A DNA stretch of 64,000 nt from Algicella marina (lineage in GTDB: Bacteria; Pseudomonadota; Alphaproteobacteria; Rhodobacterales; Rhodobacteraceae): contig NZ_CP046620.1 of NCBI RefSeq assembly GCF_009931615.1, forward strand, positions 2,185,501 through 2,249,500. The letters are read 5' to 3'. The notes beneath the pieces were generated by a model, which worked only from the letters and a program-made list of their open reading frames with translations, was not told the origin of the DNA and ran no database searches. Below are positions 1 through 64,000 of the stretch, one piece after another. Within the stretch, counting starts at the first letter, position 1, and each line of letters begins with the position of its first letter. A program made the position numbers and the translations under genes.

Positions 1-415
1 GCATCTCCGCCTTGCCGCACGCATCCTGCACGGCCTTGGCGACATAGGTTGCGACACGGTCCGGCGACATGCCGCCGCCGGGAATGGGATACTCAGCCTC
101 CGCCAAGGTTTTGCCGGCAAAGTCCAGCACGGCGGTTGTGATCGTTCTGTCCGCCAGCTTGGCGCCGATGACACGATGGGCACATCCACGAATGCGCAGG
201 TTCACGCGCGGGCGTCCACGGCGCGTCGGGCCGGTAACGCCCGGGGCATCCTCGATCAGACCGGCCAGTATCAATTCAGATGTCACCGCCGTCACGGTCG
301 CAGGGCTGAGGCCGGTCTGACGGGAGATATCGACCCGCGCGATCTCCGGTGCGGAACGCATCGCCGCCATCACCAGAGCGGCGTTGCTGGGCCCGGCTTC
401 CGCGAGGTTCGGCAC
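1..415 (-). CDS. ROK-family (XylR/NagC-type) transcriptional repressor, N-terminal part
   Basis: This is the 5' part of a gene that runs off the left edge. The minus-strand reading frame gives an N-terminal winged-helix region (VDISRQTGLSPATVTAVTSE) followed by GLIEDAPG, GRPRVNLRI and VIGAKLADRTITTAVLDFAG, the usual opening of ROK repressors: HTH, then a sugar-kinase-like domain. The only ATG/GTG/TTG-type start well upstream of the HTH is a GTG at 415, with a weak purine-rich stretch before it, so the start is uncertain. ROK proteins of this type repress sugar uptake and catabolism genes and release DNA when they bind the sugar. The divergent position next to xylFHG, and an AT-rich palindrome in its own leader, suggest that it controls that operon and itself. 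Confidence 0.8.
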   Translation of the reverse strand, partial: MPNLAEAGPSNAALVMAAMRSAPEIARVDISRQTGLSPATVTAVTSELILAGLIEDAPGVTGPTRRGRPRVNLRIRGCAHRVIGAKLADRTITTAVLDFAGKTLAEAEYPIPGGGMSPDRVATYVAKAVQDACGKAEM

Positions 416-474
416 TTCTATCGCGCGATCTTCTTCCAGAGCGTCCTCCCCGACGTTCGCAGCGATGTGGCGGC

Positions 475-499
475 ATTTAATTCGAATGGCGAATTTAAT
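475..499. promoter_or_regulatory. Candidate ROK/XylR operator 1
   Basis: Inverted repeat ATTTAATTCG (475-484) and CGAATTTAAT (490-499) with a 5-nt spacer; 9 of 10 arm positions pair. It lies 60 nt upstream of the proposed repressor start. The same 10-5-10 layout recurs at 591-615. The role as an operator is inferred. Confidence 0.55.
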
Positions 500-590
500 A
501 GCCCGCCAAACCCGCCGCCCTGCACTTGTTTCGCGCTGATCCGGCAGGATCGCATGATCCGCTCTTACATCCGGAGCCTGCAGTCCGTCA

Positions 591-628
591 AATTAATTTG
601 ACATCGAAATTAAATGCGGGGATAGACT
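591..628 (+). promoter_or_regulatory. Candidate xylF promoter with overlapping ROK/XylR operator 2
   Basis: Inverted repeat AATTAATTTG (591-600) and GAAATTAAAT (606-615), 5-nt spacer, 8 of 10 positions pairing, with the same half-site core as operator 1. A TTGACA (598-603) sits inside it and could be a -35 element; GATAGA (621-626, 17-nt spacing) or TAGACT (623-628) could serve as -10. Repressor bound here would block RNA polymerase. xylF starts at 694. Confidence 0.5.
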
Positions 629-693
629 GAGGTATCGGGTCCGAACATCAGAATCAGAACCTGAGCAAACGGGATACCAAGGGAGGTCACCCC

Positions 694-1728
694 ATGAATT
701 TCAAGAAAACCGCCGCCGCGGCGGCGCTTGCTATTGGCGTAAGCACCGTTTCCTTCACGGCAGTTCAAGCCCAGACAATCGGCGTGAGCTGGTCCAACTT
801 CCAGGAAGAGCGCTGGAAAACCGATGAAGCGGCGATCCGCGAAGCGCTCGACGCAGCCGGTGCGGAATACATCTCGGCCGACGCGCAGAGCTCCTCCTCC
901 AAGCAGCTTTCCGACATCGAGGCGCTGATCGCACAGGGTGCCGACGCGCTGATCATCCTCGCGCAGGACAGCCAGGCCATCGGCCCCGCAGTGCAGGCTG
1001 CCGCCGATGAAGGCATCCCCGTCGTCGGTTACGACCGCCTGATCGAAGATCCGCGCGCCTTCTACCTGACGTTCGACAACGTGGAAGTCGGTCGCATGCA
1101 GGCCCGTGCGGTGCTCGAAGCCGCGCCGGAAGGCAACTACGTGATGATCAAGGGTTCGCCCACCGATCCGAACGCCGATTTCCTTCGTGGCGGCCAGCAG
1201 GAAGTGCTGCAGGAAGCCATTGACGCCGGCAAGATCACCATCGTCGGCGAAGCCTATACCGATGGCTGGCTGCCCGCGAACGCCCAGCGCAACATGGAGC
1301 AGATCCTGACGGCGCAGAACAACGAAGTCGACGCCGTAGTCGCCTCCAATGACGGCACCGCTGGCGGCGCCGTTGCCGCCCTCACCGCGCAGGGCATGGA
1401 AGGCATTCCCGTCTCCGGTCAGGATGGTGACCACGCCGCGCTCAACCGCGTTGCAGCCGGTACGCAGACAGTCTCCGTCTGGAAAGACGCACGCGATCTC
1501 GGCCGCGCGGCCGGTGAAATCGCGGTGGCCCTTGCCGGTGGCGCCGACATGTCCACAATCGAAGGCGCCGAGAAATGGACGTCTCCGGGCGGCACCGAAC
1601 TGATCGCGAAGTTTCTCGCGCCGGTTCCCGTCACCAAGGACAACCTGACGGACGTTGTCGATGCAGGCTGGATCACGCAGGAAGCACTTTGCCAGGGCGT
1701 TTCCGACGGCCCGGCACCCTGCAACTGA
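694..1728 (+). CDS. xylF: D-xylose ABC transporter, periplasmic substrate-binding protein
   Basis: This is the periplasmic receptor for xylose (or a closely related pentose), delivering sugar to the XylH/XylG transporter. The 344-residue product has a Sec signal peptide (basic start, hydrophobic stretch, cleavage near VQA-Q at about residue 26). It then has the type I sugar-binding fold: GVSWSNFQEERWKTDEAAI at the first strand, DALIILAQDS and GIPVVGYDRLI, and KGSPTDPNADFLRGGQQEVL, all typical of XylF. The start has a good ribosome site (AAGGGAGG, about 7 nt upstream). It is the first gene of the operon, divergent from the ROK regulator, and is followed by a hairpin before xylH. The exact ligand is inferred from family resemblance. 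Confidence 0.9.
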   Translation: MNFKKTAAAAALAIGVSTVSFTAVQAQTIGVSWSNFQEERWKTDEAAIREALDAAGAEYISADAQSSSSKQLSDIEALIAQGADALIILAQDSQAIGPAVQAAADEGIPVVGYDRLIEDPRAFYLTFDNVEVGRMQARAVLEAAPEGNYVMIKGSPTDPNADFLRGGQQEVLQEAIDAGKITIVGEAYTDGWLPANAQRNMEQILTAQNNEVDAVVASNDGTAGGAVAALTAQGMEGIPVSGQDGDHAALNRVAAGTQTVSVWKDARDLGRAAGEIAVALAGGADMSTIEGAEKWTSPGGTELIAKFLAPVPVTKDNLTDVVDAGWITQEALCQGVSDGPAPCN

Positions 1729-1745
1729 TCAGACCGATCAAAACC

Positions 1746-1772
1746 GCGCTGCCCCGACAAACGGGGCGGCGC
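1746..1772 (+). terminator. GC-rich hairpin between xylF and xylH
   Basis: An 11-bp stem with one G-U pair (1746-1756 with 1762-1772) and loop ACAAA starts 17 nt after the xylF stop. No T-run follows, so it is more likely an mRNA-stabilising or partial-termination hairpin than a full terminator. It would favour the binding protein over the downstream permease and ATPase. Confidence 0.6.
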
Positions 1773-1826
1773 ACCCTCTGAAGCGGGCCCCAGGCGCCAC
1801 TTCACCGAACCGCAGGGAGCGTGTTC

Positions 1827-3140
1827 ATGGCTGACACCACACAAACAAGCGTAACCGGACAGAGCGACGCGAGCACTCCGAAGCCCAAGAGCTTCCTGGC
1901 CGCGCTGGACCTTGATCTGCGCCTTCTCGGCATGGTCGGCGCATTCGTCCTGTTGTGCCTGATATTCAATGTTTTCACCGATGGCCGGTTCCTGACGCCG
2001 CGCAACATATTCAACCTCACGATCCAGACCGTATCCGTTGCCATCATGGCCACCGGCATGGTCTTCGTTATCGTTACCCGCCACATCGACCTGTCCGTCG
2101 GCTCGCTGCTGGCCACCTGCGCTGCGGTCATGGCCGTAACGCAGACGCAGATCCTACCCGGCACCTTCGGCCTTCCACTCGGCCACCCCGCGATCTGGAT
2201 ACTGGCGATCATCGCCGGTGTCATCGTCGGTGCGCTGATCGGTGCCTTCCATGGCTGGCTGGTGGGTTACCTCGGCATCCCTGCATTCATTGTCACCCTC
2301 GGTGGCCTGCTGGTCTGGCGAAACGTTGCCTGGTTCATCACCGATGGCCAAACAATTGGCCCGCTGGACGAGACATTCAAGATGATCGGCGGCATTGGCG
2401 GTACGCTGGGAACCTTCTGGTCCTGGGTGTTCGGCTTCGCTTCCGTTGTGGCGGTGCTGTTCATGATCTGGGCGTCACGACGCCGCAAGCTCAGCCATGA
2501 CTTCCCGGTCAAGCCTCTTTGGGCCGAGTGCGCCATTGCCGGCATCGCCTCTGCCGCGATCCTCGGCTTCGTCGCGATCCTTAACGCCTACCAGGTGCCG
2601 GAGCGGGTTCTCGCCCGCAGCTTCGCCGCCCGCGGGCAGGAAATGCCGGAAGGCTATACCGCCGGCTACGGCCTGCCGCTTTCCGTGCTCTTGCTGATCG
2701 TCGTCGCTGTGGCGATGACCGTGATTGCCCAGCGCACCCGGCTTGGCCGGTACATCTTCGCCACCGGCGGCAACCCCGATGCGGCAGAACTCTCCGGCAT
2801 CAACACCCGGCTGCTGACCGTTAAGATCTTCGCGATCATGGGCATGCTCTGCGCGCTCGCCGCTGCCGTTGCCTCGGCTCGCCTCGGCTTCTCGACCAAC
2901 GATATCGGCACGCTGGACGAATTGCGCGTCATCGCCGCCGCAGTGATCGGCGGCACCGCCCTCGCTGGCGGTGTCGGCACCATCTACGGGGCAATCCTAG
3001 GCGCGCTGATCATGCAATCGCTGCAATCGGGCATGGCCATGGTCGGCGTCGATGCTCCGCTGCAGAACATCGTCGTCGGCGCCGTACTGGTGGCTGCCGT
3101 GCTTATCGACATCATCTATCGCCGCCGCGTGGGAGACTGA
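1827..3140 (+). CDS. xylH: Xylose ABC transporter, permease
   Basis: This is the inner-membrane permease of the xylose-type ABC transporter (BPD_transp_2/RbsC-XylH family), 437 residues. It has about ten or more hydrophobic segments, with family motifs VTRHIDLSVGSLLA near residue 90, GIPAFIVTLGG near 150 and GGNPDAAELSGIN near 315. A polar stretch with ASRRRKLSHDF separates two membrane halves, as in XylH. I chose ATG 1827 because GGGAG lies about 8 nt upstream; a GTG two codons earlier is too close to that ribosome site. It is separated from xylG by 3 nt. Confidence 0.9.
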   Translation: MADTTQTSVTGQSDASTPKPKSFLAALDLDLRLLGMVGAFVLLCLIFNVFTDGRFLTPRNIFNLTIQTVSVAIMATGMVFVIVTRHIDLSVGSLLATCAAVMAVTQTQILPGTFGLPLGHPAIWILAIIAGVIVGALIGAFHGWLVGYLGIPAFIVTLGGLLVWRNVAWFITDGQTIGPLDETFKMIGGIGGTLGTFWSWVFGFASVVAVLFMIWASRRRKLSHDFPVKPLWAECAIAGIASAAILGFVAILNAYQVPERVLARSFAARGQEMPEGYTAGYGLPLSVLLLIVVAVAMTVIAQRTRLGRYIFATGGNPDAAELSGINTRLLTVKIFAIMGMLCALAAAVASARLGFSTNDIGTLDELRVIAAAVIGGTALAGGVGTIYGAILGALIMQSLQSGMAMVGVDAPLQNIVVGAVLVAAVLIDIIYRRRVGD

Positions 3141-3143
3141 GCC

Positions 3144-3896
3144 ATGACGACACCTATGGTCGAAATGAAAGACATGTGCATCAGCTTCGGCGGGGTGCAG
3201 GCCGTGGATCACGTCAGCGTCGATCTGCATCCCGGAGAGGTCGTGGGCCTGCTGGGCCACAACGGCGCCGGTAAATCCACCCTCATCAAAATGCTATCCG
3301 GCGCCTACAAACCCGACAGCGGCGAGATTCGCGTCAATGGCAAACCGGTGACAATCAATTCTCCCCGCGATGCCCGCGCCCACAACATCGAGACGATCTA
3401 CCAAACGCTCGCGCTGGCTGATAACCTCGACGCCGCTTCCAATCTGTTCCTCGGGCGCGAACTGGTGACGCCGCTGGGCTTTGTCGATGACGATGCGATG
3501 GAGGCGGAGACGCGCCGGATCATGGGGCGTCTCAATCCGAACTTCCAGAAGTTCAACGCCCCGGTGAAGGCGCTCTCCGGCGGCCAGCGGCAATCGGTTG
3601 CCATATCCCGCGCCGTCTACTTCAACGCCAAGATCCTGATTATGGACGAACCGACGGCAGCCCTCGGCCCTCAGGAAACCAAGATGGTTGCCGAACTGAT
3701 CCAGGAACTGAAGAAACAGGGCCTCGGCATCTTTCTGATCGACCATGACGTGCGCGCAGTGATGGAGCTTTGCGACCGGGCGAGCGTAATGAAAAACGGC
3801 AAACTTGTCGGCACTGTCAACATCTCCGACGTCACAGAGGATGATCTGCTGTCGATGATCATCCTCGGCAAACAGCCGGAGAAGAAGGCCTCCTGA
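3144..3896 (+). CDS. xylG: Xylose ABC transporter, ATP-binding protein (single ABC domain)
   Basis: This ATPase energises XylH. One complete ABC domain is present: Walker [10 protein letters not shown] (38-46), signature LSGGQRQ (144-150), Walker B ILIMDE (164-169) and the switch DHDV. At 250 residues it is half the length of E. coli XylG, which has two fused ABC domains. It therefore resembles the short ATPases that pair with RbsC-type permeases in alphaproteobacteria and should act as a homodimer. There is no frameshift remnant downstream: the next gene starts 4 nt after the stop. The short form looks native. Confidence 0.88.
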
Positions 3897-3900
3897 GCCG

Positions 3901-4323
3901 ATGCGCACAGCCGCCGCTCTCCTGTTCCTGCTGCTCTCAGCCTGCGCCCCGCAACCGGGCGCGGCCAGCAGGACAGAAATCTCCCCTGCCGATATGTCGG
4001 CCCTGCGCGACTGCGCCACCATCACACCGCGCTGCACCGGTTTCGCCGGGCTGGCGGCGCGTCTGCCATCGATCTGCTCGCCGGAAGGCTGCTTCGGCAC
4101 CAGCGACGCTGAAACCCTCGTAGCCGTGCCCCGTGACGGCGGCGCGATCTGTGGCTTTCGGGCCGTCCGAGGCCCCACCTCTTTCGCGATTTTCGGAATC
4201 TGGCACGTGCAGGCGGACGGCACGCGCCTGTACCGGAACGCTAGGTTCCTACACCCCGCCGAAGCGGCGAGGCTGCGAAATCTGGGCGATGTCGTTAAGG
4301 AATGCGACGCCATTTCGGTGTGA
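3901..4323 (+). CDS. Small predicted lipoprotein of unknown function
   Basis: A 140-residue product with a short hydrophobic leader ending in a lipobox (LLLSAC, Cys at 15), so it is probably a lipid-anchored periplasmic or outer-membrane protein. The mature part carries six further cysteines (for example [27 protein letters not shown]), which could form disulfides in the periplasm. It starts 4 nt after xylG and is probably co-transcribed with the sugar transporter. I do not recognise a family. A role linked to xylose uptake is only suggested by position. Confidence 0.65.
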
Positions 4324-4433
4324 AATGGCCTTGGAAGCGCCCCAATCCCCTTACGCTTCGTAAACTTATCGGGCGCAGGATGTTCTCATCGGAACCAGTA
4401 CCTTAACCGGTCTTCCATTACGGGAACTCTGCC

Positions 4434-5249
4434 ATGTCACTTCTCAAGTTGATGAATCCCCTGCCCGAACGGGCCACGCCCCATCGTCGGGCTTACGTTA
4501 ACCCCACGACCACGAACCGCGATTTCTACACGTTTCTGTCCGGCCTGACAGATGACTTTCTCGCCATTCAGGGGCGCCGTCGGCTGATCAACCTGCCACC
4601 ACGCCACCTCGACACGGTTCGGCAGGCGCTGCGTATCGTCATTCGTGACGCAAAAGAACTGGATGTCTTCCGCCTCACCAAATCCGCGGAAGAACTGGAT
4701 ACTGCGCTGGAGCATATCCAGATGGATGCCCACGGCTACACCCAGCGCTTCGATCTGCGTCGCCTGTTCGACGGTTTCCTCGACGAGGCACGGCGCACCC
4801 TGGCCGAAATCGAATCCGGAGAGACCGGGAATGGTCGCACCAAGTCTGACGACCGGCCCCTTGTGCTGGTCGTCGACGATGAGCCGCATGTTCATCGCCT
4901 GATAGAACGCGCGATTGCCCGCGACGTGGAGGTGCTGAATGTCGTCAACTGTCTCGGCGCCCTCGCGACGCTGAAGACGCATCGTCCGGATCTCATCATC
5001 CTCGATGAGAGCCTGCCGGACATGCGCGGCACCGACTTCCTGAAAACCATCAAGTCGCAGAAAGAGCTCGCCAATATTCCTGTGATAATGCTTTCCAACA
5101 GCAACGATGACGACACGGTGGTCGCGGGGTTGTGCAACGGTGCGCTGGACTTCTTGTCAAAGGACATGAAGACGCTCGCCCTGCGCCCGCGCATCATGGA
5201 AATTCTGGAACATGGCCGCACCCGCCTGACGGGCCACCGCACCGCCTGA
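4434..5249 (+). CDS. Response regulator with novel N-terminal region and C-terminal receiver domain
   Basis: The C-terminal half (about 143-265) is a receiver domain: acidic pair D148/D149, phosphoacceptor D191 in LIILDESLPDM, S221 in IMLSNS and K243 in FLSKD. The N-terminal 135 residues are mostly predicted helix (TDDFLAIQGRRRLINLPPRH; LEHIQMDAHGYTQRFDLRRL) and match no domain I know; the HxxKG motif of an HPt domain is absent. There is no DNA-binding domain and no neighbouring histidine kinase. It could be a single-domain-type output or adaptor protein. A promoter for this gene should lie within 4324-4433, where I see nothing clear. Confidence 0.75.
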   Translation: MSLLKLMNPLPERATPHRRAYVNPTTTNRDFYTFLSGLTDDFLAIQGRRRLINLPPRHLDTVRQALRIVIRDAKELDVFRLTKSAEELDTALEHIQMDAHGYTQRFDLRRLFDGFLDEARRTLAEIESGETGNGRTKSDDRPLVLVVDDEPHVHRLIERAIARDVEVLNVVNCLGALATLKTHRPDLIILDESLPDMRGTDFLKTIKSQKELANIPVIMLSNSNDDDTVVAGLCNGALDFLSKDMKTLALRPRIMEILEHGRTRLTGHRTA

Positions 5250-5314
5250 TGGCGGTGGGCGGCCGCTTCGGTCACGCCGGCCAACTCCAGTTGCTGGCCG
5301 CCCCTTCGGACATG

Positions 5315-5352
5315 CTTCCGCTGCGCAGGTTCGCGACACAGCGCAGCGGAAG
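5315..5352. terminator. Bidirectional hairpin between convergent genes
   Basis: A perfect 12-bp stem, CTTCCGCTGCGC (5315-5326) with GCGCAGCGGAAG (5341-5352), and a 14-nt loop. It lies between the response regulator and hppD, which converge. There is no clear T-run on either side. Confidence 0.6.
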
Positions 5353-5360
5353 ACGCCAAC

Positions 5361-5382
5361 GGCCTGAGCCGGCCCTCAGGCC
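5361..5382. terminator. Second hairpin overlapping the hppD stop codon
   Basis: An 8-bp perfect stem, GGCCTGAG (5361-5368) with CTCAGGCC (5375-5382), and a 6-nt loop. It overlaps the last codons of hppD. Together with the hairpin at 5315-5352 it separates two convergent transcripts. Confidence 0.45.
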
Positions 5383-6488
5383 GCGTCGTTTCCCTTCAAC
5401 ACGCCCCGCGCGATCTGATCGGCCTCTATCGACTCGAACAGCGCCTTGAAGTTGCCCTCGCCGAAACCGTCGTCGCCTTTGCGCTGGATGAACTCGAAGA
5501 AGATCGGGCCGATGACGGTTTTCGAGAAGATCTGCAACAGAATCTTCGTCTCGCCTCCGCCGACAACGCCTTCACCGTCGATCAGGATGCCGTGCTCCTG
5601 CATGCGATCCAGCGGTTCCTCGTGGCCCTGCACCCGTTCGTAGCTCAGTGCATAATAGGTTTCGGGCGGTTTCGGCATGAACCGGATGCCGTTGGCAGCA
5701 ATCCGGTCAACGCTTTCATAAATCGTTTCCGTCGCCACGGCGATGTGCTGAATACCTTCGCCGTTGTAGCGCTTCAGATACTCAACGATCTGCCCGGTTT
5801 CGCCCCGATCTTCATTGATCGGGATGCGGATACGACCGCAGGGGGAGGTCAACGCGCGGGAAAGCAGGCCGGTGAACTTGCCCTCGATATCGAAGAACCT
5901 GATTTCCTTGAATCCGAAGATCTCGCCGTAGAAGCGAAACCAAGTATCCATGTTGCCCTTGTGGACATTGTGGGTCAGGTGATCGAGGTAGTAGAAGCCG
6001 ACGCCTTCGGGTTTTTCCGGGACACCTTCGATCCAGTCGTACTCATCCGCGTAAGGGTTGGCACCACCGCCGTACTGGTCGATAAAATAGAGAAGACTGC
6101 CGCCGATCCCGTAGATTGCCGGCACATCCAGCACCTTTCCTTCGCCCTCGTATGGCTTCGCACCCATCTTCACCGCCCGCTCGAAAGCATGATCGGCGTC
6201 AACCACGCGCCATGCCATCGACGGTGCGCAGGGCCCGTGTTCCTCCACGAATCGCTGGCCGAAACTGCCTTTTTCGGCGTTGACGACATAGGTGATGTCG
6301 CCCTGCTTCCACAGCGCGATATCCTTGGTCTTGTGCTTGGCCGCGCGAACGTAGCCCATCCGTGCGAACAGCTCTTCCAGCTCAGCCGGATTTTCGTGCG
6401 CGAACTCGACGAATTCGAACCCGTCCGTACCGGCCGGGTTCTGTTCAGTGATGGTGGAGCGCGGTGCGTCGTGCGGGAAAGGTCCCAT
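5376..6488 (-). CDS. hppD: 4-hydroxyphenylpyruvate dioxygenase
   Basis: This cytosolic Fe(II) enzyme converts 4-hydroxyphenylpyruvate to homogentisate in tyrosine catabolism. The 370-residue protein has the two-part vicinal-oxygen-chelate fold. The iron ligands expected of the family are visible: H170 in YYLDHLTHNV, H248 in GIQHIAVAT and E332 in GPIFFEFIQRKGDDGFGEGNF. I chose the ATG at 6488 because AAGGAG lies about 7 nt upstream; longer in-frame extensions have no ribosome site and no family similarity. It is divergent from an Lrp-type regulator with a palindrome between them, a common arrangement for tyrosine-degradation control. Homogentisate dioxygenase is not in the window. Confidence 0.95.
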   Translation of the reverse strand: MGPFPHDAPRSTITEQNPAGTDGFEFVEFAHENPAELEELFARMGYVRAAKHKTKDIALWKQGDITYVVNAEKGSFGQRFVEEHGPCAPSMAWRVVDADHAFERAVKMGAKPYEGEGKVLDVPAIYGIGGSLLYFIDQYGGGANPYADEYDWIEGVPEKPEGVGFYYLDHLTHNVHKGNMDTWFRFYGEIFGFKEIRFFDIEGKFTGLLSRALTSPCGRIRIPINEDRGETGQIVEYLKRYNGEGIQHIAVATETIYESVDRIAANGIRFMPKPPETYYALSYERVQGHEEPLDRMQEHGILIDGEGVVGGGETKILLQIFSKTVIGPIFFEFIQRKGDDGFGEGNFKALFESIEADQIARGVLKGNDAA

Positions 6489-6565
6489 TGATATCTCCTT
6501 CAGGCTTTGCGCCAGCATATCGCGGAAATGTTGCTTGGTTTGCGCATCCTGCATTGCTTTTTGGC

Positions 6566-6581
6566 AGTATTGCGCGATACT
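6566..6581. promoter_or_regulatory. Palindrome in the hppD / Lrp-regulator divergent region
   Basis: The 16-bp palindrome AGTATTGCGCGATACT has 7 of 8 positions pairing. It lies between the divergent starts at 6488 and 6616. Lrp/AsnC proteins bind short degenerate palindromes of this size, so it is a candidate operator for both genes. Confidence 0.4.
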
Positions 6582-6615
6582 TCCGCACAAAATCCTATTT
6601 TCATGCGGAATAGTA

Positions 6616-7080
6616 ATGGCAGTAAACTTGGATTCGATGGATCGTACCCTCCTCCGTCTGCTTCAGCAGGATGGTCGCCTCACGGCACAGGAGCTGGCCG
6701 ATCGGCTGCATCTGTCGCCATCGCAGGTGGGGCGGCGACGGCAGAGACTGGAGGCGGAAGGCTATATCGACACCTATCGTGCATCGCTGGACCCGAAACG
6801 GCTGGGCCTGACGGTGGAGGCATTCATCCGCATCGTGATGGCCACCCATACCGCCGAAAACGCGACGGACTTCCTGCGCCTCACCCGCGCCCGCGAGGAA
6901 ATCACCGGGGCCTGGACGCTGACCGGCGAGGCTGATTACCTGCTCCGCGTCTACACGGTGGATCTCGCGGCGCTGAACCGGCTGGTGCAGGACGTGCTGC
7001 TGCCCCACCCCGCCGTCAGCCGTGTCCATTCCCAGATCGTGATGGAGCGGGTGAAACCTGATGCGCCGCTGCCGGTGTGA
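6616..7080 (+). CDS. Lrp/AsnC-family transcriptional regulator
   Basis: The 154-residue product has the Lrp layout: N-terminal HTH (DRTLLRLLQQDGRLTAQELA, recognition helix around SPSQVGRRRQRLE) and a C-terminal RAM/AsnC ligand domain (EITGAWTLTGEADYLLRVYT). Proteins of this family sense amino acids or related metabolites and form octamers. It is divergent from hppD and upstream of dmdA in the same direction (95-nt gap), so either or both may be targets. I start at ATG 6616, at the normal distance from the HTH; the upstream in-frame extension is Cys-rich, unlike the family, and overlaps hppD. Confidence 0.88.
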   Translation: MAVNLDSMDRTLLRLLQQDGRLTAQELADRLHLSPSQVGRRRQRLEAEGYIDTYRASLDPKRLGLTVEAFIRIVMATHTAENATDFLRLTRAREEITGAWTLTGEADYLLRVYTVDLAALNRLVQDVLLPHPAVSRVHSQIVMERVKPDAPLPV

Positions 7081-7175
7081 ATGACACCGAAAACGACAGT
7101 TGCGCCGTCGCCATGAGAACAGACGCTGTCAGTGCTTGCCAATAGGCATCCTCCATTTTCGAAGGAGGCCGGCCG

Positions 7176-8285
7176 TTGCACATTCTTTCCCACTCCCGCC
7201 GCCTGCGGACCACGCCGTTCACCGCGCGGGTCGAAGCTGCAGGTGTTAAAGCCTACACCACCTACAACCATATGCTGTTACCCACCGTCTTTCGCTCTGT
7301 CGAAGAAGACTACCACCACTTGAAATCGGCGGTGCAGGTCTGGGATGTCGCCTGCGAAAGGCAGGTGGAGGTGCGCGGGCCGGATGCGGCGCGGCTGGTG
7401 CAGATGCTGACCCCACGCGACCTGCGCCCGATGGTCATCGGCCGCTGTTTCTATACGCCGATGGTCGATGAAACCGGCGGCATGCTCAATGATCCCGTCA
7501 CGCTGAAGCTCGCCGAAGACCGGTACTGGATCTCCATCGCCGATAGTGACCTGCTGTTCTGGATCAAGGGTCTGGCCTACGGACGGGTTCTGGAAGTCGA
7601 TGTGACGGAACCCGATGTCTCGCCCCTCGCGGTTCAGGGTCCGAAGGCGGAAGATCTGGTGGCGCGGGTGTTCGGCGAGGATATCCGCGATATTCGTTTC
7701 TTCAGGTTTCGCGAAGTCACCTTTGGCGGCCAGACGATGGTTCTTGCCCGTTCCGGCTATTCCCGACAGGGCGGTTTCGAAATCTATTGCACCTCAACCG
7801 CCCTCGGCCCGGCCCTCTGGGATGCATTGTTCGAAGCCGGTGCCGATCTCGATGTCCGACCCGGCTGCCCGAACCTGATCGAGCGTATCGAAGGTGGCCT
7901 GCTCTCCTACGGCAACGACATGACGCGTGAAAACACACCCCACGAAAGCGGGCTTGGCCAATTCTGCGACACGATCACCGCAATCGGCTGCTGTGGGCGA
8001 GATGCCCTTCTGCGCGTGGCACAGGAGGGGCCGATCCGGCAGATCCGCTATTTCTCCATCGATGGCACGGCACTACCACCGTGTCGCACTCCCTGGCCCA
8101 TAACCGCGGGCGGCCGGCAGATCGGCCAGATCACATCCGCCGCATGGTCCCCCGGTTTTGCCACCAACGTTGCCATCGGCATGGTCCGCCTGTCGCACTG
8201 GGACGAAGGCACCAGCGTCACCATCGAGACACCGACCGGCCACCGCGAAGCACTGGTTCACGAGAAGCACTTTCTTGCCGCATGA
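7176..8285 (+). CDS. dmdA: Dimethylsulfoniopropionate (DMSP) demethylase
   Basis: DmdA transfers a methyl group from DMSP to tetrahydrofolate, giving methylmercaptopropionate and 5-methyl-THF, the first step of the marine DMSP demethylation pathway. The 369-residue protein belongs to the GcvT/aminomethyltransferase fold. It matches what I know of DmdA almost end to end: TTYNHMLLPT, VQVWDVACERQVEVRGPDAA, GGMLNDPV, RPGCPNLIERIEGGLLSYGN, TSAAWSPGFATNVAIGM. These differ from ordinary GcvT and from sarcosine/dimethylglycine dehydrogenase domains. Translation starts at TTG 7176, set by GAAGGAGG at 7161-7168; no better ATG is near. A non-DmdA aminomethyltransferase is possible but less likely. The later-pathway genes dmdBCD are not in this window. 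Confidence 0.87.
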   Translation: MHILSHSRRLRTTPFTARVEAAGVKAYTTYNHMLLPTVFRSVEEDYHHLKSAVQVWDVACERQVEVRGPDAARLVQMLTPRDLRPMVIGRCFYTPMVDETGGMLNDPVTLKLAEDRYWISIADSDLLFWIKGLAYGRVLEVDVTEPDVSPLAVQGPKAEDLVARVFGEDIRDIRFFRFREVTFGGQTMVLARSGYSRQGGFEIYCTSTALGPALWDALFEAGADLDVRPGCPNLIERIEGGLLSYGNDMTRENTPHESGLGQFCDTITAIGCCGRDALLRVAQEGPIRQIRYFSIDGTALPPCRTPWPITAGGRQIGQITSAAWSPGFATNVAIGMVRLSHWDEGTSVTIETPTGHREALVHEKHFLAA

Positions 8286-8298
8286 CCATCGAAAACAG

Positions 8299-8335
8299 AG
8301 GGCGCCGGGGAGATGCGTTGCTCCACCGGCGCCCT
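8299..8335. terminator. Hairpin between convergent dmdA and SBP-OmpA gene
   Basis: A perfect 10-bp stem, AGGGCGCCGG (8299-8308) with CCGGCGCCCT (8326-8335), 14 nt after the dmdA stop. There is no T-run on either strand, so it may be a factor-assisted or 3'-protecting structure. Confidence 0.5.
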
Positions 8336-8361
8336 GACTGCTCGACAAACTCTTGCGCGCG

Positions 8362-9987
8362 TTACTGCGACTCAGCCAGCGGCCGTGACCAGACCTCCAC
8401 CCGCCGGTTGATGTCCTTGCCGATTGGCGTGCCCGAACAAGCCAGCGGTGACAGCCCGCCATAACCGACGGCCCGCAGTGCCACATTTCGGCCTTCGAAA
8501 TCCGGCCCGGCACCACGCACCTGTGCCACCACCGCCAGTGCATCGGCCTGAGCCCGTACCAGGCCATCCTCTGGCGCGGCGGCGAACTCATCCGTGAAAC
8601 CCACGAACAACAATTCCCGGCCATCGAACCTGCCGGCTGCAATTTCCTCGGCCAACCGCCGCGCATCGGCCTTCGCCAGCACATCGCCGCCATTCTCGCT
8701 GTACGGCCTGAAAGTCGGCGAAATCCGCTCGGCGGCGATTAGTGTTTCCACCATTTCCCGCAACGGCTCCAGCAGCGCCTCCTGCGGCGGCGTCGCTACC
8801 GCTTCTGCCAGCCGCACCCGCTGATTTTCCAGCCCCTCCCGCGTGATCCGGTGGCCGATGTAACCCATCTCGCTCAACGCCTCCTGTCCCTCCTGCGATT
8901 GCAGATAGCGGATCAGTTCGGCCGCCAAGCCATCGGTCGCCGCATCCGGCCGCGTGTAGGCGTATAAATGGCGCGTCAGCGGATAGCGGCCTGTTTGCAT
9001 CGCAAACGGCTCGGGCGCAGCAAACAGTCCACAAGGTTCCTCAAGCTCCAACGCCCGCGCACCGGCCGTTGCATAGAAACTCGTGACGCCAATGCTTCCG
9101 GGGAATGCCAGCACGGCATCGGCGATGCCGCGATCACTGTCCACGCCGATCACCCGCTGGGAAATGTCTTCGTCGTAAGGCTGCATGATGGCCGCGTTCA
9201 GGGCATCCCGCGTGCCGGAGCCGCTTTCCCGCGCGAAAACTGTGATCGGCAGGTTCGGCCCGCCAAGAGCTTCCCAATTTGTGATCTTGCCCGCAAAGAC
9301 CCGCGCTATATCTCCCAGCCGGATGGAGGAAATGCCGACGGAAGAATCCGTCACAATGACAAGTCCATCCGTCGCCAGCACACTCTCCAACCCGGCGGCG
9401 CGCACGGCTGTCAGACCGCCGTCCAACAGGCGCCCCGCCTCCGTTTCGGTCATCGGGCGCGACACCAGCGCAATATCCGCCCGCCCGCTGATGAGGTCCT
9501 CGATGCCCTGTCGGGCACCGCCCGATATCGCCGCGAGGCTGATGACGGCGCCGGCTTCATTCGTCATCGTGTAGCGCCAGCCCGCCTGATCGTCGCCACC
9601 GCGGCTCAGGCTGCTGCCGGCGCGTGTCCGGCTGAAATGATCGAGAACGTCGGGCAGCATCCGTTCGATCAGGATATCGGACCCGGAGATCGCCACATCG
9701 CCGCGCGGCACGTCCGCCTGCGGCTCGTCTTGTGGCGCAGTGTCCTCCGCTTCTGGCGGTGGCGGGCAAGCAGCGCCGAAACACTCCACCTTTGCCTGCG
9801 GAAAACGCACAGTTCCCACGACCGTTGCGACGACGAGTTCATCGCCATCGACGGAGATCAGTTCACCCTCGACAGACATCAGCCCGTCAAGCGACTGCAA
9901 CCGGACATTGTCCGCAAAGGCTGGTTGAAATGCGGTCCACAGCAGGGCCAGAAGGCCTGCTGTGATCGCGGGGGGGGAAGATTTCAT
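8362..9987 (-). CDS. Phosphate-binding-like protein fused to an OmpA C-terminal domain
   Basis: The 541-residue exported protein has a signal peptide (to about residue 25), then a type II periplasmic binding domain of the PstS kind (IAISGS-like DVAISGSDIL near 98, ADIALVSRPM near 170, FARESGSGTRDALNAAI near 250). The C-terminal 120 residues resemble an OmpA-like peptidoglycan-binding domain (FRPYSENGGDVLAKADARRL, ELLFVGFTD, INRRVEVW). A binding domain tied to the cell wall cannot be a simple transporter component, so it may capture phosphate or another anion at the envelope. It is not next to transporter genes. A C8 run lies in codons 4-6, a possible slippage site. Function is not known. Confidence 0.8.
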   Translation of the reverse strand: MKSSPPAITAGLLALLWTAFQPAFADNVRLQSLDGLMSVEGELISVDGDELVVATVVGTVRFPQAKVECFGAACPPPPEAEDTAPQDEPQADVPRGDVAISGSDILIERMLPDVLDHFSRTRAGSSLSRGGDDQAGWRYTMTNEAGAVISLAAISGGARQGIEDLISGRADIALVSRPMTETEAGRLLDGGLTAVRAAGLESVLATDGLVIVTDSSVGISSIRLGDIARVFAGKITNWEALGGPNLPITVFARESGSGTRDALNAAIMQPYDEDISQRVIGVDSDRGIADAVLAFPGSIGVTSFYATAGARALELEEPCGLFAAPEPFAMQTGRYPLTRHLYAYTRPDAATDGLAAELIRYLQSQEGQEALSEMGYIGHRITREGLENQRVRLAEAVATPPQEALLEPLREMVETLIAAERISPTFRPYSENGGDVLAKADARRLAEEIAAGRFDGRELLFVGFTDEFAAAPEDGLVRAQADALAVVAQVRGAGPDFEGRNVALRAVGYGGLSPLACSGTPIGKDINRRVEVWSRPLAESQ

Positions 9988-10106
9988 ACACTTGGCTCAC
10001 GAATGTTCATATCCGGCTTCCCGGCACACACAAACACTCATTAAGCACTGATTGTTTTAGACAACATAAACAGTTAGCCGCCCAACTAAGGCGAAACTGT
10101 GGTCGT

Positions 10107-10136
10107 TTTCAGGCCGATAGCGGAATCGGGCTGAAA
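10107..10136. repeat. 12-bp inverted repeat in the 5' region of rimO
   Basis: TTTCAGGCCGAT (10107-10118) and ATCGGGCTGAAA (10125-10136), 11 of 12 positions pairing, loop AGCGGA. It lies between the divergent SBP-OmpA gene and rimO, about 106 nt before the chosen rimO start. On the plus strand it is followed by TTTCGGCGTCTT. It could be a leader attenuator, the terminator of a short transcript, or an operator. Confidence 0.5.
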
Positions 10137-10242
10137 TTTCGGCGTCTTAGCTCCACTTTGAGTTGCATCGGTAAAGAATGGGTTAACAGAGCCCGGCATG
10201 TCTCTCCTTGAAAAACCGCCCGGCTCCTGCCAAACCCGCGCA

Positions 10243-11604
10243 ATGAACAACCCGCCCGATCTCCGCCCGGATCTCGCCCGCGCCCGCGTGCCCGATGCCG
10301 CCCGCCCCGGCCAGCCGACCATCGGCATGGTCTCGCTCGGCTGTCCGAAGGCGCTGGTCGACAGCGAGCGTATTCTCACCCGCCTGCGGGCCGAAGGTTA
10401 TGCCATCAGCCCCGACTATGCCGGCGCCGAAGCGGTGATCGTCAATACCTGCGGCTTTCTCGACAGCGCCAAGGCCGAGAGCCTGGAAGCAATTGGCGAG
10501 GCCCTGTCTGAAAACGGCCGCGTCATCGTCACTGGCTGCCTCGGAGCGGAGCCGGACTACATTACCGGTGCGCATCCTTCGGTGCTCGCGGTCACCGGCC
10601 CGCACCAGTACGAACAGGTGCTCGACGCCGTCCACACCGCCGTGCCGCCCAGCCCGGACCCGTTCATCGACCTGTTGCCGGCCAGCGGTGTTACCCTGAC
10701 ACCTCGGCACTACAGCTACCTCAAGATTTCCGAGGGCTGTAATCACAAATGCAAGTTCTGCATCATCCCCGACATGCGCGGCAAACTGCAAAGCCGCCCG
10801 GCACATGCAGTCCTGCGTGAGGCGGAGAAGCTGGTGGCTGCCGGGGTCAGGGAACTGCTGGTCATCAGCCAGGACACCTCCGCCTATGGCGTCGACATCC
10901 GTCACCGGGTGGAACGGGAACACCGGGCCCACATCACCGACCTTGCCCGTGATCTCGGCAGTCTCGGTGCATGGGTGCGTCTGCACTACGTCTATCCCTA
11001 CCCGCATGTGCGTGATCTGATCCCGCTGATGGCCGAGGGCCTTATCCTGCCCTATCTCGACATCCCCTTCCAGCACGCCCACCCGGAGGTGCTGCGCCGC
11101 ATGGCCCGCCCGGCGGCGGCGGCGAAAACGCTGGACGAAATCGCCGCCTGGCGCGCCGTCTGCCCCGACATCACGCTGCGTTCCACCTTCATCGTCGGCT
11201 ATCCCGGCGAGACGGAGGAAGAGTTCCAGACCCTGCTCGACTGGCTGGACGAAGCACAACTGGACCGTGTAGGCGCCTTCCAATACGAAAATGTGGCCGG
11301 CGCCCGCGCCAACGCCCTGCCCGACCACGTTCCCGACGAAATAAAGGCGGAGCGATTCGAAAGGTTCATGGAAAAGGCCCAATCCATTTCCGCCGCCAAG
11401 CTGGAGGCAAAGGTCGGCACCCGGCTGGAAGTGATCGTCGACAGCATCGAAGAGGACGGCGCGACATGCCGCACCAAGGCCGATGCGCCGGAGATCGACG
11501 GCAACCTGTTCATCGACGAAGGCTTCGAAGGATTGCGCCCGGGCGACATCGTCGAAGTGCTGGTCGATGAGGCGGGGGATTATGATTTGTGGGGCAGGTT
11601 TTAG
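10243..11604 (+). CDS. rimO: Ribosomal protein S12 methylthiotransferase
   Basis: RimO is a radical-SAM enzyme that adds a methylthio group to the conserved aspartate of ribosomal protein S12. Domains in order: UPF0004 with cluster cysteines C34, C70 and C99; radical SAM with C166-x3-C170-x2-C173 in [14 protein letters not shown]-terminal TRAM domain ending DYDLWGRF. The sequence [19 protein letters not shown] separates RimO from MiaB. I chose the ATG at 10243 (453 residues) because the relatives start with a short motif like NPPxLRPDL; an in-frame ATG at 10198 would add 15 residues without a clear ribosome site. Confidence 0.93.
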
Positions 11605-11697
11605 GTCCGGTCGCTATTGATCGCCGATATGCCGACCAGGGACCGGTCTAGCTGGTCCACCAGAAGGGTTTGCGCCGCCCATCAAAAGTCGGCGGAC

Positions 11698-11721
11698 CGG
11701 GCGGCACTTGTGTGCCGCCCG
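11698..11721 (-). terminator. Strong hairpin after the TRAP binding-protein gene
   Basis: A 10-bp stem (11698-11707 with 11712-11721) with loop TTGT, a few nt after the stop of the minus-strand dctP-like gene. It sits between rimO and that gene, which converge, and could end both transcripts. Confidence 0.6.
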
Positions 11722-11727
11722 CCAGTT

Positions 11728-12738
11728 TCAATGGGTCTGGCCTTCGCGATAGGCCGTCAGGGTCTGGTCGATCAGGTTCACCAGTTCGGCGCCCGGCAGG
11801 CCCTCGCTGTCGGCCTGTGCGATCCAGGCTTCGCGGACCGGTGCGGCAACGGTGGCGCGGAATTCCTCGATCTGGGCGTCGGGCAGTTGCACCCGCTCCA
11901 CTCCGAACATTTCGAGGATCGCCGACCACTTGTTGATCAGGTCGGTGTAGTACTCCAGGTAATGTTCCAGCGATGGTTCCACCGCGGCGTCGAGGATGGC
12001 ACGGTGTTCGTCGGACAGTGCCTCATAGGCCTTGATGTTCACAACCACCGGGCAGTTTGTGCTGCCCGGGTTCAGGTTCGCCGTCCACCATTCGGCAAGG
12101 TCGATCGTCTTGAACGAGAAATGCGCGTGCTGGGCAAAGGACGCGCCGTCGACGATCCCTCCCTGCATGGCATCAAACGTCTCTGTCGCTGTCAGGTTGA
12201 CCGTCTCGGTCCCGATGGAGCGCAGCGCCGCCGCGACACCGCCTGTGGCACGCAGCGTCTTGCCCTCAAACCAGCCGAGACCCTGCGGCGCCTCGCCCCG
12301 GCCGACGATGTTGTACTGCGGCAGCGGCGTCGGCATCAGCAGCTTCGCGTTCCACTTGGCCATCTCGGCCGCCACGGCGGGATGCTGGTAGACGGCGAAG
12401 CTGACAGCCTGTTCCTCTTCTAGCGTATCGACCCCGTGGAACGGCAGTTCCAGCACGGAGACGCCACGATTTTTTTCCGGGTGATAACCCGAGCAGAATT
12501 GCGCCATTTCGAACTGGTCGGCGGCGATGCCCTCCAGATTCTCGCGGTTGGAGGCAAGTCCGCCATAGCTGATGTTGATCTTGAAGCTGCCCTTGGAGTC
12601 CTTCTCCACGTAGTGCGCAAGCTTTTCCACATGTTCCGTGAAAGCCCGCCGCGAGCCCCAGAGCGAGACGTTCCATTCAGTGGCGTAACTGGCCGTTCCG
12701 CCGCACAACAGCAGCAGCATTCCGAGTAATCTGATCAT
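11728..12738 (-). CDS. TRAP transporter solute-binding protein (DctP family), orphan
   Basis: The 336-residue exported protein has a signal peptide (LLGMLLLLCGGTASYA) and the DctP fold: WNVSLWGSRRAFTEHVEKLA, FEMAQFCSGYHPEKN, GWFEGKTLRATGGVAAALRS, ETFDAMQGGIVDGASF and AYEALSDEHRAILDAA. DctP proteins bind small organic acids or similar solutes in the periplasm for a DctQM sodium-driven permease. No dctQ or dctM is nearby, so it is an orphan receptor that must use a permease encoded elsewhere or act as a sensor. The ATG at 12738 directly precedes the signal peptide; a longer reading with extra polar residues is unlikely. The substrate cannot be read from sequence. Confidence 0.85.
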   Translation of the reverse strand: MIRLLGMLLLLCGGTASYATEWNVSLWGSRRAFTEHVEKLAHYVEKDSKGSFKINISYGGLASNRENLEGIAADQFEMAQFCSGYHPEKNRGVSVLELPFHGVDTLEEEQAVSFAVYQHPAVAAEMAKWNAKLLMPTPLPQYNIVGRGEAPQGLGWFEGKTLRATGGVAAALRSIGTETVNLTATETFDAMQGGIVDGASFAQHAHFSFKTIDLAEWWTANLNPGSTNCPVVVNIKAYEALSDEHRAILDAAVEPSLEHYLEYYTDLINKWSAILEMFGVERVQLPDAQIEEFRATVAAPVREAWIAQADSEGLPGAELVNLIDQTLTAYREGQTH

Positions 12739-13099
12739 CCAATCATCCCAATTTCCGCGCCCGCAAGGGCTGTTCAAGCTCAACGCCAGAGGCGTTCAGG
12801 ACAGCGAACCGTTCGGTTCACCCCCGGATAACTCCACGCGCCTGCTCTTGAAGCAAAAGCCCGGTACGGCACACCTTCAGGCAGGCCGATGCAAGGGCGG
12901 CATGCAACGACGATACATGTCAATCGCACAATCACGCGCGGCAGAATCCGGCCCCAGCCGGAAACCCCGGATCACGTAACAACAGAATGTGGTAGAAAAT
13001 AGGTGAAGTTGCGCTCTGCGCAAAGCTCTTATTCCTGTGCGCCATGCAGGACAGGCGGGCACAAGGGCCAGCCCCCTGCCGACCCTTCGCCCGGAACGC
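12739..13099. other. Non-coding interval between dctP-like gene and phoB
   Basis: I see no gene here. It holds several short palindromes: AACGCC/GGCGTT (12782-12796), GAACCGTTCGGTTC (12806-12819) and TTGCGC/GCGCAA (13009-13023). The first two lie just upstream of the dctP-like gene and could be part of its promoter or leader. The end of the phoB transcript must also be here, but no T-tailed terminator is obvious. Confidence 0.5.
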
Positions 13100-13795
13100 T
13101 CACCGCCCCCCGTAGGTTTCGTCCAGCGCATAGCCGGAGGAGCGAACCGTTCTTATCGGATCCTGCTCGCCACGCTTGTTCAGCGCCTTCCGCAGCCGTC
13201 CCACATGCACATCCACCGTCCGGATCTCCACATAGACGTCATGGCCCCATACTCTGTCCAGCAACTGCTCGCGGGAAAAGACCCGGCCCGGACGCTGCAT
13301 CAGCACGTCCAGCAGGCGGAATTCGGTGGGGCCGAGGTGGACGTCTCGGTTGGAGCGGCGCACCCGGCAGGTTTCGCGGTCCAGCGTGATATCCGCGAAG
13401 GTCGCAACGTCCCCGGCAATCGTCGGGCGCGTCCGGCGCAGCACCGCGCGCATGCGCGCCACCAGCTCGCTCATGGAGAAGGGCTTGGTGACATAGTCGT
13501 CCGCCCCTTGCTCCAGCCCGCGGATCCGGTCCTCTTCCTCACCCCTGGCCGTGAGCATGATCACCGGAATGTCGCGCGTCTCGCTCTGCGCCCGCAGCCG
13601 GCGGCAGATTTCCACGCCGCTGACATTCGGCAGCATCCAGTCAAGCAGCACCAGATCCGGCTTCTGCTCGTCCACCGCCATCAGCGCCTCGTCGCCATCG
13701 AATGTCAGGGCAACCTCGAACCCCTCCTTGCCCAGATTGTAGGAGAGAAGCTGGCTGAGGGCCTCTTCGTCCTCAACCACCAGAACCTTCGCCAT
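13100..13795 (-). CDS. phoB: Phosphate regulon response regulator
   Basis: PhoB is phosphorylated by PhoR under phosphate limitation and activates PHO-box promoters. The 231-residue protein has a receiver domain (acidic E8/D9, phosphoacceptor D52 in LLDWMLPNVSG, T82, K104) and an OmpR-type winged helix (LGPTEFRLLDVLMQRPGRVF; VDVHVGRLRKALN; IRTVRSSGYAL). It is the last gene of the pst operon, 5 nt after phoU, so it is probably autoregulated through the PHO box before pstS. phoR lies at the other end of the cluster. Confidence 0.96.
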   Translation of the reverse strand: MAKVLVVEDEEALSQLLSYNLGKEGFEVALTFDGDEALMAVDEQKPDLVLLDWMLPNVSGVEICRRLRAQSETRDIPVIMLTARGEEEDRIRGLEQGADDYVTKPFSMSELVARMRAVLRRTRPTIAGDVATFADITLDRETCRVRRSNRDVHLGPTEFRLLDVLMQRPGRVFSREQLLDRVWGHDVYVEIRTVDVHVGRLRKALNKRGEQDPIRTVRSSGYALDETYGGR

Positions 13796-13800
13796 TTTTT

Positions 13801-14505
13801 CTACTCCAGATCCAGTCCCAGCGGCTCGCCCTTGGGTCGGTCATCGCCCAGCGGTTTGCCCTCGACAATATAGTGGATCATCTCGGAGATGTGGGTCGTG
13901 TGGTCACCGATCCGTTCCAGGTTCTTGGCGATGAACAGCATCTGGCTGCCCGCGCCGATCATGCGGCTGTCTTCCATCATGTAGGTCACGACCTCACGGA
14001 ACAGAGCGTTGTACATCTCGTCGATGTCCACGTCCTTCTGCCACACGGCCACGGCCTTGGCGGTATCGCGGGAAGTATAGGCGTCCAGCACTTCGGTCAG
14101 TTGCGCCAGTGTCGCGCGCCCCATCCGCACGATGGATGAGGTGATCGTCAGCGGACCGGCCTTGGAGAACATCATCGCCCGCTTGGAGATGTTCTTGGCC
14201 AGATCGCCGATCCTTTCCAGCGTTGAGCAGATCTTGAGGGCGGATATCAGCACGCGGAGATCCTGAGCCATTGGCTGGCGCAGCGCGATGACGGTCGTCG
14301 CCATCTCCTCGATCTCCATCTCCAGCGCGTCGATCTTCTTGTCGGCGTCGATCACCTTCTGGGCGAGAGCCTTGTCGCGTTTCTCGACGGCTTCCAATGC
14401 CTGCCGCAGCAGATCCTCCGCCTTGCCACCCATCTCGGCGATCTTCGCCTGGATTGCGATCAGGTCGTCGTCAAAGCTCTTGACGATATGCGGTCCCATA
14501 TTCAT
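13801..14505 (-). CDS. phoU: Phosphate signalling protein PhoU
   Basis: PhoU links the Pst transporter to PhoR and restrains the Pho response when phosphate is plentiful. The 234-residue all-helical protein shows the two three-helix PhoU repeats with metal-binding acidic motifs: KRDKALAQKVIDADKKIDALEMEIE in the first and LERIGDHTTHISEMIHYIVEG in the second. It lies between pstB (20-nt gap) and phoB (5-nt gap), the usual gene order. Confidence 0.95.
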   Translation of the reverse strand: MNMGPHIVKSFDDDLIAIQAKIAEMGGKAEDLLRQALEAVEKRDKALAQKVIDADKKIDALEMEIEEMATTVIALRQPMAQDLRVLISALKICSTLERIGDLAKNISKRAMMFSKAGPLTITSSIVRMGRATLAQLTEVLDAYTSRDTAKAVAVWQKDVDIDEMYNALFREVVTYMMEDSRMIGAGSQMLFIAKNLERIGDHTTHISEMIHYIVEGKPLGDDRPKGEPLGLDLE

Positions 14506-14525
14506 GCCCCTGCCTCGGAAATGTA

Positions 14526-15323
14526 TCAGCCAAACCGGCCGGTGATGTAATCCTGCGTGCGCTGGTCCACGGGATTGGTGAAAATCTTCTGGGTCTCGTC
14601 ATACTCCACCACTTCGCCCAGATGGAAGAACGCCGTTTTCTGGGAAACACGCGCCGCCTGCTGCATGGAGTGCGTAACGATCACCACCGAAAAGCTCTCG
14701 CGCAATTCGTCGATCAATTCCTCCACCTGCGCCGTGGCGATCGGGTCCAAGGCGGAACAGGGCTCGTCCATCAGCAGAACTTCGGGAGCGGTGGCAATGG
14801 CGCGTGCGATGCACAGGCGCTGCTGCTGGCCACCGGACAGGCCGGTGCCGGGGGCATCGAGGCGGTCTTTCACCTCATCCCAGATGGCTGCCTTGCGCAG
14901 CGATTTCTCCACCACCTCGTCCATGTCGGCCTTGGTGCTGACAAGCCCGTGGATGCGGGGGCCGTACGAGATGTTGTCGTAGATGGATTTCGGGAACGGG
15001 TTCGGCTTCTGGAACACCATGCCGACCTTGGCCCGAAGCTGCACCGGGTCCACCTTGCGGTCGTAGATATTGCCGCCGTCCAGCAGTATCGACCCCGTGA
15101 CCTTGCAGATCGAGATCGTGTCGTTCATGCGGTTCAGGCAGCGCAGGAAAGTGGATTTGCCGCAACCGGACGGGCCGATAAACGCTGTCACCGTCTTGTC
15201 GAGGATGTCGACGTCCACGGACTTGATCGCGTGGTTCGTGCCGTAGAAGACATCGACGTCACGCGCCTCGATCTTCACGTCGGCATGTTTCACCTTCTGA
15301 TCTGCCAGTCTCATGTTGGTCAT
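14526..15323 (-). CDS. pstB: Phosphate ABC transporter, ATP-binding protein
   Basis: PstB drives high-affinity phosphate import through PstCA. Visible motifs are Walker [11 protein letters not shown]-loop [15 protein letters not shown], signature [14 protein letters not shown], Walker [14 protein letters not shown] and the switch VTHSMQQA, with the PstB-specific LNRMND after Walker A. I chose ATG 15323 because GGAAGG lies 7 nt upstream (265 residues, close to the family norm). An ATG at 15377 overlaps the pstA stop and would add 18 residues; coupling from pstA makes that start possible too. Confidence 0.95.
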
Positions 15324-15370
15324 GTCGGAACCTTCCATCTGCCCACGCCCTTCGATTTCTTCCAACTCGC

Positions 15371-17158
15371 TTACCATCTGCGCTCAAACCTCTTGCGCAG
15401 GAATACGGCCAGCGCATTCATTACCACAAGGAACAGCAACAGCACACAGATGGCAGCGCCGGTTCGTGCCTCGAATGCCCGCTCCGGGAAATCGGACCAG
15501 CGGAACACCTGCACCGGCAACACCGTGGCGCTGTCGGTGATGCCCGTCGGAATATCGACGATGAACGCCACCATTCCGATCATGATCAGCGGCGCGGTCT
15601 CGCCCAGTGCCTGTGCCATGCCGATGATCGTGCCCGTCAGGATGCCGGGCATCGCCAGCGGGAACACATGATGGAAGGACGTCTGCAACCGCGATGCCCC
15701 CAGCCCCAGCGCCGCGTCGCGGATCGACGGCGGTACGGCCCGGATGGAGGCTCGCGAAGCAATGATGATCGTCGGCAATGTCATCAGTGCCAGCACGATA
15801 CCACCCGCCAGCGGCGAAGACCGCGGAACGCCGAAGAAGTTCAGGAACACCGCCAGACCAAGAAGACCAAAGACGATGGAGGGAACGGCCGCGAGATTGT
15901 TGATGTTGACCTCGATGAAGTCGGTCAACTTGTTCTTCGGCGCAAATTCCTCAAGGTAGATCGCGGCAAGCACACCGATCGGAAAGGCCAGCGCGAAGGT
16001 CACCAGCATCGTCCAGAACGTCCCGACAGCCGCCCCCCAGATGCCGGCAAGTTCCGGCTCGCGACTGTCTCCGGACGTGAAGAAACGGGTGTTGAAGACC
16101 GTCTCCAACTCGCCGGCATTTCGCAGTGTCTCGATCCAGACCACCTGCTTGTCGGACACCTTGCGCGCGTTTTCCGGCAGTTCGTGGATATAATAGCCCC
16201 AGTCATCCGGTGCGAACTCTTCCGTGTCGCCAATTGGCACGACGATGTTGCCGATGCCGCCCTGCGTGTTCAGTTCCGTAAGTTTTATCCAGCCCGTGCC
16301 GACCTTCAGCAGAATGGACGGTGCGGAATCGGCCAGCGCCTCGGTACCGCCGGCCTCGGAAGCCCGCCGCTCCAGGTCTTCGGCGATGGCAAGCAGGCGA
16401 TCGCGTTCGGTCGCACGGCTGACGGCCTCGGCCTCCAGTTGTGCCTTCTGGTCAGCGTCCGTGGCGCTGGCGGCGCGTGACTCGAACGCCTCCACTCCCC
16501 GTTCCTGCAACCCCGCCTGTCGGCGCTGAAAGGCGGCTTGCTCCAGCAACTCGCCCTTCACCGTGCCAAGCGCCTGGGCGAAGTCGTTGGCGGACGAGGA
16601 AACCATGACGGTATCCTCTTCTTCCGTGCGGATGATGCCTAGGGTGCCTGCGTGCGGCTGGGACTGCAACCGACCGAAATCACCCTTCATGTAGAGGTCG
16701 GTGACGTCGGAGGCCAGCAGTGTGAACGGCTCTGTGCCGCCAATCAACGAAGGGTCGGACATCACCCGGTCGCGCAACTCGAAAGTCGCGCCGCTGGAGA
16801 CGATGTCATAGAGCTCGCGTCTGTCGCTGCGGGACGTGGCGGAGGGAAAACGCTCCTTGAGAGCATCCTTGACCAGCCCGCCGAAATCGGCCCGGCCGAT
16901 CTCCGTGGGATCACCGGTGCCTTCCGGGTCCACTTCCTCCGGCGGCAGCGGTACTTCCAGCGACACGTAGCTTTCGCTGAGGGCGCCCGAGGCCTGCTTC
17001 AGCACGGTGCTCAGCAGGGTTGCCAGCGCCAGCCCGGCCAGGAAGATAGCGGCAATGCCATAGGCCTGAAGCCGCCACTGCGCCGCCTTGCGTTTCTTCA
17101 GCCGGTCCGCGGAGGCCTTGCTGCCGTGATGCGCGGAAAGATCTGCCATATCGACCAT
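15371..17158 (-). CDS. pstA: Phosphate ABC transporter permease PstA, with long N-terminal extension
   Basis: This inner-membrane subunit of the phosphate transporter has its permease domain in the last 230 residues ([87 protein letters not shown]). At 595 residues it is about twice the usual length. After a first membrane helix (about 34-54) comes a soluble stretch of some 320 residues, probably periplasmic, including a charged coiled-coil-like part (about 215-275: [20 protein letters not shown]). Such extended PstA proteins occur in alphaproteobacteria; the role of the insert is unknown. It is 13 nt after pstC and overlaps the longer pstB start. Confidence 0.93.
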
Positions 17159-17171
17159 GGGTCAGCGGTCC

Positions 17172-18548
17172 TCAATCGTAAAGTTCGCGGTACTTGCGGA
17201 CGATCCGCAGGGCGATGATGTTGAGCGCCAGCGTGACGCAGAAGAGTGTGAAGCCCAGCGTGAAGGCCGGCCCGGCGGCCGTGGATGCCTCTGTATCGCC
17301 GGTGATCAGCATGACGATCTGCACCGTCACGGTTGTCACCGCCTCCAGCGGGTTCAGCGTCAGGTTCGCGCCCTGCCCCGCCGCCATCACCACGATCATC
17401 GTCTCGCCCACCGCCCGGGAAATTCCCAGCAGCACGGCAGAAACGATGCCCGGCAGCGCCGCGGGCAACACCACCTGCCGGATCGTCTCCGCCTTGGTGG
17501 CACCAAGGCCGTAGGAACCGTCACGCAGGCTCTGCGGCACGGAGTTGATCACGTCATCGGACAGCGAAGAGATGAAGGGGATGATCATGATCCCCATGAC
17601 CACCCCTGCCGCCAGCGCACTCTCCGACGCGACGTTCAGGCCGATGGCCTCTCCCGTCTGTCGGATGAACGGCGCCACGGTGATCGCAGCGAAGAAGCCG
17701 TAAACCACTGTCGGCACACCGGCGAGTATTTCCAGCATCGGCTTCGCCCAGGCCCGCACGCGCGGAGAGGCGAAGTCGGACAGGTAGATCGCGGCGAACA
17801 GGCCCACCGGCACCGCCACCAGCATGGCAATCACGGTGATCAGGAACGTGCCCGCGAACAGCGGCACCGCCCCCACCTTATCGGCGTCGAGGTTACCCTC
17901 GTGAACGCCCGAAAGTGGGCTCCAGCGCGTGCCGAACAGAAACTTGTCCACCCGCCAGCCGATGTTGTTGAAGAAATTCAGCGTCTCGAAGATCAGGCTG
18001 AGCACGATGCCCACGGTCGTCAGAACCGCGAGTACGGCACAGGTCAGCAAAGACCAGCGGATGATCCGCTCCACCCGGTTGCGGGAGCGCCATTCGACGC
18101 TGATCTGGTTCATCGTGTAGAAACCGGTGGCGACGGCAACACCCAGTGTCAGCAGAATTGTCGCCCAGAAACGCAGCGCGTCGATACCGGCATAGCGTTC
18201 CGCGATCGCGGTACGCAGTTCACCCTCGCGGCTGGAAATGCCGCCGCCCGCCTGGGATATCGCATCCCGCAGGACCAGTTGCCGCTCGATCCGCAGGCTG
18301 TCCGGCAGCGCATCGGCAATCTGGCCCATCAGCGTCGCCTGAATGTACTGGCCGAACCCGATGGTCACCAGCAACAGCGTGGCAAATCCGGCCAGCAGGA
18401 CCCAGAGAAACGTATAGAGGCCGTGATAGTTCGGGCGCGAGTGCAGATTCGAGAGCTGACCGCCGCTGACGGCCCGGGCCCGGTTGCGGCCCATGAAGAG
18501 GAAGCCCGCAGCAATCGCGAAAACGAGCAGGATAGTCATGCCGAGCAT
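17172..18548 (-). CDS. pstC: Phosphate ABC transporter permease PstC
   Basis: The partner permease of PstA, 458 residues. The core domain is in the C-terminal 260 residues (GTFLITVIAMLVAVPVGLFAAIYLSDFASP; LEILAGVPTVVYGFFAAITVAPFI; YGLGATKAETIRQVVLPAALPGIVSAVLLGISRAVGETMIV). The N-terminal 190 residues add about three further membrane helices and a loop with GGGISSREGELRTAIAERY, longer than E. coli PstC. pstC lies 103 nt after pstS, with a strong hairpin in the gap, and 13 nt before pstA. Confidence 0.94.
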   Translation of the reverse strand: MLGMTILLVFAIAAGFLFMGRNRARAVSGGQLSNLHSRPNYHGLYTFLWVLLAGFATLLLVTIGFGQYIQATLMGQIADALPDSLRIERQLVLRDAISQAGGGISSREGELRTAIAERYAGIDALRFWATILLTLGVAVATGFYTMNQISVEWRSRNRVERIIRWSLLTCAVLAVLTTVGIVLSLIFETLNFFNNIGWRVDKFLFGTRWSPLSGVHEGNLDADKVGAVPLFAGTFLITVIAMLVAVPVGLFAAIYLSDFASPRVRAWAKPMLEILAGVPTVVYGFFAAITVAPFIRQTGEAIGLNVASESALAAGVVMGIMIIPFISSLSDDVINSVPQSLRDGSYGLGATKAETIRQVVLPAALPGIVSAVLLGISRAVGETMIVVMAAGQGANLTLNPLEAVTTVTVQIVMLITGDTEASTAAGPAFTLGFTLFCVTLALNIIALRIVRKYRELYD

Positions 18549-18600
18549 CGGACAGGTTCTCCGCCGGAAGCCGTGTCAGGCTTCGGTCTTGAAGTGTGGT

Positions 18601-18630
18601 GGGAGCACGGGGGCGAAACCCCGTGCTCCC
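18601..18630 (-). terminator. Perfect 12-bp hairpin between pstS and pstC
   Basis: Arms 18601-18612 and 18619-18630 pair perfectly, loop GCGAAA, 21 nt after the pstS stop. No T-run follows in the direction of transcription. It is well suited to protect the pstS mRNA 3' end or to reduce read-through, giving more binding protein than permease. Confidence 0.7.
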
Positions 18631-18651
18631 GAGGATTTCAGGCGAAGGGGA

Positions 18652-19632
18652 TCAGTCCCACTCGTTGCCTGTCATCGGCGTCAGGTTCGCAACCGCATCC
18701 GCGTTCGCTTCGAACGCTTCTTCCTGCAGCGGGATCAGGCCCTTGTCGACCAGGTAACCTTCTTCACCGGCAGCCGCTTCGGAAGCGAATTCCATGGCAT
18801 ATTCCTGGATGCCCGGAACCACGCCGACATGTGCAGCCTTGATGTAGTAGTAGAGAGACCGGGAAACCGGATACTCACCACCGGCGATGTTCTCGAACGT
18901 CGGCTCAACACCATCGACGTTCGCGCCTTTGATCTTGTCGGAGTTCTGGTCGAGGAAGGAGAATCCGAAGACGCCGAGGGCATTCGGGTTAGCTTCCAGC
19001 TTGGAGACGATCAGGTTGTCGTTCTCGCCGGCGTCGACATACACACCATCTTCACGGATGGAGATGCCTTCGCACTCGATGCCTGCGCCTTCACAGCCCT
19101 CTTCCATCACCAGTTCCTCGAACGCGTCGCGCGTACCGGAGGACGGCGGCGGGCCGAGAACTTCGATTTTCGTTGCCGGCAGGGAAGGATCGACTTCGTT
19201 CCACATCATCGGCTTCGGGCCCTGCTCGGCCAGCGCGGTGACGAGTTGTTCGCGCGTGATGGAGAAGGACGGGCCGGAGATCGCATTGGCGACGACGATG
19301 CCGTCATAGCCAACGATGGATTCAACAACTTCGGTCACACCGTTCGCCTGGCACTCCTCGAACTCGGAAGCCTTCATGCGGCGCGAAGCGTTGGTGATAT
19401 CGGGGTGCTCTTCGCCGACACCGGCGCAGAAGAGCTTCAGACCGCCGCCGGAACCCGTGGATTCAACGACAGGGGTGTTGAAGTCTGTCGTCTTGCCGAA
19501 CTGCTCGGCAACCGCTGTCGAGAACGGGAAGACAGTGGAGGAGCCGACGATGCGGATTTCATCGCGGGCCTGGGCAGCGCCGGCAGCGATGGACGCCGCA
19601 GCCGCGAGCGTGACGAGTTTGGTGAGTTTCAC
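18652..19632 (-). CDS. pstS: Phosphate ABC transporter, periplasmic phosphate-binding protein
   Basis: PstS binds phosphate in the periplasm. The 326-residue precursor has a signal peptide (KLTKLVTLAAAASIAAGAAQA) and a type II binding fold with the expected anion-contacting segments: IVGSSTVFPFS near residue 30, STGSGGGLKLFC near 62, and PSSGTRDAFEELV near 160. Translation starts at GTG 19632, fixed by GGAGA about 7 nt upstream and by its position right at the signal peptide. It heads pstSCAB-phoU-phoB and is preceded by PHO-box repeats. Confidence 0.94.
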   Translation of the reverse strand: MKLTKLVTLAAAASIAAGAAQARDEIRIVGSSTVFPFSTAVAEQFGKTTDFNTPVVESTGSGGGLKLFCAGVGEEHPDITNASRRMKASEFEECQANGVTEVVESIVGYDGIVVANAISGPSFSITREQLVTALAEQGPKPMMWNEVDPSLPATKIEVLGPPPSSGTRDAFEELVMEEGCEGAGIECEGISIREDGVYVDAGENDNLIVSKLEANPNALGVFGFSFLDQNSDKIKGANVDGVEPTFENIAGGEYPVSRSLYYYIKAAHVGVVPGIQEYAMEFASEAAAGEEGYLVDKGLIPLQEEAFEANADAVANLTPMTGNEWD

Positions 19633-19706
19633 GGGAAATCTCCGGTTTTCTCTACGTTTCAAGGTTAGCGGGCACGAGTTGCACGCCTGCCCGCACACTA
19701 GGCAGC

Positions 19707-19750
19707 GCGCGATGCAGTTTTATTGCGTTTGAACAACAGTTTTGTGACAC
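19707..19750 (-). promoter_or_regulatory. PHO box array before pstS (four 11-bp units)
   Basis: Read on the minus strand, four consecutive 11-bp units lie 75 nt upstream of pstS: GTGTCACAAAA, CTGTTGTTCAA, ACGCAATAAAA, CTGCATCGCGC. The first two match the PHO-box pattern of a 7-bp half-site of CTGTCAY type plus an AT-rich 4-bp spacer. The same layout precedes phnC. The array lies between the phoR stop and pstS. Confidence 0.65.
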
Positions 19751-19756
19751 TGCAAC

Positions 19757-21058
19757 TTACTGAAAGTTGGCAATTTTTCCAACATTGCCGTCCGAATCTG
19801 CTTCGTTTGCGACAGGCAACCACAGCGTAAACGTGCTGCCGTGGCCCGGTTGAGATTCGATTCCCAGTGCGCCGGAATGGCGGTTCAGAATATGCTTGGT
19901 AATCGCCAGACCCAACCCTGTGCCACCCTTGTCACGGCTCTGTCCCGCGTTCACACGGAAAAACCGCTCCGTCAGACGATGCACGTTTTCCCGCGCGATC
20001 CCCGGGCCGGTATCGATGACACTGATGCCCGCCTGACCCGGATATTTGGAACTGGGGTCAGCCGGTCTTACGCGCACCTTCTGGCCCTGGCCGCCGTACT
20101 TGATCGCGTTGTCCACAAGGTTCACCAGCACCTGGTTAAGCTGATCGCGGTCGCCCAGCACGGTCGGCCCCGGCTCATCCGTGCTGATCTCGACCTGCAA
20201 CAGCACGTCGTTCTGCGTTGCCAGCGGGAACAATGCGTTCGCCGCCTCAGCGGCCACGGCATGCAGGTCCAGCCGTTCTTCCGGTCGCACATGGGCATTC
20301 ATCTCGATCCGGCTCAGGCTCATCAGATCGTCAACCAGCCGCTGCATCCGGCTCGCCTGTTTCATCATGATGCCGAGGAACAGTTCCCGTGCCTCCGGGT
20401 CTTCCTTGGCATGGCCCTGCAATGTCTCGATATAGCCGAGGATGGAGGCCAACGGCGTGCGCAATTCATGGCTGGCATTGGCCACGAAATCGGTGCGGGC
20501 CTGAAGGCTAGCCTTGTCCCGCGTCCGGTCCTCGATCTGGAAGATCACATGCGCCTCTTCGCCGAAGTCGCCAGCACCTGCCGGCAACATGGATGCCCGC
20601 GCCTCGAAAAACCGTTCCCGTTCCATCATCATGGCAAAGGTGCATTCCGTGTCTTCCCGCGTCTCGAACACATGCTCGACCGCCTCGACAAAGGCAGAGG
20701 CCCGGATCACCCCGGAATAATGCATACCCACCGTCGCCCTCGGCAGGATCGCCATCGCCGCCGGATTGGCATACACCAGCCGTTCGCTCTGTGAGATCAC
20801 GATCAGCGGTGCCGGCATTTGGTGCAGCAGCGCACGGCCCAACCCCACCGGAAACCCGGCCCTGTCTTTGGTTTGCGGTGTATGCGGCGCGGGTGCCGCA
20901 GCCCGGCGACGAAGGGCAGCGCCAAGCGCCCAGGCCGTACCGCCTGCCGCCAGCACAACCGCCGGGCCGGAATGCTCGGCGCTCGCGCTAGCAAGCGCCG
21001 CACTCCCCCCGAAGACGGCAGCCAGACCCAGCATCCAACCCTTCATTTCGCCTGCCAT
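19757..21058 (-). CDS. phoR: Phosphate regulon sensor histidine kinase
   Basis: PhoR phosphorylates PhoB in response to the state of the Pst transporter. The 433-residue product has an N-terminal hydrophobic region, a PAS-like segment (LLHQMPAPLIVISQSERLVYANPAAMAILP), HisKA with H197 in ANASHELRTPLASILGYIET, and an HATPase domain with N-box NLVDNAIKYGG, G1 DTGPGIA and G2 GGTGLGLAI. I chose ATG 21058, which has GGGGA before it; an in-frame ATG at 21121 would add 21 polar residues. It is upstream of pstS on the same strand, with the PHO box in the gap. Confidence 0.93.
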   Translation of the reverse strand: MAGEMKGWMLGLAAVFGGSAALASASAEHSGPAVVLAAGGTAWALGAALRRRAAAPAPHTPQTKDRAGFPVGLGRALLHQMPAPLIVISQSERLVYANPAAMAILPRATVGMHYSGVIRASAFVEAVEHVFETREDTECTFAMMMERERFFEARASMLPAGAGDFGEEAHVIFQIEDRTRDKASLQARTDFVANASHELRTPLASILGYIETLQGHAKEDPEARELFLGIMMKQASRMQRLVDDLMSLSRIEMNAHVRPEERLDLHAVAAEAANALFPLATQNDVLLQVEISTDEPGPTVLGDRDQLNQVLVNLVDNAIKYGGQGQKVRVRPADPSSKYPGQAGISVIDTGPGIARENVHRLTERFFRVNAGQSRDKGGTGLGLAITKHILNRHSGALGIESQPGHGSTFTLWLPVANEADSDGNVGKIANFQ

Positions 21059-21236
21059 AGCGGTCCCCGTCTGCGGTTGCCGGATCCGCTCCCGAACACC
21101 GGAGCGCAAACGCCTGTCCATGGCGCGGCATTCATCGACGTCGCTCTAACATTCCTGTGCAGGCGAAAGAAGAAGGATTGTTTTCATTCTTCTGCAATAT
21201 ATGTGTCATCAAGAGACCAATCGCAGAGCAGTGGTG

Positions 21237-21692
21237 ATGATCAGATTCGCGTTGAAATGCAAACAGGGACACCAGTTCGAAAGCTGGTTTGGTTCCGGAG
21301 CCGATTATGACAGGCTGGCAGCTGCCGGTCATGTCTCCTGCATCGTCTGCGGCGAATCCAGCGTGGAAAAGGATATCATGGCTCCGCGCGTCGCCAGTTC
21401 CGGCACCGATCCGCAAAAGGGCGACGCTGCGTCGAAGGAGCCGGATGCTGCCCGCCCCCTCTCTGCCCCCGCCAGTCCGGCAGAGGCGGCCCTGCGCAAA
21501 CTCCGGACGGAAATCGAGAAGAACAGCGAAAATGTGGGCCGCAACTTCGCCGCCGAGGCACGAGCGATCCACAATGGCGAGGCACCCGAGCGCGCCATCA
21601 TCGGTGAGGCCCGTGCCGACGAAGCGCGCGACCTGATCCGGGACGGCATCAAGGTCGCCCCCCTGCCATGGTCATCCCGCAAGTCGAACTGA
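21237..21692 (+). CDS. DUF1178 family protein
   Basis: The 151-residue protein matches the alphaproteobacterial DUF1178 family: the opening IRFALKCKQGHQFESWFGSG, a second cysteine pair in HVSCIVCGESSVEKDIMAPRV, and the C-terminal AEARAIHNGEAPERAIIGEA. The four cysteines (CKQGH..., CIVCG) could bind zinc, but the spacing is unusual. No function is established. It is divergent from phoR. A start at ATG 21237 gives the family length; an upstream in-frame ATG at 21201 adds 12 residues. Confidence 0.85.
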   Translation: MIRFALKCKQGHQFESWFGSGADYDRLAAAGHVSCIVCGESSVEKDIMAPRVASSGTDPQKGDAASKEPDAARPLSAPASPAEAALRKLRTEIEKNSENVGRNFAAEARAIHNGEAPERAIIGEARADEARDLIRDGIKVAPLPWSSRKSN

Positions 21693-21718
21693 AGCATTTT
21701 AACTGCTTTCCCGGCACG

Positions 21719-21734
21719 TTAACTCGATTTTAAC
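21719..21734 (+). promoter_or_regulatory. Perfect CtrA-type box (TTAA-N7-TTAAC)
   Basis: TTAACTCGATTTTAAC matches the full CtrA recognition pattern TTAA, seven bases, TTAAC. Three further TTAAC or TTAAAC words surround it (21699, 21739, 21762), and CGTTAACTCG occurs twice exactly 20 bp apart (21717-21726 and 21737-21746). It is about 90 nt upstream of the outer-membrane protein gene at 21823. CtrA control is inferred from the motif only. Confidence 0.5.
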
Positions 21735-21822
21735 GCCGTTAACTCGCCATTCCGAACCGGGTTAAACACATTATCAACAGAAGTGATGCAACCTTTACCC
21801 CGCACAGAGGGTTAGGGGTAAC

Positions 21823-22371
21823 ATGATGCGGAAGATGCTGTTGATTGGCATTTTAACTTTTGGCGCGGCCTTTCCGGCCAGCGCACAGGACTCTTCAGAC
21901 AGATTTTCAGGTTTCGCTCTCTACTCGGGAACAGAGGCCGTCGGCACTTTTTCCGAAGGATCGGCCACGAAAACGGTCGGCGGCTTCGCAGGTGCCAGCT
22001 GGTCCCACGGCCGTCTCTACACCGCCGTGGAGGCACAGGCAGCCATCGGTCTCGGCTTTGCTGAAGATCTCGGTTCCGCCTTCGAACCGCACCGCACCGC
22101 CAGCCTCAGCGCCTTAGCCGGTGTGCACGCCTCGCCCAACCTCATCCTTTACGGACGGATCGGCGCAGCCTACGCCCATCTCCGCGCCCGCCGGGCCGGC
22201 ACCATCGACCACGAACACGCTACCGGCCTGCGCCTCGGTGTCGGCGCAGACTACCGCATCACTCCCAACTATCGCCTCCGGTCGGAGCTGGGCCGCAACT
22301 ACCTTGGCGGTGTCGATGCCGAACGGCTGGAGCAGACAGAAATCCGCTTCGCCCTCGTCCGCCGCTTCTGA
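21823..22371 (+). CDS. Small outer-membrane beta-barrel protein
   Basis: The 182-residue precursor has a signal peptide (cleavage near PASAQ, residue 22) and alternating hydrophobic strands with glycines and aromatics (SGFALYSGTEAVGTFS, VGGFAGASWSHGRLYTAVEAQAAIG, LYGRIGAAYAHLRA, GLRLGVGADYRITPNYRLRSELGRNYLG). It ends in phenylalanine (RFALVRRF), the usual signal for outer-membrane barrel insertion. It resembles Opa/OmpA-like 8-strand barrels. The specific role is unknown. A CtrA-type box lies upstream. The second ATG (21826) is an equally possible start. Confidence 0.75.
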   Translation: MMRKMLLIGILTFGAAFPASAQDSSDRFSGFALYSGTEAVGTFSEGSATKTVGGFAGASWSHGRLYTAVEAQAAIGLGFAEDLGSAFEPHRTASLSALAGVHASPNLILYGRIGAAYAHLRARRAGTIDHEHATGLRLGVGADYRITPNYRLRSELGRNYLGGVDAERLEQTEIRFALVRRF

Positions 22372-22458
22372 CACGCCCTCGCGCCTGCATCTTGCAGCCG
22401 CTCTGCCCCTTGGCTAAGAGAGGCGCGTCAAACGCGCCATTCCAAAAGGGCAGATCCC

Positions 22459-23688
22459 ATGCCACGTCTGGTCATGAAATTCGGCGGCACCTCCGTCGCC
22501 GATCTCGAACGGATTGAAAACGCCGCCCGCCTCGTCCAGCGCGAGGTCGAACGCGGCTATCACGTCATCGTCATCGTCTCGGCGATGTCGGGCAAGACCA
22601 ATGAACTCGTTGGTTGGGTCAATCAAACGTCCCACTTCTACGACGCCCGAGAATACGACGCCGTGGTCTCTTCCGGAGAGAACGTTACCGCCGGCCTGAT
22701 GTCGCTCCGCCTGCAACAGATGGGCATCGACGCCCGCAGCTGGCAGGGCTGGCAGGTGCCGGTACGCACCACCGCTGCCCATGGCGCCGCCCGGATCGAG
22801 GAAATCGGCACAGCCAATCTCGACGCAAAATTCGCCGGCGAGATGCAGGTGGCCGTCGTCGCCGGTTTCCAGGGCCTGTCGCCGGAAAACCGCATAACCA
22901 CGCTTGGCCGCGGCGGATCGGACACCACCGCCGTCGCCTTCGCCGCCGCCTTCGGCGCGGAGCGCTGCGACATCTATACCGACGTGGACGGCATCTACAC
23001 CACCGACCCGCGTGTCGCCTCAAAAGCACGCAAACTCGACAAGATCGCCTACGAAGAGATGCTGGAGTTGGCCTCTCTCGGCGCAAAGGTCTTGCAAACC
23101 CGGTCCGTAGAGCTTGCAATGCGCTACAAGGTGCGCCTGCAGGTGCTCTCCAGTTTCGAGGACAAACCAGGCACGCTTGTCTGTGACGAGGATGAAATCA
23201 TGGAATCCAACGTAGTCTCCGGAGTCGCCTTCCAGCGTGACGAAGCCAAGATGACGCTGCTCGCTGTCGAGGATCGCCCCGGCATCGCTGCCGCCATCTT
23301 CGGCCCACTGGCCGAGGCCGGCATCAATGTCGACATGATCGTCCAGAACATCTCCGAGGAAGGCCACACGGACATGACCTTCTCCTGCCCGACGGATCAG
23401 GTCGCCCGCGCCCGCAAGGCGCTGGAGCAGGCCATGGCCGACGGCACCGTCGCTTATGAAAATCTCGTCACCGACGACAATGTCGCCAAGGTGTCAATCG
23501 TCGGCATCGGCATGCGCAGCCACGCGGGCGTCGCTCAGCAGATGTTCCGTGCCCTGGCGAACGAAGGCGTGAACATCAAGGTCATCACCACCTCGGAAAT
23601 CAAGGTCTCGGTGCTGATCGACCGCAAGTACCTCGAACTGGCCGTCCAGTCGCTCCACGACGCCTTCGCGCTCGACAAGGCCGGATGA
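22459..23688 (+). CDS. lysC: Aspartate kinase
   Basis: This is the first step of the aspartate pathway to lysine, threonine and methionine: ATP-dependent phosphorylation of aspartate. The 409-residue protein has an amino-acid kinase domain (MKFGGTSVADLERIENAARL; VVAGFQGLSPENRITTLGRGGSDTTAVA; CDIYTDVDGIYTTDPR) and two C-terminal ACT domains (LLAVEDRPGIAAAIFGPLAEAGINVDMIVQN; VSIVGIGMRSHAGVAQQMF) for feedback control by lysine and/or threonine. Its stop overlaps the ptsP start by 4 nt (ATGA), so the two are translationally coupled. thrC at about 34.6 kb encodes a later step of the threonine branch. Confidence 0.96.
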   Translation: MPRLVMKFGGTSVADLERIENAARLVQREVERGYHVIVIVSAMSGKTNELVGWVNQTSHFYDAREYDAVVSSGENVTAGLMSLRLQQMGIDARSWQGWQVPVRTTAAHGAARIEEIGTANLDAKFAGEMQVAVVAGFQGLSPENRITTLGRGGSDTTAVAFAAAFGAERCDIYTDVDGIYTTDPRVASKARKLDKIAYEEMLELASLGAKVLQTRSVELAMRYKVRLQVLSSFEDKPGTLVCDEDEIMESNVVSGVAFQRDEAKMTLLAVEDRPGIAAAIFGPLAEAGINVDMIVQNISEEGHTDMTFSCPTDQVARARKALEQAMADGTVAYENLVTDDNVAKVSIVGIGMRSHAGVAQQMFRALANEGVNIKVITTSEIKVSVLIDRKYLELAVQSLHDAFALDKAG

Positions 23689-25952
23689 TGCCCCATTCCA
23701 GCGCGGTGGAGTCGCGCGTCCTTCTCAAGCGTCTGCAAACGGCCCTCGCCGAACCGTTGGGGGCCGATGCGGGCCAGCGCAGGCTGGACAGGATCACCGC
23801 GATCGTCGCCGAGGGTCTGGCGGCAGAGGTCTGCTCCATCTACCTGCGCCGGGGCGCCGATCTCGAATTATCCGCCACGACCGGCCTCAATCCGCAGGCT
23901 GTCCACCTGATCCGCATGCGCGTTCGCGAAGGCCTCGTCGGTCGCATCGCCCATACTGCGGAACCGATCAACACCAAGGATGCACCGCGCACGCGCGGAT
24001 TCCAGTACTTCCCGGAAACGGGCGAGGAGATCTTCGCGTCCTTCCTCGGCGTCCCCATCCAGCGCCTCGGCGAGGTGCTTGGTGTGCTCGTCGTCCAGAA
24101 CCAGACGCCGCGCGACTACACCGATGACGAGGTCCACGGCCTGGAAGTTGTTGCCATGGTCATCGCCGAGATGGCGGAGTTCGGCGTCTTCACCGGCACC
24201 TCGGAAACCGATGTGCCCGGCCCCCATGCCCTGCCCTACTATACCAAGGGCGTCATCGGCCAGGAAGGCGTCGCCGAAGGCCATGTCCTGATGCACGATC
24301 CGCAGGTCGCCATCTCAAATCCGGTGGCCGACGATCCGGCGGCCGAACAGGCCCGCCTTGCCGAGGCGCTCGAAGGCATCCGCGCCGAGATCGACGAGAT
24401 GCTTGGCGCCGACTACCTCGCCGACGGTGGCGAACACCGCGAAGTGCTGAACGCCTGGCGGATGTTCGCCCACGACAAGGGCTGGGTCCGGAGGATGCAG
24501 GCCAGCATCGATGCGGGACTCGCCGCCGAGGTGGCTGTTGAGCGCGAGCAATCGGAAACCCGCGCCCGCATGTCGCGTGTCACCGACATGTACCTGCGTG
24601 AACGCCTGCACGATCTCGATGACCTCTCCAACCGCCTGCTGCGCCGCCTTACCGGGGCCGCCAACCACAACGGCGACATCCCCGAGGATGCGATCCTCGT
24701 CGCCAGAAACATTGGCCCGGGCGAGTTGCTCGACTATGGCCGCGCATTGAAGGGCGTGGTGCTGGAGGAAGGCTCCGTCGGTTCGCATGCCGCCATCGTC
24801 GCGCGCGCGCTAGCCATTCCGCTTGTCATCCAGGCCGACCGCATCACCCGCGAGGCAGTCGCCGGCGACCACATCCTCGTCGACGGCGACCAGGGCCTCA
24901 TCCACCTGCGACCGGAGGACAATGTCGCCGAGGCCTTCCGCGCCAAGATCGACATGGCGGCCGAGGCGCAGGAGGCCTATGCGGCCCTGCGCGACAAACC
25001 CGCCGTCAGCCGCGATGGCATCCGGGTGGCGCTCCATATGAACGCCGGGCTGATGGCCGACCTGCCCAGCCTGGTTCCGTCGGGCGCCGAGGGCGTCGGC
25101 CTCTACCGCACGGAACTGCAGTTCCTCGTCCGTCGTACCGTACCGAAGCGCAGTGATCTCGCCGCGCTCTATTCAAAAATCCTATCGTCGGCCGGCGACA
25201 AGCCCGTCACCTTCCGCACCCTCGACATCGGCTCCGACAAAGTGCTGCCCTACATGAAACGCGACCCTGAACCGAACCCGGCGCTCGGCTGGCGCGCGAT
25301 CCGCGTCGGCCTCGACCGCAAGGGGGTCATGCGCATGCAGCTGCAGGCCATGCTTCGGGCCGCCAACGGCCGGCCGCTGCGGGTGATGTTTCCCTTCGTC
25401 GCCCAGTTCGACGAGTTCCGAGAGGCCCGCGCCCACCTGCTGGATGAGGTCGAACGTGAGCGCAAGCTCGGGCACCCGGTCCCGGACAGTCTCAAGATCG
25501 GCGCCATGCTGGAAACCCCCAGCCTCGCCTTCGCGCCGGACCAGTTTTTCGAGATGGCGGATTTCATTTCCATCGGCGGCAACGATCTGAAGCAATTCTT
25601 CTTCGCCGCCGACCGCGAGAACGAGCGGGTGCGCCGCCGTTACGATACGCTCAACGTCTCGTTCCTGACCTTCATCGAACAGATCGCCGCCCGCTGCGAC
25701 GGCCACGATACGCCGGTCAGCTTCTGTGGCGAGGATGCCGGAAGGCCGGTGGAGGCGTTGGCCTTCATCGCCATGGGCCTGCGCAACCTGTCGATGCGCC
25801 CGGCCTCGATCGGCCCGGTAAAGCGGATGATCCGCAACACCGATGTCGGCGAGGCCCGCGATGTCATCAACCGCGCCCGCCGTTCGGGCGAGCAATCGGT
25901 TCGCAAGGAATTGATGGCGTGGATCAACGCCCGCGGCATCCCCGTTGCCTGA
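23685..25952 (+). CDS. ptsP: PEP-protein phosphotransferase of the nitrogen PTS (EI-Ntr)
   Basis: PtsP takes phosphate from PEP and passes it to NPr, the first step of a regulatory phosphorelay linking nitrogen/carbon state to potassium and other transport. Domains in order over 755 residues: N-terminal GAF (about 15-165), EI N-terminal domain with catalytic H368 in GSVGSHAAIVARAL, and the TIM-barrel PEP-binding domain (GVGLYRTELQFL, RTLDIGSDKVLPYM, ADFISIGGNDLKQF, SFCGEDAGRP with the conserved Cys). The lysC-ptsP pairing is common in alphaproteobacteria. The Ktr potassium transporter at about 57-59 kb is a plausible downstream target of this relay elsewhere, but no link is shown here. Confidence 0.94.
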   Translation: MMPHSSAVESRVLLKRLQTALAEPLGADAGQRRLDRITAIVAEGLAAEVCSIYLRRGADLELSATTGLNPQAVHLIRMRVREGLVGRIAHTAEPINTKDAPRTRGFQYFPETGEEIFASFLGVPIQRLGEVLGVLVVQNQTPRDYTDDEVHGLEVVAMVIAEMAEFGVFTGTSETDVPGPHALPYYTKGVIGQEGVAEGHVLMHDPQVAISNPVADDPAAEQARLAEALEGIRAEIDEMLGADYLADGGEHREVLNAWRMFAHDKGWVRRMQASIDAGLAAEVAVEREQSETRARMSRVTDMYLRERLHDLDDLSNRLLRRLTGAANHNGDIPEDAILVARNIGPGELLDYGRALKGVVLEEGSVGSHAAIVARALAIPLVIQADRITREAVAGDHILVDGDQGLIHLRPEDNVAEAFRAKIDMAAEAQEAYAALRDKPAVSRDGIRVALHMNAGLMADLPSLVPSGAEGVGLYRTELQFLVRRTVPKRSDLAALYSKILSSAGDKPVTFRTLDIGSDKVLPYMKRDPEPNPALGWRAIRVGLDRKGVMRMQLQAMLRAANGRPLRVMFPFVAQFDEFREARAHLLDEVERERKLGHPVPDSLKIGAMLETPSLAFAPDQFFEMADFISIGGNDLKQFFFAADRENERVRRRYDTLNVSFLTFIEQIAARCDGHDTPVSFCGEDAGRPVEALAFIAMGLRNLSMRPASIGPVKRMIRNTDVGEARDVINRARRSGEQSVRKELMAWINARGIPVA

Positions 25953-26276
25953 CGGCAGCCATACCGAACCCATACCGTTTCCATACCAAACCCATATTCA
26001 CCTGGGGGCGCAGAATCGGCGATTCGCGGTCCGGTCAATCCGCGCGAAGCGCCCCCCGGAACGGGGGCTCGGGATTGACGGGGCCGCGACTCGTCACACA
26101 GGATCGAACAGGTGCGTTGAGGGCGCAGAATGCCCCCTCAACCACCTCCCAGGCAAAGAAGTTTCACCGCACAGCTTACCGATGCCAGATATTTTCACCC
26201 GATCGTCCGACGCAGGTGCCCACCGCCCCCATCCCCGATGGGGGCTTGCAAGACGTGATCGCGTCAGCGATCCCCG
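25953..26276. other. Convergent intergenic region rich in hairpins
   Basis: No gene is seen between ptsP and the GNAT gene, which converge. The interval holds an 11-bp tandem repeat at its left end (25959-26002) and four stem-loops: GCCCCC/GGGGGC (26049-26066), TTGAGGG/CCCTCAA (26117-26141), GCCCCCATC/GATGGGGGC (26225-26245, 3-nt loop) and GATCGC/GCGATC (26257-26272). The last two lie just after the GNAT stop and are its likely terminator. The word GGGCGCAGAAT occurs twice (26006 and 26121). Confidence 0.55.
25959..26002 (+). repeat. Four-unit 11-bp tandem repeat (CCATACC type)
   Basis: Units CCATACCGAAC, CCATACCGTTT, CCATACCAAAC and the weaker CCATATTCACC follow each other with an exact 11-bp period, starting 6 nt after the ptsP stop. 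One helical turn of spacing would place a bound protein on the same DNA face each time. Function unknown. Confidence 0.7.
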
Positions 26277-26771
26277 CTAATCGATGAAGCGCCGCACCAG
26301 CCCGGAAACGCCGGCGAAGGCGCCCGGCTGCAGCTCCTGCCCCATCACCCTGTCCGGGTTCGTTGGCGGTGGAAACTCTATGAAATTCAATACGTTGAAA
26401 CCAAACCTTCGGTAGTAGGGCGCATCGCCGACCAGCAGAACCCGCGCCCAGCCGGCCGCCCGAGCCGCATCCAGACCTTCCCAGATCAACAGCCCGCCCA
26501 GCCCCTCACCCTGTCGTGTCGGATGCACAGCCACCGGCCCGAGCAGCAGGGCACTGTCGCCCCCGTGCCCGATCCTCACCGGCCAGAAGCGGATCGCCCC
26601 GGCAACAATCCCCGCCTCGTCCCGTGCCACCCGGCTCAGCTCCGCCAGCGCCGGCACCCCGTCGCGCAGACGATAGGAACTCAGCGCCGTCCGTCCCGGC
26701 GCGAAGGTGAGGTCATAGAGGTTCTCCACCTCATCCGCATCGGCGGGTTGTTCCGGCAACAGAGTGTACAT
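26277..26771 (-). CDS. GNAT family N-acetyltransferase (YhbS-like)
   Basis: The 164-residue protein has the GNAT acetyl-CoA fold: LLLGPVAVHPTRQGEGLGGLLIWEGLDAARAAGWARVLLVGD covers motif A with the Q/RxxGxG/A-type loop (RQGEGLGG), followed by the YhbS-like PYYRRFGF. It transfers an acetyl group from acetyl-CoA to an unknown small molecule or protein. It stands alone between convergent ptsP and a divergent flavin reductase. The substrate cannot be assigned. Confidence 0.85.
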   Translation of the reverse strand: MYTLLPEQPADADEVENLYDLTFAPGRTALSSYRLRDGVPALAELSRVARDEAGIVAGAIRFWPVRIGHGGDSALLLGPVAVHPTRQGEGLGGLLIWEGLDAARAAGWARVLLVGDAPYYRRFGFNVLNFIEFPPPTNPDRVMGQELQPGAFAGVSGLVRRFID

Positions 26772-26950
26772 GGGAGAGAGGCCGTCAGAAATTCAAAACG
26801 AAATCAAGATCTTGCGCGGGTCACAGGCCGCAGGGACCATGCCTCTTCGTCGTCCGTTCACCGCAGTGCTCCAAGGCATTCCCGCTCTCCCTCGACACCG
26901 CCCTAGCATGGCGCTAGACCCATCTCAAAGCCAATTTCCCGGAGCCATCC

Positions 26951-27562
26951 ATGTTTTACCGCCCCGGGCAGGACGCACACGGCCTGCCGCACAACCCCTT
27001 CAAGGCCATGGTCGCCCCACGCCCGATCGGATGGATTTCCGCTATCGACGGCGACGGCCGTGTCAACCTCGCGCCCTACAGCTTCTTCAATGCCCTCTCG
27101 GATAGCCCGCCCATGGTGATGTTTTCCAACACAGGTGCGAAACCAGACCGGCAGCGCGGAAAAGACAGCGTCTCAGCGATCCGCGAGAGCGGTGAATTCG
27201 CCGTCAACATCGTCTCCTACACACTCCGCGATGCCATGAACGCCACGTCCGGCGGCTACGACGCGTCGGTTGACGAGTTCGAGACGGCGGGTCTGGAAAA
27301 GGCCGCCTGTGAACTGATATCCGCCCCTCGGGTCAAGGCCGCCCCCGGCAATTTCGAGTGCAAGCTCTGGAAGATTATCGACCTCCCCGGCGAGAGCAAC
27401 ATTATGGTCATTGGCGAGGTCATCGGCATCCACATCGCCGAATCCGCGCTGACCGATGGCATCTTCGACCTGACGAAGGTCCAACCGCTGTCCCGACTTG
27501 GTTATCGCGACTACGCCGCCGTCACGGAACTCTTTTCGCTGAACCGTCCCGGCCAGTCCTGA
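26951..27562 (+). CDS. Flavin reductase family protein (FMN-binding split barrel)
   Basis: The 203-residue protein has the flavin reductase-like domain: MVAPRPIGWISAIDGDGRVNLAPYSFFNALSDSPPMVMFS near the N-terminus, GEFAVNIVSYTLRDAMNATSG and SNIMVIGEVIGIHI. Members bind FMN and either reduce flavin with NAD(P)H for a partner oxygenase or act on other substrates. No monooxygenase partner is adjacent. It lies 64 nt upstream of mtnP in the same direction and may be co-transcribed. Specific function not assigned. Confidence 0.88.
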   Translation: MFYRPGQDAHGLPHNPFKAMVAPRPIGWISAIDGDGRVNLAPYSFFNALSDSPPMVMFSNTGAKPDRQRGKDSVSAIRESGEFAVNIVSYTLRDAMNATSGGYDASVDEFETAGLEKAACELISAPRVKAAPGNFECKLWKIIDLPGESNIMVIGEVIGIHIAESALTDGIFDLTKVQPLSRLGYRDYAAVTELFSLNRPGQS

Positions 27563-27626
27563 CGGGTTGACATTGCCCGGTGCGCACGGGTTCCTGACGA
27601 CAGGAAAAGGCAAGGAGACAAGGGCG

Positions 27627-28502
27627 ATGAAAACGATGATCGGTGTGATCGGCGGCAGCGGGCTGTACGAGATCGAGGGCCTCGAAGGGGCGAAGTGGCA
27701 GACGGTCGAAACGCCATGGGGCCCGCCCTCCGACGACGTTCTCACCGGCACACTCAACGGCGTGAAAATGGCCTTTCTTCCGCGCCACGGTCGCGGTCAC
27801 GTGCAAAGCCCTACCTCTATCAACTATCGCGCCAATATCGATGCGCTGAAACGTCTGGGCGTCACCGACGTCTTCTCCGTTTCCGCTTGCGGCTCCTTTC
27901 GCGAGGAGATGGCACCCGGCGACTTTGTCATCGTCGACCAGTTCATCGACCGCACCTTCGCGCGTGAAAAGAGCTTTTTCGGTCCCGGCTGCGTCGCCCA
28001 TGTCTCCGTTGCACACCCCACCTGCCCACGCCTCGGCGCCGCTGCCCGCGCCGCCGCCGAAGCCGCAGGCGTGACGGTGCACGACGGGGGAACCTATCTA
28101 GCCATGGAAGGGCCTCAATTCTCCACGTTGGCCGAATCGAAGCTCTACCGCGAGGTCTGGGGTTGCGACGTGATCGGCATGACCAACATGCCCGAGGCAA
28201 AGCTCGCCCGGGAGGCCGAGCTTTGCTATGCATCGGTTGCCATGATCACCGATTACGACAGTTGGCATCCCGATCACGGAGAGGTCGAGATCACGGAGAT
28301 CATCGCCACACTGATGGGCAACGCCGACAAGGCCCGCGACATGGTTGCCCGCCTGCCCGCCCTGCTTGGGCCGGAACGTGAGGATTGTCCTCACGGGTGC
28401 GACAAGGCACTGGAATACGCAATTCTTACGCAGCCACCCGCACGCAACGAAACTCTCGTTGCCAAGCTTGATGCGGTCGCCGGCCGCGTTCTCAACCGCT
28501 GA
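27627..28502 (+). CDS. mtnP: S-methyl-5'-thioadenosine phosphorylase
   Basis: MtnP splits methylthioadenosine, a by-product of polyamine and homoserine-lactone synthesis, into adenine and methylthioribose-1-phosphate. The 291-residue protein is of the PNP/MTAP family: GVIGGSGLYEIEGLE, GDFVIVDQFIDRTF, GGTYLAMEGPQFSTLAESKLYR, GMTNMPEAKLAREAELCYA and the SWHP signature following ITDYD. The ATG at 27627 has AAGGAG 9 nt upstream. It is followed 18 nt later by apt, so the adenine released can be turned into AMP at once. Confidence 0.93.
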   Translation: MKTMIGVIGGSGLYEIEGLEGAKWQTVETPWGPPSDDVLTGTLNGVKMAFLPRHGRGHVQSPTSINYRANIDALKRLGVTDVFSVSACGSFREEMAPGDFVIVDQFIDRTFAREKSFFGPGCVAHVSVAHPTCPRLGAAARAAAEAAGVTVHDGGTYLAMEGPQFSTLAESKLYREVWGCDVIGMTNMPEAKLAREAELCYASVAMITDYDSWHPDHGEVEITEIIATLMGNADKARDMVARLPALLGPEREDCPHGCDKALEYAILTQPPARNETLVAKLDAVAGRVLNR

Positions 28503-28520
28503 ATCCAAAGAGGCAAACAC

Positions 28521-29051
28521 TTGAAAACCGTCAAGGATTACATCCGCACCATCCCCGATTTCCCGCATGAGGGGATCATGTTCCGCGATGTCACCACATT
28601 GTTCGGCGACCCACGCGGGTTCAGGTTGGCGGTCGATCAGTTGCTGCATCCCTATGTCGGCCGCCGGATTGACAAGGTGGCCGGACTGGAAGCACGTGGG
28701 TTCATTCTCGGAGGGGCCATCGCCCACCAGCTTTCCATCGGCTTCGTCCCCATCCGCAAACAGGGAAAGCTACCGGGCAACACGATTTCCCAAGGCTACA
28801 AGCTGGAGTACGGCGAGGCGGTGATGGAAGTCCATGAAGATGCGATAGAGGCGGGCGAGTCGGTACTGCTGGTCGATGATCTGCTGGCAACCGGCGGTAC
28901 AGCTGAAGCCGGGCTGAAGCTGATCGAGAAACTCGGCGGCAATGTCGTCGGGACTGCCTTTATCATCGACTTGCCGGAATTGGGCGGACGCAAGCGCCTT
29001 GAGGATCTTGGCATGGACGTACATGCGCTATGCGCCTTTGAAGGCGACTGA
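28521..29051 (+). CDS. apt: Adenine phosphoribosyltransferase
   Basis: Apt makes AMP from adenine and PRPP. The 176-residue type I phosphoribosyltransferase shows the PRPP loop [16 protein letters not shown], the start [23 protein letters not shown] and the flexible loop [12 protein letters not shown]. Translation starts at TTG 28521, set by AAAGAGG at 28507-28513. The mtnP-apt pair forms a small adenine-salvage operon. Two terminator-like hairpins lie downstream. Confidence 0.95.
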
Positions 29052-29073
29052 AAAATTGTCGGTTTGGCGACAA
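29051..29073 (-). terminator. Intrinsic terminator for minus-strand transcription
   Basis: Stem TTGTCG (29056-29061) with CGACAA (29068-29073), loop of 6. On the minus strand it is followed by five T. It would stop read-through from the FAD-oxidase transcript before it enters apt. Confidence 0.5.
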
Positions 29074-29091
29074 AAACAGAAATTGAAGCGG

Positions 29092-29117
29092 TTTTGGTAA
29101 CCTCTTGGTAACCAAAA
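29092..29117. promoter_or_regulatory. Repeated TTGGTAACC operator-like element
   Basis: TTGGTAACC occurs at 29094-29102 and 29105-29113, an 11-bp period. The whole 29092-29117 is also a near-perfect inverted repeat (TTTTGGTAACC, TCTT, GGTAACCAAAA, one mismatch). It looks like a GntR- or LacI-size operator but is placed in a convergent intergenic region, with no start codon close by. Confidence 0.4.
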
Positions 29118-29184
29118 TGGCTGCATTCTGTCTTTGCCTTCCTCGTAAGGCACTGCTTGCAAATCAGGCCTCGGTCTGGAATTC

Positions 29185-29219
29185 GGCGCCTCCTCTCACC
29201 CCGGGGAGGCGCCATTTTT
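29185..29219 (+). terminator. Strong intrinsic terminator, plus strand
   Basis: A 9-bp stem GGCGCCTCC (29185-29193) with GGAGGCGCC (29205-29213), followed by ATTTTTC. This is the clearest T-tailed terminator of the window. It would end the mtnP-apt transcript, or a short transcript that starts after the TTGGTAACC repeat. Confidence 0.75.
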
Positions 29220-29228
29220 CTTGTTGTC

Positions 29229-30644
29229 TCAGACCCGCAACACCGCACCGGGGTTAAACAGGCCTTTTGGGTCCAATGCCCTCTTGATTGCCCGCATTGC
29301 CAGCAACTTGCCGGGGTCGCCGAACCGTTCCAGATCACCAGTTTTCAGGCGACCGATGCCATGTTCCGCACTTACGGAACCTCCCAATGCATCCGTCACT
29401 TCGTGAACGCAGTCTTTAATAGCTTTGTAGCGCCCCTCGTACTCGGAGCGATCTCCGCCCTTGGCGGGGAAGACATTGTAATGCAGGTTGCCATCGCCCA
29501 GATGGCCGAAGCAGTTGATGCGGATGTCCGCACCCATCGCCATAAGCAGCGGCCCTGTCCGCTTGATAAATTCGGGCACTTTTGAAACCGGAACCGAGAT
29601 GTCATGGCTGGAAATCGCGCCGATCAACCGGTTCGCCTCCGGTATCCGCTCCCTCACTGCCCAGAAATCCTGCCGCTGCCCCTCGCTCTGGGCAATCAGC
29701 GCATCGATGACGCCCTTACTCATCGCGGCTTCCAGCGCCGCCATCAGCCGCTCTTCCAGCCGGCCACCATGGCCGCTGCCAAGTTCGACCAACACCGACC
29801 AGGCGGGAATTTCGGCAAAAGGCTGCGGCGCGTCGGGCACCTTTTCGGCCAGGAAACGATAGCCCTCTGCACTCATGAGTTCGAAGGCGGTAATCGTGTC
29901 GTCAACATGGTCCCGCATGATATTCAAAAGTGTCAGGGCAGCATCGGGATCTTCCACGACCACCAGCGCAGTCGCACGCTCGCGGGCGGCCGGGAACATC
30001 TTCAAACTTGCAGCGGTTATGATGCCGAGCGTACCTTCCGAACCGATCAGCAAATGCCGCAGATCGTAACCGGTATTGTCCTTGCGCAGTCTTTTCAGAC
30101 CGTTGAACACTGTTCCGTCCGGCAGCACCGCCTCCACCCCGAGACAGAGATCGCGGGCATTGCCGTAGCGCAGCACCTGCACGCCGCCGGCATTGGTTGC
30201 CAGATTACCGCCGATGCGCGCCGAACCCTCCGCCGCCAGCGACAGCGGAAACAGCCTGTCCGCCGCCGCGGCCGCCGCCTGCACATCAGCGAGGATGACC
30301 CCCGCCTCGCAGACGAGAACATTGTCGCGGGCGTCAACATCGCGGATACGGTTCATCCGCTCCACCGACAGCAGCATCGCGGCTGGGCCATCCACCATGA
30401 CCTGGCCACCGACCAGCCCGGTACCACCGGCATAAGGCACGATGCCGACATCCATCTCGTTGGCCAGCTTCACCAGCGTAACCACCTCGAACAGATCACG
30501 TGGTCGGGCCAGCAGCGGTGACGTGCCGGTGTAGCGTCCTCGCGGTTCCTGAAGATATCCGATGTCCGGTAAGGAGAAGATCGCAGGGTCCATCCGCTCC
30601 CGGAATGTTTCCTGAAGCGTGGCATCGAGCGGTTGGAGAGGCAT
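29229..30644 (-). CDS. FAD-linked oxidase / D-2-hydroxyacid dehydrogenase (GlcD/DLD type)
   Basis: The 471-residue flavoprotein has an N-terminal FAD-binding PCMH domain (GTSPLLARPRDLFEVVTLVKLANEMDVGIVPYAGGTGLVGGQV; GNLATNAGGVQVLRYGNARDLCLGVEAVLPDG; GSEGTLGIITAASLKMFP) and a C-terminal FAD-oxidase domain with metal-site motifs CFGHLGDGNLHYNVFP and SAEHGIGRLKTGDLERFG. Relatives oxidise D-lactate, D-2-hydroxyglutarate or glycolate. Which substrate is used cannot be told from sequence. It begins 3 nt after the MBL-fold hydrolase gene and is probably in one operon with it. Confidence 0.88.
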   Translation of the reverse strand: MPLQPLDATLQETFRERMDPAIFSLPDIGYLQEPRGRYTGTSPLLARPRDLFEVVTLVKLANEMDVGIVPYAGGTGLVGGQVMVDGPAAMLLSVERMNRIRDVDARDNVLVCEAGVILADVQAAAAAADRLFPLSLAAEGSARIGGNLATNAGGVQVLRYGNARDLCLGVEAVLPDGTVFNGLKRLRKDNTGYDLRHLLIGSEGTLGIITAASLKMFPAARERATALVVVEDPDAALTLLNIMRDHVDDTITAFELMSAEGYRFLAEKVPDAPQPFAEIPAWSVLVELGSGHGGRLEERLMAALEAAMSKGVIDALIAQSEGQRQDFWAVRERIPEANRLIGAISSHDISVPVSKVPEFIKRTGPLLMAMGADIRINCFGHLGDGNLHYNVFPAKGGDRSEYEGRYKAIKDCVHEVTDALGGSVSAEHGIGRLKTGDLERFGDPGKLLAMRAIKRALDPKGLFNPGAVLRV

Positions 30645-30646
30645 GG

Positions 30647-31468
30647 TCAATCCCAGTTGGCGGGCCGGTAGGCTCGGGGCAGAAGAACCCGGATTGTAGG
30701 AGTCCGCGGCAGGGTCCGCAAGGAAACGGTCGTACTGCTTTCACCGTCGTTCTCGATCTCGAAATCGTCCTGAAGGCCGGCGATGAAACGCTGAAGGGTA
30801 CTGTCGCCGAACCAGTGCATCGGCAGAACCAGTTGGGCTTTCACCCGCTCCATCACGCTGATCATCTCCGCAGTGGGCAGGGTCATTCCGCCATCGACAG
30901 GTACCATCACCACATCCAGACGCCCCAGCAACGCATATTGCGCGTCCGAAGGTTCGTGATGCAGGTGGCCAAGGTGGCCGATGCAAAGCCCCGCCGTTTC
31001 GAAGATGAAGATGGAGTTTGCATTCTCCTCCCGTCCGCCGAGGCCGGCGCGAATATCGGTGGTAACGTTTCGGATCAGCAATTCATCATCGAGCGAAAGG
31101 CTGTGGTCTGCCGGTTCCCCGAAATCTCCCCAGCCACGCAGAATATGGGGAATGTCCGGGTTTGGCGTGGCGGTCCAATGGCTGGAATGTGCCCGGTTCA
31201 TCGTCACCACGTCAGGCAACGGCGCCTCTGCTCCAAGATAGCCGGTGTAATCCGTGGCAATCCCGCGCCCCGTCGGCGTTTCTATCAGATAAGTGGAGTG
31301 GGAAATGTAGCTCAGCCGAACTTCTTCGCGGGACAGACCCTCGCCATAGGATGCGAACTGGATGTTGCGGAATTCGCCCTCGGAAAGGGCAATGCAATGG
31401 CTTTGCAGATCCTGAGCCTGTACGACCCCCGGTATCACGAAGGACAGAGCCAAGAGAAGGCTACGCAT
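30647..31468 (-). CDS. Exported MBL-fold metallo-hydrolase
   Basis: The 273-residue protein has a signal peptide (SLLLALSFVIPGVVQAQ) and a metallo-beta-lactamase-like fold. Candidate metal ligands are visible: ISHSTYLIET, NRAHSSHW, GHLGHLHH and the late histidine in PMHWFG, in a pattern nearer to the UlaG/AttM-like group than to beta-lactamases, since the standard HxHxDH is not seen. A periplasmic hydrolase or lactonase is likely; the substrate is unknown. ATG 31468 directly precedes the signal peptide. It is upstream of, and coupled to, the FAD-linked dehydrogenase. Confidence 0.78.
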   Translation of the reverse strand: MRSLLLALSFVIPGVVQAQDLQSHCIALSEGEFRNIQFASYGEGLSREEVRLSYISHSTYLIETPTGRGIATDYTGYLGAEAPLPDVVTMNRAHSSHWTATPNPDIPHILRGWGDFGEPADHSLSLDDELLIRNVTTDIRAGLGGREENANSIFIFETAGLCIGHLGHLHHEPSDAQYALLGRLDVVMVPVDGGMTLPTAEMISVMERVKAQLVLPMHWFGDSTLQRFIAGLQDDFEIENDGESSTTVSLRTLPRTPTIRVLLPRAYRPANWD

Positions 31469-31577
31469 TACGGCATTCCTTTCCTGCTGATCACTGCAAG
31501 AATGCGGCAATGGCATATTTTTTCAAGTTGTACGCGAGAGAGTTGAAGTTCGCCGGTTCAAACTAAGTTGAACTGCC

Positions 31578-32810
31578 ATGAAAAGTATCACCGACACATT
31601 GCCGCTCGGCCAGAGCTCCAACGATAGAAATCGGCGGACACATGTCTTCGCACTTAGTGCGAGCAAGCTGGCCGATGGCCTCCTGAACCCGAAACTGGTA
31701 CTGAGTTGGCTTCTCCATTCTCTCGGGGCTCCGGCTTACCTGATCGGGCTTCTCGTTCCTGTGCGCGAGTCACTGGCATTGTTGCCGCAGGTCTTCATCT
31801 CCGACAGGATCAGGGCGATGCGCACATCCAAGAAGGCCTGGACATTCGGGGCGGTAGGTCAGGGCCTTGCAGCGGCGGGCATACTGCTGTCGGGCCTGAC
31901 GCTGGAGGGCGGCGCTGCGGGCATGGCAATCCTGTTCTGTCTTGGCCTGCTCGCCACCTTCAGATCCATCTGTTCCTCTTCTTACAAACCGACACTGGGG
32001 AAAACGGTCGAGAAACAGGAACGCGGAAGCACGACGGGATTGGCCGGCTCTTTGGCGTCTGCCGGCATCGTGATATTTGCCGGCTTCCTGTTGTTCGGCG
32101 CGGGCCAACAGAAGCCCGTGGTGCTGGCTGCCATCGGGGTGGCCGCGGTACTGTGGTTGGTCGGCGGCATCATCTTCCTGTCGCTCGATGAGCCACCGAA
32201 CAGAGACGCGGACCCGAAACCTCCCCTTTCGACCCTGCGTCAGAACATCTCGCTTCTCGCCGAAGATGCCGATCTACGGTGGTTCACGTTTACACGTGCG
32301 CTACTGATAGCAACGGCCCTTTCACCACCCTTCCTGATAACCATGGGAGAAAGCGGCCTTGAAGCCCTTGGGTTTCTGGTGTTCGCATCCGCTCTGGCGG
32401 GCCTTGTCAGTGGGGCCGTGTGGGGATGGCTCTCCGACCGTTCCTCGCGCCTTGTTCTGGCTGCATCCGGCGGTTTCGCCTCTGTTGCCCTCGCATGCTC
32501 GGCAATCGTCGGGCCTGACCTCGGCAAGCTTGGCCTCGCTCTCGCGATCTTTGCGCTGATGCTTGCGCATCAGGGTGTTCGTCTCGGTCGATCGACCCAT
32601 CTGGTTGATATGGCCAACGATGACAACCGCGCCGCCTATACCGCAACGACAAACACGGCCATAGGTCTGGTGCTGCTGGCCGGCGGCATCTACGGAGGAT
32701 TGTCGGAACTGATCGGGCAGCGTTGGGTGATTGCGGTCTTCGCCGTGCAATCGGCTCTCGCCGCGCTAGCAGCACTGCGACTGAAGGAAGTTCAGGTCAG
32801 CGACACCTAG
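31578..32810 (+). CDS. MFS transporter
   Basis: A 410-residue integral membrane protein with about 11-12 hydrophobic segments and MFS-type loop motifs (GLLVPVRESLALLPQVFISDRIRAM; GLVSGAVWGWLSDRSSRLVLAASGG with GWLSDRSSR as the conserved loop). It probably exports or imports a small solute using the proton gradient. It is divergent from the MBL-fold gene (110-nt gap). Its stop codon overlaps that of the convergent GNAT gene: CCTAGG encodes TAG on both strands. Confidence 0.82.
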   Translation: MKSITDTLPLGQSSNDRNRRTHVFALSASKLADGLLNPKLVLSWLLHSLGAPAYLIGLLVPVRESLALLPQVFISDRIRAMRTSKKAWTFGAVGQGLAAAGILLSGLTLEGGAAGMAILFCLGLLATFRSICSSSYKPTLGKTVEKQERGSTTGLAGSLASAGIVIFAGFLLFGAGQQKPVVLAAIGVAAVLWLVGGIIFLSLDEPPNRDADPKPPLSTLRQNISLLAEDADLRWFTFTRALLIATALSPPFLITMGESGLEALGFLVFASALAGLVSGAVWGWLSDRSSRLVLAASGGFASVALACSAIVGPDLGKLGLALAIFALMLAHQGVRLGRSTHLVDMANDDNRAAYTATTNTAIGLVLLAGGIYGGLSELIGQRWVIAVFAVQSALAALAALRLKEVQVSDT

Positions 32811-33388
32811 GAACTTTCCACGCGTCCGCGCCTATCCATGCGCAGGTTCGCATAAAGCACGTGTGTCCGCCAACGCCCGGCGATCTGAAGGTAGCTTTGC
32901 GCCACCCCTTCGTATTTAAATCCCGAGGTTTCCAGCAGGCTCCGCGAAGCAGCGTTTTCCGGCAGGCAGGCCGCTTCAATCCGGGACAGATCCATGTCCC
33001 GGAACGCGTACTCAACCACGGCATTCAGCGCCTCGCGCATATAGCCGCGGCGGGCATAAGGTTCCCCGATCCAGTAGCCAACAGTTCCGGCCTGGCTCGG
33101 CCCCTTGCGAATGTTGTCGAGTGTCAATCCACCCACCAGTATATCTTCGTCTGCAAACAGGAACATCGGCAGGGCCCTGCCGTTCTGCATCGCCCGTTCT
33201 GCCCAAGCGACCCGGTTGCGGAAGCCGCGACGGGTGTAGTGATCCGGGGCGCGGTGCGGCTCCCACGGCTTGAGGAACTCTTCCGATTGCTGCAGCAGGT
33301 TCGACCATTGCCCGAAATCTCCCATCTGCGGCTGGCGCAGCACAAGGCTCTGCGTTGTCAGGGCAAAATGCGGGCGTCTCCGGAACAT
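32807..33388 (-). CDS. RimJ/RimL-type GNAT acetyltransferase
   Basis: The 193-residue protein resembles ribosomal-protein-alanine acetyltransferases: LRQPQMGDFGQWSNLLQQSEEFLKPWEP near the start, GTVGYWIGEPYARRGYMREALNAVVEYAFRDMDLSRIEAACLPENAASRSLLETSGF with the acetyl-CoA loop ARRGYM, and AQSYLQIAGRWRTHVLYA. It may acetylate the N-terminus of a ribosomal protein or another target. It starts 5 nt after the M16 peptidase stop, in one transcription unit with thrC and the peptidase. The exact target is not assigned. Confidence 0.85.
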   Translation of the reverse strand: MFRRRPHFALTTQSLVLRQPQMGDFGQWSNLLQQSEEFLKPWEPHRAPDHYTRRGFRNRVAWAERAMQNGRALPMFLFADEDILVGGLTLDNIRKGPSQAGTVGYWIGEPYARRGYMREALNAVVEYAFRDMDLSRIEAACLPENAASRSLLETSGFKYEGVAQSYLQIAGRWRTHVLYANLRMDRRGRVESS

Positions 33389-33393
33389 CGTCG

Positions 33394-34656
33394 TTATGCG
33401 GCCAGCCTTTCCTTCAGCGCTTCCCTGCCGGGGGCAGCGGCGACCGGACCGTAAAGTGCCAAGGCCGGGTCTGCCTGAACGCATAGCCTTTCTGCAAACG
33501 CCGATACATCACCGGATGTGACGGCGTCGATCCGCTCAATCGTCTCTTCCAGCGTTGGTACCCTGTCCCAGATGGCAAGCATACGCGCCGTTCGCTCCGC
33601 CCGGCTGGACGGGCTTTCCAACCCCATCAGCAGCCCGGCCTTCATCTGTGCCCGGGCCCGTTCTACCTCTGCTTGGTTCAGTGTCTCCGGCACGCGCCGC
33701 AGTTCATCGACCACCACAGAAACAAGCTCGGCGATCTCGGCCTCGGCCGTGCCCGCGTAGAACATCAGAGAGCCGCCGTCGGCGTAGGCACCGGGCTGGG
33801 CGAAGATCGTGTAACACAGGCCGCGCTTTTCGCGAACTTCCTGAAACAGGCGGGACGACATGCCACCACCCATGAGACCCGCGTATATCTGCGCTGTGTA
33901 GATGTCCTCATGGCGATAGCTCGGCCCATCGAGCGCCAGCGAAAAATGTGCCTGCTCCAGGGATTTGATCTCCCGCCGTTCACCGCCGAGAAAGGAGGCC
34001 GGCACGGCCTGCGGCGCCGAGCGGCGGGGAATGTGCCCGAAATGCGTTTCGGCCAGGCGCACAATTTCTTCGTGGTCGACAGCGCCGGCCGCCGAAAGGA
34101 TCAATTGCTCCGGCCCGTAGTGCGTCTCCACAAAGGTTGCCAAATCCGCCTGTCTGAATGCCCGCACCCGCTCCGCCGGACCGAGGATCGGGCGGCCCAT
34201 CGGCTGATCCGGGTAGGAAACTTCCTGTAACCAGTCGAAGATGATGTCGTCCGGCGTATCAAGAGCCTGCCCAATCTCGGAGAGGATCACGCCACGTTCC
34301 ACCTCGATCTCCCGCGGATCGAAAACCGAGCCTGTCAGAATATCGGAGATCACGTCGATGGCGAGAGCAACGTCCTCCCGCAACACGCGGGCGTAATAGG
34401 CGGTCATCTCGCGACTGGTGTAGGCATTAAGGTAGCCGCCGACATCCTCGATTGCCTCGGCGATCTCCAGCGAATTGCGCCGCTTCGTACCCTTGAAGGC
34501 CATGTGCTCTAGAAAGTGGGCGATGCCATTTTGCTCCACGGTCTCATGACGGCATCCGACATTGACCCACACGCCGACAGATGCCGAACCCAAGCCCGGC
34601 ATCGCCTCTGTCACCACTCTCATTCCATTCGCCAGGCGATGGATCTGCACACTCAT
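33394..34656 (-). CDS. M16 family zinc peptidase (mitochondrial-processing-peptidase type)
   Basis: The 420-residue protein carries the inverted zinc motif HFLEH (H47, E50, H51) with the distal glutamate region VERGVILSEIGQALDTPDD, and the C-terminal M16 half (GMSSRLFQEVREKRGLCYTIFAQ). It is the bacterial counterpart of the mitochondrial processing peptidase beta subunit and probably degrades or trims peptides in the cytosol; no signal peptide is seen. Its start overlaps the thrC stop by 4 nt. The thrC-M16-GNAT order is common in Rhodobacterales. Confidence 0.92.
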   Translation of the reverse strand: MSVQIHRLANGMRVVTEAMPGLGSASVGVWVNVGCRHETVEQNGIAHFLEHMAFKGTKRRNSLEIAEAIEDVGGYLNAYTSREMTAYYARVLREDVALAIDVISDILTGSVFDPREIEVERGVILSEIGQALDTPDDIIFDWLQEVSYPDQPMGRPILGPAERVRAFRQADLATFVETHYGPEQLILSAAGAVDHEEIVRLAETHFGHIPRRSAPQAVPASFLGGERREIKSLEQAHFSLALDGPSYRHEDIYTAQIYAGLMGGGMSSRLFQEVREKRGLCYTIFAQPGAYADGGSLMFYAGTAEAEIAELVSVVVDELRRVPETLNQAEVERARAQMKAGLLMGLESPSSRAERTARMLAIWDRVPTLEETIERIDAVTSGDVSAFAERLCVQADPALALYGPVAAAPGREALKERLAA

Positions 34657-36038
34657 TTCAGCCGCTCCCGGATCAGGGTCTGAAGCGCGGACAGGTCGTT
34701 TGAAACCTCCGTCACACGCTCTTCCTTCGCAAAGAGGTCTGACATATGCGGCGGCAGGTCCGGGCGCAAGCCCGTGGCCTCTTCCACCGCATCAGGGAAC
34801 TTCGCCGGATGGGCTGTGGCCAAGGTTATCATCGGCACGCTCGGATCCCGCAACGTCTCCGCAACATGGACGCCAACGGCTGAATGTGGGCACAGGATCT
34901 CGCCTGTCCGTTCGCGGACGGCACGGATTTCGGCCAGGGTTTCGTCCTCACCGCAGCGACCGCTGTCAAACTCCGCCCGCAGCCTGTCCAGCGCGCCCTG
35001 CGAAAGCTCGAATCCGCCATCCTTCAATTCATCCATCAGCGCCGCAACCGCCGCACCCTCGCGGTCGTATACGTCGAACAGCAAGCGCTCGAAATTCGAA
35101 CTCACCTGAATATCCATTGAGGGAGATATCGAGGGAGCGACGCCTTCTTTGATATGCGCCCCCGTAGCCACAGTCCGGTGCAGAATATCATTCTGATTGG
35201 TCGCAATCACCAGCCTGTCGATCGGCAGCCCCATGCGCTTGGCCACGTAGCCAGCGAAGATGTCACCGAAATTCCCGGTTGGCACGGTGAAAGAAACCGG
35301 GCGATCCGGCGCTCCGATGGCGGTTGCGGACGTGAAGAAGTACACCACCTGCGCCAGCACCCGCGCCCAGTTGATCGAATTGACCCCGGCAAGACTGACT
35401 TCACTCCGGAAGGCATGATCGTTGAACATGTCTTTCAGGCGCGCCTGGCAATCGTCGAAATCTCCCGCCACCGCCAAGGCATGGACATTCGTCTCTGACG
35501 GTGTCGTCATCTGGCGGCGCTGCACCTCGGATACCCTGCCGTTGGGAAAGAGAATGAAGACATCGACGGCATCCAGGCCCTTGAAAGCCTCGATTGCGGC
35601 AGAGCCGGTATCACCCGAAGTCGCGCCGACGATGGTGACCCGTTTACCTTCCCGTTTCAGCGCCACTTCAAACATCTGGCCGATAAGCTGCATCGCCATG
35701 TCCTTGAACGCCAGCGTCGGCCCGTGAAACAATTCCAGCAGCCAATGGTTGGCATCAAGTTGCACCAGCGGACAGCGTGCGACATGTGCGAACGGGGCAT
35801 ATGCTCGGGAAATTATCTCTTGGAACTCGGCATCGGTGAACGTGTCGCCGACGAAAGGCCGCATCACTGCGAAGGCCACGTCCTCATAGGACATGCCGCG
35901 AAATGCCCGGATCTGTTCGGCGCTCAGGGTGGGCCAGCTTTCGGGCACATACAATCCGCCGTCGAGCGCCAGACCGGAGAGCATGGCTTCTTCAAAGCTG
36001 AGCGCAGGCGCCTGCCCGCGGGTGGAAACGTATTTCAT
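34653..36038 (-). CDS. thrC: Threonine synthase
   Basis: This PLP enzyme converts O-phosphohomoserine to threonine. The 461-residue protein has the N-terminal MKYVSTRGQAPALSFEEAML, the PLP lysine K112 in GPTLAFKDMAMQLIG, the phosphate-binding VGATSGDTGSAAIEAF and VPTGNFGDIFAGYVAKRMGLPI. It is downstream of surf1 (13-nt gap) and overlaps the M16 gene by 4 nt. The surf1-thrC link to cytochrome oxidase genes is typical of this order of bacteria. Confidence 0.96.
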   Translation of the reverse strand: MKYVSTRGQAPALSFEEAMLSGLALDGGLYVPESWPTLSAEQIRAFRGMSYEDVAFAVMRPFVGDTFTDAEFQEIISRAYAPFAHVARCPLVQLDANHWLLELFHGPTLAFKDMAMQLIGQMFEVALKREGKRVTIVGATSGDTGSAAIEAFKGLDAVDVFILFPNGRVSEVQRRQMTTPSETNVHALAVAGDFDDCQARLKDMFNDHAFRSEVSLAGVNSINWARVLAQVVYFFTSATAIGAPDRPVSFTVPTGNFGDIFAGYVAKRMGLPIDRLVIATNQNDILHRTVATGAHIKEGVAPSISPSMDIQVSSNFERLLFDVYDREGAAVAALMDELKDGGFELSQGALDRLRAEFDSGRCGEDETLAEIRAVRERTGEILCPHSAVGVHVAETLRDPSVPMITLATAHPAKFPDAVEEATGLRPDLPPHMSDLFAKEERVTEVSNDLSALQTLIRERLK

Positions 36039-36051
36039 CGTTTGGGCTTTC

Positions 36052-36711
36052 TCACGCGGATTTGCCGCGCTTTCCTAGGACGTAAAGGCCGGTCATTGCA
36101 AGCCATACGACTGCCAGCAGACCCCATGTGATTGCATATTGCAGGTGGTTGTTCGGCAGGGTGATCGATACCGGCATTGGCCGGGGAGACGGCTCGCCTG
36201 TGGGTCGGCTGGCGACAATCAGGACCGGGCGAGTATCCAGCGCCGCCGCCATTGTCTCGACATCGCGGGCGAACCAGATGCCGCGTTCGGCATTCGGCGA
36301 GGGTGTGAAGCTGTCACTTTCCTGCGGCATGTCGAAATGACCAACCACCAGCATGGGCCCGGATGCAAGCTGACTGCCCTTTTCCGCCTCCGGCAGAAAC
36401 CCGCGGTCGACCAGTACAGCGCCATTCCCGGTCTCGAACCGCTGGATCACCCGAAAGCCCGGCCCGTCGCCAGGGCGGGAGGTCAGCACGTCGAGCGTTG
36501 CGCCGGCGAACCGTCCTTCCGCCTGTACAGCGTGAAACCGCTCAGGCTCCTCATAGTCCTCCAGATCGCGCGGCGTCTCCGCCATGCGAATTTCCAGTTC
36601 CGCGATCCGCGCTTCCTTCCATGCCAGCCGCTGCACCTGCCAGTAAGACAGGCTCACCAGAATGGCGGTGCCAGAGAGGCCGAAAACCAATGCAAAGATC
36701 AGTCGTCGCAT
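36052..36711 (-). CDS. SURF1 family cytochrome oxidase assembly protein
   Basis: The 219-residue membrane protein has one N-terminal helix (LIFALVFGLSGTAILVSLSYWQVQRLAWK) and one C-terminal helix (YAITWGLLAVVWLAMTGLYVL) flanking a periplasmic domain with the SURF1 motifs DRGFLP and NHLQYAITW. SURF1 helps insert heme a into subunit I of aa3-type oxidases. ATG overlaps the stop of the upstream SGNH-like gene (TGATG). It normally follows ctaE directly; here two extra genes intervene. Confidence 0.93.
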   Translation of the reverse strand: MRRLIFALVFGLSGTAILVSLSYWQVQRLAWKEARIAELEIRMAETPRDLEDYEEPERFHAVQAEGRFAGATLDVLTSRPGDGPGFRVIQRFETGNGAVLVDRGFLPEAEKGSQLASGPMLVVGHFDMPQESDSFTPSPNAERGIWFARDVETMAAALDTRPVLIVASRPTGEPSPRPMPVSITLPNNHLQYAITWGLLAVVWLAMTGLYVLGKRGKSA

Positions 36712-37430
36712 CAATCCCCCACCAGCTTCTTCTCAATCTCACGCAGGGCAATTGCACCATAGGCGCCGTTCATGTGGGTATAGTCCTGCTTGCCATGCGT
36801 ATCGCTCATGTCGCCGCCCAATCGTTGCGCCCCGATGCTGAACTGATTCTTTGTGAACTGGTTAAGGCGGATAGTCTCAGGCGCCTGCGGCACAAGCCCG
36901 ATGTCGTGGCTGTCCAGAAATACCCGCACACGTTCGTGCACCCGTGTCAGATCCTCTTCCGAGAGGCCGCGCCGCAGTTGTTGCTGTGGCCGCTCCCGTT
37001 CAAGCGGACGGGGTGAAATATGCACCGGTCCGTTAAACCCGGAGCGAATCTTGAGGAACAATTTGAACACCGGATCTTCCATCATCACGACTTCGATCAT
37101 CCGGTCCACGACAGCGGTCGAGTAGCCAGACACCGCTCGCGTATCGCTCGTCAGCGGATAATAGAAATTTTCCATGCGAACGGGTGCACCGTGAAACACC
37201 AATGCGTCGAAACGACGAACGGGCAACGCGAAATGCCGGCGGTCGGTCACGCGCCAAGCTTCGCGCCACAATTTGCTCCAGACCCTGCCATAGCGAAAAG
37301 TCCAGACAGTGTGCAGCGCAGCGCCGTTACCAAAAAACGTTATGTCCATGGAATTGCTGCTGAACAGGCCGTCCCGTTCCGCCACCTTCAGGGCGGCGAT
37401 GTGCGAATTTCCCAGTATGGCGACCTTCAT
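36711..37430 (-). CDS. SGNH-hydrolase-like protein of unknown function
   Basis: The 239-residue protein starts MKVAILGNSHIAALK, a GNSH block like the first block of SGNH/GDSL hydrolases, and ends with GDMSDTHGKQDYTHMNGAYGAIALREI, where the DxxH-type pair (DYTHMN) fits the last SGNH block. There is no signal peptide. It lies 8 nt after the GSCFA-domain gene and overlaps surf1 by 1 nt, so all are co-translated. SGNH-fold proteins often remove or add acyl groups on polysaccharides. The assignment is tentative. An upstream in-frame start would overlap the GSCFA gene. Confidence 0.6.
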   Translation of the reverse strand: MKVAILGNSHIAALKVAERDGLFSSNSMDITFFGNGAALHTVWTFRYGRVWSKLWREAWRVTDRRHFALPVRRFDALVFHGAPVRMENFYYPLTSDTRAVSGYSTAVVDRMIEVVMMEDPVFKLFLKIRSGFNGPVHISPRPLERERPQQQLRRGLSEEDLTRVHERVRVFLDSHDIGLVPQAPETIRLNQFTKNQFSIGAQRLGGDMSDTHGKQDYTHMNGAYGAIALREIEKKLVGD

Positions 37431-37438
37431 GCCGACGC

Positions 37439-38503
37439 CTATCTCCGCGAAAATGCGTCCAGCATCTGCTCTTCGCAAACCAATTCGTCTTCGCCCTCGG
37501 GTTCCATCTCGTCTACGGTAGGAACGGTTACTTCGTCCTGCGCCTCGCCAAAGGCGGATGCAAGGCCGGCGAAGAACGTCTTCATCACATGCTCGACGCC
37601 TTCCGGTTTCACCGACCGGCGATTGGTCTCGAAGAAACGGCCACCGAAGACAGGTGCGGTGATGATCTCGTAGGATGGAAAATATTCCACAAAGTCGAAG
37701 TCTTCCGCCAGGTCGCCGGCGACGGCGCGCAGGACGGACTTGGAATAGGTCGTCGCGGGCAAAACATGGCTGCCGGAGGCCGTGGCCGTCAGCGGCACAG
37801 GCGAAACCGTCAGCAATACGTGAATGTTCGAGTTCACCTTCGCGATCCGCCGCAGCACCTGCCGCATATGCCGTGCTACTTCGGTGTAGCGCCAGTTTAC
37901 GAAACGGTGGCGCGCCTCATCGAACTCTCCGGCCAGCGTTCCCGGACACATTGCGTAGGAGTACTCGTGTTCGGAGTTTATCCAACCTTCTGTCAGGCCC
38001 ATCGTGAATACGAAATGATCCGTCTCCTCGATGGCCCGCCGGAAGCTGGTGATCGTATGTGCACGCGTAGCCAACAACTCCTCACGGCTGGCAAAGCCGC
38101 CGGGTTCGATGGCGGGGCGGAACGGGTCAAAAAACCGACCCTCATGTTCCCACACCTCAGCGGGCGGTTCTGCCTGCCCCAAGGCCCAGTCGAGCCACTG
38201 GGACAGCATTGCGGCTGTGTAGATGTTGCCCGTCCGAGCAGAAAAAACACCATAGTTGAATTTTTTGGCGTCTTCGGCAGGCAGCGGCTTTGGGGCCGGT
38301 TCGGCGTCGAACCACGCATAGCCGTGACGCTGTAACGCTTGACCGAAGTGCTGCGCAAAACAGGAACCGAAAGTCGAGACCTTCTCGCCCTTTAGAAAAT
38401 TGCGCTTTGGCTGCCAAAGCTCGGAGATTTCCAGTGGGTCCGGCATGCCGACAGCGGGCCGCCAATAGGCCCGCTGCGGAAGCGTCTTATAGGGATGCGC
38501 CAT
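37439..38503 (-). CDS. GSCFA domain-containing protein
   Basis: The 354-residue protein contains the diagnostic GSCFA motif (STFGSCFAQHFGQALQRHGY, about residue 45), followed by FNYGVFSARTGNIYTAAMLSQWLDWALG, FVFTMGLTEGW and LLTVSPVPLTATASG. GSCFA proteins are related to SGNH hydrolases, with the Ser in GSC as a candidate nucleophile, and are often found with surface-polysaccharide genes. The acidic C-terminus (VDEMEPEGEDELVCEEQ) is unusual. It sits between ctaE and the SGNH-like gene and may act with the latter. The substrate is unknown. Confidence 0.85.
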   Translation of the reverse strand: MAHPYKTLPQRAYWRPAVGMPDPLEISELWQPKRNFLKGEKVSTFGSCFAQHFGQALQRHGYAWFDAEPAPKPLPAEDAKKFNYGVFSARTGNIYTAAMLSQWLDWALGQAEPPAEVWEHEGRFFDPFRPAIEPGGFASREELLATRAHTITSFRRAIEETDHFVFTMGLTEGWINSEHEYSYAMCPGTLAGEFDEARHRFVNWRYTEVARHMRQVLRRIAKVNSNIHVLLTVSPVPLTATASGSHVLPATTYSKSVLRAVAGDLAEDFDFVEYFPSYEIITAPVFGGRFFETNRRSVKPEGVEHVMKTFFAGLASAFGEAQDEVTVPTVDEMEPEGEDELVCEEQMLDAFSRR

Positions 38504-38551
38504 GGCGCTTCGCCCTTTCGTTCAAATGGAGGGCCGGCGCGAACGTCTGCG

Positions 38552-39388
38552 TCAGCCGCCCCAGATATACACAGCGAAGAACAGGAACAGCCACACCACG
38601 TCCACGAAGTGCCAGTACCAGGCTGCGGCCTCAAAACCGACGTGCTTCTCTTGCGTGAACTGCCCGGCCAGTGCCCGCATCAGACAGACGAACAGGAAGA
38701 TCGTGCCGATGATAACGTGAAAGCCGTGGAAGCCGGTGGCCATGAAAAAGTTGGCACCGTAGATGTTGCCGTCGAAACCGAATGTCGCGTGGCTGTACTC
38801 GTATGCCTGGAAAATGGTGAAGACCACACCAAGCGCGATGGCCAGCATCAACCCCCATTTCAGTCCTTCACGGTCATTTTCATGCGCCAGCGCATGGTGC
38901 GCCCATGTCGCGGCGCAGCCGGAGCACAGTAGGATCAGCGTGTTGATCAGTGGCAAATGCCAAGGATCGAAAGTCTCGATACCGGCCGGCGGCCAGACGC
39001 CCTCGACCTGAGGGCTCATCCCGTCCGGGTCCATCGGATAGATGGCGTGCTTGAAGAAGGACCAGAACCAGGCTGCAAAGAACATCACTTCCGAGACGAT
39101 GAACATGATGAAGCCCATGCGCAGGCCTATCGTCACCACAGGTGTGTGGTCACCGACATGGCTTTCCGTCACCATCTCTGACCACCATGCGAACATGGTG
39201 TAGAGGACGAGGCCAAGTCCAATCAGAAAGAGCCACGGTCCCTGCAATGCCGCCCAGAAGCCGGAGAGGCTGGCGGGCGTGATCATCAGCACGGCGCCCA
39301 TGAGCATGACGAATGCACCGACTGCACCGGTGAACGGCCAGACGCTTGGATTCAGTATATGATAGTCGTGATTCTTGACATGCGCCAT
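38552..39388 (-). CDS. ctaE: Cytochrome c oxidase subunit III
   Basis: This core membrane subunit of the aa3-type oxidase has seven predicted helices in 278 residues. Signature stretches are [79 protein letters not shown] and [24 protein letters not shown]. It lies 30 nt after ctaG. Subunit I (ctaD) is not in this window, as is usual in relatives where ctaD is elsewhere. Confidence 0.97.
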
Positions 39389-39418
39389 GAGTTCAGGTCC
39401 TCGGTCTCTTTACAGGCA

Positions 39419-40009
39419 TCAGTTAAACGAGCGCCCGGTTTCTTGCAACAATTCACCGTCCACCTTCGTCATATCCTCGGGCAGGTCGGTCTCATAGAAA
39501 GTGTAGGAGAGCGTAATCGTGTGGGCGTATTTCGCCTCCGGGTCGTCCACAATTTCGGGGTCCACGTAGAAAGTCACCGGCATTTCCACCCGCTCTCCGG
39601 GTTGCAATACCTGCATGGTAAAGCAGAAGCAGTCGATCTTGGTGAAGAAGTTCCCGGCGGAATACGGCGTCACGTTGTAGCTTGCGGTACCTGCGATCAC
39701 CCGGTCGGTCGGGTTGTAGGCTTCGTAGAAAGCCAGTCCCGTTTCGCCGATGCGAATTTCCATCTCCCGCTGGATCGGTTTGAACTCCCACGGCATTGCC
39801 GCATCACGGGAGGCGTCGAAACGGATACGGATCGTGTCCTCCAGCACCCTTTCCGACCCGGCGGCGGCGACATTCGTCTCTCCACCATAGCCGGTAACGC
39901 GGCAGAACAGGTCGTACAGGGGCACTGCAGCGAATGCGAGGCCAAGCATTCCCGCGACAACGCAGCCAGCAATCCGAGCGACGCGGCGGTTGGCGTTTGC
40001 CATGTTCAT
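39419..40009 (-). CDS. ctaG: Cytochrome c oxidase copper-assembly protein (Cox11/CtaG)
   Basis: CtaG delivers copper to the CuB site of subunit I. The 196-residue protein has one N-terminal membrane helix (IAGCVVAGMLGLAFAAVPLYDLFCRVTGYGG) and a periplasmic Ig-like domain with the copper-binding CFCF motif (KIDCFCFTMQVLQPGE). Its start overlaps the small membrane gene upstream by 4 nt; a second in-frame ATG lies two codons later. Gene order ctaC-ctaB-small gene-ctaG-ctaE matches Paracoccus. Confidence 0.96.
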   Translation of the reverse strand: MNMANANRRVARIAGCVVAGMLGLAFAAVPLYDLFCRVTGYGGETNVAAAGSERVLEDTIRIRFDASRDAAMPWEFKPIQREMEIRIGETGLAFYEAYNPTDRVIAGTASYNVTPYSAGNFFTKIDCFCFTMQVLQPGERVEMPVTFYVDPEIVDDPEAKYAHTITLSYTFYETDLPEDMTKVDGELLQETGRSFN

Positions 40010-40197
40010 TGGCCCGCCCCCGGCACCGTTTCAATCGTATGGTCATAGCCGCGGATATCGACACCGGCTGACAGCTTCACCACGGTAACGGCGAAGATCA
40101 TCGAGACAACGCCTATCAGGCACAGGCCCACAGCCTTGTTGCGTGCGCCGCGCCGGCGATAGATCTCGTGTTCGTCAGGGCTTTTGAATGTCGTCAT
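40006..40197 (-). CDS. Small single-helix membrane protein of the cta cluster (CoxF-like)
   Basis: The 63-residue product has a charged N-terminus (TTFKSPDEHEIYRRRGARNKA) and one membrane helix (VGLCLIGVVSMIFAVTVVKLSAG), then a short periplasmic tail. It overlaps ctaB (4 nt) and ctaG (4 nt), which argues strongly that it is translated. Comparable small genes lie at this place in other Rhodobacterales and are annotated as CoxF-like oxidase assembly proteins. Its function is not established. Confidence 0.85.
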   Translation of the reverse strand: MTTFKSPDEHEIYRRRGARNKAVGLCLIGVVSMIFAVTVVKLSAGVDIRGYDHTIETVPGAGQ

Positions 40198-41153
40198 GTG
40201 AGCACGGGCCAGGTTGTCAGCACCAGGTCAAAGCCCCGCAGCACCGCTTCCACCAGGAACAGCGTGAAATGCAGGAAGAGATAGAGGATGGAAAAGCCGA
40301 AGAAGCGCTTCTCCACCCGGAAACCGTCAAAATCGGCAGCCGCGTCATCCCGACGCCAGATCGTCCAGGCGCCCTTGAGGAAAAGAGCGTTCAGCACGAT
40401 GGCGGCCGCGAAATAGACAGGACCACCCACACTTGTGAAAGCCGGGGCGATCGCAACGGGTGCCAGCGCCAGAGAGTACCACAGGATCTGGTTGCGCGTC
40501 GCCCGCGTGCCAGCCACGACCGGCAGCATCGGCACAGCCGCATTGGTGTAATCAGCGTTGCGAAACAGCGCCAGTGCCCAGAAATGCGGGGGGGTCCACA
40601 TGAAGATCAGTCCGAACATCAGCACCGGCTCGATGGCAATGCCACCGGTGGCGACCGCCCAGCCGATCATTGGCGGGAACGCACCGGCAGCGCCGCCGAT
40701 GACGATATTCTGCGGAGTGAGCCGCTTCAGCCACATCGAATAGATCACCACGTAGAAGAAGATCGTGAACGCCAGCAGCCCGGCAGCCAGCGCATTGCTG
40801 AAAAGAAACAGCAGCATGACCGACAGGATCGACAGTGCCACGCCGATGCCCAGCGCCTCTTCGCCGGTCGTCCGGCCAGAGGGTATCGGCCTTTTGGCGG
40901 TTCGCTCCATCAGGCCGTCGATATCCCGATCCCACCACATGTTCAGCGCACCCGACGCGCCAGCGCCCACAGCGATGCAGATCAGCGACGCGAGGGCAAT
41001 CACCGGATGCGGCATCGCAGGTGCCGAGAGCAGGCCGATCAGCGACGTGAAGACCACAAGCCGCATGACCCGCGGCTTGAGCAACTCCACATAGTCGCGA
41101 AACTCCGGGTCTGCCGTCTGGGTGGACCAACCGGTTTCTGTCATGTCTCTCAC
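40194..41153 (-). CDS. ctaB: Protoheme IX farnesyltransferase (heme O synthase)
   Basis: This membrane enzyme adds a farnesyl group to heme B to make heme O, the precursor of heme A for the oxidase. The 319-residue UbiA-family protein has about eight to nine helices and the prenyl-diphosphate motif NMWWDRDIDGLMERTAKRP, with a second acidic loop around YSMWLKRLTPQN. It follows ctaC by 7 nt and overlaps the small membrane gene. Confidence 0.96.
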   Translation of the reverse strand: MRDMTETGWSTQTADPEFRDYVELLKPRVMRLVVFTSLIGLLSAPAMPHPVIALASLICIAVGAGASGALNMWWDRDIDGLMERTAKRPIPSGRTTGEEALGIGVALSILSVMLLFLFSNALAAGLLAFTIFFYVVIYSMWLKRLTPQNIVIGGAAGAFPPMIGWAVATGGIAIEPVLMFGLIFMWTPPHFWALALFRNADYTNAAVPMLPVVAGTRATRNQILWYSLALAPVAIAPAFTSVGGPVYFAAAIVLNALFLKGAWTIWRRDDAAADFDGFRVEKRFFGFSILYLFLHFTLFLVEAVLRGFDLVLTTWPVLT

Positions 41154-41160
41154 ACGCGGC

Positions 41161-42051
41161 TCACTCGGCCGCCGCTACGGTGATGCCCCGGCCCACATTG
41201 GCAACCGTGCCGCCAGAGGCTTCCACCCAGGCCGCATACTGTTCTTCCGTCACCACCTTTACAGTGATCGGCATGTAGGCATGGTTCTTGCCGCAGAGTT
41301 CGGAACACTGGCCAAAGTAAACGCCGACTTCCTCGGCACGGAACCAAGTCTCATTCAGTCGGCCGGGCACACCGTCGATATGCACCCCGAATGCCGGAAT
41401 TTTCCAGGCATGGATCACGTCACCCGCCGTCACCTGCAGACGAACGACCTTATCCACCGGCACGACCACCGCGCGGTCCGTTGCCAGCTTCCATTCATCT
41501 TCGGCATATCCGTACTCTGCGAGCTCGGCACGCACTTCGTCGTCCATGTCCGCCTTGTTCAGGCCCAGCATGTACGCTTCGAAGTCGATGCCCTCGTCTG
41601 GGTATTCGTATCCCCAGAACCACTGATATCCCGTTGCCTTGATCGTCAGGTCCGCCTCGGGCACTTCGAGCTGCTTGAACAATGTCGGCAGGGAGAAGGA
41701 GCCGATAACGATCAGGATCAGGATTGGCACGACAGTCCACGCCACCTCGATCGTGGAATTGTGGGTAAAACGGGCCGGTACCTTGTTGGCACGGCTGTTG
41801 TACTTGATGGCACAGATTGCCAGTAGGGCCGTTACGAACAGCGAAATGATGGTGATGATCACCAGCAGCATGCTGTCGAGCCAGTGAATGTCATGGGCAA
41901 CCTCAGTCACCGCCTTCTGAAAGGCGATGCCATTGGCGTGTGGCTTGCCGATCACCGGCAGATCCTGAAGCCCCTCTTCCTGAGCATGGGCGACAGGTGC
42001 CAAAACCGCGAAGGCGAGGCTGGTAAGCGTAAAGCGCAACCAATTTTTCAT
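41161..42051 (-). CDS. ctaC: Cytochrome c oxidase subunit II
   Basis: Subunit II carries the CuA centre that receives electrons from cytochrome c. The 296-residue precursor has a signal peptide (to about VAHA-QEE), two membrane helices and a periplasmic cupredoxin domain with GYQWFWGYEYPD, VIHAWKIPAFGVHIDGVPGR and the CuA motif CSELCGKNHAYM (C249, C253, H257, M260). ATG 42051 follows AGGATGG at the right distance; an upstream in-frame extension has no ribosome site. First gene of the cta operon, divergent from tldD. Confidence 0.97.
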   Translation of the reverse strand: MKNWLRFTLTSLAFAVLAPVAHAQEEGLQDLPVIGKPHANGIAFQKAVTEVAHDIHWLDSMLLVIITIISLFVTALLAICAIKYNSRANKVPARFTHNSTIEVAWTVVPILILIVIGSFSLPTLFKQLEVPEADLTIKATGYQWFWGYEYPDEGIDFEAYMLGLNKADMDDEVRAELAEYGYAEDEWKLATDRAVVVPVDKVVRLQVTAGDVIHAWKIPAFGVHIDGVPGRLNETWFRAEEVGVYFGQCSELCGKNHAYMPITVKVVTEEQYAAWVEASGGTVANVGRGITVAAAE

Positions 42052-42258
42052 AGGGCACCATCCTGATATTGAAAGCCATGACCCTGATGGCCAGATATTG
42101 AAACGTCCGGTTAACCGGCTTGTGGCAAGCCGATGCCTCGCACCGGCGGTTCTCTCTTGCAACGGAACATACACAAACCTTAGTTGATCACAAGCGGCGC
42201 GGGCGCGGCAAACGGCCCCACGAGCCGCGTATTTTCGCCTTCCGGAGGAAGCATTGCA

Positions 42259-43686
42259 ATGGCAGAGTTAACGAACCCTTTCAGACCCTTCGAAACAGAA
42301 CTGGAGGAAAGTCGTGCGCTCGCCATCCTGCAATCAGCCACCGATGGTGCCGACGACGGCGAACTGTTTCTGGAACGCCGGCGCTCCGAAGCGCTGGTTT
42401 TCGATGACGGTAAGCTAAAGACAGCAAGTTACAACGCAGCCGAGGGATTCGGCCTGAGGGCGGTTCGCGGCGAGACGGCAGGTTACGGCCATGCTACCGA
42501 ATTATCAGAGGCGGCACTCTCCCGCGCCGCCGAGACAGCCCGTCTCGCCGTCGGTGCCGGTGGTGGCACCGCCGCCGCATCGCCGCAACGCACCAATCGC
42601 AAGCTCTACGCCGAACTTGATCCACTGACAGATGCCCCCTTCGCAGTGAAGGTCGATCTCCTGAGGGAGATGGACAGCTTCGCCCGCGGCCTCGATTCTT
42701 CCGTCGTCCAGGTCTCAGCGACCATCGCCGCATCGCTGCAGGAAGTGGAAATCCTCCGTCCCGAGGGCACACGCTTTTCCGACATTCGCCCCATGGCCCG
42801 GCTCAACGTGTCCGTAACGGTGGAGCGGGATGGCCGCCGCGAAACCGGCAGTGTCGGCGGCGGTGGTCGTCACGCTCTGGAACCGCTGATGGTTCCGGAT
42901 CATTGGCAGGGCCGCATCCGCGAAGCCCTGCGCATTGCCCGCGTCAACCTTGATGCCGTTCCGGCCCGCGCCGGCGTCATGGATGTTGTCCTTGGCCCAG
43001 GCTGGCCCGGCATTCTGCTCCATGAGGCCATCGGCCACGGGCTGGAGGGCGACTTCAACCGCAAGAAGTCCTCAGCCTTTGCAGGGCTCATGGGCCAGCG
43101 GATCGCGGCTCGCGGTGTTACGGTACTCGATGACGGGACCATCCCGGACCGGCGCGGCTCCATCACCATCGACGACGAGGGCACGCCTTCGAGCAAGAAC
43201 ACCCTGATCGAGGACGGCATCCTGACGGGCTACATGCAGGATCGCCAGAATGCGCGTTTGATGGGGGTCACGCCCACGGGCAACGGCCGTCGCGAATCCT
43301 ATGCTCATACGCCGATGCCACGAATGACCAATACCTATATGCTGGGTGGCGATACGGAACCGGAGGCGATCCTCGCTGACCTGAAAGACGGCATTTATGC
43401 AGTGGGCTTCGGCGGCGGTCAGGTGGATATCACCAACGGCAAGTTCGTCTTTTCCTGTACCGAGGCCTATCAGGTCAGGAACGGCAAAGTTGGCGCACCG
43501 GTCAAGGGGGCGACGCTTATCGGCGACGGGGCCACGGCCCTGCAACAGATTCGCGCCATCGGCAACGACATGGCTCTGGACCCCGGAATGGGCAACTGTG
43601 GCAAGAACGGCCAATGGGTTCCGGTGGGCGTCGGCCAGCCGACACTGATGATCGGCGGGCTTACCGTAGGTGGCAGCGCAGCCTGA
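42259..43686 (+). CDS. tldD: TldD family metalloprotease
   Basis: TldD, with PmbA/TldE, forms a zinc peptidase that processes small modified peptides and degrades unfolded peptides. The 475-residue protein has the metal motif HEAIGHGLEGD and the conserved GTPSSKNTLIEDGILTGYMQDRQNARLMG. I start at ATG 42259, which has GGAGGAA upstream. It is divergent from ctaC (207-nt gap, with no further gene seen in it). Its stop lies only 3 nt from the stop of the convergent phnM. Confidence 0.93.
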   Translation: MAELTNPFRPFETELEESRALAILQSATDGADDGELFLERRRSEALVFDDGKLKTASYNAAEGFGLRAVRGETAGYGHATELSEAALSRAAETARLAVGAGGGTAAASPQRTNRKLYAELDPLTDAPFAVKVDLLREMDSFARGLDSSVVQVSATIAASLQEVEILRPEGTRFSDIRPMARLNVSVTVERDGRRETGSVGGGGRHALEPLMVPDHWQGRIREALRIARVNLDAVPARAGVMDVVLGPGWPGILLHEAIGHGLEGDFNRKKSSAFAGLMGQRIAARGVTVLDDGTIPDRRGSITIDDEGTPSSKNTLIEDGILTGYMQDRQNARLMGVTPTGNGRRESYAHTPMPRMTNTYMLGGDTEPEAILADLKDGIYAVGFGGGQVDITNGKFVFSCTEAYQVRNGKVGAPVKGATLIGDGATALQQIRAIGNDMALDPGMGNCGKNGQWVPVGVGQPTLMIGGLTVGGSAA

Positions 43687-43689
43687 GTG

Positions 43690-44835
43690 TCAGGCCACCC
43701 GCATACCAGCACTCCATACCGCGCGCACCGCCGCCGCACCGTCTATTTCGGAGAAGCGCAGAACATCGGCCCGCATGCCTTTGGCCAGCACACCGCGATC
43801 TGCCAGATGCACCGCCGACGCGGGCGTCGCGGTGACCGTGGCGATGCCCCGCGCCATGTCATCCCATAAGTGGCCAAGGCCGACTGCACCCATCAGCAGC
43901 GATGCCGGCACGTAATCCGAAGACAGGATATCCAGCCGGTCCATCTCCGCCAATTCCCGTGCCGCTACATTTCCCGAATGGGAGCCGCCACGGACAAGGT
44001 TCGGCGCTCCCATGATCGTGGCGATTCCCACGTCGTGGCAAGCCTCCGCTGCCTCAACGCTTGTTGGAAACTCGGCCAGCGTCACGCCGTGCGCGCGGCT
44101 GGTTTCCACCTGTCCTGCCGTGGTGTCGTCATGGCTGGCCAGCACCGCGCCGAACCGCGCCGCAGCAGCCACCGTCGCGGCCTCGTGCTTCTCGCCGAAC
44201 TGTTCCTGCAATCCGTAGAGAAACTGCACGTAGTCCTCAAACCCCTCCCGGCTCAATCCATGCTTGCCGCAGACGTAATCCTCAAATTTGGATATGTCGC
44301 GGAACTGCCGCTGCCCCGGCGTGTGATCCATCATCGACACCATCCGCACCCGGTCGGCTTCACCGAACTCATCCAGTTCTGCGATGAGCGACTCGGAACA
44401 GATTTCGGCCCGGAGGTGCAGGTGATGGCTGATCTTCAAACCGCCGGCTTCCAGCATGGCAAGAATCTCGTCCGCCATGCCGCGGGCATACTTTCCATAG
44501 CGCTTGCCCTTGTCGGACAAAATTGAACCGACCCTGATCGCATCGAAGACAGTGGTGATCCCCGTCCCCGCCAGTTCCCGGTCATGCGCCATGATCGCCG
44601 CCCGATGTGGCCAGTTGACCTTCGGGCGCGGCGCCATGTGCCGCTCCAGGTTATCCGTGTGCAGTTCGATCAGACCGGGACAGATGTAGTCACCACCGCA
44701 ATCCTCAGCGCCTGCTACCACCGCAGTGCCCTGGTCAATGTCTACGATCTTGCCATCGCGCAGCCGGATACTGCCGGCCACCACCTCTCCTTCCAGCACG
44801 AGGCGGGCATTGCAGAGGATCGATTCGAGGGTCAT
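43690..44835 (-). CDS. phnM: Alpha-D-ribose 1-methylphosphonate 5-triphosphate diphosphatase
   Basis: PhnM removes pyrophosphate from the ribose-phosphonate triphosphate made by PhnGHIL, giving the substrate of C-P lyase PhnJ. The 381-residue amidohydrolase shows PGLIELHTDNLERHMAPRPKV, SMMDHTPGQRQFRD, ASHDDTTAGQV, MGAPNLVRGGSHSGN and SSDYVPASLL, all as in E. coli PhnM. It overlaps phnN by 4 nt and is the last gene of the phnG operon. A second, divergent PhnM-like gene lies at 50.9 kb. Confidence 0.95.
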   Translation of the reverse strand: MTLESILCNARLVLEGEVVAGSIRLRDGKIVDIDQGTAVVAGAEDCGGDYICPGLIELHTDNLERHMAPRPKVNWPHRAAIMAHDRELAGTGITTVFDAIRVGSILSDKGKRYGKYARGMADEILAMLEAGGLKISHHLHLRAEICSESLIAELDEFGEADRVRMVSMMDHTPGQRQFRDISKFEDYVCGKHGLSREGFEDYVQFLYGLQEQFGEKHEAATVAAAARFGAVLASHDDTTAGQVETSRAHGVTLAEFPTSVEAAEACHDVGIATIMGAPNLVRGGSHSGNVAARELAEMDRLDILSSDYVPASLLMGAVGLGHLWDDMARGIATVTATPASAVHLADRGVLAKGMRADVLRFSEIDGAAAVRAVWSAGMRVA

Positions 44836-45389
44836 TTGGCACTCACATGTATCTGGTCGGGGTAAAGCAGGGACAGGACGCTCACGACCGTATCCGTCAA
44901 TGGTCCGGAATTGTCGATCCGGTGCACGTCAAGTCCGCCGGGCAATACGGCGGTGGAACGTTCGAGACGTCGCGAAATCTCATCGACACATTCCCGGCCC
45001 CGTAAGGCCAGACGCCGGGCGAGAACCTCGCGGGATGCAGACAGAGCGATGATCGTTACCTGCGAAAACCTTGCCTCCGCGCGTTGGAGGACACCACGCG
45101 ACAGGTTTGCCAACTGGTCGCGGCCGCCCGCAAGAGCGGCATCGACCGACACCGGAATCCCGTAGTGCAGACCGTGTGCCTGCCAGCAGAGCGCGAAGGC
45201 ACCGGCATCGCGCCGCCGCAGAAACTCCGGCTCGCTCACCCCCTCGAAATCCTCTCCTCCGGCAGTTTCCGGGCGGGTAATCACCCGCCGCACCAGAGAC
45301 AACTGCGGGGCACGGGCCGCCAGCGCCGTCAGAACACTGTCCTTGCCGACACCGGAAGGGCCCACCACCGCGATGAACCGGCCGCTCAC
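44832..45389 (-). CDS. phnN: Ribose 1,5-bisphosphate phosphokinase
   Basis: PhnN phosphorylates ribose 1,5-bisphosphate to PRPP, the last step of the C-P lyase pathway. The 185-residue guanylate-kinase-like protein has P-loop VVGPSGVGKDS, RRVITRPETAGGEDFEGVSE and the late RGRECVDEISRRLER. It overlaps phnL and phnM by 4 nt each. PhnP, which would make its substrate, is not in the window. Confidence 0.92.
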   Translation of the reverse strand: MSGRFIAVVGPSGVGKDSVLTALAARAPQLSLVRRVITRPETAGGEDFEGVSEPEFLRRRDAGAFALCWQAHGLHYGIPVSVDAALAGGRDQLANLSRGVLQRAEARFSQVTIIALSASREVLARRLALRGRECVDEISRRLERSTAVLPGGLDVHRIDNSGPLTDTVVSVLSLLYPDQIHVSAK

Positions 45390-46069
45390 GCCGCCACCCG
45401 CGGGGTAAAGGCCGTCACGTCGACTTCCCGCTCGGCGACCCGCATCCGCGCCTCGGCATCATGAAAGATACCGATGATCGCCGCCCCACGGGCCTTTGCG
45501 CCCGCGATCATTTCCAGCACGATCTCGCGATTGACCGGGTCGAGGCTCGCCGTCGGCTCATCAAGCAGCAGCGCCGGGTATTCATGGGCGAAGCCTCGCG
45601 CGATGTTCACCCGCTGCTGTTCGCCGCCGGAAAACGTCGTCGGAGACAACAACCACAGCCGCTCTGGTATGTTCAGACGCGCCAGCAGTTCCGCCGCCCG
45701 TGCTTCGGCAACCGCCCTTTCCGTCCCGACTGCCAGCAGCGGTTCGGCAACCACCGCCAAGGTCGGAACCCTCGGCACCACCCTCAGGAACTGCGATACG
45801 AACCCTAGCGTGTGCCGCCGCAACTCTATGATGTCGCGCGGCGCGGCCTGCGCCACGTCGACACCTCCGACCATGATCCGCCCGGCCGCGGCAAGGTAGT
45901 TCCCGTAGATCATCCGCATCAGCGTCGATTTTCCGGCACCGGACGCGCCAACCAGCGCCACGCATTCGCCGCGTGCCACGGCCAGTGTCGCGCCCTCCAT
46001 CACCGGAATTCGCGCCGCGCCCTGATTATGCAAAACAAAGGACTTGGAAACGTTTTCGATACTTATCAT
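45386..46069 (-). CDS. phnL: Phosphonate C-P lyase complex ATPase PhnL
   Basis: PhnL is an ABC-type ATPase of the C-P lyase complex, needed with PhnG, H and I to attach the phosphonate to ATP-derived ribose. The 227-residue protein opens ISIENVSKSFVLHNQGAARIPVMEGATL and has Walker A GASGAGKST, signature FSGGEQQRVNIARG and Walker B LLLDEPTASLDP. The ATG at 46069 comes 4 nt after the phnK stop; a longer reading into phnK is not needed. Confidence 0.93.
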   Translation of the reverse strand: MISIENVSKSFVLHNQGAARIPVMEGATLAVARGECVALVGASGAGKSTLMRMIYGNYLAAAGRIMVGGVDVAQAAPRDIIELRRHTLGFVSQFLRVVPRVPTLAVVAEPLLAVGTERAVAEARAAELLARLNIPERLWLLSPTTFSGGEQQRVNIARGFAHEYPALLLDEPTASLDPVNREIVLEMIAGAKARGAAIIGIFHDAEARMRVAEREVDVTAFTPRVAA

Positions 46070-46073
46070 CTGC

Positions 46074-46844
46074 TCACACCTGCAGGACAGAAGAGACGAG
46101 TAGCTGGGTATAGGCATGCTGCGGATCGTCCAGCACCTGGTCGGTCAGCCCTGCCTCGACGACATGGCCGTCCTTCATCACCATCAGCCGGTCCGCCAGC
46201 AGGCGCACTACCGCCAGATCATGGGTGACGATAATTGCAGACAACCCCATGTCCCGCACGAGTCCGCGCAACAGGTCCAGCAATCGCGCCTGCACGGAGA
46301 CGTCCAGTCCGCCAGTCGGTTCATCCATGAACACCAGGCGCGGCCCAGTGACGAGATTGCGCGCGATCTGCAATCGCTGCTGCATACCGCCGGAAAACGC
46401 GCTTGGCCGGTCATCGACCCGCTCTCCGGCAATCTCCACACGTGCCAGCCAGTCGACCGCCGCCTCGCGGATAGCACCGTAATTGCGGGCGCCGACGGCC
46501 ATCAGCCGTTCGCCGACGTTGCCGCCCGCGCTGACGTTCATCCGCAGGCCGTCACGAGCGTGCTGATGCACGAAAGCCCAATCCGTCCTACCCAGCATCC
46601 GCCGTTCCGGTTCGGCCATGGTCACCGTATCGCGTTGACTGCCGTCGCGCATGGCGAACCGTACTGCCCCGGAATCCGGCGGCAGATGCCCGGCCATGCA
46701 ATTCAGCAAGGTGGATTTGCCGGAACCGCTCTCCCCGACAATCCCCAGCACCTCTCCGGGAAAGAGCTGGAAGGAGACTTCGGCGCAACCTACCCGCGTG
46801 CCGTAGAATTTCGACAGCCTGTCGACTTCGAGCAATGGCGTCAT
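46074..46844 (-). CDS. phnK: Phosphonate C-P lyase complex ATPase PhnK
   Basis: PhnK is the second ABC-type ATPase of the complex and docks on PhnJ. The 256-residue protein has LLEVDRLSKFYG, Walker A GESGSGKST, the signature FSGGMQQRLQIARN and Walker B LVFMDEPTGGLD, with VHQHARDGLRMNVSAGGNVGERL typical of PhnK. ATG 46844 overlaps the stop of the small ORF upstream by 4 nt (ATGA). Confidence 0.94.
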   Translation of the reverse strand: MTPLLEVDRLSKFYGTRVGCAEVSFQLFPGEVLGIVGESGSGKSTLLNCMAGHLPPDSGAVRFAMRDGSQRDTVTMAEPERRMLGRTDWAFVHQHARDGLRMNVSAGGNVGERLMAVGARNYGAIREAAVDWLARVEIAGERVDDRPSAFSGGMQQRLQIARNLVTGPRLVFMDEPTGGLDVSVQARLLDLLRGLVRDMGLSAIIVTHDLAVVRLLADRLMVMKDGHVVEAGLTDQVLDDPQHAYTQLLVSSVLQV

Positions 46845-47050
46845 TTCACCTTCTCCCCGATCGCACCGCCAACGCCGGTCACCGCGCCTTCGATCATCAT
46901 CATCGGCGCGAAAATGACGTTCATGCCCTCCAAGCTCGCGGTATCGGTGACACTGGCGATGCCGCCGCCGGGAATTCCCTCCGTGTCGAGGCGCTTCAGG
47001 CCATAGAGCCCGATGTAGACCAACAGCAGAACCATGATCACCCGTTTCAA
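46841..47050 (-). CDS. Small membrane-anchored ORF coupled between phnJ and phnK
   Basis: A 69-residue product if started at TTG 47050, which overlaps the phnJ stop and has GAAGAAGG just upstream; an ATG at 47035 gives 64 residues. It has one N-terminal hydrophobic segment (VIMVLLLVYIGLYGLKRL) and then a Gly/Met-rich tail (GIPGGGIASVTDTASLEG; FAPMMMIEGAVTGVGGAIGEKV). Overlaps with phnJ at the start and with phnK at the stop (ATGA) mean that ribosomes pass through it. I do not recognise a family. It may tether the C-P lyase core to the membrane; this is a guess from position. Confidence 0.65.
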   Translation of the reverse strand: MKRVIMVLLLVYIGLYGLKRLDTEGIPGGGIASVTDTASLEGMNVIFAPMMMIEGAVTGVGGAIGEKVK

Positions 47051-47886
47051 CCTTCTTCCCCCTGATCGCCGCGCCTGCCGGCACAGTAATCGGTGTCGGA
47101 GCACATGAACATCCGCCCGCCATCATCATCGACGATCAACTCGTCAAGGTAGCTGTCCTCCGCCCCGCAAAGGCCACAGGCTGCCTCGGCCTTGCTCGCC
47201 TCGAACGGATGGTCCTCAAAATCGAGAGAGACCACCTTGCACCACGGCGGAAGCGCATAGATCCGCTGTTCCCGACCCGCGCCGAACAACTGGATGGCAG
47301 CCATCTCCAGCTTCGGATTGTCGAATTTCGGAATCGGCGATGGGTCCATGACGTATCGGCCCTCCACCTTCACCGGATAGGCATAGGCGGTCGCGATCGC
47401 GCCGTGCCGACTGATGTCTTCGTAGAGCTTCACATGCATCAGCCCGTATTCCTCGAGGCTGTGCATCTTCCGCGTCTCGACTTCGGAGGGTTCGAGGAAC
47501 CGCAGCGGCTCCGGGATCGGCACCTGGTATACGAGAATCTGATCCTCCCGCAGCGTCTGCTCCGGGATCCGATGTCTCGTCTGGATCACGCTGGCCTCAG
47601 CAGTTGCCTCCGTCGTGGCAACCCCGGCCGTCCGCTCGAAGAAGCGCCGGATGGAAACGGCATTGGTCGTATCATCCGCCCCCTGATCGATTACCTTGAA
47701 CGTATCCTCGGGAACCAGCACCGCAGCGCTCACCTGCACACCACCGGTGCCCCAGCCATAGGGCATCGGCATCTCGCGGCTGGCGAAGGGTACCTGATAG
47801 CCAGGAATGGCCAGTCCCTTCAGGATGGCCCGGCGGATCATCCGCTTGGTCTGCTCGTCGAGATAGGCGAAATTGTATTCGTTCAT
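47047..47886 (-). CDS. phnJ: Alpha-D-ribose 1-methylphosphonate 5-phosphate C-P lyase (radical SAM)
   Basis: PhnJ cuts the carbon-phosphorus bond, releasing the alkane (methane from methylphosphonate) and ribose cyclic phosphate. The 279-residue protein shows NFAYLDEQTKRMIRRAILKG, PMPYGWGTGGVQVSA and the C-terminal Fe-S cysteines C237, C240, C262 and C268 in CGLCGAEDSYL and CSDTDYC, the unusual radical-SAM arrangement of PhnJ. It follows phnI by 36 nt. Confidence 0.97.
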   Translation of the reverse strand: MNEYNFAYLDEQTKRMIRRAILKGLAIPGYQVPFASREMPMPYGWGTGGVQVSAAVLVPEDTFKVIDQGADDTTNAVSIRRFFERTAGVATTEATAEASVIQTRHRIPEQTLREDQILVYQVPIPEPLRFLEPSEVETRKMHSLEEYGLMHVKLYEDISRHGAIATAYAYPVKVEGRYVMDPSPIPKFDNPKLEMAAIQLFGAGREQRIYALPPWCKVVSLDFEDHPFEASKAEAACGLCGAEDSYLDELIVDDDGGRMFMCSDTDYCAGRRGDQGEEG

Positions 47887-47922
47887 GTCACGCTCCCCCG
47901 CCCATAGATGACGCCAACCGGT

Positions 47923-49008
47923 TCATTCCGCGGCCTCGGCCACAGCCGCCCCGGCCTCGCGCCGCAACCTGCGGATCAATTCCAATTCACTCTGGAAATC
48001 CACGTAATGCGGCAGCTTGATGTGCTCCAGAAACCCCGTCGCCTGAATGTTGTCGGCATGGTAGAGAACGAATTCCGCGTCCTGCGCCGGAGCGCCGGTG
48101 TCGTCTTCGCCCAGTTCCTCCCAGCGCAGTGCCCGATCCACCAGCGCCATGGATATCGCCTTGCGTTCCGTCTGCCCGAAAACGAGCCCATAGCCCCGGG
48201 TAAACTGCGGCGGCTCCGTCTTCGAACCCTTGAATTGGTTGACGGTCTCGCACTCCGTCAGCGTGATCTCCCCGATTTCGATGGCGAACCCAAGTTCCGG
48301 CACCTCCATCTCGACCTCCACCGTACCGATCCGAAGCTCTGCCACGAAGGCATGGTTTCGCGCATAACCGCGCTGCGTCGAATAGGCCATGCCTAGGATG
48401 AATCCCTCATCCCCTCGGGTGAGGGATTGCAGCCGCAGAGCCCGCTCCGCCGGAAGCTCGAGCGGCTCGCGCGTCAGGTCAGGTGGTGCCTCCGCGCCCT
48501 CCGGCTCGTCCTGGACAAGGCCCTCCCGATCCAGGAACGACATGATATGCGGTGTCTGAATTCGGTCCGAGGTGGCCATTGCCGCCTCCGGCACCTCCCC
48601 GTCGGCCGCCAGTTTGAAATCGAGCAATCGGTGAGTGTAATCGAAGGTCGGTCCCAGCACCTGCCCGCCTGGGGCGTCCTTGAACGTCGCTGAGATCCGC
48701 CGGTCGCAGGCCATTCGGTCTGTCTCCACCGGTTCGGAACCGCCGAAGCGCGGCAGCGTCGTACGGTAGGCCCGGATCAGAAAAATCGCCTCGATCAGAT
48801 CGCCCCTAGACTGCTTGATCGCCAGCGCCGCCAGATCGGGATCGTAGAGCGATCCCTCGGCCATGACCCGGTTTACGGCCAACGCCAGTTGCTCACGTAT
48901 CTGCGCTACCGACAGTTCCGCGATGCTGTTGTCGCCACGCCGCTCCTCGGCCAGCCAGGCGTGGGCATTGTCGATGGCCTTTTCGCCACCTTTGACTGCT
49001 ACATACAT
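47923..49008 (-). CDS. phnI: Phosphonate C-P lyase complex subunit PhnI
   Basis: PhnI is a nucleosidase-like subunit that, with PhnGHL, displaces adenine from ATP by the phosphonate. The 361-residue protein matches the family from MYVAVKGGEKAIDNAHAWL through GFILGMAYSTQRGYARNHAFVAELRIG to ETVNQFKGSKTEPPQFTRGYGLVFGQTERKAISMALVDRAL and GFLEHIKLPHYVDFQSEL. It starts directly after the phnH stop. Confidence 0.96.
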   Translation of the reverse strand: MYVAVKGGEKAIDNAHAWLAEERRGDNSIAELSVAQIREQLALAVNRVMAEGSLYDPDLAALAIKQSRGDLIEAIFLIRAYRTTLPRFGGSEPVETDRMACDRRISATFKDAPGGQVLGPTFDYTHRLLDFKLAADGEVPEAAMATSDRIQTPHIMSFLDREGLVQDEPEGAEAPPDLTREPLELPAERALRLQSLTRGDEGFILGMAYSTQRGYARNHAFVAELRIGTVEVEMEVPELGFAIEIGEITLTECETVNQFKGSKTEPPQFTRGYGLVFGQTERKAISMALVDRALRWEELGEDDTGAPAQDAEFVLYHADNIQATGFLEHIKLPHYVDFQSELELIRRLRREAGAAVAEAAE

Positions 49009-49569
49009 TCACGACACCTTCGTCGTACGTGGCAGCCCGGCCAGCCGGTTGCCGCAGGTGAACAGATGGTCAAGGCCCAACGGGAACAACCGCGCGTTCG
49101 ACTGGAAGGCCTCGACCTCGGGCAGGGAGAGGGCCGTGGTGTCCCGGATGCCGGGTCCGCGCAGGGTAGCGCCCTCCGGCATCAACCGCTCCAACTCGAC
49201 GATCAGGGTCGCCGAGCGGTCCGGGTACGCTGGCGTGCCCACAGTGAAGCCGCGGCTTTTCAGTTCCGTCCAATGCCCGACCGCAAACATCGCCGTCTCC
49301 ACAGATGAAAAAGGGGCGCCGGTATGGAACGTGATCCAGCTTCGCACCGCCTCGTTGTTCCTCGATGGCGCCAGATACACAGGCGTTTCCGGATCGCACA
49401 GCGTCAGAAGAACCACACCGGCCGCAACCGATAGCGGCGCTGGCGGCACCGCACCTGCCAGTTCGGAGATTACTCCGGGCCTGGCCATCGCGTTCATCAC
49501 CGCGCGAAAGGCATGAGCGGCATCAACGGGCGCATTGCTGAAACCTCCCTCGAGCGCTGCGCTTTCCAT
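49009..49569 (-). CDS. phnH: Phosphonate C-P lyase complex subunit PhnH
   Basis: PhnH is a structural subunit of the C-P lyase core. The 186-residue protein matches the family: GGFSNAPVDAAHAFRAVMNAMARPG at the start, LTLCDPETPVYLAPSRNNEAVRSWITFHTGAPF in the middle and FPLGLDHLFTCGNRLAGLPRTTKV at the end. Its ATG overlaps the phnG stop by 1 nt. Confidence 0.95.
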   Translation of the reverse strand: MESAALEGGFSNAPVDAAHAFRAVMNAMARPGVISELAGAVPPAPLSVAAGVVLLTLCDPETPVYLAPSRNNEAVRSWITFHTGAPFSSVETAMFAVGHWTELKSRGFTVGTPAYPDRSATLIVELERLMPEGATLRGPGIRDTTALSLPEVEAFQSNARLFPLGLDHLFTCGNRLAGLPRTTKVS

Positions 49570-50024
49570 CAGTCCTCTCCTCGTACCAGTGTAAAGAAGT
49601 CTACCTTGGTGGCAGCTGCCTTCGCCGCTCGATGGTCAGCCTTCTTGCGGAGTTCGCCACGCAGCGGCTCCAGCACCATCGTCTCCAGCCGCGCCGCCGC
49701 ATCTGTCTGCATCAGCGCATCCACCAAGGCCGCTATCAGTGCCTTGTCTCTGTCCCGGCCCTGAACATACCCATGGCCGACAGCTCCCTCCTCCAGCCGC
49801 ACCGAGGCGCGTGTCACCGTCATTTCCCCAAGATTGAATGGCGCACCCACGGCTCCGGCACGGCCCCGAACCATGACTCCGCCGATCTCGGGAGCACGCA
49901 GGACGCTGTGTTCCGGCACATCACCATAATGCGCCCACGCCTGCTTCACCGCGACTGCAGGGGCTTTCGCCAACAGGCTCATCCACGCCTTGCGGGCCGC
50001 GTTCGGGTCCGGTGTGCCGTCCAT
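49569..50024 (-). CDS. phnG: Phosphonate C-P lyase complex subunit PhnG
   Basis: PhnG is the first subunit of the C-P lyase operon. At 151 residues from ATG 50024 it has the length of E. coli PhnG (about 150). Recognisable parts are ARKAWMSLLAKA, VLRAPEIGGVMVRGRAGAVGAPFNLGEMTVTRASVRL and VGHGYVQGRDRDKALIAALVDAL. Earlier in-frame ATGs exist at 50048 and 50069 but lie inside the proposed operator. The promoter region carries PhnF-type palindromes and a possible PHO box. Confidence 0.94.
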   Translation of the reverse strand: MDGTPDPNAARKAWMSLLAKAPAVAVKQAWAHYGDVPEHSVLRAPEIGGVMVRGRAGAVGAPFNLGEMTVTRASVRLEEGAVGHGYVQGRDRDKALIAALVDALMQTDAAARLETMVLEPLRGELRKKADHRAAKAAATKVDFFTLVRGED

Positions 50025-50043
50025 CTTTCGTCTTTCGAATCTG

Positions 50044-50083
50044 GACATCTTCGCAAGATGTCTATACAACTAGACAAATATTA
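50044..50083 (-). promoter_or_regulatory. PhnF-type operators and -10 region of the phnG operon
   Basis: Two overlapping palindromes: GACATCTT (50044-50051) with AAGATGTC (50055-50062), and TGTCTA (50059-50064) with TAGACA (50071-50076). On the minus strand the core reads TGTATAGACA, the kind of site bound by HutC-type GntR regulators. A TAATAT (50078-50083, minus) with TTGCGG (50101-50106) 17 nt away could be the promoter, placing the operators over the start of transcription. Confidence 0.5.
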
Positions 50084-50113
50084 GCGAGCGTAGTCCGCCC
50101 CCGCAATCCCTCT

Positions 50114-50135
50114 TTCCGTGAAGCTTTCGTGAACC
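50114..50135 (-). promoter_or_regulatory. Degenerate PHO-box-like 11-bp repeat before phnG
   Basis: On the minus strand two 11-bp units, GGTTCACGAAA and GCTTCACGGAA, lie in tandem, about 90 nt upstream of phnG and just upstream of a possible -35. They keep the TCAC core and 11-bp period of the pstS and phnC arrays but deviate from the consensus. Confidence 0.35.
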
Positions 50136-50136
50136 C

Positions 50137-50871
50137 ATGCCCCGCACTCCGATCTGGCAATCCATAGCCACGACACTCACGCATGAAATCGCCGGCGGTC
50201 ACTATCCGCCCGGCGCCCGAATGCCGACGGAGGCGGCTCTATCCTCCCGCTTCGGTGTCAATCGTCACACCGTCCGCCGCGCACTCAAGCGCATGTCGGA
50301 GGACGGCCTCGTCCACAGCCGCCGCGGCGCAGGTGTCTTCGTCGCCATGAAGCCGATGGATTATGCCATCGGGCGCCGCACCCGGTTTCACCAGAACCTC
50401 GCTGCTGCGGGACAGACACCGGGCAAAAAGATCCTGCATCTCGAAACCCGTCAGTCCGATACGCGAGAGGCGGAAGCGCTGGCGCTGCCAGCAGGCGCGG
50501 ACGTGCATGCCTACGAAGGCCTGTCGCTGGCTGATGGTCAGCCTATCGCCGTCTCCCGCAGCATCTTTCCAGCCGCGCCCTTTCCCGGTTTTCTCGACGA
50601 TCTTGCCGAACTGGGCTCGATCACAGCCGCCCTCGCCCGCCACGGCATTGCGGACTACACCCGTGCCTCAACCCGCCTCACCGCCAAGGCGGCAACCGCG
50701 ACGCAGGCCCTGCATCTACGCATCGCTGAGAACGCGCCGCTCCTGCAGGCAGTCGCCATCAACATCGACACCACGGGCATGCCAATTGAATACGGCCATA
50801 CCTGGTTCGCGGGCGAAAGGGTCACACTCACGCTGTCAGATCCGGCCTTGCAGGATGCGCAAATGTCATGA
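50137..50871 (+). CDS. phnF: GntR/HutC-family regulator of phosphonate metabolism
   Basis: PhnF is expected to repress the phn operon in the absence of its ligand. The 244-residue protein has a GntR winged helix (IATTLTHEIAGGHYPPGARMPTEAALSSRFGVNRHTVRRALKRMSEDGLVHSRRGAGVFV) and a UTRA ligand domain (RTRFHQNLAAAGQTPGKKIL; AYEGLSLADGQPIAVSRSIFPA; TGMPIEYGHTWFAGERVTL). It is divergent from phnG with the operator between them, and is followed 49 nt later by the second phnM-like gene. Confidence 0.92.
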   Translation: MPRTPIWQSIATTLTHEIAGGHYPPGARMPTEAALSSRFGVNRHTVRRALKRMSEDGLVHSRRGAGVFVAMKPMDYAIGRRTRFHQNLAAAGQTPGKKILHLETRQSDTREAEALALPAGADVHAYEGLSLADGQPIAVSRSIFPAAPFPGFLDDLAELGSITAALARHGIADYTRASTRLTAKAATATQALHLRIAENAPLLQAVAINIDTTGMPIEYGHTWFAGERVTLTLSDPALQDAQMS

Positions 50872-50920
50872 ATTCGCAACAATCCTCGGCCATGAAGCGG
50901 AAAACTACAGGAAGAAACCC

Positions 50921-52105
50921 ATGAACACCGGCCAAGATTCGCTCTGCTTGCAGGGCGGCAAGATCCTGCGTGGCGGCGCCCTTGAGGATGGCACGCTCGG
51001 CATCGCCGGCGCGCTTCTGGCTGACGCTGGCAATGCACCGGTGCTGGAAACCACCGGCTATCTCGTCCTGCCGGGGATAATCGACCTGCATGGAGACGCC
51101 TTCGAACATCACATGGCCCCGCGTCCTACCGCCCCGCTGCCATTTGCCATGGGCCTCGTCGGGGTCGACAGCGACGCCGCGGCAAACGGCGTCACCACCG
51201 CATGGATGGCCCAAAGCTGGAGCTGGGAAGGCGGCGCTCGTGGTCCGGATTATGCCGTTGGTCTGCTGGAGGCGCTGGAGGCCTATCGCCCGCAGGCTGG
51301 CACCGACCTGCGCATTCAGATCCGCTGCGAAACCCATACGATGGAAACCGAGGGCCGACTGATTGATGCAATCCGCCGTTTCCGTCTTGGGTATGTCGTC
51401 TTCAACAACCATCTCGAGGAAGCGCTGGAAATGGGCCGCCGCGATCTGGCCAGCCTGACAGGTTGGGCCTCGCGGACCGGGCGGACACCGCAGCAGCACC
51501 TCGATCTGGTCTTGTCGCTCAAGGCGAGGGATGCGGAGGCTTCCGCCTATCTCGCCCGCCTTTCCGCCGTATTTGCGCAAGAGGGCGTGCGGTCCGGCTC
51601 CCACGACGATGCCGACACCGCAACGCGTACCCGCTTCGCCGACCTTGGCGCCCGGATTTGCGAGTTCCCGACAGGCGTGGCCGCCGCTCGCGCCGCCCAT
51701 ACAGCAGGCGATCCGGTGTTGATGGGTGCGCCGAACATCGTCCGTGGCGGGTCGCAATCAGGTAACATCGCCGCGGCCGACCTGGTGGCAGAGGGACTCT
51801 GTGACGCCCTGGTGTCGGATTATCATTACCCCACTCTCGCCCGTGCTGCCTTCCGCCTCGCGGATGACGGGCTCCTGTCACTCGCCGATGCATGGGCACT
51901 GATCTCCTGCAATCCTGCACGGATCATGGCCATGCCCGACAGGGGCGAACTGGCCGACGGCCGGCGCGCTGACCTCGTCATCATCGATGAGTACAGCCGC
52001 CGCATCGAAGGCACAATGGTTGCCGGACGATGGACCCACCTCTCCGGAAATCTTGCCGCTCGCCTTGCTCGCTCACCACTCCGCGCCCGCGTGGCTGCGG
52101 AGTAA
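50921..52105 (+). CDS. Second, divergent PhnM-like amidohydrolase
   Basis: The 394-residue protein is clearly PhnM-related: LPGIIDLHGDAFEHHMAPRP, GSHDDADTATRTRFADLGARICEFPTGVAAARAAH, MGAPNIVRGGSQSGNIAAADLVAEGLCDALVSDYHYPTLARAA. It differs at key places from the phnM at 43.7 kb: HTDNLE becomes HGDAFE, and the MDHTPGQRQF block is replaced by FNNHLEEALEMG. A different or additional substrate in the phosphonate pathway is likely. ATG 50921 follows a CAGGAAG site. It probably shares a transcript with phnF. It may be an isofunctional second PhnM or a paralogue with a new role. Confidence 0.82.
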   Translation: MNTGQDSLCLQGGKILRGGALEDGTLGIAGALLADAGNAPVLETTGYLVLPGIIDLHGDAFEHHMAPRPTAPLPFAMGLVGVDSDAAANGVTTAWMAQSWSWEGGARGPDYAVGLLEALEAYRPQAGTDLRIQIRCETHTMETEGRLIDAIRRFRLGYVVFNNHLEEALEMGRRDLASLTGWASRTGRTPQQHLDLVLSLKARDAEASAYLARLSAVFAQEGVRSGSHDDADTATRTRFADLGARICEFPTGVAAARAAHTAGDPVLMGAPNIVRGGSQSGNIAAADLVAEGLCDALVSDYHYPTLARAAFRLADDGLLSLADAWALISCNPARIMAMPDRGELADGRRADLVIIDEYSRRIEGTMVAGRWTHLSGNLAARLARSPLRARVAAE

Positions 52106-52113
52106 CACCTTCT

Positions 52114-52731
52114 TCAACCGCCGTATTTCTCCAGAAACGCCTCGGCATTCAGACTGCGAAAATCGTCCAGCGCCGCTCGCAGCTCGGCATAGCTCCAGTC
52201 CCACCACGCCAGCGCCTGCATCCGCTCTGCCACATCCGGCCGGTAACGCTCCCGCAGCGGCACCGCCGGGATTCCGGCAACGATCATGTAAGGCGCGACA
52301 TCTTTGGTCACGATCGCCCCTCCGGCCACCACGGCGCCATCGCCGATTGTCACCTCCGGGCGCACCTGCGCTCCGTGCCCGAGCCAGGTGTCATGGCCGA
52401 TCCGCGTCCGGCGGCTCCGGCGATGCGCAAACCAATCTTCGTCATGCTCGGCGTCATCAAAATAATCGGCCGAACGATAGTGAAAGTGGTGCAGACTCGC
52501 CTTGTCCATCGGATGATCGGTCGCACCGATGCGCGCATAACTGGCGATATTGGAAAACTTGCCGATCTGTGCGTTCGCGATGTCGGCGAAACGGTCGCAA
52601 TAGGAATAGTCGCCGATCACCGAATGCGCCACCCTGCTGCCGCGCCCGATCTCCACGAAGCGCCCCATCCGGGCATCGACTATCTCGCAATCGGGATGGA
52701 TAAATGGCGTCTCGGCCTTCAGTCTTGCCAC
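52114..52731 (-). CDS. Phosphonate-cluster hexapeptide-repeat acetyltransferase
   Basis: The 205-residue protein has left-handed beta-helix hexapeptide repeats (VEIGRGSRVAHSVIGDYSYC; IGKFSNIASYARIGATDHP; IGHDTWLGHGAQVRPEVTIGDGAVVAGGAIVTKDVAPYMIVAGIPA) with the active-site type His in HDTWLGHGA. It matches the transferase hexapeptide family associated with phosphonate clusters. It probably acetylates an aminophosphonate or a pathway intermediate, comparable in purpose to PhnO; the substrate is not known. It follows phnE2 by 10 nt and ends 8 nt from the convergent phnM-like gene. Confidence 0.85.
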   Translation of the reverse strand: MARLKAETPFIHPDCEIVDARMGRFVEIGRGSRVAHSVIGDYSYCDRFADIANAQIGKFSNIASYARIGATDHPMDKASLHHFHYRSADYFDDAEHDEDWFAHRRSRRTRIGHDTWLGHGAQVRPEVTIGDGAVVAGGAIVTKDVAPYMIVAGIPAVPLRERYRPDVAERMQALAWWDWSYAELRAALDDFRSLNAEAFLEKYGG

Positions 52732-52741
52732 GATTATTCCT

Positions 52742-54034
52742 TCAGGTTCCGGATCCCTTGATAAGCTTGCGCCGCAACCAGCCGGAGAACGTGTCCATCA
52801 GCATCACCATCAGGATGATCAGGACGATGAAATAACTCACCTCCTCCCAATCCTTCTGGGTAATGATCGCCTGCGTCAACAACAGGCCGATGCCACCACC
52901 GGTAATGGCCCCGATGATGGTCGCGGAGCGGGTATTGGATTCAAGGTAGTAGAGGATCTGGGAGAGCAACACCGGCGTGATTTGCGGGATCACCCCAAAT
53001 CGATATCGCTGCAACGGTTTGGCCCCGGTGGAGGCAATGCCTTCGATCTCCTTGCCATCAATGTTTTCCAGCGCTTCGGAGAACATCTTGCCGAAAGAGC
53101 CGGTATCCGTCAGCAGGATCGCCAGAGATCCGGTCAGCGGCCCCGGCCCGAAGGCGCGAGACAGAACGATGGTCCAGATCAGCCCATCCACACCGCGCAG
53201 GAAGTCGAACAAGCGCCGCGCCACGAACCGCAGTGCCCCCAGTGGCGCAAAGTTCTTTGCCGCCAGAAAACCCAACGGCAGCGCGATCATCGCCGCCCCA
53301 AACGTACCGAGAAAGGCCATCAGCACCGTTTCGACCAGCGCCCAGGCGACCTCCCCGTGCCGCCACATCTTGTTGCCCCAGAAATCACCCCAGATCGCAC
53401 CGGCTTCCCCGGCGGCTGCCCGCGCCACCAACTCCCCAGGCCCCATGCCATAATAGGGGCTGTCGAGGGTAAAGAAGAACAACTCCCACCCGAATGAGTA
53501 CCGGAACACCTCTGATCGATTGCGGGTGATCGTCACCCGTCCTGCATTGGTTGTCACCATCAGGCGATTCCGCGATGCGCTGATCCAGTCCGGCACCTCG
53601 CCCTCCGGCAGAACAGCGTTGACGCCGCTGCGCCCCGGTTCCGTCCTGATCACGCCGTAACCCGGCACCTCATACGTCACCTGGTCGCCGAACGTCACCA
53701 CATGCCCGCGGCCAAGGTCGATCACCGTCCGCTCGCCCAGCGTCACCCACTCCGGCGCCGTGCCTTCGGCATATGCGCCCTTGCGCTCTCCCTCGATGGC
53801 AATCTCCACTGCGCCACTACGGTTGTCCTGCGTCACATGCGTCTTGTAGCTGTAGGTGTCGGAAACCAGCGTTCGCGCATTCTCCACGCTCACGCGCTCC
53901 GAAAGACCGGGAATGTCGAAGGCAAAGAAAACGTACGAGAAATAGGTCAGCAGCAGCACCGGAACAGCCAGTGCCGCTAGCCGCTTTCGCGCAAACATCG
54001 CGTTCGCCTGCCCGTGCAGCACCATCGCGGTCAT
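52742..54034 (-). CDS. phnE2: Phosphonate ABC transporter permease PhnE (second copy)
   Basis: The 430-residue permease has one N-terminal helix (LAALAVPVLLLTYFSYVFFAF), then a soluble stretch of about 150 residues, probably periplasmic, then a BPD_transp_1 domain (VETVLMAFLGTFGAAMIALPLGFLAAKNFAPLG; RRLFDFLRGVDGLIWTIVLSRAFGPGPLTGSLAI; EIEGIASTGAKPLQRYRFGVIPQITPVLLSQILYYLESNTRSATIIG with the EAA-like loop). The two PhnE proteins presumably form a heterodimer. It overlaps phnE1 by 4 nt. Confidence 0.93.
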   Translation of the reverse strand: MTAMVLHGQANAMFARKRLAALAVPVLLLTYFSYVFFAFDIPGLSERVSVENARTLVSDTYSYKTHVTQDNRSGAVEIAIEGERKGAYAEGTAPEWVTLGERTVIDLGRGHVVTFGDQVTYEVPGYGVIRTEPGRSGVNAVLPEGEVPDWISASRNRLMVTTNAGRVTITRNRSEVFRYSFGWELFFFTLDSPYYGMGPGELVARAAAGEAGAIWGDFWGNKMWRHGEVAWALVETVLMAFLGTFGAAMIALPLGFLAAKNFAPLGALRFVARRLFDFLRGVDGLIWTIVLSRAFGPGPLTGSLAILLTDTGSFGKMFSEALENIDGKEIEGIASTGAKPLQRYRFGVIPQITPVLLSQILYYLESNTRSATIIGAITGGGIGLLLTQAIITQKDWEEVSYFIVLIILMVMLMDTFSGWLRRKLIKGSGT

Positions 54035-54915
54035 ACCCGTGCCTCCCCGCGCATCGCGCCATGCGTCAACCGGTTGCGGAAATGGCTCGAGATCTGGTCG
54101 ACAATCACAATTGTCATGAACAACAGCAGGAATATTGCCGCGGCCTCATCGAACTTGCCCTGCCCCCAACTCATTGTGTTGCGCAAGTCGTAGCCGATGC
54201 CGCCTGCACCGACAAAGCCAAGGATGGCGGAAGCGCGGATATTTATCTCGAACCGCAGCAACGCATAGCTCAGGTAATTCGGCGCCACCTGCGGCACCAC
54301 TCCCAGCATCATTCGCTGCACCCAGCCCGCACCGACCGATTCCAGCCCTTCCACCGGCTTCAGCGAGGCGTTCTCGTTCACCTCCGAAAAAAGCTTGCCG
54401 AGAGCCCCGACCGTATGCAGCGCTATTGCGATCATCGCCGGCACCGGGCCGCCGCCCAGCAGGAAGATCAGCACCAGCGCCACCACGATCTCGGGCACGG
54501 CCCGCAGAATGTCCAGCACCCGTCGCAACGGCATGATTGCCCAGGGCACCGGCGCCAGACCGCGTGTCACCAGCATTGATATGCAGAGCGCGAACAGAGC
54601 CCCCAGCAGCGTCGAGGCGCCCGCGATGTTCACCGTTTCGATAAGTGAGGGCAGGTATTTCACAAAATACCCGGGCAACAGATGCGCACGTTCCACCGCC
54701 TCGCCAACCACGTCGGCCATGAAATCGAAGGTGTTCGGCAGCCCATCGATGAACCCGCCGGCGTTGCGGGCATTCGCGGTTTGAAAACCTGCGACCATCA
54801 GCACGATGAACACCAGCAGCAGGATAGTGTTCAGCAGCCGTTTCGCCCGTACCTGGGCCAGATATTCATCGTGAATGTTGCGCATGTCTCGCGCGTCCGC
54901 CGAAATCTCTGCCAA
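54031..54915 (-). CDS. phnE1: Phosphonate ABC transporter permease PhnE (first copy)
   Basis: The 294-residue permease has about six helices with VNIAGASTLLGALFALCISMLVTRGLAPVPW, LRRVLDILRAVPEIVVALVLIFLLGGGPVPAMIAIALHTVGALGKLFSEVNENASLKPVEGLESVGAGWVQRMMLGVVPQVAPNYLSYALLRFEINIRASAILGFVGAGGIG, a textbook PhnE/PtxC core. It lies 77 nt after phnD, with a hairpin in the gap, and overlaps phnE2. Confidence 0.94.
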   Translation of the reverse strand: MAEISADARDMRNIHDEYLAQVRAKRLLNTILLLVFIVLMVAGFQTANARNAGGFIDGLPNTFDFMADVVGEAVERAHLLPGYFVKYLPSLIETVNIAGASTLLGALFALCISMLVTRGLAPVPWAIMPLRRVLDILRAVPEIVVALVLIFLLGGGPVPAMIAIALHTVGALGKLFSEVNENASLKPVEGLESVGAGWVQRMMLGVVPQVAPNYLSYALLRFEINIRASAILGFVGAGGIGYDLRNTMSWGQGKFDEAAAIFLLLFMTIVIVDQISSHFRNRLTHGAMRGEARV

Positions 54916-54940
54916 ACCGTGCCCCTTTCAAACAAACCGA

Positions 54941-54968
54941 CAGGCCCCGCCATCAACGACGGGGCCTG
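54941..54968 (-). terminator. Hairpin between phnD and phnE1
   Basis: CAGGCCCCG (54941-54949) pairs with CGGGGCCTG (54960-54968), a perfect 9-bp stem, 24 nt after the phnD stop. No T-run follows. Position and form match the hairpins after xylF and pstS. Confidence 0.65.
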
Positions 54969-54992
54969 CCAGGCCCTTTCAATCCCGTGGGA

Positions 54993-55904
54993 TCAGTTGG
55001 ATTTCGCCTTGCGGGCTTCCACGATCGAAACGTAGGCGTCATGGGTGATCGGATCGAACCCGAGGCTTTCACCGGCCGCAACGCCATAGGCGCAGTCGGC
55101 ATCGGCTTCGTGCAGGCCGTCAACCAGTTCGACCATCGTTGCCTTCACGTCCGCCGGCAGGGATTTGCTCAGCACCACCGGGCCTTCCGGGATCGGCTTG
55201 GAGCGCCAGATTTCCACGAGATCGTTCATATCGACGAGGCCGGCATCCACAGCCTTGCGCAGTGCGCCGGAATTGTATCCGTCTTCCCATTCGCCCTGAC
55301 CGTCGGCCCAGGTGACGCCGCCGTCGATATCACCGTTGTTCACGGCCACGATCGTCTGCTCATGGCCACCTGTGAACTTCACTTCGCCGAAGTAGTCGCC
55401 GGATTCCATCGTGATCTCTTCGCCTTCCTGAGGGATCTCGATGGACGGGATCAGATAGCCGGAGGTCGAGTTCGGATCGCCGAAGCCGAAAATCTTGCCC
55501 TGCATGCCGTCGAGCGAGGTGATGCCGCTGTCCTTACGCGCAAAGCCGATGGAATGATAACCGTAGGATCCATCGAGATTGATCTTCACCAGCACGGGCT
55601 CCACGGCTTCCGGATCCTGCATATACACGGCCGCGTAGGCGGAAGCGCCCAGCCAAGCCATGTCCAGCGTTCCGCCCAGCAGTCCCTGGATCACCCCGTT
55701 GTAATCGGCAGGGGCGAAAAGTTTTGTCGGCACGCCCAGCGCTTCCTCGGTGTAGGCCCGCAGGCATTCGTTGGAGTTCAGGCGGTCCTGAGCGTTCTCG
55801 CCGCCCAGAAGACCGATGCGGAATTCGGTGATTTCATGGCCGTCGGCATAGGCCACGCCCGTCAGCATCGTCGTCGCAAGCGCAGCAGCAAGCAGATTTT
55901 TCAT
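54993..55904 (-). CDS. phnD: Phosphonate ABC transporter, substrate-binding protein
   Basis: PhnD binds phosphonates in the periplasm. The 303-residue precursor has a signal peptide (LLAAALATTMLTGVAYA) and the family motifs FRIGLLGGENAQDRLNSNECLRAY, MAWLGASAYAAVYM, FGFGDPNSTSGYLIPS and GGHEQTIVAVNNGDIDGGVTWADG, which contain the residues that hold the phosphonate group. ATG 55904 directly precedes the signal peptide. It follows phnC by 60 nt. Confidence 0.95.
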   Translation of the reverse strand: MKNLLAAALATTMLTGVAYADGHEITEFRIGLLGGENAQDRLNSNECLRAYTEEALGVPTKLFAPADYNGVIQGLLGGTLDMAWLGASAYAAVYMQDPEAVEPVLVKINLDGSYGYHSIGFARKDSGITSLDGMQGKIFGFGDPNSTSGYLIPSIEIPQEGEEITMESGDYFGEVKFTGGHEQTIVAVNNGDIDGGVTWADGQGEWEDGYNSGALRKAVDAGLVDMNDLVEIWRSKPIPEGPVVLSKSLPADVKATMVELVDGLHEADADCAYGVAAGESLGFDPITHDAYVSIVEARKAKSN

Positions 55905-55964
55905 CGGTTTCGTCTCACTTTGGTTAAGCAGCCCCTTCGGAGCCAGTGGGTTGAACAAGTCACC

Positions 55965-56783
55965 TCAAACGCCAACGGCGGCCCTTTCCCTGGCCGCCGC
56001 TGCATCAAGAGTTTCGATCTCCGTGGAAGTCGCCGCTTCGGAGAAGCTGTCATCCGCGCCGTAAATGTCGCGCGCCGTGCCCGTTGTCAGTTGCTCCGGC
56101 GTTCCGTCGAAGACGACACGGCCATGCAGCATGCCAATTACCCGGTCGCAATAGCGGCGCGCGGTATCAAGGGTGTGCAGGTTGGCGATGACAGTGCGTC
56201 CGTCTTCCTCATGAATGCGGCGCAGCGATTGCATCACCACCTGCGCGTTCATCGGGTCGAGAGATGCGATCGGCTCGTCAGCCAGAATGATCTTCGGATC
56301 CTGCATCAGCGCCCGCGCGATCGCCACCCGCTGCTGCTGCCCGCCAGAGAGGGCCTCCGCCCGTTTCGGCGCGTGTTCGGCTATGCCCAGCCGATCCAGA
56401 ATGTCGATGGCCCGGTGGATGTCCGCTTCCGGAAACAGGCTGAACATCGTCGCCAACGTAGAGCGCCGGTTCAAAGTACCGTGCAGCACATTGGAAACCA
56501 CGTCCATGCGCGGCACGAGGTTGAACTGCTGGAAGATCATCGCGCATTGCGCCTGCCAGCCCCGTTTCTCGGCACCTTTCAGCCGCGTCACGTCGCGCCC
56601 CTCGAACAGGATCTCGCCGGAGCTGGCATCCGTCAGCCGGTTCATCATCCGCAGCAGTGTCGATTTGCCGGCACCGGATCGACCGATGATACCGATCATC
56701 ATCGGCTTTGCCACCGCAACAGAAACGGCATCGACAGCGATATTCGCCCCGAAGGACTTCGTTAGGTTCCGGATTTCCAGCAT
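55965..56783 (-). CDS. phnC: Phosphonate ABC transporter, ATP-binding protein
   Basis: PhnC powers phosphonate uptake. The 272-residue ATPase opens [23 protein letters not shown] and has Walker [11 protein letters not shown]-loop [17 protein letters not shown], signature [14 protein letters not shown] and Walker [14 protein letters not shown]. It heads phnC-phnD-phnE1-phnE2-hexapeptide gene. ATG 56783 follows AGGGA at 8 nt. PHO-box repeats lie 35 nt upstream. Confidence 0.95.
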
Positions 56784-56818
56784 GAAGACGTCCCTGTTTT
56801 GGCGTCTCTCTGCCAGCA

Positions 56819-56862
56819 CGGTTGCTCAGTTTTGTTTCGCTTGAGCGAAGCTTTTGTGACAG
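56819..56862 (-). promoter_or_regulatory. PHO box array before phnC (four 11-bp units)
   Basis: On the minus strand, four units in exact 11-bp phase: CTGTCACAAAA, GCTTCGCTCAA, GCGAAACAAAA, CTGAGCAACCG. The first unit matches the PHO-box half-site, and all four align with the array before pstS. Units two and three also form a small hairpin (TTCGCT/AGCGAA). The array lies between the ktrB stop and phnC. Confidence 0.6.
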
Positions 56863-56864
56863 TC

Positions 56865-58208
56865 TCAGCCTAGGTGCAGCTGGCCTTCGGGATAGCGAAC
56901 CCTCGGTGTCGTCCGGGTAGCGAGGAAAAATCCGAGCGTCAGCGGCCCCACTCTTCCCAGAAACATGATGCCGATGATAACCGCCCGCCCGAAGCCGGAA
57001 AGATCATCGGTATAGTCACGCGAAAGGCCTACCGTGCCAAACGCACTCGCCACCTCGAAGCTGATGTCCAGAAAATGCCCGTCATGGCTGGCTGTCATTA
57101 CGAAAATTCCAAGGAAAACAAGGATCAGGGAGATCGCCGTCAGCGCCATCACCTTCAAGACCTGCTCCAGCCCAATGGATCTCCCGAATGCGTGAAGCTG
57201 TGTCTGTCGGCGGAAGAACGCGACCGTCGCAAGGATCATGATCACGAAAGTCGTCACCTTGATCCCGCCGGCCGTGGACGTCGGCCCGCCACCGATCAGC
57301 ATCAGCGAAATGAACATCAGCGCCGTACTATCATGCAGCGCCGCAATATCGGTCGTGTTGAACCCCGCCGTCCGCGTCGTGACCCCCTGGAACCAACTGA
57401 TCACCAAACGCGCAGGTACGCTGTCATATGCCCCCAGTGTGCCCGGATTGTTCCATTCAAGCACCGCGAAAAGGCCCACCGACATCGGGATGAGAATCGC
57501 CGTACCAAGCAGCATGATCTTGGTGTGCAGAGACCAGCCATGCTTCGGCCTGTGCAGAAACAGATCGCTGATCACCACGTAGCCAATGCCGCCAACGATG
57601 AACAACACCGGGATCACGATGTTTACAACCGGATGCACGGCGAATGGCACCAGCCCGCCGGGAAAGGTCGAAAAACCAGCGTTGTTGAATGCGGAAACCG
57701 AATGGAAGACCGACTCCCACAATCCCTGCCAGAAGCCGGAGTGCGGAATGAACGCCAGCGTCAGGCACAGCGCCCCGATACCCTCGCAGACCACCACCAC
57801 CTTCACGATCGTTTTCACCAGACGCATCAACTGGTGCATGGAACTCTGGTTCAGGTCCTCACGCAGATATATGTGCCCCGTGATTCCCACCGGCAGCCCC
57901 AGCGCCGCAAAGACCAAAACGGCAAAGGTCATCAACCCCAACCCGCCGAGCTGTATCAGCACCGTTACCACCACCTGCCCGAAAAACGTCAGGTCCGCGC
58001 CAGTATCCAGCACCGCCAGCCCGGTCACCGTAACGGCGGAGGTCGCCGTGAACAGCGCATCGGAAAGGCTGATGACCCGCGTGGTCGCCATCGGTGTCAT
58101 CAGCGCCAGCGCTCCGAGCGCAATGAGCACTGCATAAAGACCTGCGAGGATAATCGGCGGCGGCAACGAGACTGCACGCCGCTTCACCACCTTTATCAAG
58201 CGTGACAC
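56865..58208 (-). CDS. ktrB: Potassium uptake protein, TrkH/KtrB family
   Basis: The channel-like membrane subunit of a potassium transporter, 447 residues, with four M1-P-M2 repeats. Selectivity-type glycines appear in SAVTVTGLAVLDTG, FHSVSAFNNAGFSTFP, TTRTAGFNTTDIAAL and ASAFGTVGLSRDYTDDLSG. The length and the single-RCK partner fit the Ktr type rather than the longer TrkH. It lies 9 nt after ktrA. It is not obviously part of the phosphonate operon, since a PHO-box array separates it from phnC. Confidence 0.93.
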   Translation of the reverse strand: MSRLIKVVKRRAVSLPPPIILAGLYAVLIALGALALMTPMATTRVISLSDALFTATSAVTVTGLAVLDTGADLTFFGQVVVTVLIQLGGLGLMTFAVLVFAALGLPVGITGHIYLREDLNQSSMHQLMRLVKTIVKVVVVCEGIGALCLTLAFIPHSGFWQGLWESVFHSVSAFNNAGFSTFPGGLVPFAVHPVVNIVIPVLFIVGGIGYVVISDLFLHRPKHGWSLHTKIMLLGTAILIPMSVGLFAVLEWNNPGTLGAYDSVPARLVISWFQGVTTRTAGFNTTDIAALHDSTALMFISLMLIGGGPTSTAGGIKVTTFVIMILATVAFFRRQTQLHAFGRSIGLEQVLKVMALTAISLILVFLGIFVMTASHDGHFLDISFEVASAFGTVGLSRDYTDDLSGFGRAVIIGIMFLGRVGPLTLGFFLATRTTPRVRYPEGQLHLG

Positions 58209-58217
58209 GGCAGAGCC

Positions 58218-58880
58218 TCAGAGCCTGTCGCCGAACAGCCGCAATTCCGGTCGCCTGCCCAGCACCATCAGCCTGTCGTCCTTCTCCAGCGCCATGTCCG
58301 TCAGCCCCGGCTCAAAGTATTCAGTTCCCCGCATCAATCCCAGCAGCCGCAAACCCTCTGCCTCAGCAAGCTTCAGATCCGCCAGCGATCTGCCCGCCAG
58401 CCGCTCCGGCACCTCGATGTTCACCACGCTGAAACCATTGCCCAGGCTCACGTAGTCTTTCACCACCGGGTTGTTCAGCATCTGGGCCGTATGGCGCCCC
58501 ATCTCCTGCTCCGGCAGGATCACACGGTCCGCGCCCAGCTTGGCCAGAATCCGGTGATGTGTCTTGCTTGACGCCTTCACCCAGATGGTCTCGATGCCGA
58601 TAAGTCGCAGATTCATTGTCGTCAGAATGCTGGCCTCCACGTCCCGGCCGATCGCAATCAGCCCGACCTGATAGCGGTCGATCCCCGCTTCACGCAGCGC
58701 CTGCTCATCGGTGGTGTCGAGAATAACGGTCGACTGCAGCGTGTTCGCCATCTGCGCCACCCGACGCTCGTCGCGATCAACACCGATCACCTTGTTGCCG
58801 AAACGGGCCAGCTCCGACGCAACGGTCGAACCGAAAGCGCCCAGTCCGATCACCGCGAATGTCCGAGTTTCCTTGACCAT
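58218..58880 (-). CDS. ktrA: Potassium uptake regulatory subunit, TrkA/KtrA family
   Basis: The cytosolic gating ring subunit, 220 residues, with an RCK_N nucleotide-binding domain (FAVIGLGAFGSTVASELARFGNKVIGVDRDE, with GLGAFG as the dinucleotide motif and the acidic end VDRD) and a C-terminal RCK_C domain. It controls KtrB in response to ATP/ADP or NAD(H). The ribosome-binding region is a run of ten G separated from the ATG by a single C, which is unusual and could slip. Confidence 0.93.
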   Translation of the reverse strand: MVKETRTFAVIGLGAFGSTVASELARFGNKVIGVDRDERRVAQMANTLQSTVILDTTDEQALREAGIDRYQVGLIAIGRDVEASILTTMNLRLIGIETIWVKASSKTHHRILAKLGADRVILPEQEMGRHTAQMLNNPVVKDYVSLGNGFSVVNIEVPERLAGRSLADLKLAEAEGLRLLGLMRGTEYFEPGLTDMALEKDDRLMVLGRRPELRLFGDRL

Positions 58881-58881
58881 G

Positions 58882-58891
58882 CCCCCCCCCC
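58882..58891 (-). repeat. Homopolymeric tract (C10 on plus, G10 on minus) at the ktrA ribosome site
   Basis: Ten C on the plus strand read as GAGGGGGGGGGG just before the ktrA ATG on the minus strand, with only one base between tract and start codon. A change in tract length would alter the ribosome-site spacing. Confidence 0.75.
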
Positions 58892-58938
58892 TCGATTCCG
58901 GCGCAAGCTAGCACTTTGCTGCGTCGCGGCAAGCTGGA

Positions 58939-60195
58939 TCAGCGGTCCAACGCATCGCGCAGTCGCTCGAACTCGATGACTAGGGAGCCATAAATCCGGT
59001 GCATTCCGTGCAGCGGCAGCGTCCGGATATGCCGCTCCACCGGCAGTGGCAACGGCGTCCCTGCTGCCAGATGCTCCGCCAGCGCCTTACCCAGCGCCGT
59101 CGAGAGTGCCACGCCCCTACCGTTGAAACCGGTAATCGCAAACAACCCACCCGACAGTGCACAAAGGCGCAATCGGTGATCGGGCGTCATACCCAGGCGT
59201 CCGAACCAGCGATGCGTCACCTCCATCCCCTGCCCGAACAAGCGCGCCAGTTCCGCCTCGATCTCCCGAAAAGCCTCCGCTCCGCGCGGCTCGGCGAAAC
59301 TCCCGCGCCCACCGATCATCAGGCGGTTTTCCGGACCGATCCGGAAATAGGTGCCCACCCGCCTTACCTCGGATACGGCAGCGCCTCCCGGTAGGATGTG
59401 TGCCAGCTGCGCCTCACCGAGGGGTGCGGTCGCGACCTGGAAACTGTGGGCCGGCACGATCGCCCGCGGCAAGCGTCGGTTCAGCTGCGGCGGCGTGTAG
59501 GCGTTGGTGGCCAACACCACCCGATCGGTCTTCACCTCATGGCCTGCCGCCAGCGTCGCCAACCAGCCGTCACCGGCCCGTCGGAGCCCTGCCACAGGCG
59601 AGCGGGCATGAATTCTTGCCCCTGCCGCCTGCGCCGCCCTCGCCAGCCCATAGGCGTATTTCAGCGGGTGAACCTTGCCGGCCCGCCTGTCGATCCAGCC
59701 ATTCAGAAAAACGTCGCTGCCTGTGGCAGCGGCCATCTGGCCACCGTCCAGCCAGCCGACATCCGCCCCACGCGCCGCCCATTGTTTCATCCGCGGTCGC
59801 AGGATGTCTGCATGCACCCTCTTGCTCCCCGCCTGTATCCAGCCCGTCCGCGCGGCATCACAGTCCAGGCTCAGCCGATCGACAAGGTCAAACAGCACAT
59901 CCGCCGTCGCACCTGCAAACGCGGTTGCCTGCGGCCCGAAAAGCCTGTCGAGTGCATCCGGGTCGTCTTTCAGCCCGGGTATCACCTGCCCGCCATTGCG
60001 CCCCGATGCACCGTATCCCGGCGCTTCGGCCTCCAGCAGCATAACGTCCACTCCAGCCTCAGCCAGATGCAGTGCCGTCGAAAGCCCAAGAAAGCCGCCG
60101 CCAATGACCAGCACGCTGGCTTCCGCATTCGTCGTCAGCGCTGGCAGGTCCGGTTCCACCGGCGCTGTCGCCGCCCAGATGGATTCGAATTTCAT
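58939..60195 (-). CDS. FAD-dependent oxidoreductase (DAO family, PuuB-like)
   Basis: The 418-residue protein has the N-terminal Rossmann motif SVLVIGGGFLGLSTALHLAEAGVDVMLLEAE and GASGRNGGQVIPGLK, followed by the DAO-fold parts RRAGKVHPLKYAYGLARAAQAAGARIH, VVLATNAYTPPQLNRRLPRAIVP and FAITGFNGRGVALSTALGKALAEHL. This resembles gamma-glutamylputrescine oxidase and related amine oxidases. The substrate is not certain, and no polyamine genes are adjacent. It is an isolated minus-strand gene downstream of nrdJ. Confidence 0.87.
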   Translation of the reverse strand: MKFESIWAATAPVEPDLPALTTNAEASVLVIGGGFLGLSTALHLAEAGVDVMLLEAEAPGYGASGRNGGQVIPGLKDDPDALDRLFGPQATAFAGATADVLFDLVDRLSLDCDAARTGWIQAGSKRVHADILRPRMKQWAARGADVGWLDGGQMAAATGSDVFLNGWIDRRAGKVHPLKYAYGLARAAQAAGARIHARSPVAGLRRAGDGWLATLAAGHEVKTDRVVLATNAYTPPQLNRRLPRAIVPAHSFQVATAPLGEAQLAHILPGGAAVSEVRRVGTYFRIGPENRLMIGGRGSFAEPRGAEAFREIEAELARLFGQGMEVTHRWFGRLGMTPDHRLRLCALSGGLFAITGFNGRGVALSTALGKALAEHLAAGTPLPLPVERHIRTLPLHGMHRIYGSLVIEFERLRDALDR

Positions 60196-60278
60196 GAGTT
60201 CAGTCCGTCGGTTCGCACGCTACCCGCGCAACAAACCCTGCTGGCAGGCGATCCGCAAGGTCCGAAGCGCAAATGCAC

Positions 60279-62801
60279 TCACCCGCATTTCGAGTGCCCG
60301 CATTCCGCACAGGTCATGCAGCCCTCGCGCATCTGCATTGCGAACTGGCCGCAGTTCGGGCAGGCGGCCCCCCGCGGCCGCTCGCCAACCGCCATTGCCG
60401 CCAGTTGCGGGTCGCTCTTGGCGCCCTGCCCCTCCCCGGCCAGAAAACCGATGGCGATCATATGGCGCTCGATCACCCCGCCAATGGCCGCGAGGATCGA
60501 GGGCACGTACTTGCCGCCCATCCAAGCACCGCCCCGGGGGTCGAACACGGCCTTCAACTCTTCAACCACGAAGCTCACGTCTCCGCCGCGCCGGAACACC
60601 GCCGAGATCATCCGCGTCAGCGCCACCGTCCAGGCGAAATGCTCCATGTTCTTGGAGTTGATGAAAACTTCGAACGGCCGCCGCTGGCCACCGACGATCA
60701 CGTCGTTGATAGTGATGTAGATCGCGTGCTCGCTCTCCGGCCACTTGATCTTGTAGGTATTTCCCTCCAGCGCCTCCGGCCGGTCGAGCTTCTCGGCGAG
60801 GTAGACGACCTCGCTGCCGCCCGTCTCTACCAGGGCGGGGGCGGGCCGGTCGATGTCTCCGGTTTCAGTTGAATGCGCGTCCGCCCCGGCCTCATCCTCC
60901 CAGCCAAGAACATCCAGCAGCATCTGCCGCCCCTCAAACTCCGCCAGCGCCAGCGCCCCGCGCTCGATCCGCGAAAGTTCCGCCTCCTCGCAGCCCACCG
61001 CCTCTGCCAGCGACTGCAGCGTCATGTCCATGGCCACACGCTGCTCCTTGATCTCCGCGCCCGTCGGTAAAACCGGTTCCGGCGCGGCGGCCGGTGCCTC
61101 CGCCTTTACATCCACGCTCAGCACACTGCCGGTCACGTCGTTCGGCCGGTAGGTCGTGCAGCCCTTGCAGCCCTGATCCCAGGCGGCCATGTAGACCTCC
61201 TTGAAATCGGCGAAAGAGATGTCCTCCGGGCAGTTGATCGTCTTGGAAATGCTGGAATCCACCCACTTTTGCGCCGCCGCCTGCATCCGCACATGCTCCA
61301 GCGGCGCCAGCGTCTGGGCGTTGACGAAATACTCCGGCAGAGCCGCATCGCCGAATTTCTCGCGCCACAACTGTACCGCGTAATCCACGACCTCCTCTTC
61401 GGTTCGCGTGCCATCCTTCTGCAACACCTTGCGCGTGTAGGCATAGGCGAACACCGGCTCGATGCCCGAACTCACGTTGCCCGCATAAAGGCTGATGGTG
61501 CCCGTCGGCGCGATCGAGGTCAGCAGCGCGTTGCGGATGCCGTTCTCGGCCACCGCGTTGCGCACATCCTGCGGCATCGCCTTCATCGTCTCGCCCGACA
61601 GATAGGCCTCCGCATCGAACAACGGGAACGCCCCCTTCTCCTTCGCCAGTTGCGCCGACGCCAGGTAGGCGGCGCGGGCGATCCGCTCCAGCCAGCGCTC
61701 CGTCAGACGCGCCGCTCCTTCCGATCCGTACCGCTCGCCGACCATCAGCAGCGCATCCGCAAGCCCCGTCACCCCCAGCCCGATCCGCCGCTTGGCCCGC
61801 GCCTCTGCCGCCTGCGCCTCCAGCGGAAAGCGCGAGGCATCGACGGTGTTGTCCATCATCCGCACCGCCACCGCTACCAGATCGTCCAGCGCCGCCTCGC
61901 CCAGGGCCGCGCCTTCCCCAAACGGGTCGCTCACCAGCCGCGCAAGGTTGATCGACCCCAGCAGGCACGCGCCATAGGGCGGCAACGGCTGCTCGCCGCA
62001 GGGGTTCGTGGCGGCGATGGTCTCGGCATATGCCAGGTTGTTGCGCTGGTTGATCCGGTCGATGAAAATCACGCCCGGCTCGGCATATTCGAAGGTCGAG
62101 CGCATGATCATGTTCCACAGATCCCGCGCCTGCACCGTGCGGTACACCTTGCTTCCGAACACCAGATCCCAGGCCCCGTCCGCCTTCACCGCGGCCATGA
62201 AGCCATCGGTCACCAGAACGCTCAGGTTGAACATGCGCAGCCGCGCGGGATCGCGCTTGGCCGAAATGAAATCCTCGATGTCGGGGTGATCGCAGCGCAT
62301 CGTCGCCATCATCGCCCCGCGCCGCGATCCGGCGGACATGATCGTGCGGCACATCGCGTCCCACACATCCATGAAACTCAAAGGTCCAGAGGCATCCGCG
62401 CCCACGCCCTTCACGCTGGCCCCCCGCGGCCGGATGGTGGAAAAATCGTAACCGATCCCACCGCCCTGCTGCATCGTCAGCGCCGCTTCGCGCAGCATGT
62501 CGAAGATGCCGCCCATGTCGTCGGGAATCGTGCCCATAACGAAACAGTTGAACAGCGTAACGGAGCGTTCGGTACCCGCCCCGGCCAGAATGCGACCGGC
62601 CGGCAGAAAGCGGAAGTCCTCCAGTGCCCTGTAGAACCGCTCTTCCCACGCCTCCGGCTCCACCTCCACGGCCGCCAGTGCCTTTGCCACCCGTCGCCAG
62701 CTGTCCTCGACAGTCTCGTCCAGCGCCACGCCCTCGGGCGTCTTGAACCGGTACTTCATGTCCCAGATGGAGGCGGAAATCGGCGCGGCGAAACGGCTCA
62801 T
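60279..62801 (-). CDS. nrdJ: Adenosylcobalamin-dependent ribonucleotide reductase (class II)
   Basis: NrdJ makes deoxyribonucleotides with vitamin B12 as radical source, independent of oxygen. The 840-residue protein shows LPAGRILAGAGTERSVTLFNCFVMG, GGGIGYDFSTIRPRG, the active-site NPCGEQPLPPYGACLLGSINLARL (Asn, Cys, Glu of the catalytic loop), SIAPTGTISLYAGNVSSGIEPVFAY and a C-terminal cysteine-rich tail (CPNCGQFAMQMREGCMTCAECGHSKCG), which probably relays electrons. Near residue 600 lies an HTH-like insert (MTLQSLAEAVGCEEAELSRI). A perfect DnaA box lies upstream. Start at ATG 62801; a second in-frame ATG is at 62759. Confidence 0.93.
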   Translation of the reverse strand: MSRFAAPISASIWDMKYRFKTPEGVALDETVEDSWRRVAKALAAVEVEPEAWEERFYRALEDFRFLPAGRILAGAGTERSVTLFNCFVMGTIPDDMGGIFDMLREAALTMQQGGGIGYDFSTIRPRGASVKGVGADASGPLSFMDVWDAMCRTIMSAGSRRGAMMATMRCDHPDIEDFISAKRDPARLRMFNLSVLVTDGFMAAVKADGAWDLVFGSKVYRTVQARDLWNMIMRSTFEYAEPGVIFIDRINQRNNLAYAETIAATNPCGEQPLPPYGACLLGSINLARLVSDPFGEGAALGEAALDDLVAVAVRMMDNTVDASRFPLEAQAAEARAKRRIGLGVTGLADALLMVGERYGSEGAARLTERWLERIARAAYLASAQLAKEKGAFPLFDAEAYLSGETMKAMPQDVRNAVAENGIRNALLTSIAPTGTISLYAGNVSSGIEPVFAYAYTRKVLQKDGTRTEEEVVDYAVQLWREKFGDAALPEYFVNAQTLAPLEHVRMQAAAQKWVDSSISKTINCPEDISFADFKEVYMAAWDQGCKGCTTYRPNDVTGSVLSVDVKAEAPAAAPEPVLPTGAEIKEQRVAMDMTLQSLAEAVGCEEAELSRIERGALALAEFEGRQMLLDVLGWEDEAGADAHSTETGDIDRPAPALVETGGSEVVYLAEKLDRPEALEGNTYKIKWPESEHAIYITINDVIVGGQRRPFEVFINSKNMEHFAWTVALTRMISAVFRRGGDVSFVVEELKAVFDPRGGAWMGGKYVPSILAAIGGVIERHMIAIGFLAGEGQGAKSDPQLAAMAVGERPRGAACPNCGQFAMQMREGCMTCAECGHSKCG

Positions 62802-62891
62802 CGTCTTCAGGTCTCCGGCAGCGTTCAGGAAGGTCTCCCAAGATAAGCCACACCAGTCCTTGGGTCAACGCTCTGCGCGGGCACATTTTCC

Positions 62892-62900
62892 TGTGGATAA
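62892..62900 (-). promoter_or_regulatory. Perfect DnaA box upstream of nrdJ
   Basis: TGTGGATAA on the plus strand is TTATCCACA on the minus strand, the strongest DnaA box, 91 nt upstream of nrdJ. DnaA regulates ribonucleotide reductase genes in some bacteria. A single box can occur by chance. Confidence 0.45.
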
Positions 62901-62949
62901 ACACTTTGCACCCCTTTCCCTCGCCGGGTCCACGCCCTACCCTTGTGTC

Positions 62950-63393
62950 ATGGCCGGATCGCTCAATCTCATCAAACTCTCGGTCGGAACCGAGAGCGTC
63001 GAAAGCCTCGAAGCCTGGCATCAGACCCAGCGACAGCGAAACGCCGCCGCCGGCCATGGCGACATCATCACCCATACCACCCGCATGTGGCCGCGACGGG
63101 ATGAGGAACTGCTCGCCGGCGGGTCGATCTACTGGGTAATTCAGGGGGTGGTGCTCGCCCGTCAGCCAATCGCCGGATTGCAGGAACGACGGGGCGAGGA
63201 CGGCATACGCCGTTGCGCCATCGTGCTGGAACCGGGCCTGATCCGCACCGTGCCGCAACCGCGCCGGCCCTTTCAGGGATGGCGCTATCTCAAGGCGGAG
63301 GATGCCCCCGCCGATCTCGAGGCGCCGCAGGCAGGGGAAGATCCCCTGCCCCACGAACTTGCCTCGGCTCTCGCCGGTCTCGGCGTACTCTAA
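62950..63393 (+). CDS. DUF1489 family protein
   Basis: The 147-residue protein matches the alphaproteobacterial DUF1489 family: SLNLIKLSVGTESVESLEAW near the start, THTTRMWPRRDEELLAGGSIYWVIQGVVLARQ and CAIVLEPGLIRTVPQPRRPFQGWRYL. The function is unknown; the family lies near nucleic-acid metabolism genes in several genomes, but I cannot show a role. It is divergent from nrdJ. ATG 62950 gives the normal family start; earlier in-frame ATGs read into the nrdJ leader. Confidence 0.85.
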   Translation: MAGSLNLIKLSVGTESVESLEAWHQTQRQRNAAAGHGDIITHTTRMWPRRDEELLAGGSIYWVIQGVVLARQPIAGLQERRGEDGIRRCAIVLEPGLIRTVPQPRRPFQGWRYLKAEDAPADLEAPQAGEDPLPHELASALAGLGVL

Positions 63394-63397
63394 CGGC

Positions 63398-64000
63398 TCA
63401 GCCGCGCAGAATATCGGCTACGATTTTCGCCACCGGCGTCGTCGGCCGCCCGATCAGCGCCGACAGTGCCCTGCCGTCATCGAACAACGCGCCTTCAGCC
63501 GCCTTTGCATCGCTGTCGGCAAGAATGGCAGCGAGGCCGTCCGGCAGCCCCATTCCGACCAGCGCTTCCTTGTAGGCCGCTTCAGGCAGGTCGTTATAGA
63601 CAACCGGCTTGCCCGACTGACGCGCGACTTCGGCAGCAAGTTCCGCCATCGTGAACGCATCGTCACCCGCCAGTTCGTAAACCTTTCCCGCCTGATCCTC
63701 CGCACTCACCAGCACCGCGGCCGCGGCCTCCGCGTAGTCACGTCGCGACGCCGCGGCAATCCGCCCCTCACCGGCGCTGCCGATCATCGCGCCATGCTCT
63801 GGCGCGGCGCTGATGCCACCGGCGTAATTCTCCGTGTACCAGCCGTTCCGCAACACCACATGCCGAACGCCCGCGCTGGCCAGCGCCGCCTCCGTCTGGT
63901 TGTGCTCTTCGGCCAGCGCCATCGGCGAGGTATCGGCACGCAGGATCGAGGTATAGGCCACCAGACCGACACCGGCGGCCTTCGCCGCCGCGATCACGGC
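63398..64000 (-). CDS. NAD(P)-binding reductase, NmrA/QorB-like, 5' part missing
   Basis: This is the C-terminal two thirds of a gene whose start lies beyond the right edge. The readable 200 residues show LVAYTSILRADTSPMALAEEHNQTEAALASAGVRHVVLRNGWYTENYAGGI, AASRRDYAEAAAAVLVSAEDQAGKVYELAGDDAFTMAELAAEVARQSG, typical of NmrA-like short-chain reductases such as quinone oxidoreductase QorB (YtfG). It presumably uses NADPH to reduce quinones; the nucleotide-binding N-terminus is not visible. Its stop is 4 nt from that of the convergent DUF1489 gene. Confidence 0.82.
   Translation of the reverse strand, partial: AVIAAAKAAGVGLVAYTSILRADTSPMALAEEHNQTEAALASAGVRHVVLRNGWYTENYAGGISAAPEHGAMIGSAGEGRIAAASRRDYAEAAAAVLVSAEDQAGKVYELAGDDAFTMAELAAEVARQSGKPVVYNDLPEAAYKEALVGMGLPDGLAAILADSDAKAAEGALFDDGRALSALIGRPTTPVAKIVADILRG

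Follow-up and report, generated by a model that had tools for sequence, protein, structure and literature searches.

Carbon–phosphorus (C-P) lyase mobilises the phosphorus of phosphonates and releases methane from methylphosphonate. A "second phnM-like hydrolase (phnM1)" has already been reported in C-P lyase clusters of Rhodobacteraceae (Martinez 2013, PMC3840354; Sosa 2017, PMC5649143). In fosmid B3_TF_MPn_2, phnM1 is described as a metal-dependent hydrolase gene within a cluster whose description includes a 2H phosphoesterase (RcsF), a hexapeptide transferase, and two phnE genes and shows no phnP (PMC3840354), and another phnM1 cluster of the same kind was presented for Roseovarius HI0049 (PMC5649143). 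Where they discuss phnM1, its authors leave its role open (PMC3840354). According to Table 2 of that report, the phnM1 fosmid used methyl-, ethyl-, 2-aminoethyl-, and 3-aminopropylphosphonate as well as 3-phosphonopropionate, while phosphonoacetate and phosphite were used by the other two clusters and not by this one; since no substrate in the table was unique to the phnM1 fosmid relative to the other two clusters, phnM1 brought no gain on this 12-source panel. Sulfitobacter operons that are otherwise alike are depicted without phnM1, and the Sulfitobacter isolate HI0054, which lacks it, degraded 87–93% of methyl-, ethyl-, and 2-hydroxyethylphosphonate (PMC5649143), so that the canonical PhnM is enough for these three compounds. 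Elsewhere, a lower co-occurrence of phnM was ascribed to second copies outside the operon (PMC9381506), and a DUF1045 protein has been proposed as the cyclic phosphodiesterase replacing PhnP (PMC3840354, PMC8235418). Our search of the open-licence literature turned up no functional work on the second PhnM type. The second phnM-like gene and the proposed DUF1045 stand-in are thus already in print, the former having been noticed before and never explained; what is new here is a lost loop, rather than an HGDA motif, as the diagnostic change, a single clade for the second type, its tracking of PhnJ, its link to a second transporter, and genomes in which it is the only PhnM homologue.

The window, that is, the whole stretch of 64,000 nucleotides that was analysed, corresponds to C1:2185501-2249500 of the single-contig 3.99 Mb genome of Algicella marina (G000) and contains a complete C-P lyase cluster in which phnG-H-I-J-K-L-N-M lie on the minus strand, phnF and the second phnM-like gene (M2) on the plus strand, and a hexapeptide transferase gene together with phnE2-E1-D-C again on the minus strand (Table 1). 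This layout is much like that of B3_TF_MPn_2 (PMC3840354), except that the window genome has its 2H gene outside the cluster, and the equation of phnM1 with M2 rests on this cluster layout. The two PhnM-family enzymes named in a preliminary description of this DNA were both recovered, and the genome holds a third PhnM-type gene at G000:C1:3901793-3902917 on the minus strand (L064; 423 bits; motif HGDGFE), whose product is 46% identical to M2 and groups in the tree with relatives, one of them from a genome without PhnJ (G154). An N-formylglutamate amidohydrolase-like gene lies upstream of this third copy, and the 19 kb examined around it gave no match to any other phn gene. A Pho-box scan of the window returned five matches against 4.0 expected, the nearest at 41138 and 45326 and none near phnF or M2.

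Table 1. Features of the C-P lyase cluster, with positions counted from the first letter of the window.
Feature	Position	Strand	Evidence and remarks
Canonical phnM	43690..44835	-	HTDNLE, DHTPGQRQ; NF011984 522 bits, TIGR02318 423.8
phnN	44832..45389	-	TIGR02322 192 bits
phnL	45386..46117	-	ORF bounds, family match from residue 17; TIGR02324 310.7 bits
phnK	46074..46829	-	Translated stretch, true start uncertain; TIGR02323 384.6 bits
phnJ, C-P bond-cleaving subunit	47047..47886	-	PF06007 468 bits in G000; annotated E. coli phnJ matches at the DNA level
phnI	47923..49008	-	tblastn match coincides with annotated PhnI of Marinobacter pMAQU01; no NCBIfam match over cut-off
phnH	49009..49569	-	TIGR03292 151.7 bits
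phnG	49569..50048	-	TIGR03293 167 bits
phnF, GntR-type regulator	50137..50871	+	Ends 49 bp before M2 on the same strand; TIGR02325 222 bits
phnM2 (M2)	50921..52105	+	PhnM-like amidohydrolase, HGDAFE, without HTPGQxQ loop
Hexapeptide-repeat transferase of C-P lyase clusters	52114..52731	-	Convergent with M2; TIGR03308 294 bits
phnE2, permease	52742..54034	-	tblastn match coincides with annotated phnE of Haematobacter plasmid
phnE1, permease	54031..54915	-	tblastn match coincides with annotated phnE of Haematobacter plasmid
phnD, substrate-binding protein	54993..55958	-	tblastn matches in phnD slot of relatives' clusters
phnC, ATPase	55965..56783	-	tblastn match coincides with annotated phnC

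The M2 gene is an intact open reading frame whose 394-aa product matches 11 PhnM-type NCBIfam models. The best of these, NF011987 (6.8e-120), is passed with 400.5 bits against a cut-off of 253, although this subfamily model is loose, many canonical PhnMs exceeding its cut-off too, and its name rests on annotation. The PhnM equivalog TIGR02318 gave 265.6 bits, under the curated cut-off of 390.55, compared with 423.8 for the canonical window copy, with which M2 shares 31% identity over 368 columns. The amidohydrolase superfamily families PF01979 and PF07969 matched at 34.3 and 30.8 bits, both above their cut-offs, and the predicted models of M2 and the canonical PhnM (pLDDT 93.8 and 90.1) both found amidohydrolases as fold matches, e.g., dihydroorotase, isoaspartyl dipeptidase, and GlcNAc-6-phosphate deacetylase, so the predicted fold of M2 is that of the amidohydrolase superfamily. 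A sequence search of the PDB gave no PhnM structure and weak matches only, mostly to amidohydrolase-type enzymes. M2 retains the residues that vary little or not at all among canonical PhnMs, namely H57/D59, R135, E137, H164, SHDD 227-230, EFP 248-250, GxPN 269-272, R275, S278, and SD 299-300. Among them, the presumed metal ligands H57, D59, E137, H164, H228, and D300, to which metal binding may be assigned by analogy with the superfamily, are conserved in 67/67 M2 rows of the alignment. Several positions found only in canonical PhnM are lost, and W102, E103, R107, Y303, and W325 are found only in M2. That M2 could be a degenerate copy was ruled out, since it is an intact gene with conserved catalytic positions; it also forms a separate clade.

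The motif alignment comprised 119 rows (67 M2, 46 canonical, and six other operon-type PhnMs; the copies from L124 and L125 were left out). As the preliminary description had stated, the window M2 keeps SHDD, GAPNIVRGGS, and SDY, reads HGDA for HTDN, and has lost MDHTPGQRQF, the position being occupied by NNHLEEALEM. The corresponding loop, [DEN]H[TS]PGQxQ, occurs in 43/46 canonical rows, the other three reading HTPGSRQ, HTPGDRQ, and HTPGHRQ, and in 5/6 of the other operon PhnMs, compared with none of the 67 M2 rows. By this alignment, the loss of HTPGQxQ is what sets M2 apart, and its conservation suggests that the loop is a defining feature of PhnM. The change from HTDN to HGDA is not diagnostic, since PhnMs occupying the PhnM position of the Thermus pVV8 and Haematobacter C-P lyase operons, as well as that of a second cluster in genome G022 (L113), carry HGD too; in these, unlike in M2, the loop is retained as DHTPGQGQ, and the tree places them on its canonical side. 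Near-duplicate rows were omitted from both trees, the first retaining 113 of 146 rows and the final one 100, the rows dropped from the latter including L124, a long branch, and L125, whose copy is split. M2 (56 rows) is separated from all other rows by a branch whose SH-aLRT support is 98% (quick tree, unrooted and without bootstrap), so the phylogeny of the two types that had been proposed as a check places M2 in one clade separate from canonical PhnM. The HGD row from L127 stood on the canonical side in both trees. In sum, M2 has in common with canonical PhnM (TIGR02318; E. coli phnM) the fold family, the H-x-D, SHDD, EFP, GxPN, and SDY motifs, and the pathway neighbourhood, and differs from it in having HGD[AG][FY]E, no HTPGQxQ, a score below the TIGR02318 cut-off, and its own clade. 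On the Arthrobacter plasmid p1, the PhnM of a C-P lyase operon (L166, 16619-17800) reads HLDNLT, lacks the HTPGQ loop, and sits on a very long branch.

M2 was called in the 289 genomes of an alphaproteobacterial sample by profile score (at least 343 bits, the next lower match being 318), and because score was the only means of finding it, weaker members could be missed. It occurs in 27/289 genomes, with HGD[AG][FY]E read in 26 of them; the copy in G260 (L125) is split between reading frames, which may reflect gene breakage or faulty assembly. PhnJ is present in 26/27 genomes with M2 and in 22/262 without it (Fisher p 9e-23, relatedness ignored), the single PhnJ-less genome with M2 being the complete, one-contig G154. 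Canonical PhnM is kept in 25/26 genomes with M2 and PhnJ, and M2 therefore rarely replaces it. In the first locus set, phnF directly precedes M2 in 36/50 loci, with the transferase gene next in 31 of the 36. The other 14 hold unlinked M2 relatives, and although PhnJ is found in 11 of those 14 genomes, this is weak evidence because Rhodobacterales often carry C-P lyase; it is absent from the genomes of L053, L057, and L059. For the orphan M2 loci L102, L109, L110, L116, L118, L119, L121, L123, and L127, no shared partner was recognised, a minority of the neighbours being family-scanned.

Regarding transport, a second PhnCDE-like system, SBPx-Cx-Ex, adjoins M2 in 15/34 loci (15 genomes) outside the first set of 50, and SBPx was found in 0/12 loci that carry canonical phnM but not M2. 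In the scanned examples, SBPx scored 103.7, 106.4, and 89.1 bits, just under the TIGR01098 cut-off of 112.05, the Cx ATPase scored 249.5, just below the PhnC cut-off of 266.1, and the Ex permease passed the PhnE cut-off. A methyltransferase belongs to the same module in 8/15 loci, both of the two scanned being of class I type. SBPx is absent from the window and from all 50 loci of the first set, and a specialised importer does not apply in the window organism, since M2 there shares the ordinary transporter. SBPx reached an identity of at least 42% in nine plasmid records, all of which were examined, and in five of them M2 lies nearby (Marinobacter, Haematobacter, Pseudosulfitobacter, Peteryoungia, and Sinorhizobium sojae). 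The Microvirga plasmid pairs SBPx with an HTDHLE PhnM and that of Arthrobacter with an HLDNLT PhnM, the transporter stands alone in the stretch examined of Sinorhizobium BG8, and the Allorhizobium copy is fragmentary; the pairing of M2 with SBPx is thus common but not obligate, as plasmid SBPx also accompanies other PhnM types. Genome G022 has an ordinary C-P lyase cluster (L112) and a second, divergent one (L113), whose PhnJ is 49% identical to that of the window and which carries an HGD-type PhnM, M2, the SBPx module, and a methyltransferase.

Canonical PhnM was detected by score in 47/48 PhnJ genomes of the class sample, the remaining one, G165, having M2 only. The family of G165 (f37) comprised 17 genomes, and an order-level search around G165 gave the same 17. 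PhnJ is present in eight of them and PhnM relatives in the same eight: G291, G297, and G302 have both PhnM types and both importers, G299 and G300 have canonical PhnM only, G299 (L164) with phnCDE and no SBPx, and G165, G290, and G293 have M2 only. The M2-only clusters retain phnF, phnG-L, DUF1045, phnN, and the SBPx module (on another contig in G293), and phnCDE was not found in their examined flanks. Because G165, G290, and G293 form one clade, their M2-only state probably reflects one event. Between G290 and G293, dN/dS was about 0.05 for M2 and 0.06 for phnJ. Independently of this clade, in the Marinobacter nauticus plasmid pMAQU01, M2 is the sole PhnM homologue of an operon arranged as SBPx-Cx-Ex-M2-phnGHIJKL-MFS-phnN-phnP; pMAQU02 of the same organism bears a second operon with another PhnM.

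The preliminary description had also reported that phnP is not seen, and the genome-wide search bears this out: nothing in the 3.99 Mb exceeded the TIGR03307 cut-off, the best match (49.3 bits against 272.25) being an ORF located right after a TatD gene. PhnP was likewise over cut-off in none of the 289 genomes. A DUF1045 2H phosphoesterase (PF06299) is encoded at C1:3505256-3505723 on the plus strand (L096; 183.1 bits against a cut-off of 24.3). DUF1045 occurs in 59/289 genomes and PhnJ in 48/289, and DUF1045 is present in 47/48 PhnJ genomes, G161 being the exception, compared with 12/241 others (Fisher p 1.5e-41, relatedness ignored). Since no genome passes the PhnP cut-off and DUF1045, the proposed stand-in, accompanies PhnJ so regularly, the absence of phnP is ordinary in this class. 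Where one contig spans both genes, DUF1045 lies between phnM and phnN in 32/33 linked loci; L017, like the window, has none there, and the window genome's own copy is over 1 Mb away from the phn cluster, unlike in most relatives. DUF1045 is at most about 1.3 kb away from M2 in L029, L035, L039, L103, and L109, and M2 stands directly upstream of phnN in L106 and L107; both neighbours belong to the ribosyl-phosphate end of the pathway.

Given its tracking of PhnJ, its neighbourhoods, and the M2-only cases, we prefer a reading in which M2 performs a PhnM-type step along an alternative route of intake to C-P lyase, and we put at about 0.5 the probability that it is a diphosphatase isozyme of the PhnM type that supplies C-P lyase with another class of phosphonates. 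As a second PhnM type and a metal-dependent enzyme of the amidohydrolase superfamily, M2 would, like PhnM, remove pyrophosphate from ribose 1-phosphonate 5-triphosphate, allowing PhnJ to cut the C–P bond, and its reshaped pocket would suit a phosphonate class poorly handled by PhnCDE and PhnM. In many genomes, it would travel with its own PhnCDE-like importer; in the window lineage, it would have been kept behind phnF to share the single PhnCDE1E2 importer, and the missing PhnP step would fall to the unlinked DUF1045 2H phosphoesterase. The earlier suggestion that the paralogue handles another intermediate or substrate class survives in part: the separate clade and the second-transporter links fit another substrate class, whereas there is no phnP gap for M2 to fill. 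A bolder version, which we regard as tentative, is that the front ends of C-P lyase are interchangeable, M2 and SBPx-Cx-Ex, often with the methyltransferase, forming a self-contained input module for an unrecognised phosphonate class that could wholly take the place of PhnCDE and canonical PhnM and whose intermediate needs no HTPGQxQ loop.

The loss of the loop makes a reaction of another kind a serious alternative for M2, since with HTPGQxQ in none of the M2 rows the enzyme may not bind the triphosphate at all. M2 could instead catalyse another C-P lyase-coupled hydrolysis, readying an imported phosphonate before PhnI (e.g., by ester or amide opening) or clearing a ribosyl by-product, with an unrelated phosphatase taking the PhnM step where M2 is alone. 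The loss of canonical-only positions, the M2-only residues, the separate importer with its frequent methyltransferase, and the nearly constant presence of canonical PhnM would all fit, but M2 is the sole PhnM homologue in three related genomes and in the pMAQU01 operon, none of which revealed an alternative hydrolase. We consider this reading somewhat unlikely. The same co-occurrence with canonical PhnM, in the same cluster and mostly right behind phnF, would also be expected of plain redundancy, M2 being an isozyme that acts on the same substrate and persists for reasons of dosage or regulation. We consider this improbable in view of the 31% identity and the clade-wide loop change; moreover, relatives without phnM1 are reported to degrade methylphosphonate well (PMC5649143), yet purifying selection on M2 is strong elsewhere.

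Still less probable is that the function of M2 lies in ribosyl-phosphate metabolism apart from C-P lyase, its place in phn clusters being accidental. The M2 relatives in PhnJ-less genomes, namely G154 and those of L053, L057, and L059, point that way; however, all but one of the genomes with M2 are PhnJ-positive, the G154 copy groups with the third-copy lineage of the window genome rather than with the phn-linked one, and the copies from L053, L057, and L059, all three outside the final tree, carry HGDGFE like that third-copy lineage. Hardly credible is a substitution for PhnP, with M2 opening the 1,2-cyclic phosphate. It would account for the lack of phnP in the window and, above cut-off, in the genome, but DUF1045 is present in this genome as in nearly all those with PhnJ, Sulfitobacter operons shown without phnM1 work (PMC5649143), and the Marinobacter pMAQU01 operon contains phnP alongside M2; this role was therefore rejected. 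The gene neighbourhoods suggest that M2 serves an alternative phosphonate supply line and does not replace PhnP. Should M2 mark a second route of intake, the C-P lyases of sea and soil would accept a wider range of substrates than PhnCDE and PhnM imply, and M2 with its transporter would offer a direct way of tracing the substrates still missing. Two enzymes are also mixed wherever metagenome counts take phnM as their marker.

Finally, canonical phnM was also found in genomes without any PhnJ match. It stands together with phnF and DUF1045 in G164 (L181) and G262 (L182), with DUF1045 in G040 (L130) and G247 (L146), and beside phnCDE-like genes in G125 (L183). These loci suggest either a role of PhnM and the 2H phosphoesterase outside C-P lyase or relics.
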